Assembly: GCA_013817135.1 (NCBI GenBank)
Contig: JACDDF010000016.1
Location: 1 to 13,544 of the forward strand
Origin: Nitrospirales bacterium
GTDB taxonomy: Bacteria > Nitrospirota > Nitrospiria > Nitrospirales > UBA8639
Reading direction: 5' to 3'
Length of the DNA stretch: 13,544 nt
This document shows positions 1-13,544 of the stretch, one piece after another. Both the position numbers and the translations under genes were made by a program. Numbering within the stretch: position 1 is the first letter of the stretch; each line of letters opens with the position of its first letter. The notes under the pieces are model-generated. The model saw only the letters and a program-made list of their open reading frames with translations. It did not search any database and was not told where the DNA came from.

Positions 1-108
1 AGCCGGTAGAAAGAGGAGGGCCAAAAAACTTGCTAATTTAAGCAATCCAGGCATTCTATTCATTCCTTGCGCAACGGTTGTATGTCCTAATTGGCCGGCC
101 GATTTCAT
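1..108 (-). CDS. N-terminus of an exported protein, cut by the window edge
   Basis: The first 36 codons of a minus-strand gene lie here and the rest is outside the window. I chose the ATG at 106-108 because a G6 Shine-Dalgarno run (C run at 114-119 on the plus strand) lies 5 nt upstream. An in-frame ATG lies 8 codons further upstream (129-132 area) without a comparable site. Residues 17-36 (NRMPGLLKLASFLALLFLPA) have the basic start and hydrophobic core of a Sec signal peptide, preceded by an unusually long polar leader; a downstream start at Met16 or Met19 is also possible. It follows the membrane-protein gene after a gap of about 66 bp and is probably in the same operon. A periplasmic cytochrome would suit the context, but no haem motif is visible in this fragment. 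Confidence 0.6.
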   Translation of the reverse strand, partial: MKSAGQLGHTTVAQGMNRMPGLLKLASFLALLFLPA

Positions 109-174
109 TCTGGCCCCCCTTCGATCATTCATTATTTTGTTCAAGGCTACACTCCCGAATTCGCAAAACTCAGT

Positions 175-1071
175 CTATGGTTTTTCCTCAGCCTTAATCG
201 GAACTTGTGACCCTATTTTATTATTCTCTTTGGTTTCGGGTGAAAGGTCCCTAGATTTCACAGACGATTCTGAATCCGGTAGTTTTTCATCCTGGAGCTT
301 TATTACAACAAGCTCCGCATTGGCCAAAACTTGCTCTGCTTCCATTAGTATCTTTTTTGGTTCAACTATCATCTTTTCCTTTTTTTCAAAAGTATAGACA
401 TATTCTTCATGGGGATGGGGTGTCGTTGAAGGCAGGAGAACCCAGAAAATACACACCAGCACGACTCCTACTCCGGTAAATGCTGTTAAGAGCAGGGGCT
501 GATCCGCTGGTATTCGTAAACTATCCCAAAAATTAGCCTGGTCCACCGCTGAACCGACTACCGGTTTCGCATTTTTCACAAATGGCTGAGCAAGCCACCC
601 TAGTCCATACAGCCACCCCAAAAGACAAAGAATGAGGGCGACGGTTGCCACACTTCCCCACATGACCAACTCAAGACTTATTTGCTCTGCGACCGGAATG
701 ACAAAGATATTCTCTTTAATAGATTCAACAATACTTGAAACTACGGACTGAGCCGTTTCCGTCACCGTGGACACCACGAACATTATGATCGGCAATGCCA
801 CTGCACTAAAGACTGCCCATCGAATCCAAAGATGAAGGCCAATGCCCGGCTTCGGATCGACCTTCAGCCGATCAATTAATACTGTTCTCGCACAAAGACC
901 AAGCGCCCAAATATCCACCGGTATGGAAACAAGTAACAATAAAAATAGACCGACCCCCTCCCAAGGGTGCATGTGTGCCGCGAGCAACAACAAGACCACA
1001 ACCATCTTTATTGGGAATCCGGTCCAGAATGTAGGCCAAAAAACAAGAAGTCCTAACTTCGTATTTGACAT
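175..1071 (-). CDS. Membrane protein of unknown function in the complex III operon
   Basis: I do not recognise this 298-residue protein. About five hydrophobic segments can be seen, near residues 22-36, 38-60, 82-102, 134-160 and 194-214. A hydrophilic, Glu/Lys-rich tail follows from about 217 to 298, including a probable amphipathic helix at 237-262. There is no CxxCH, no conserved His pair and no nucleotide-binding motif. The start follows the cytochrome b stop by 13 bp with a GGA-type ribosome site 5 nt ahead, so translation is probably coupled to cytochrome b. The position suggests an accessory or assembly subunit of the bc-type complex, with the charged tail as a docking surface. That role is inference from gene order only. 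Confidence 0.85.
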   Translation of the reverse strand: MSNTKLGLLVFWPTFWTGFPIKMVVVLLLLAAHMHPWEGVGLFLLLLVSIPVDIWALGLCARTVLIDRLKVDPKPGIGLHLWIRWAVFSAVALPIIMFVVSTVTETAQSVVSSIVESIKENIFVIPVAEQISLELVMWGSVATVALILCLLGWLYGLGWLAQPFVKNAKPVVGSAVDQANFWDSLRIPADQPLLLTAFTGVGVVLVCIFWVLLPSTTPHPHEEYVYTFEKKEKMIVEPKKILMEAEQVLANAELVVIKLQDEKLPDSESSVKSRDLSPETKENNKIGSQVPIKAEEKP

Positions 1072-1084
1072 ATGTTTCCAGAGA

Positions 1085-2197
1085 TTAGTCTAAAAAGTGA
1101 CGGTTTATAATGGCTGAGACCGTAAACACCAGAATAAAGACCATGATTACCGTCCAACCAATCAGAGCCATGGGCCGCTTAAAGATGTTTCGCTCTGAAT
1201 TGGTATCCAGAAAAGGCAGCGCCGCTAAAAAGGCCATAAATGCCCCTGGTATGGCCATCGCTCCAAGGAATTGTCCAAACTCCCCGCCAAATATTTTCAA
1301 TCGAAGCAACTGAAATAAGAACAAGAAATACCACTCTGGTTCCGGATGATAATCCCCAGGATCCGGAGTCGCTTTTTCCAGCAACACTACCGGCTCAATG
1401 AAGGCCAGTGAACAAATGATTAGAAAAACAGTGGCCATTGCCACAATATCTTTCCATATCTGACGAGGAAAGAAGTAATCAGTTTTGGCTTTGACCTCTT
1501 CAGGTGTGCCCCTAAACGGACCTGCTGGCCCAGCCTTTCTAAACAGGAAAATATGAAGGCCAGCCAGCCCTGCCAAAGCAGCAGGCAAGACCATGACATG
1601 GATGACAAAAAACCGGCTCAGCGTCATTTGCCCTGGCGTGGGACCACCCTTAAGAAATCGAGCCAAAAAATCCCCAATAATTGGAGTTTTATCCATGATT
1701 TCTACACCCACCACCGTTGCCCAGTATGCGCGTTGATCCCAGGGGAGGAGATAGCCTGTAAAGCCAAAACCCATCACAATGCCAAATAATGCCAGACCCA
1801 CTAACCAAACCAGTTCTCGCGGCTTTTTATAGGCTCCCCATAAAAATACTTGAGACATATGTGCAAAAACCATTACCACCATGGCAGAGGATCCCCAAAA
1901 ATGGTAGCTCAACAGAAACCATCCGTAGTCCACCTCGTGTATGATGTATTGAGTACTTGCATAAGCATGATCTGTACTGGGGACATAATAGAACATCAAC
2001 AGGATCCCAGTAACGACTTGAAGAATAAAGATAAATAACAACACCGAGCCAAAAGCGTAAGCCCAGCGGGAACCACCGGGGATTGGCTCATTCAGCATTT
2101 TGGCCTGAATTGTTTTCAGACCTACCCGCTCATCAACAAATTCCACAACCTTTTCAAAAGCATTTTGTGGACTTGCGACTTGACTGTCTTCCTTCAT
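1085..2197 (-). CDS. Cytochrome b (b6/subunit IV fused type), quinol-oxidising core of complex III
   Basis: This is the di-haem membrane subunit that oxidises quinol in bc1/b6f complexes. The 370-residue form from the ATG at 2195-2197 is preferred: a GAAAGG site lies just upstream and this start leaves 28 bp after the Rieske stop, whereas the longer frame from 2275 would overlap the Rieske gene and adds a non-conserved leader. Haem ligands are His99/His113 (13 residues between) and His200/His215 (14 between). The 13/14 spacing matches cytochrome b6 rather than mitochondrial-type cytochrome b (13/13). The Qo-site PEWY motif is at 287-290. The C-terminal half carries subunit IV-like helices, so b6 and subunit IV are one chain of seven or eight helices. 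The lengths and motifs look intact. Confidence 0.95.
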   Translation of the reverse strand: MKEDSQVASPQNAFEKVVEFVDERVGLKTIQAKMLNEPIPGGSRWAYAFGSVLLFIFILQVVTGILLMFYYVPSTDHAYASTQYIIHEVDYGWFLLSYHFWGSSAMVVMVFAHMSQVFLWGAYKKPRELVWLVGLALFGIVMGFGFTGYLLPWDQRAYWATVVGVEIMDKTPIIGDFLARFLKGGPTPGQMTLSRFFVIHVMVLPAALAGLAGLHIFLFRKAGPAGPFRGTPEEVKAKTDYFFPRQIWKDIVAMATVFLIICSLAFIEPVVLLEKATPDPGDYHPEPEWYFLFLFQLLRLKIFGGEFGQFLGAMAIPGAFMAFLAALPFLDTNSERNIFKRPMALIGWTVIMVFILVFTVSAIINRHFLD

Positions 2198-2225
2198 GCG
2201 CCTTTCACCATTCCATCCTAGGCTT

Positions 2226-3170
2226 TTATAGAAGCCGAATTTGGTTATTAACCCCGGCTTTATACTCCACATCAATTATTTTCACTTCTCCACCGGCATC
2301 AATTTGGAGAGGAAGGACGTCGAGCGGTCTCGGTGCCGGGCCATCAATAACTTTTCCAGCTTCATCATAAATACTCAGATGACAGGGGCACAAAAATACC
2401 CCATCTGGAAAGTTTTTCGTCTTTCTCCATTTATACCCACACCCAAGATGAGGGCATTTCCCAGAGTAGCCGATATAGGGAGAATTTGATTTGTTCACCC
2501 AAATAACATCACCTTTATCATCGAAAAACTTCCTATCATTTCCCTCGTATACGGCTTTTTGAACCGCCGGAGTCGCCTTGACTACCCAAATATTTTTTTC
2601 AATCTGTTGCTCCGGCATAAAGGCTTCTTTAAACCCGCGAGTAAATTTAAATTGGAATCCAATATTCTCTTTACTCACCTTCTTAACATTGCCAACGGAA
2701 AACCAGGCATTATCGTAGGGTTTAAACATCGGCTTCATGAGATACTTCAACACAGGATATACTAAGGGCAAGGCAATTAACGTCCCAATGGCATGGGTCA
2801 TGTTGGTAAAAAACGTTCGTCGCGGGACTCCTTGCTCTAAGCGCGGCAGAGGAACCAGGATCTCTCCAGGCTCCACATGCAAATGATCTTCTAAGTGCGC
2901 AATTTCAACTTCTTTAATTGTGACGTACTGATCTCGCTCCAGTACTGGAAATTGACCGAATCCTTCCGGTGAACACCGAAGGACAATTTCCTCTTCACTC
3001 ACCACCTCCTGAACCTGGCCAATAGGAACCTGCCGTTCGATTCCCTGACCATTCAATTCCCGTACGACAACATGGCTGATTTCGTGGGAGAGAGGATCAA
3101 CGATAACCTTGGAAATCTTTCCGATTTCTTTGTCCGCACACAATGCTTTTGCTGTCAATTTTGGTTGCAT
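2226..3170 (-). CDS. Rieske 2Fe-2S protein with N-terminal PRC-barrel-like domain
   Basis: This is the iron-sulphur subunit that passes electrons from quinol to cytochrome c. Of its 314 residues, the C-terminal domain has CPHLGC (239-244) and CPCH (261-264). Predicted ligands are Cys239, His241, Cys261 and His264, with Cys244/Cys263 as the usual disulphide pair. The single membrane helix is at about 122-145, directly after an Arg-Arg pair (117-118, RRTFF), which looks like the twin-arginine signal of canonical Rieske proteins. Unusually, about 115 residues precede that signal. Residues 5-85 (DKEIGKISKVIVDP region) resemble a PRC-barrel, a small beta domain known from photosynthetic reaction centre H subunit and RimM. 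This domain should stay in the cytoplasm. The gene starts 26 bp after the cytochrome c stop. Confidence 0.93.
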   Translation of the reverse strand: MQPKLTAKALCADKEIGKISKVIVDPLSHEISHVVVRELNGQGIERQVPIGQVQEVVSEEEIVLRCSPEGFGQFPVLERDQYVTIKEVEIAHLEDHLHVEPGEILVPLPRLEQGVPRRTFFTNMTHAIGTLIALPLVYPVLKYLMKPMFKPYDNAWFSVGNVKKVSKENIGFQFKFTRGFKEAFMPEQQIEKNIWVVKATPAVQKAVYEGNDRKFFDDKGDVIWVNKSNSPYIGYSGKCPHLGCGYKWRKTKNFPDGVFLCPCHLSIYDEAGKVIDGPAPRPLDVLPLQIDAGGEVKIIDVEYKAGVNNQIRLL

Positions 3171-3196
3171 AGCCAGAGGAAAACCTCAGATGTGAA

Positions 3197-4009
3197 TTAG
3201 TTCATTTTTATTGGCTTCGGAGTTTTAACCGACTCATCTTTTAACGTGACAAGAAAAGCCACAAGCGCATCAATTTCTTGTGGGAACATGAGATCTTTAT
3301 ATTTATCAGGCATTTTTCCCTTTTCGTAATCCTTATCATATCCTTCTGCTTTCCATGTTTTAGGATAAAAAATCTTCTCTTTAATCTGTTCAGCAGTCAT
3401 GAGATTACCGATATTATCCATCTCAGGCCCACGCTTTTTCCCACCTTGGCCATACAGCTTATGGCAGTTATAACATTCCTGAAGTTCCCATTGATCTTTT
3501 CCAAGAGCCACGAGATCGCCAGAGGCAGCCCCACCCCCGGCTGCACCAGTCGTAGACGCCACTTCTACTTTGGCATCAGCCCCAAGAGAACTCAGTTGCT
3601 TGGAAATAGCCTTAGCCCGTTCATCCAATTCCTTTGCCCTGGCTATCAACTCATCCGCCTTCCCTTGCTCTGTTTCAGCGCGACGAAGCTTCAAGACTTT
3701 TTCAATTTTTCCCTTTTCATCTTCTGGGTCAAACTGAGGCAGAATCGACGCCCCGGCAATATAGAGACCAGAAAGCAGGAGGTAAAATACCGCTAAAGCC
3801 CCAACCGCCTTCACCCCTTCCAACCGTTTCATCGCTGGAGCATCTAAAAGAATGAACACAAAAGCCCCTAGCATTGCATAAAGAAAAAACATGATCTGAA
3901 AGACTGGTGGAAAATGGGTATATTTAGCCCCAACTACCAACAACACTCCAATAATGACCCCAAAGGTGGTCTTTTTCATGACACTCTTGGCAAAACTTTT
4001 GTTAGCCAT
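3197..4009 (-). CDS. Membrane-anchored monohaem cytochrome c with coiled coil
   Basis: This 270-residue protein is a likely electron acceptor from the Rieske centre. Three hydrophobic segments are visible at about 14-30, 36-55 and 66-90. A charged, Ala/Glu/Lys-rich coiled-coil region follows (98-142), then a Gly/Ala linker (153-164), then a cytochrome c domain with CYNCH at 179-183 and a likely axial Met at 233 (KMPDKY). Monohaem class I cytochromes normally have at most one membrane anchor, so three helices plus a coiled coil suggest a structural role inside the complex. A strong site (GAGG, then five bases) precedes the ATG at 4007-4009, and the gene follows the bd-like gene by 24 bp. The exact partner protein is inferred. 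Confidence 0.9.
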   Translation of the reverse strand: MANKSFAKSVMKKTTFGVIIGVLLVVGAKYTHFPPVFQIMFFLYAMLGAFVFILLDAPAMKRLEGVKAVGALAVFYLLLSGLYIAGASILPQFDPEDEKGKIEKVLKLRRAETEQGKADELIARAKELDERAKAISKQLSSLGADAKVEVASTTGAAGGGAASGDLVALGKDQWELQECYNCHKLYGQGGKKRGPEMDNIGNLMTAEQIKEKIFYPKTWKAEGYDKDYEKGKMPDKYKDLMFPQEIDALVAFLVTLKDESVKTPKPIKMN

Positions 4010-4033
4010 TTGTTTCCTCTTTTTTCAAGCTTC

Positions 4034-5779
4034 TCATTTAGCTTCAACTGGGACTGACGATGCCATTGAGGATGCCGGCTTCGGGCTTCCAGCTTTTAGC
4101 GTGACAAGAATGGCAAAACTCACAACAGCGTAAAACACAATAGTCACCCCAGTTACCCACCATGCCGAATAGGCCAGGGTCGGGGTAAACGCTTCAGGAG
4201 TAAAATCAGGAACGAGGTTATAGACATGGTAATATTTTCGAGTTAACGAACGGATCGCCCCCATGAGGCCCATGGTCCAAATCATGGTAAAAGCCAGAAA
4301 AATGAGAACGAACTGGGAAGCAAAATCAATCTTTCCCCAGACGATTGTCCCACGCTTAATGGCACGGTTATATAACAGATAATTGACCACCGTCAGGAAC
4401 ACGAGGGTAAAGGCCGCAGCATTCTTTGCCGGCATGAGCGCTAATTCACTCGCCCATGAAGGCAACTCGTTCTCCTCCGTGGCTAGCCCTTGCGTCGGGA
4501 CAAAGCCATGAGGGGTCATCCAAATCGCATCGGCCACCACAATCATTAAAAAACCAATCTTGATCATGGTGAACGCCGACACTGTAAAATTCCTAAGACC
4601 GGGAACTTTGCTGAGAGCTGCTGGGAGAACGACTAGAAGTCCCAACACAATCAAAGACTGCCACTCCGGCGGAGGGAACATTTTCCATGTAAATCCCATG
4701 ATGGCTGGCAGGAGCAGGACCACCACCGCGACGAATCCAGATATTCGTACCTGTTCCACACCTTGAATTCGCTTGAGGCTTAACCAGATATAATAATTAC
4801 TGGCTAAAAAGATCAGTCCAATCATGGCCCCCTGCATTTCAAAAAACATCGACAATTGGTCGGCCATCATGTAGGGACAAATGGATGCGTCATAATCACA
4901 CAACTCGTAGGCTAGGAGATAACCCATGAACGGAAGAAGCAACAGCGCCCCAACGCCGATCATGTTCCCCACAAAGCCCATCCAGTCGTAATAGGCTCGC
5001 TCCTCATCTGTTTTTGATCCCATAAACATATAGGCCGCGATTAAGCCAGTAATAAATCCACCAAACGTCACATTTCCTACCAGGCGATGAAAGTTGAGCG
5101 GCATCCAGCTAAAATTAGCCATCTTGTCCCACAAGCTGGCGGTCTGGATAAACTCAACCAAGGATACGCCTTCCACAGCTTTAGCTGGGGTATTCATGAA
5201 GGAGGTCGGTCCGTCAATGACAAAGAGTGTCACCGTTCCCACTATATTCAGAAGGATGCCAAGAGCGATGTGTCGTCCTTTTTTCGCTCCCTTCATGGAA
5301 TCCCATGAATAAAAATAGGTATACAAAATAATAGTTTCAAGGATAAACAGCAGGGGGTAGATTACCGCGAACACAAGGAAAAAATGCTTGATCAACCATG
5401 TCGAAAAGTCAGGATATGTCCCGAGCAGGACAAAGATGAACAAACCTCCAGTTAAAGCAGTCATACTGTACAGAATGACTGTGACCTTAATAACTTCCTT
5501 GGCCAGACGGTCATACTTCGGATCGTTATTCTTATACCCCAGCCATTCAGCAACTACCACGAAAATCGGCGCGCCTAAAATAAACGCCGCAAATAAGATA
5601 TGGAGTTGAGCGACAAACCACACCGCCGTTCGATTTCCCGAATAGGGAAAATCTACAAGTGGAGCATCTGGAACCTGGCCAAAGGCTGTAGCCGCCCCAC
5701 TTAGGCCCAACGCTAGAACTATCCATAGACTTCGATTCAGTGTTTTCAAGGGTCCCCGCCCTCCTTCTTTTTCATTCAA
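4034..5779 (-). CDS. Cytochrome bd-like ubiquinol oxidase subunit I homologue
   Basis: This is a 581-residue polytopic membrane protein with more than a dozen hydrophobic stretches and a signal-like first segment (14-34). It resembles the long CydA-like proteins of nitrite oxidisers. His60 (in QLHILFAAF) sits where the first haem-ligand His of CydA lies, and His231 (NFHRLVGN) resembles the second. I cannot find the GRQPW Q-loop signature or a convincing equivalent of the CydA haem-b558 Met, and no CydB gene is present. A true quinol oxidase role is therefore uncertain; it may be an electron-transfer or proton-handling subunit attached to complex III. An AGGA site 5 nt before the ATG and an 8-bp gap after the lipoprotein gene show operon membership. 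The C-terminus is Ser/Pro/Ala-rich. Confidence 0.85.
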   Translation of the reverse strand: MNEKEGGRGPLKTLNRSLWIVLALGLSGAATAFGQVPDAPLVDFPYSGNRTAVWFVAQLHILFAAFILGAPIFVVVAEWLGYKNNDPKYDRLAKEVIKVTVILYSMTALTGGLFIFVLLGTYPDFSTWLIKHFFLVFAVIYPLLFILETIILYTYFYSWDSMKGAKKGRHIALGILLNIVGTVTLFVIDGPTSFMNTPAKAVEGVSLVEFIQTASLWDKMANFSWMPLNFHRLVGNVTFGGFITGLIAAYMFMGSKTDEERAYYDWMGFVGNMIGVGALLLLPFMGYLLAYELCDYDASICPYMMADQLSMFFEMQGAMIGLIFLASNYYIWLSLKRIQGVEQVRISGFVAVVVLLLPAIMGFTWKMFPPPEWQSLIVLGLLVVLPAALSKVPGLRNFTVSAFTMIKIGFLMIVVADAIWMTPHGFVPTQGLATEENELPSWASELALMPAKNAAAFTLVFLTVVNYLLYNRAIKRGTIVWGKIDFASQFVLIFLAFTMIWTMGLMGAIRSLTRKYYHVYNLVPDFTPEAFTPTLAYSAWWVTGVTIVFYAVVSFAILVTLKAGSPKPASSMASSVPVEAK

Positions 5780-5787
5780 TTCCTGGA

Positions 5788-6363
5788 TTATTCTGCCGCT
5801 TTTTCAGGCTCTCCACCGGCAGGGGCTGCTGCAGCTGGGGCTTCGGCGGCAGGAGCATCACCTGCAGGTCCCGACCCGGCTGTTCCCGCAGGAACCCATT
5901 GCCCTTTCGCAACATCATATTCCTTGCCCTTGAGCCCAAAGCTGGCTTCAAACGCAATTACTTTCCAAATGGCGTCCTCTGAAAGCTTGCTCTTCCATGC
6001 TTTCATTTTTGTACTAGGAACGCCCTCAGATACTCGCCAAAACCATACCGCATCCGAATAGAGCTGCATTTGTTCAGTCCGTCGGAAATCCCGAGCACCG
6101 GCTTTGACAGGCTTTCCGTCTTTACCATGACAACTCGCACAATTCACATCAATATTCTGTTGTCCAGTAAAGATGGCCTCTCCCTCTTTCAAAACTTCTG
6201 GATTATTCCAATAGCCAGCTGGCATATGTTTATCCGCGTATTCCGGCGGAGCAGGAGGAGGCGGTTGCGGGGGACCTTCGGCACCACCACATGCTGACAT
6301 CAAAAGGCCCATGACGGCCAACCCACTAACTAAAAAACTTTTTACAAATTTAAACTCGTTCAT
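5788..6363 (-). CDS. Monohaem cytochrome c lipoprotein
   Basis: This is a 191-residue c-type cytochrome, the first gene of the respiratory operon. The ATG at 6361-6363 is chosen because a G5 ribosome site lies 5-9 nt upstream and it begins directly with a signal peptide; a start further upstream at 6420 would add 19 polar residues. The hydrophobic core (10-22) ends in a lipobox-like MSAC with Cys25 as the probable lipidated residue. A Pro-rich linker follows (31-40). CASCH at 75-79 binds haem, and Met120 (TKMKAW) is the likely sixth ligand. The C-terminal 35 residues are Ala/Pro/Gly-rich and low in complexity. It is probably tethered at the membrane and exchanges electrons with the bc/bd-like complex encoded downstream. 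Confidence 0.92.
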   Translation of the reverse strand: MNEFKFVKSFLVSGLAVMGLLMSACGGAEGPPQPPPPAPPEYADKHMPAGYWNNPEVLKEGEAIFTGQQNIDVNCASCHGKDGKPVKAGARDFRRTEQMQLYSDAVWFWRVSEGVPSTKMKAWKSKLSEDAIWKVIAFEASFGLKGKEYDVAKGQWVPAGTAGSGPAGDAPAAEAPAAAAPAGGEPEKAAE

Positions 6364-7090
6364 TGTTCCCCCTCGTTTACCTGAATCTTGATTTGCCAAA
6401 TTCCACATTACCCCACCCAATCGTCGCCTCTCTGGACCTAATGCCCAGAATCGCTCCTACTCCAAATTATTTCTTGCGGTCCCTATCTTTTTAGTGAAGG
6501 ACAACTTTCTATAAACCATCGCAATCTGCTTTCCCATTCTCCGAAATATCTGCCAGAGTTTCCCTCACGGAAACGACAGCCGTTTCAATGCCATCCCCGT
6601 CATTCCCACAAATTCGACCCTCGATCCTAGAGCGATGCTCTACCTCTGAAGTGCATAAACACACTGACCGGAACAAACGTCCAAATGAAGAGAATTACAG
6701 ATAGAAAGAAACGACAGGACTGTACCACATGCATACACCGTACATTCTTCAGGTTTCACAAGCCTCAGCAATTCTTCCAACTGAAAATCCCCTGACAATC
6801 GTTTTTATCCTATTCAAAAATCCTTGGGCTACATAGGTCTCTTGGGCCCAAAAAAGTTCAGGACTTCTATCACAGTCAGAAGCCAACCGTCAATTATTTC
6901 CTACGTTCTTGCGCGCTCTTTACCGCTTTCCATGCTTGTGTTTTTGGAGAATAAACATACCAGTTCATGAGTCGAGAGAGAAATAAATTTTCCATCCCAC
7001 CTAGAGTCCGATTACTAGCAAAACCTGTTTTGGATAATATAGATGATTCAGAACGTTGAAGGGAAAACAATGCTTGCGGGAATAGTATCG
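6364..7090. other. Long intergenic region
   Basis: No convincing gene of normal size lies in these 727 bp. The region must hold the 3' end of the hpnH transcript and the promoter of the respiratory operon, but I see no strong -35/-10 pair and no classical hairpin-plus-U-run terminator. Short symmetric elements are present: TAGAGC-GAT-GCTCTA at 6628-6642, TTGGGCCCAA at 6842-6851, and a CAAAAC/GTTTTG pair near 7019-7034. A possible 33-residue ORF (6894-6995) is listed separately. Confidence 0.6.
6894..6995 (-). CDS. Possible small ORF, 33 residues, unknown
   Basis: A minus-strand reading frame runs from the ATG at 6993-6995 to a TAA at 6894-6896. A shorter start at 6966-6968 gives 24 residues beginning MNWYVYSPKT. 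The product is basic, with three Trp/Tyr aromatic positions close together and a Lys/Arg/Glu-rich end (SAQERRK). AGGTGG lies immediately before the first ATG, closer than is usual for a ribosome site. I do not recognise the product. It lies downstream of the hpnH-linked unknown gene and could be a third member of that transcript or a chance frame. Confidence 0.22.
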   Translation of the reverse strand: MENLFLSRLMNWYVYSPKTQAWKAVKSAQERRK

Positions 7091-7438
7091 TTAAGAGCTT
7101 GACTCAGACTTCTTCCACTTTTGCGCCCAGTCCTCCCACGACCGACCAAACGCCGTATCCTGCCCTGAAAATACGATCTTAGCCACATCTTGATATAAAA
7201 CCATACGCGGATGCTGATCTCCTGGAAGGAATAGCTGTATATACGGCTGAGGAGCCTCCTCCTGCCGATCAAATACAAATCCCATAACCTCCTCCCCCTT
7301 TTTGAGTTGAATCGTCACATCGCCTCGATAATCAAACACGAGATTCATGGCTTCGTGCAATTCTTTCTCATTCAAAGGTTGAAGGCACCGGCCTTCCCAT
7401 GATTGAGGAGAACCGATTGAGGATATTTCTGGATCCAT
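7091..7438 (-). CDS. Small conserved-looking protein of unknown function, downstream of hpnH
   Basis: This 115-residue soluble protein has no signal peptide or membrane segment. The ATG at 7436-7438 has a GAGGG site about 6 nt upstream. The middle (35-90) has the alternating hydrophobic pattern of a small beta barrel: GDVTIQLKKGEEVMGFVFD, then a beta-strand-like YIQLFL, then a final VAKIVFSG. This resembles an Sm-like or related barrel in pattern only. A Trp-rich end follows (SWEDWAQKWKK, about 100-110). The gene lies 89 bp after hpnH in the same direction, so the two are probably co-transcribed. I do not recognise the family, and a link to hopanoid synthesis or regulation is inference from position. 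Confidence 0.8.
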   Translation of the reverse strand: MDPEISSIGSPQSWEGRCLQPLNEKELHEAMNLVFDYRGDVTIQLKKGEEVMGFVFDRQEEAPQPYIQLFLPGDQHPRMVLYQDVAKIVFSGQDTAFGRSWEDWAQKWKKSESSS

Positions 7439-7527
7439 AGTTGACCCTCTACTTCCCGCTAAGCGTTGAGACGATTACCAGATGATCCAGAGTTGAGGAA
7501 GGGAAAGAAAAAATAGAAAATAGGAAC

Positions 7528-8544
7528 TCACACAGCATTGGGAAACAGGGTTGCCCTGACGGTGCCAAAAAACCCACCCCATGAACTGAAGGTATCTTTC
7601 ACGGCCGAAGCTTCATATCCACAATGCACCATACAATCGCGGCATTGTTCATGTCGTCCCGTTCCATAACGCTCCCACTCCGTTTCTTCCATTAATTCTC
7701 GAAAAGTGGATGCGTACCCATCCTGCAATAAATAACAGGGGCGCTGCCATCCAAAAATATTATACGTGGGATTCCCCCAAGGGGTGCATTCATACTCCCG
7801 CTTCCCCATCAGGAATTCAAGGAATAACGGAGATTGGTTGAACTGCCAACTACGTTTTCGTTGAGCCAGCAATTGCGCAAATAACGAATGCGTTCGATCA
7901 CGGCTTAAAAAGCTATGCTGATCCGGAGCCTTTTCATAACTATACCCAGGAGAAATCATCATGCCTTCCACACCCAACTCCATCATCTCATCAAAAAATC
8001 TCCTGACACGAGCAGGCGCCGCATCATTAAATAATGTCGTATTGGTCGTTACGCGAAAACCTTTGGCCAAAGCGGCTTTAATGGCTTTCACGGCAACGTC
8101 ATAGACGCCATCTCGACAAACGGCATGGTCATGCTCTTCCTTGAGACCATCCATATGGATACTGAATGTGAGGTATTTCGAGGGAGTATAGTCCTGCAAT
8201 TTCCTTTCAAGCAGAATGGCATTTGTACAGAGATAAACATATTTTTTCCGCTTCACAAGCCCTTCGGCAATAGCTGGCATTTCAGGATGAATGAGGGGCT
8301 CTCCTCCAGGAATACTCACAATGGGCGCGCCACATTCATCAGCTGCAGCCAAACATTGCTCAGGCGTCAGGCGCCGATTCAAAATATGGTCTGGGTATTG
8401 GATTTTTCCACACCCTGCACATTCCAGATTACACCGAAAGAGCGGCTCTAACATCATCACAAGAGGGTATCGCTTCACACCCCGCAAGTGCTGTGAGAGA
8501 GCATAATGAGCTACGGTGTACATTTGAGAAACTGGTACCGACAT
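7528..8544 (-). CDS. hpnH: Radical SAM adenosylhopene synthase HpnH
   Basis: HpnH joins the 5'-deoxyadenosyl group of SAM to diploptene, giving adenosylhopene, the first step in making extended C35 hopanoids. The 338-residue protein has the radical SAM motif CxxxCxxC at Cys38, Cys42 and Cys45 (RCNLECAGCGKIQY), the GGEPL-type SAM-binding stretch, and a Cys-rich end (CRDCMVHCGYE) typical of this family. The ATG at 8542-8544 is chosen because an AGGAG site lies 10 nt upstream (8555-8559) and family members begin with a similar PVSQMYT segment. A TTG at 8572-8574 would put the ribosome site inside the coding region. It lies about 100 bp after tRNA-Cys with no clear terminator between. Squalene-hopene cyclase is not in the window. 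Confidence 0.95.
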   Translation of the reverse strand: MSVPVSQMYTVAHYALSQHLRGVKRYPLVMMLEPLFRCNLECAGCGKIQYPDHILNRRLTPEQCLAAADECGAPIVSIPGGEPLIHPEMPAIAEGLVKRKKYVYLCTNAILLERKLQDYTPSKYLTFSIHMDGLKEEHDHAVCRDGVYDVAVKAIKAALAKGFRVTTNTTLFNDAAPARVRRFFDEMMELGVEGMMISPGYSYEKAPDQHSFLSRDRTHSLFAQLLAQRKRSWQFNQSPLFLEFLMGKREYECTPWGNPTYNIFGWQRPCYLLQDGYASTFRELMEETEWERYGTGRHEQCRDCMVHCGYEASAVKDTFSSWGGFFGTVRATLFPNAV

Positions 8545-8644
8545 TGTTATTTTACTCCTGGAGATAATTGCCAAATTTCAAGAGCGTCCACTTCCTATTC
8601 TCTGCATAAATCTCAACACCTATGCCTGATGCAAGCAGAATGAA

Positions 8645-8720
8645 TGGAGGCGCCGAGCGGGTTCGAACCGCTGAATCGCAGTTTTGCAGACTGCTCCCTT
8701 AGCCACTTGGGTACGGCGCC
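8645..8720 (-). tRNA. tRNA-Cys (GCA)
   Basis: The minus strand folds as a full cloverleaf. The acceptor stem is GGCGCCG/CGGCGCC, the D arm has CCC/GGG, and the anticodon stem GCAGT/ACTGC encloses loop CTGCAAA, with anticodon GCA at 8685-8687. The T arm is AGCGG-TTCGAAC-CCGCT. The discriminator base is U73, the known identity element for cysteinyl-tRNA synthetase. The CCA end is encoded (8645-8647). The gene is intact. Confidence 0.98.
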
Positions 8721-8731
8721 ATTACGGGATC

Positions 8732-8760
8732 ATTATAAGAAGTCTATTTTCTCTTGTACA
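8732..8760 (-). promoter_or_regulatory. Probable tRNA-Cys promoter
   Basis: A perfect TATAAT (8732-8737, minus strand) lies 11 bases before the first tRNA base, which suits a short 5' leader. With 17-bp spacing the -35 is TGTACA (8755-8760), matching TTGACA at four of six bases. This -35 sits at the centre of the palindrome at 8746-8769. Confidence 0.7.
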
Positions 8761-8769
8761 AGAGAAAAT
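8746..8769. repeat. Perfect 24-bp palindrome, part of a three-arm repeat
   Basis: ATTTTCTCTTGT is followed at once by its exact reverse complement. On the minus strand a third copy of one arm (AAGAGAAA, 8775-8782) lies 7 nt upstream of the TTTCTCTT arm (8760-8767), which also pairs with AAGAGAAA at 8748-8755. Two mutually exclusive hairpins can thus form downstream of ispG. There is no U-run after the second hairpin, so it is not a standard intrinsic terminator. It may be an operator over the tRNA-Cys -35, a factor-dependent terminator for ispG, or an mRNA-stabilising stem. Confidence 0.75.
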
Positions 8770-8809
8770 CTGGCTTTCTCTTTCTTTAGTCCTCGAAAGG
8801 CTGGAATCA

Positions 8810-10006
8810 TTACTGACGAGGCAACACGGGAAGTTCTCTGGAAACAGATCGTTTTGAATTTAAGGAAAGATCTTCCATTAAGGAGTGATTACTGGAAAGG
8901 CCATCAGGTGTCTCATGAATATTAACGCTCGGCTCTTGACCACCTTGCTCTTTGGCCATCAATTCCACTTCTTCAATTAAAGTATGAAGAAGCTCTTCAG
9001 ATGGCACACGTTTATACAATTTCCCTTTTTTAAAGAGAATCCCTACGCCTTGCCCTCCGGCTATTCCAATATCAGCCTCTTTCCCTTCGCCGATTCCATT
9101 CACCACACAACCTAAGACAGATATGGTGATGGGGGTCGTAATATGCCCTAGTCGATGCTCTAATTCGTTAGCCATTTTCACCACATCGATTTCAACTCGC
9201 CCGCATGTCGGACAAGCAATCACATTGACTCCTCGGTGACGAAGCTCCAGCGATTTCAGGATTTCAAAACCCACCTTGACTTCTTCCACCGGATCGGCCG
9301 CTAACGAGACCCGGAGAGTATCGCCGATACCCTGAGAAAGCAGCCAACCTAACCCAATAGCAGATTTCACAGCGCCGGTCATCGCAGTTCCTGCTTCGGT
9401 AATACCGATATGCAAGGGGTAATTGGCTTGTTGGGCAAACAACCAATAAGCATCCATTGCCATGTGCACATCAGAGGCCTTCAGGGACACCTTCATATTG
9501 GTAAACCCAACATCCTCCAAAGCATGGACTGCATTCAACGCCGACTCGGCAAGAGCTTCAGCTGTGGGATAGCCATATTTTTCAAGAAGATCCTTCTCTA
9601 AAGACCCCCCATTCACTCCAATTCTGAGTGGAATGCCATAGTCATTGACGGCCCGAATCACCTCTTCTGTTTTCCACCATGGCCCAATATTCCCTGGATT
9701 AATACGGACGCAATCCACAAATCTAGCGGCTTTCAGAGCAAGACGATGGTCAAAATGGATATCTGCGATCAAGGGTGCGGTCATTTGGGATTTAATTTTT
9801 TGAAGCGCATCAACCGCCTCCATATCAGGCACGGCCACCCTAATCAATTCACATCCAGCTTTCTCTAGCTGGTGAATCTGCTCCACAGTCCCGGCGACAT
9901 CCCTCGGATGAGGAATCGTCATAGACTGAACCGATATTGGGGCATCGCCACCAATTTTGACCGATCCAACCTTGATTTGTTTGGTTTTTCGTCGAGAAAT
10001 ATACAC
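8810..10006 (-). CDS. ispG: 4-hydroxy-3-methylbut-2-enyl diphosphate synthase IspG
   Basis: IspG converts methylerythritol cyclodiphosphate to HMBPP, the penultimate step of the MEP isoprenoid pathway, using a 4Fe-4S cluster. The 398-residue protein has the cluster ligands Cys265 and Cys268 (ACPTCGR), Cys300 (VLGCVVNGIGE) and Glu307. The N-terminal TIM barrel begins with the typical KTKQIKVGSVKIGG segment, which supports the GTG start at 10004-10006 although no clear ribosome site is visible. The start follows the dxs stop by 9 bp, so translational coupling is likely. The conserved core ends near residue 352. About 46 further residues are polar, Ser/Glu/Asn-rich and not part of the usual enzyme. 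Confidence 0.96.
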   Translation of the reverse strand: MYISRRKTKQIKVGSVKIGGDAPISVQSMTIPHPRDVAGTVEQIHQLEKAGCELIRVAVPDMEAVDALQKIKSQMTAPLIADIHFDHRLALKAARFVDCVRINPGNIGPWWKTEEVIRAVNDYGIPLRIGVNGGSLEKDLLEKYGYPTAEALAESALNAVHALEDVGFTNMKVSLKASDVHMAMDAYWLFAQQANYPLHIGITEAGTAMTGAVKSAIGLGWLLSQGIGDTLRVSLAADPVEEVKVGFEILKSLELRHRGVNVIACPTCGRVEIDVVKMANELEHRLGHITTPITISVLGCVVNGIGEGKEADIGIAGGQGVGILFKKGKLYKRVPSEELLHTLIEEVELMAKEQGGQEPSVNIHETPDGLSSNHSLMEDLSLNSKRSVSRELPVLPRQ

Positions 10007-10015
10007 GAAAATAAT

Positions 10016-11911
10016 CTATCGTAGTGCGGCTTGCAGGGAAACCCGGTCATGTAACGCCTTGGCCTGATCATAAATCCCATCCGCCGTGAGGCCATACTTT
10101 TCCCGGAGCAAATCCTGAGGACCTTGTTCAATGTACCAATCTGGCAACCCGAGCACCTTGGTCGGCATACCCCAACATTCTTCCTCTGATAAAAACTCTA
10201 ATACAGCCGATCCAAACCCGCCCATGCGGCAACCTTCTTCAACCGTAATTAAACATTTCACTTTTTTGGCAATATTTAGAATAAGCGATTTATCTAGAGG
10301 CTTCACAAACCGTGCATTTATGACAGCCACCGACACGCCCTCTTCTTGTAAACGCTCAGCTGCTTTCATAGCCTCCGAAACCATAACTCCAATCGCAATA
10401 ATCGCCACATCTTGCCCATCAGACAACAGCTCACCCTGTCCAATTGAAAGAGGAATTGGCTCAGAATCTAATGGCACCCCCAGGCTACTGCCACGAGGAT
10501 ATCGGACCGCCACTGGCCCATCATGCACCAATCCTGTTTGGACCATATGCTGAAGTTCATTTTCATCTTTTGGTGCCATAATCACCATATTGGGAACATG
10601 CCGCAGAAACGCAAAATCAAAAGCTCCATGATGGGTCGTTCCGTCTTCCGCCACCAATCCTCCCCGATCAATACAAAAGGTCACCGGAAGGTTTTGGGTT
10701 GCCACATCATGCACAACCTGATCATATGCCCGTTGCAGAAAGGTAGAGTACATACAAATTACCGGCCGCATATTATCAGCAGCGAGACCGGCCGCATAAG
10801 TCACGGCATGTTGCTCAGCAATCCCTACGTCAATTAACCGGGAGGGAAACTCCTTTTCAAACTCAGACATTCCTGTTCCCTCGCACATAGCAGCCGTAAT
10901 GACCACCACCCGGTTATCTTTTTTGGCTTGACGAATCAGTGTTTTGGCTGCGATGGAACTATACGAGGGGTGACCGGGCTTTTTCACCGGTTGCCCAGTC
11001 TTCGAATCAAAAGGTGAACAGGCATGAAACCAAACAGGATTCTTCATGGCCGGCTGATAGCCTAATCCTTTTTTGGTAATCACATGCAGGAGAGTTGGCC
11101 CTTTTAATTTCAAAACATTCTCCAGGGTCGGCAATAAATGCTCAAAATTGTGTCCATCAATCGGACCCACATATCGAAATCCTAATTCTTCAAATAGCAA
11201 ACCTGGCAGCAGAAGACCTTTGGCCAGCTCTTCGGCCCGGATCGCCATTCGCTTCACGGGTTCCCCAATTTGCGGAATGGTTTCCAGGAGTTGAGAAGTT
11301 TCTTCACGAAGCCTTGTATAGAACTCCCCGGTAAAGGTCCGATTAAGGTAGGCGGAAATGGCCCCGACGTTTTTGGAAATCGACATTTGATTATCATTCA
11401 GGATCACGACACAGTCCCGGCCCATATCTCCGGCATGTTGCAACCCTTCCAAGGTCATTCCAGCAGTGAGCGCACCGTCTCCTACGACGCAAACCACCTT
11501 ATTGGACTTTCCTAATTGCTCACGAGCTTCCACAAAGCCCACAGCAGCGGACACCCCGGTTCCGGCATGTCCGGCGTTAAACGTGTCATAAATACTTTCT
11601 TCTCTTTTAGTAAATCCGCTTATTCCCCCAAACTGGCGGACCGTATGGAATTGTTCACGACGGCCCGTTAATAATTTATGTGTGTAGGCCTGATTACTGG
11701 TATCCCAAACGATTTTATCGTCCGGTGTGTTCAATAAATACTGCAAAGCCACCGTCAACTCCACCACACCTAAATTGGAGGCTAAATGCCCACCCACATG
11801 GGAAATCACTTCTATGATGAGTTCCCGAATTTCCTGACAGAGTTCAGGAAATTGGTCACGAGAAAGCTTCTTTAAATCTGCTGGACTTTCAATCCTTTTT
11901 AGCAAGGACAT
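10016..11911 (-). CDS. dxs: 1-deoxy-D-xylulose-5-phosphate synthase
   Basis: Dxs condenses pyruvate and glyceraldehyde 3-phosphate to DXP, the entry step of the MEP pathway, using thiamine diphosphate. The 631-residue length is normal. The cofactor motif runs from GDG (144-146) to NDN (172-174), with catalytic-site His42 in HVGGHLASNLG. The transketolase-like DRGGLVAEDGTTHHGAFD segment and a C-terminal transketolase domain are intact. At residues 71-75 the common VGHQ is TSNQ, so an Asn stands where most homologues have His; this may be lineage-specific. The ATG at 11909-11911 has an AAGGA site 6 nt upstream. It is the first gene of the dxs-ispG operon and supplies precursors for hopanoids and quinones. 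Confidence 0.97.
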   Translation of the reverse strand: MSLLKRIESPADLKKLSRDQFPELCQEIRELIIEVISHVGGHLASNLGVVELTVALQYLLNTPDDKIVWDTSNQAYTHKLLTGRREQFHTVRQFGGISGFTKREESIYDTFNAGHAGTGVSAAVGFVEAREQLGKSNKVVCVVGDGALTAGMTLEGLQHAGDMGRDCVVILNDNQMSISKNVGAISAYLNRTFTGEFYTRLREETSQLLETIPQIGEPVKRMAIRAEELAKGLLLPGLLFEELGFRYVGPIDGHNFEHLLPTLENVLKLKGPTLLHVITKKGLGYQPAMKNPVWFHACSPFDSKTGQPVKKPGHPSYSSIAAKTLIRQAKKDNRVVVITAAMCEGTGMSEFEKEFPSRLIDVGIAEQHAVTYAAGLAADNMRPVICMYSTFLQRAYDQVVHDVATQNLPVTFCIDRGGLVAEDGTTHHGAFDFAFLRHVPNMVIMAPKDENELQHMVQTGLVHDGPVAVRYPRGSSLGVPLDSEPIPLSIGQGELLSDGQDVAIIAIGVMVSEAMKAAERLQEEGVSVAVINARFVKPLDKSLILNIAKKVKCLITVEEGCRMGGFGSAVLEFLSEEECWGMPTKVLGLPDWYIEQGPQDLLREKYGLTADGIYDQAKALHDRVSLQAALR

Positions 11912-11941
11912 TGCGCATCCTTTCTTAAAAAAACATAGCCT

Positions 11942-11971
11942 ATTGTAGGGGAATAACTAAAAATGTCCCAA
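11942..11971 (-). promoter_or_regulatory. Candidate dxs promoter
   Basis: The -10 is TACAAT (11942-11947), five of six matches to consensus, and the -35 is TTGGGA (11966-11971), four of six, with an 18-bp spacer. Transcription would start near 11935, giving a leader of about 24 nt before the dxs ATG. A second possible -35, an exact TTGACA at 12015-12020 in the presumed IS end, has a poor -10 partner (GAAAAT, 11992-11997). Confidence 0.45.
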
Positions 11972-12014
11972 TCCCGACATGAATAAACAAAATTTTCCCA
12001 TAGCTGACATAGCG

Positions 12015-13010
12015 TGTCAAGCATCAGTCTCTTCCACTATGAAATGAGTCTGAACGGGTGGCGTGTCTCTTAAGGTGAAGTGAGCCTGAACCCGAACTGA
12101 GGTTCGGGCATGGTGGGAGGATGACAACCATCATGCCTCTCAACGCGTTGACGACTCTTGCCCACATGAAAGAGTTTCTGGCGGCGACCCAACCCGTCGC
12201 CTTCTCCTTGCTCAGTTCCAAGGATGAATATTACCAATGGCTTCAAGCGACCTTGCTCACGGTTGAGTACCCTGACATTCTCCCGGCCTCAGAAAGGCCT
12301 CGCCCTCCGCTATCTCAGGAAAATGAGTGGGTATTCCCGGCAGCAGCTCACTCGGCTGATTCACCGGTGTCTGCAGACGGGAAGGGTGCCACGCCGCCAG
12401 CGCACCATCCAGAGCTTTGCTTGGCGGTACACCCTAGAGGATATCCGTTTGCTCGCCGCCATGGATGCACGCCACGACTCCCGTGGACCCGCCAAAAAAC
12501 TGTGTGAGCGAGCCTGCCGGCTCTTTGGCGAGGCTGAGTCTCAACGCCTCGCAACCATCTCAATCAGCCAGATATACAAATTGCGGAAGTCCACCGGGTA
12601 TTTGCGCCACCGGCAATCAGTGGAGAAAACACGGCCCACTCCCTCCCGCATCGGGGAGCGGCCCAAGCCACACCCCGCAGGGCAACCGTGTTTTCCCCGC
12701 ATCGATACGGTGCCTTAAGAGGATTGGGATAGCTGTTGATCGACTTCACCAAATCCCGCGCCAGCCAGACCAACGATAAGGCTCTCGTCGAAAGGAAGAA
12801 TAGGGCGGTAGTGCAAACACGATTTGGCCAATAGCCACATTCCCCAACGCTGGGCCCCGCCCATCAATGCCTTCAGGCGCGCCTCACACCCTATCCGAAC
12901 TGTCATCGGCCCTGCTTCTTTCCGGAGATCCGGACGGATCCGAAGGGCAAAGCACGCAAGATCTCTCGCTACGAAACGATGATGACGCCTTATGCCACGC
13001 TAGAATCACG
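12015..13010 (+). mobile_element. Decayed insertion sequence, integrase-core transposase type
   Basis: The left end is placed at about 12015, where TGTCAAGC begins, because TGT is a common IS terminus and sequence character changes there; this is an estimate. Before the transposase start there are two imperfect 16-bp direct repeats, TGAAATGAGTCTGAAC (12040-12055) and TGAAGTGAGCCTGAAC (12076-12091), matching at 14 of 16 bases and 36 bp apart. They could be transposase binding sites. A stem CCCGAAC-TGAG-GTTCGGG follows (12091-12108). The transposase (12121-13010) is broken. The right end is missing: similarity stops around 13010 inside the next gene and no inverted copy of the left end is visible. 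Confidence 0.7.
12121..13010 (+). pseudogene. Frameshifted, internally deleted transposase (rve/DDE, IS481/IS3-like)
   Basis: The reading frame must be followed in pieces. Frame 1 from ATG 12121 gives the N-terminus (LAHMKEFLAATQPVAFSL). Near 12266-12272 a +1 shift moves to frame 2, which carries the helix-turn-helix half (LRYLRKMSGYSRQQLTRLI) up to RIDTV (first Asp of the DDE triad) and then a TAA at 12716-12718. The middle of the catalytic core, with the second Asp, is deleted. Frame 1 resumes at 12733 with LLIDFTKSRASQTNDKALVE, including the third catalytic acid at 12790-12792, until TAG at 12832. Frame 2 gives SHIPQRWAPPINAF (12833-12874). Frame 1 from 12910 gives PCFFPEIRTDPKGKARK and TPYATLES. 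The family assignment is from remembered homologues. Confidence 0.85.
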
Positions 13011-13544
13011 CCCGCGGGCGGAATAGGCTGAGGCCTGCACATCGCGGGTGAGGCACTCACGCCCAAAGGTGATGAGGTGGTGAGCCACCATCGCGATTTG
13101 GAAGACTGATTCGACATTACCCTGGCGCAGCTCCCGCCTGGTCATTTTCCAGAATTCTTTTCGATAATCGCTACAAACCCCAACCCGCCAGGCGGTGCGT
13201 GAGAAGATCTCGATCGCGCGCCAAAGATTGGGCCATGTGAGCTGGTCCAGTGGACGCACTGGTCGCTTGCGGTGTGGATACGTTCTCTTTGCTTGCGCAG
13301 CATAGCGCACGTAAATATTTCGTGGCTCGTACGTCTCACGAATTACATGCTTCCAATTCGCCACCACCTCCTCATAAGGCTGCAGGTACTCGACATTCGA
13401 ATCACGTCCTTCGCCAGAATTCAGCCGATTGGCCTTTTGCAGCCGTTCGTAGAGGGGTGTATGCGGCAAGGCAACGAGTAAGTTCGGTGTCACAATGGGA
13501 ATCTGAGAAGCCTCAATAAACTCCAGGATCGCATCTGTTGTCTC
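12990..13544 (-). CDS. C-terminal part of a B12-binding-type radical SAM protein (DUF4070-like), 5' end outside window
   Basis: The frame is open through the right edge, giving 184 codons of the C-terminus. The visible part starts inside the radical SAM barrel end (FIEASQIPIVTPNLLVALPHTPLYERL split around 13460-13540). It continues with a helical, aromatic and basic domain (PYEEVVANWKHVIRETYEP, YRKEFWKMTRRELRQG, VAHHLITFGRE) resembling the DUF4070 domain of cobalamin-binding radical SAM enzymes. The cluster-binding CxxxCxxC and the B12 domain would lie beyond the window. Because hpnH is nearby, a hopanoid-modifying enzyme such as the HpnP methylase is possible but not shown. The last five residues (DSSVA) and the stop are antisense to the transposase remnant, so the native C-terminus was probably replaced. 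Confidence 0.75.
   Translation of the reverse strand, partial: ETTDAILEFIEASQIPIVTPNLLVALPHTPLYERLQKANRLNSGEGRDSNVEYLQPYEEVVANWKHVIRETYEPRNIYVRYAAQAKRTYPHRKRPVRPLDQLTWPNLWRAIEIFSRTAWRVGVCSDYRKEFWKMTRRELRQGNVESVFQIAMVAHHLITFGRECLTRDVQASAYSARGRDSSVA

Follow-up and report, generated by a model that had tools for sequence, protein, structure and literature searches.

A complex III gene cluster interleaved with two CydA-like genes in a Nitrospirales bacterium, a probable nitrite oxidiser

A gene cluster of a Nitrospirales bacterium, a probable nitrite oxidiser, likely encodes complex III together with a complex IV module, in which an oxidase built of two CydA proteins would be fed by cytochrome c. 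The window, that is, the whole stretch of DNA analysed (13,544 nucleotides), is the entire contig C72. Of an eleven-gene cluster, it carries six genes in full and the beginning of the seventh. As judged from the sequence, these genes probably form one operon.

Organization and conservation of the cluster

All seven genes are located on the minus strand, and their coordinates and content agreed with the first-pass annotation. The features are as follows:

CYC1, 5788..6363, minus strand: monohaem cytochrome c lipoprotein (PF13442, E 7.4e-9)
CYDA, 4034..5779, minus strand: CydA-like (bd-like) membrane protein (PF01654, Cyt_bd_oxida_I, E 8.6e-18)
CYC2, 3197..4009, minus strand: three predicted TM helices and a monohaem cytochrome c domain (PF00034, E 4.6e-10)
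RIE, 2226..3170, minus strand: Rieske [2Fe-2S] subunit (PF00355, E 3.9e-8)
CYTB, 1085..2197, minus strand: fused cytochrome b (PF00033, E 3.8e-50; PF00032, E 6.5e-8)
MEM, 175..1071, minus strand: membrane protein, no Pfam/NCBIfam family above cut-off
CYDA2 start (partial), 1 to about 144, minus strand: second CydA-like protein, its remainder lying on C376, another contig of this genome

The six complete genes and the partial one are closely packed, as noted earlier, with spacers of 8, 24, 26, 28, 13 and 30-66 bp, the width of the last one varying with the start codon chosen. At the partial gene, C72 and C376 overlap by 147 bases, of which 146 are identical, and the encoded fragment corresponds to residues 1-49 of the C376 CYDA2 protein with 100% identity. 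After CYDA2, C376 carries genes for two cytochromes c, then one for an alternative NxrC (284 residues; EB_dh family, PF09459, E 1.2e-20) and one for a cytochrome c with two haems. Since the second CydA starts in the window and runs onto C376, the partnerless CydA described in the first-pass annotation is an artefact of the contig end. The tight spacing and the conserved order make the single transcript proposed there probable. A scan for promoters and terminators gave numbers near chance (15 found versus 10.4 expected and 12 versus 8.4, respectively) and was left unused.

To assess conservation, 51 loci were collected with CYDA as the query (31 contigs and, in addition, 20 regions surrounding a CYDA match); genomes may recur among them, and CYDA is present in all of them by construction. 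Weak matches (CYC1 below 40%, CYDA2 below 50%) were dropped before counting, and three of the 23 genomes with the same order (G042, G047 and G050) were omitted, their CYDA match being weak or a contig-end fragment. The seven-gene order on one strand was kept in 35 of the 51 loci, including L028, where a contig end cuts the last gene, and 11 more loci are cut by contig ends without contradicting it. With all seven genes in order in 35 loci, the arrangement exceeds chance. L040 breaks at an N-run within the Rieske gene, which was taken as a scaffold gap. The real exception is L078 (whole contig, L092), in which the Rieske gene directly precedes CYDA, and CYC1, CYC2, cytochrome b and MEM are missing from the contig.

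Twelve loci outside the order were chosen from 96 genomes with any Rieske match as those with the most complete matches. In each of them, a Rieske gene of this type is followed by a cytochrome b carrying CxxCH, and the surroundings of this complex III type held no recognisable CydA-like gene (in L125-L131, CydA was looked for by ORFs only; the contigs of L122 and L128 stop shortly past cytochrome b). Thus, the linkage of CydA to complex III looks specific to the order. The first-pass annotation had tied the bd-like gene to complex III and had named scattering of these genes in related genomes as the finding that would speak against it. Within the order, the tie holds and the genes stay together apart from L078/L092; it appears not to extend to the outside loci.

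A different arrangement was observed in the genus g13 (family f4). In its three loci, the CYDA-complex III cluster persists without an adjacent CYDA2, CYDA stays between CYC1 and CYC2, and MEM is shortened to one helix, the last. The closest relative of CYDA2 (46-47% identical) belongs to a different clade and occurs in three of the four g13 genomes; in the fourth, no CydA-like protein was seen apart from CYDA. Thus, CYDA-CYDA2 pairing is not obligatory there. Neither COX1 nor a canonical CydA was found in the g13 genomes.

Features of the encoded proteins

In the residue counts below, fragments under the length limit were excluded and the window was counted as one row. Both CYDA and CYDA2 belong to the cytochrome bd superfamily, as their PF01654 scores (64.5 and 66.7 bits) exceed the curated cut-off of 26.2. 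Residues H60, E78, E148 and H231 of CYDA are identical in 46/46 rows, and H85 and H249 of CYDA2 in 34/34. The pairs H60/H231 and H85/H249 align with H23/H187 of the canonical CydA of the same genome, and we take them to be the haem-ligand histidines of the CydA N-terminal half. For the C-terminal halves, where the profile alignment to canonical CydA is unreliable, the comparison was limited to CYDA versus CYDA2: H402, H403 and M416 of CYDA2 are invariant, and CYDA has no histidine or methionine at the opposite positions.

GRQPW is the motif of the quinol-binding loop in the canonical CydAB quinol oxidase. Neither of the two CydAs has it, nor does any of 32 further CydA-like rows; of the 35 rows, one has it, the canonical L001. 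The loop had been reported as not visible in CYDA, which inspection bore out, and the reported lack of a CydB partner matched a scan of 11 ORFs, where no CydB family was found in the six operon proteins or the five C376 proteins. The missing motif and the lack of a CydB gene rule out canonical CydAB. The PF01654 core with its conserved histidines is shared with that enzyme, but identity is low (26% over 266 residues between CYDA and the canonical CydA of the window genome). In this genome (84.6% complete), no match to COX1 was found.

In the CydA tree, CYDA forms a clade of 13 rows and a third bd-like group one of nine rows, each with 100/100 support, and the CYDA2 rows form no resolved clade. 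CYDA probably corresponds to OR-N1 (bd-like_1) and CYDA2 to OR-N2 (NIDE0901-like), an assignment made from published descriptions.

In the Rieske protein, a putative PRC-barrel-like domain at the N-terminus (about residues 1-110) precedes a single TM segment and the Rieske domain, in which C239, H241, C244, C261, C263 and H264 are identical in 45/45 rows. Its closest relative with a species name is that of Candidatus Nitrospira neomarina (93%), which supports the Nitrospirota origin assumed in the first-pass annotation. The window protein matches the PRC-barrel family PF05239 under the cut-off (E 0.027). Among the aligned Rieske proteins, 17/32 match at E<=0.1 (best 4.6e-4), and matches were also obtained for 5/10 relatives outside the order, one of them barely above the cut-off (21.4 versus 21.2 bits). 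The predicted model of residues 1-110 is strand-rich. Foldseek and VIA-align listed Rieske chains for the RIE model, the VIA-align coverage being mostly of residues 149-310, with residues 1-148 barely covered.

CYTB, with a likely ATG start at 2197, exhibits b6-like histidine spacing and a PEWY motif; H98, H112, H199, H214 and PEWY 286-289 (numbering of the 369-residue query) are identical in 38/38 rows, and among solved structures its best matches are chains of cytochrome b6. The Rieske ligands, the four haem histidines and PEWY are shared with cytochromes b6f and bc1. Unlike in these, b6 and subunit IV are fused, no cytochrome f or c1 was recognised, the Rieske protein seems to have a PRC-like domain, and CydA genes are interleaved. 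An alternative complex III was ruled out, since no family of its Act subunits was found among the six operon and five C376 proteins.

Both cytochromes c are monohaem, as described before, with one CxxCH each. CYC1 contains a lipobox cysteine (C25), the haem motif CASCH and Met120, and C25, C75, C78, H79 and M120 are identical in 51/51 rows. In CYC2, three TM helices predicted from hydropathy are followed by a charged stretch, probably coiled, and by the cytochrome c domain with CYNCH; C179, C182, H183 and M233 are identical in 46/46 rows. In the Pfam/NCBIfam scan, no cytochrome c1 or f model matched either protein, and the similarity of CYC1 to actinobacterial QcrC (E 0.036) is below the cut-off. 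Given the lipobox cysteine of CYC1 and the three predicted helices of CYC2, neither resembles a free shuttle.

MEM has five long helices, the last of which is followed by a conserved HPH, with H219 and H221 present in 36/37 rows. Its predicted model (mean pLDDT 73.9) had no PDB match by Foldseek at E<=0.001, and its sequence had none at E<=1.

Proposed electron flow and rival explanations

We suggest the following route of electrons. The Rieske protein and the b6-like CYTB would form a quinone:cytochrome c oxidoreductase, with CYC1 and CYC2 as its c-type partners instead of c1 or f. CYDA (OR-N1) and CYDA2 (OR-N2) would pair as a two-CydA oxygen reductase, for which cytochrome c may be the electron donor. 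If nitrite is oxidised here, as is probable, its electrons would enter cytochrome c, perhaps with the alternative NxrC and the last cytochromes of the cluster as intermediates, and most of them would pass to O2 via the two CydAs. The flow may be reversed for the remaining electrons, which would be driven uphill through complex III by the proton motive force to methyl-plastoquinone, for CO2 fixation. The two modules may be in contact, possibly linked by MEM and CYC2. The nitrite oxidoreductase model TIGR03479 gave only matches under the cut-off in the window genome and the four g13 genomes. The window genome also carries two canonical CydA loci, which could act as the oxidase, contrary to the two-CydA reading.

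It is quite possible, if somewhat short of an even chance, that co-transcription of the genes serves to balance their expression, while complex III and the bd-like oxidase stay separate and exchange cytochrome c, with the same function and no contact. A common cluster is no proof of contact, and the C376 cytochromes c could be carriers; the CYC1 lipobox and the CYC2 helices, however, are not what free shuttles would have. Far less can be said for a bd-like module standing in alone for a second partner, as had been proposed from the single full CydA gene within the window. We consider this highly improbable: CYDA2 begins at window position 144 and continues on C376, the 147-base overlap supporting the join, and a second, different CydA comes directly after the other six genes both in this genome, across C72/C376, and in the 35 loci with both paralogues. 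As to gene content, this proposal is refuted, and the g13 loci come closest to it.

It is also conceivable, although unlikely, that CYDA is a haem-b subunit of complex III replacing the c-haem domain found at the C-terminal end of cytochrome b in relatives outside the order, with CYDA2 as a separate oxidase module of the cluster. In the three g13 loci, CYDA stays beside complex III although CYDA2 is not adjacent and MEM is reduced; the 12 outside loci combine a CxxCH-carrying cytochrome b with no recognised CydA; and CYDA lacks counterparts of H402, H403 and M416. On the other hand, the N-terminal active-site histidines are retained, three of the four g13 genomes hold another CydA-like protein able to pair, no COX1 or canonical CydA was found in these genomes, and g13 is a single genus and hence one event. 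On balance, we consider the complex III and two-CydA oxidase module set out above the probable explanation.

Relation to described systems and implications

The arrangement appears to be largely known already. Murali et al. reportedly described the OR-N1/OR-N2 CydAA' oxygen reductases in 2021. The present pair resembles them in having two CydA paralogues without GRQPW in Nitrospirales and differs in that, in g13, the second CydA is not beside complex III. Such a pair is a proposed cytochrome-c-fed oxidase in the accessible text of PMC12342949 and PMC10839748, and according to the latter, experimental confirmation of the subunit composition and function of the OR-N type is still missing.

For N. 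moscoviensis, the available portion of Mundinger et al. 2019 (PMC6606698) describes a strongly transcribed CIII_1/bd-like_1/bd-like_2/alt_nxrC_1 region and proposes a III-IV supercomplex. Like the present cluster, this region includes Rieske and cytochrome b, two bd-like genes and several cytochromes c, two of them between the oxidase and NxrC, as well as an alternative NxrC (30.5 kDa versus 284 residues here). The match is by the description in that portion, the sequence of the region not being identified among our loci. The region description there contains no mention of a PRC-like domain or MEM. Complex III of Nitrospira running in reverse onto methyl-plastoquinone is likewise a published proposal in the text available to us. 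The single physical complex and the reverse electron flow envisaged in the first-pass annotation are compatible with the present data, and both have been proposed in print for Nitrospira. No Nitrospira supercomplex paper was among the 20 literature matches listed out of 720. Comparison with these partly accessible sources suggests that the putative PRC-barrel-like domain of the Rieske protein, the one-helix MEM without CYDA2 in g13 and the lack of CydA in the 12 outside loci are apparently unreported.

A more speculative reading, which we regard as doubtful, is that in Nitrospirales complex III took in a CydA-type haem protein as one of its own subunits, with a structural role and a role in carrying electrons. 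The ancestors would have had a PRC-barrel Rieske protein and a haem-c domain fused to cytochrome b, this domain being replaced in the order by CYC1, CYC2 and CYDA, and MEM would dock the second CydA oxidase. If true, one operon would encode a III-IV supercomplex lacking any haem-copper oxidase, and g13 would represent a natural deletion experiment, with CYDA kept, CYDA2 gone from the cluster and MEM reduced to its last helix. It should be noted that an orphan-looking subunit at a contig end can be an assembly effect. Nitrospira are widespread nitrite oxidisers, and the seven-gene core, MEM and g13 provide handles for asking if the bd-like oxidase and complex III are joined in a single machine.

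Gene content of the probable operon and its continuation across the contig end

Contig C72, which is the entire window, comes from a genome of 645 contigs that is 84.6% complete. Pfam and NCBIfam back the cytochrome c, CydA, Rieske and cytochrome b calls. The gene content described in the first-pass annotation was upheld. The closest species-named relative of the Rieske protein (93%) is from Candidatus Nitrospira neomarina.

Genes of the probable operon in the window, reading downstream
6363-5788, minus strand: CYC1, cytochrome c, first of the row (Pfam/NCBIfam)
5779-4034, minus strand: CYDA, CydA-like protein (Pfam/NCBIfam)
4009-3197, minus strand: CYC2, cytochrome c (Pfam/NCBIfam)
3170-2226, minus strand: Rieske protein (Pfam/NCBIfam)
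2197 (likely ATG) to 1085, minus strand: cytochrome b (Pfam/NCBIfam)
1071-175, minus strand: MEM, membrane protein (Pfam and NCBIfam scans, no family over cut-off)
about 144 to contig end, minus strand: partial gene, start of CYDA2, the second CydA-like gene

Upstream of these genes, the minus strand also carries one gene with no Pfam match, a radical SAM/DUF3463 gene (presumably HpnH-like), GcpE and DXP synthase. The last three follow in succession (7528-11911), giving isoprenoid or hopanoid-type surroundings that are also seen at locus L033. At 12121-12718, two ORFs overlap in differing frames with nothing over the cut-off in Pfam; they may be what is left of a frame-shifted mobile element.

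Relatives carry a second CydA-like match on the same strand, about 4 kb beyond the end of the first gene and with about 41% identity across its first half. In the window's own genome, contig C376 opens with the second CydA-like gene. Over its initial 147 bases, this contig is identical at 146 positions to the reverse-complemented window end, and the translation of window bases 1-147 matches the C376 protein over residues 1-49 at 100%; therefore, the partial gene is where CYDA2 begins. The earlier view of CydA as a lone subunit without a partner was a contig-end artefact, as this overlap puts CYDA2 on C376.

Genes of C376 after CYDA2, in order
monohaem cytochrome c, 212 residues
monohaem cytochrome c, 242 residues
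EB_dh-family protein (alternative NxrC), 284 residues
dihaem cytochrome c, 346 residues
next gene, opposite strand to the preceding ones, presumably ubiA-like

Elsewhere in this genome (contig C258, 6772-8039), a canonical CydA is seemingly divided between two reading frames.

Gene order within Nitrospirales and in one genus

The seven proteins were compared with 51 loci by tblastn. CYDA served as bait for all loci and is present in 51/51 by construction, so that the result concerns its neighbours. The single-strand order CYC1-CYDA-CYC2-RIE-CYTB-MEM-CYDA2 was found in 35 loci, in one of which (L028) the contig stops inside the last gene. Eleven loci were cut by contig ends, with nothing contradicting the order, three were without CYDA2, one was interrupted at an N-run, and one had Rieske and CYDA only. 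The sole real exception was L092, where CYDA immediately follows Rieske (3366-6113) and CYC1, CYC2, cytochrome b and MEM are absent from the contig. In L040, a chromosome-level MAG (bin371), the Rieske gene stops near 13157 at a 100-base N-run, probably a scaffolding error; CYDA2 is far off (L040/L089), and the coordinates suggest the same record.

Genus g13 of family f4 was sampled by four genomes (73-96% complete), and its pattern was counted as one event. Its three cluster loci (L065, L068 and L070) carry complex III and CYDA without adjoining CYDA2, and their MEM is shortened to the last helix and tail. Histidine/methionine repeats are abundant in the MEM tail of L065. One additional CydA-like gene, belonging to a third clade, is present in three of the four genomes; none was seen in genome G041. 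Canonical CydA and COX1 had no match in the four genomes at this completeness, and the g13 absences are provisional.

Conserved residues and the CydA-like tree

In 38/38 rows, cytochrome b retains PEWY and four histidines, which are spaced by 14 and 15 residues as in b6. The Rieske ligands are retained in 45/45 rows, and CYC1 and CYC2 keep the haem motif and methionine in all rows. H60, E78, E148 and H231 of CYDA occur in 46/46 rows; in CYDA2, H85, E103 and H249 occur in 34/34 and E172 in 33/34, while H386, H402, H403 and M416 are invariant. In a profile alignment, H386 falls opposite CYDA H424 (histidine in 41/46 rows), M416 opposite N453, and H402 and H403 have no histidine opposite. PMC6606698 gives putative haem b and copper sites for bd-like_2 of N. 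moscoviensis, a statement that CYDA2 fits better than CYDA.

GRQPW is missing in 34 of 35 CydA-like rows and was found in the canonical one. In the tree of these rows, CYDA (13 rows) and the third bd-like clade (9 rows) each received 100/100 support; the CYDA2 rows form no resolved group, and three distant rows sit on very long branches. Cytochromes c follow the third-clade CydA in L083-L086, and next comes a dihaem protein, about 600 residues long, in L083, L084 and L086, L085 stopping short of that position. This protein fits the alt_NxrC_2/bd-like_3 cluster as published.

The Rieske N-terminus, relatives outside the order and significance

Rieske residues 1-110 may form a PRC-barrel-like domain: they are strand-rich in the model (mean pLDDT 64-89 per ten-residue block), and Pfam PRC matches 17/32 aligned Rieske proteins at E<=0.1 (best 4.6e-4), the window protein by itself scoring under the cut-off. 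PRC also matches 5/10 outside-order relatives, with one slightly over the cut-off. A structural comparison of the Rieske model covered mostly residues 149-310. Within the set of papers searched, none names both 'Rieske' and 'PRC-barrel'.

When the Rieske alignment was searched against 148 genomes of the phylum, 133 matched some part of it. Among the matches listed, most cover the Rieske domain alone, whole-length matches outside the order come from three genomes of two families, and a third family matches over residues 113-309. Of the 96 genomes with a match that lie outside the order, 12 supplied neighbourhoods for comparison. In 12/12, the gene that follows Rieske encodes a cytochrome b with CxxCH, and no CydA-like gene was recognised near Rieske in these stretches, two of which end soon after cytochrome b. 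Loci L123-L131 of family f16 show this Rieske-cytochrome b pair with no CydA recognised; four of eight scanned Rieske proteins are PRC-like by Pfam, and the adjoining genes are presumably fabI and mutS.

The gene content agrees with a probable working model of complex III plus a bd-like oxidase. Physical association of the two is a hypothesis previously published for N. moscoviensis (PMC6606698), and an outline of the cluster is in print. The published work drawn on comprises PMC6606698, PMC12342949, PMC10839748, PMC3578206, PMC12324825, PMC8115632 and PMC10579370. Worth pursuing are MEM, the PRC-like N-terminus of the Rieske protein and the pattern seen in g13.
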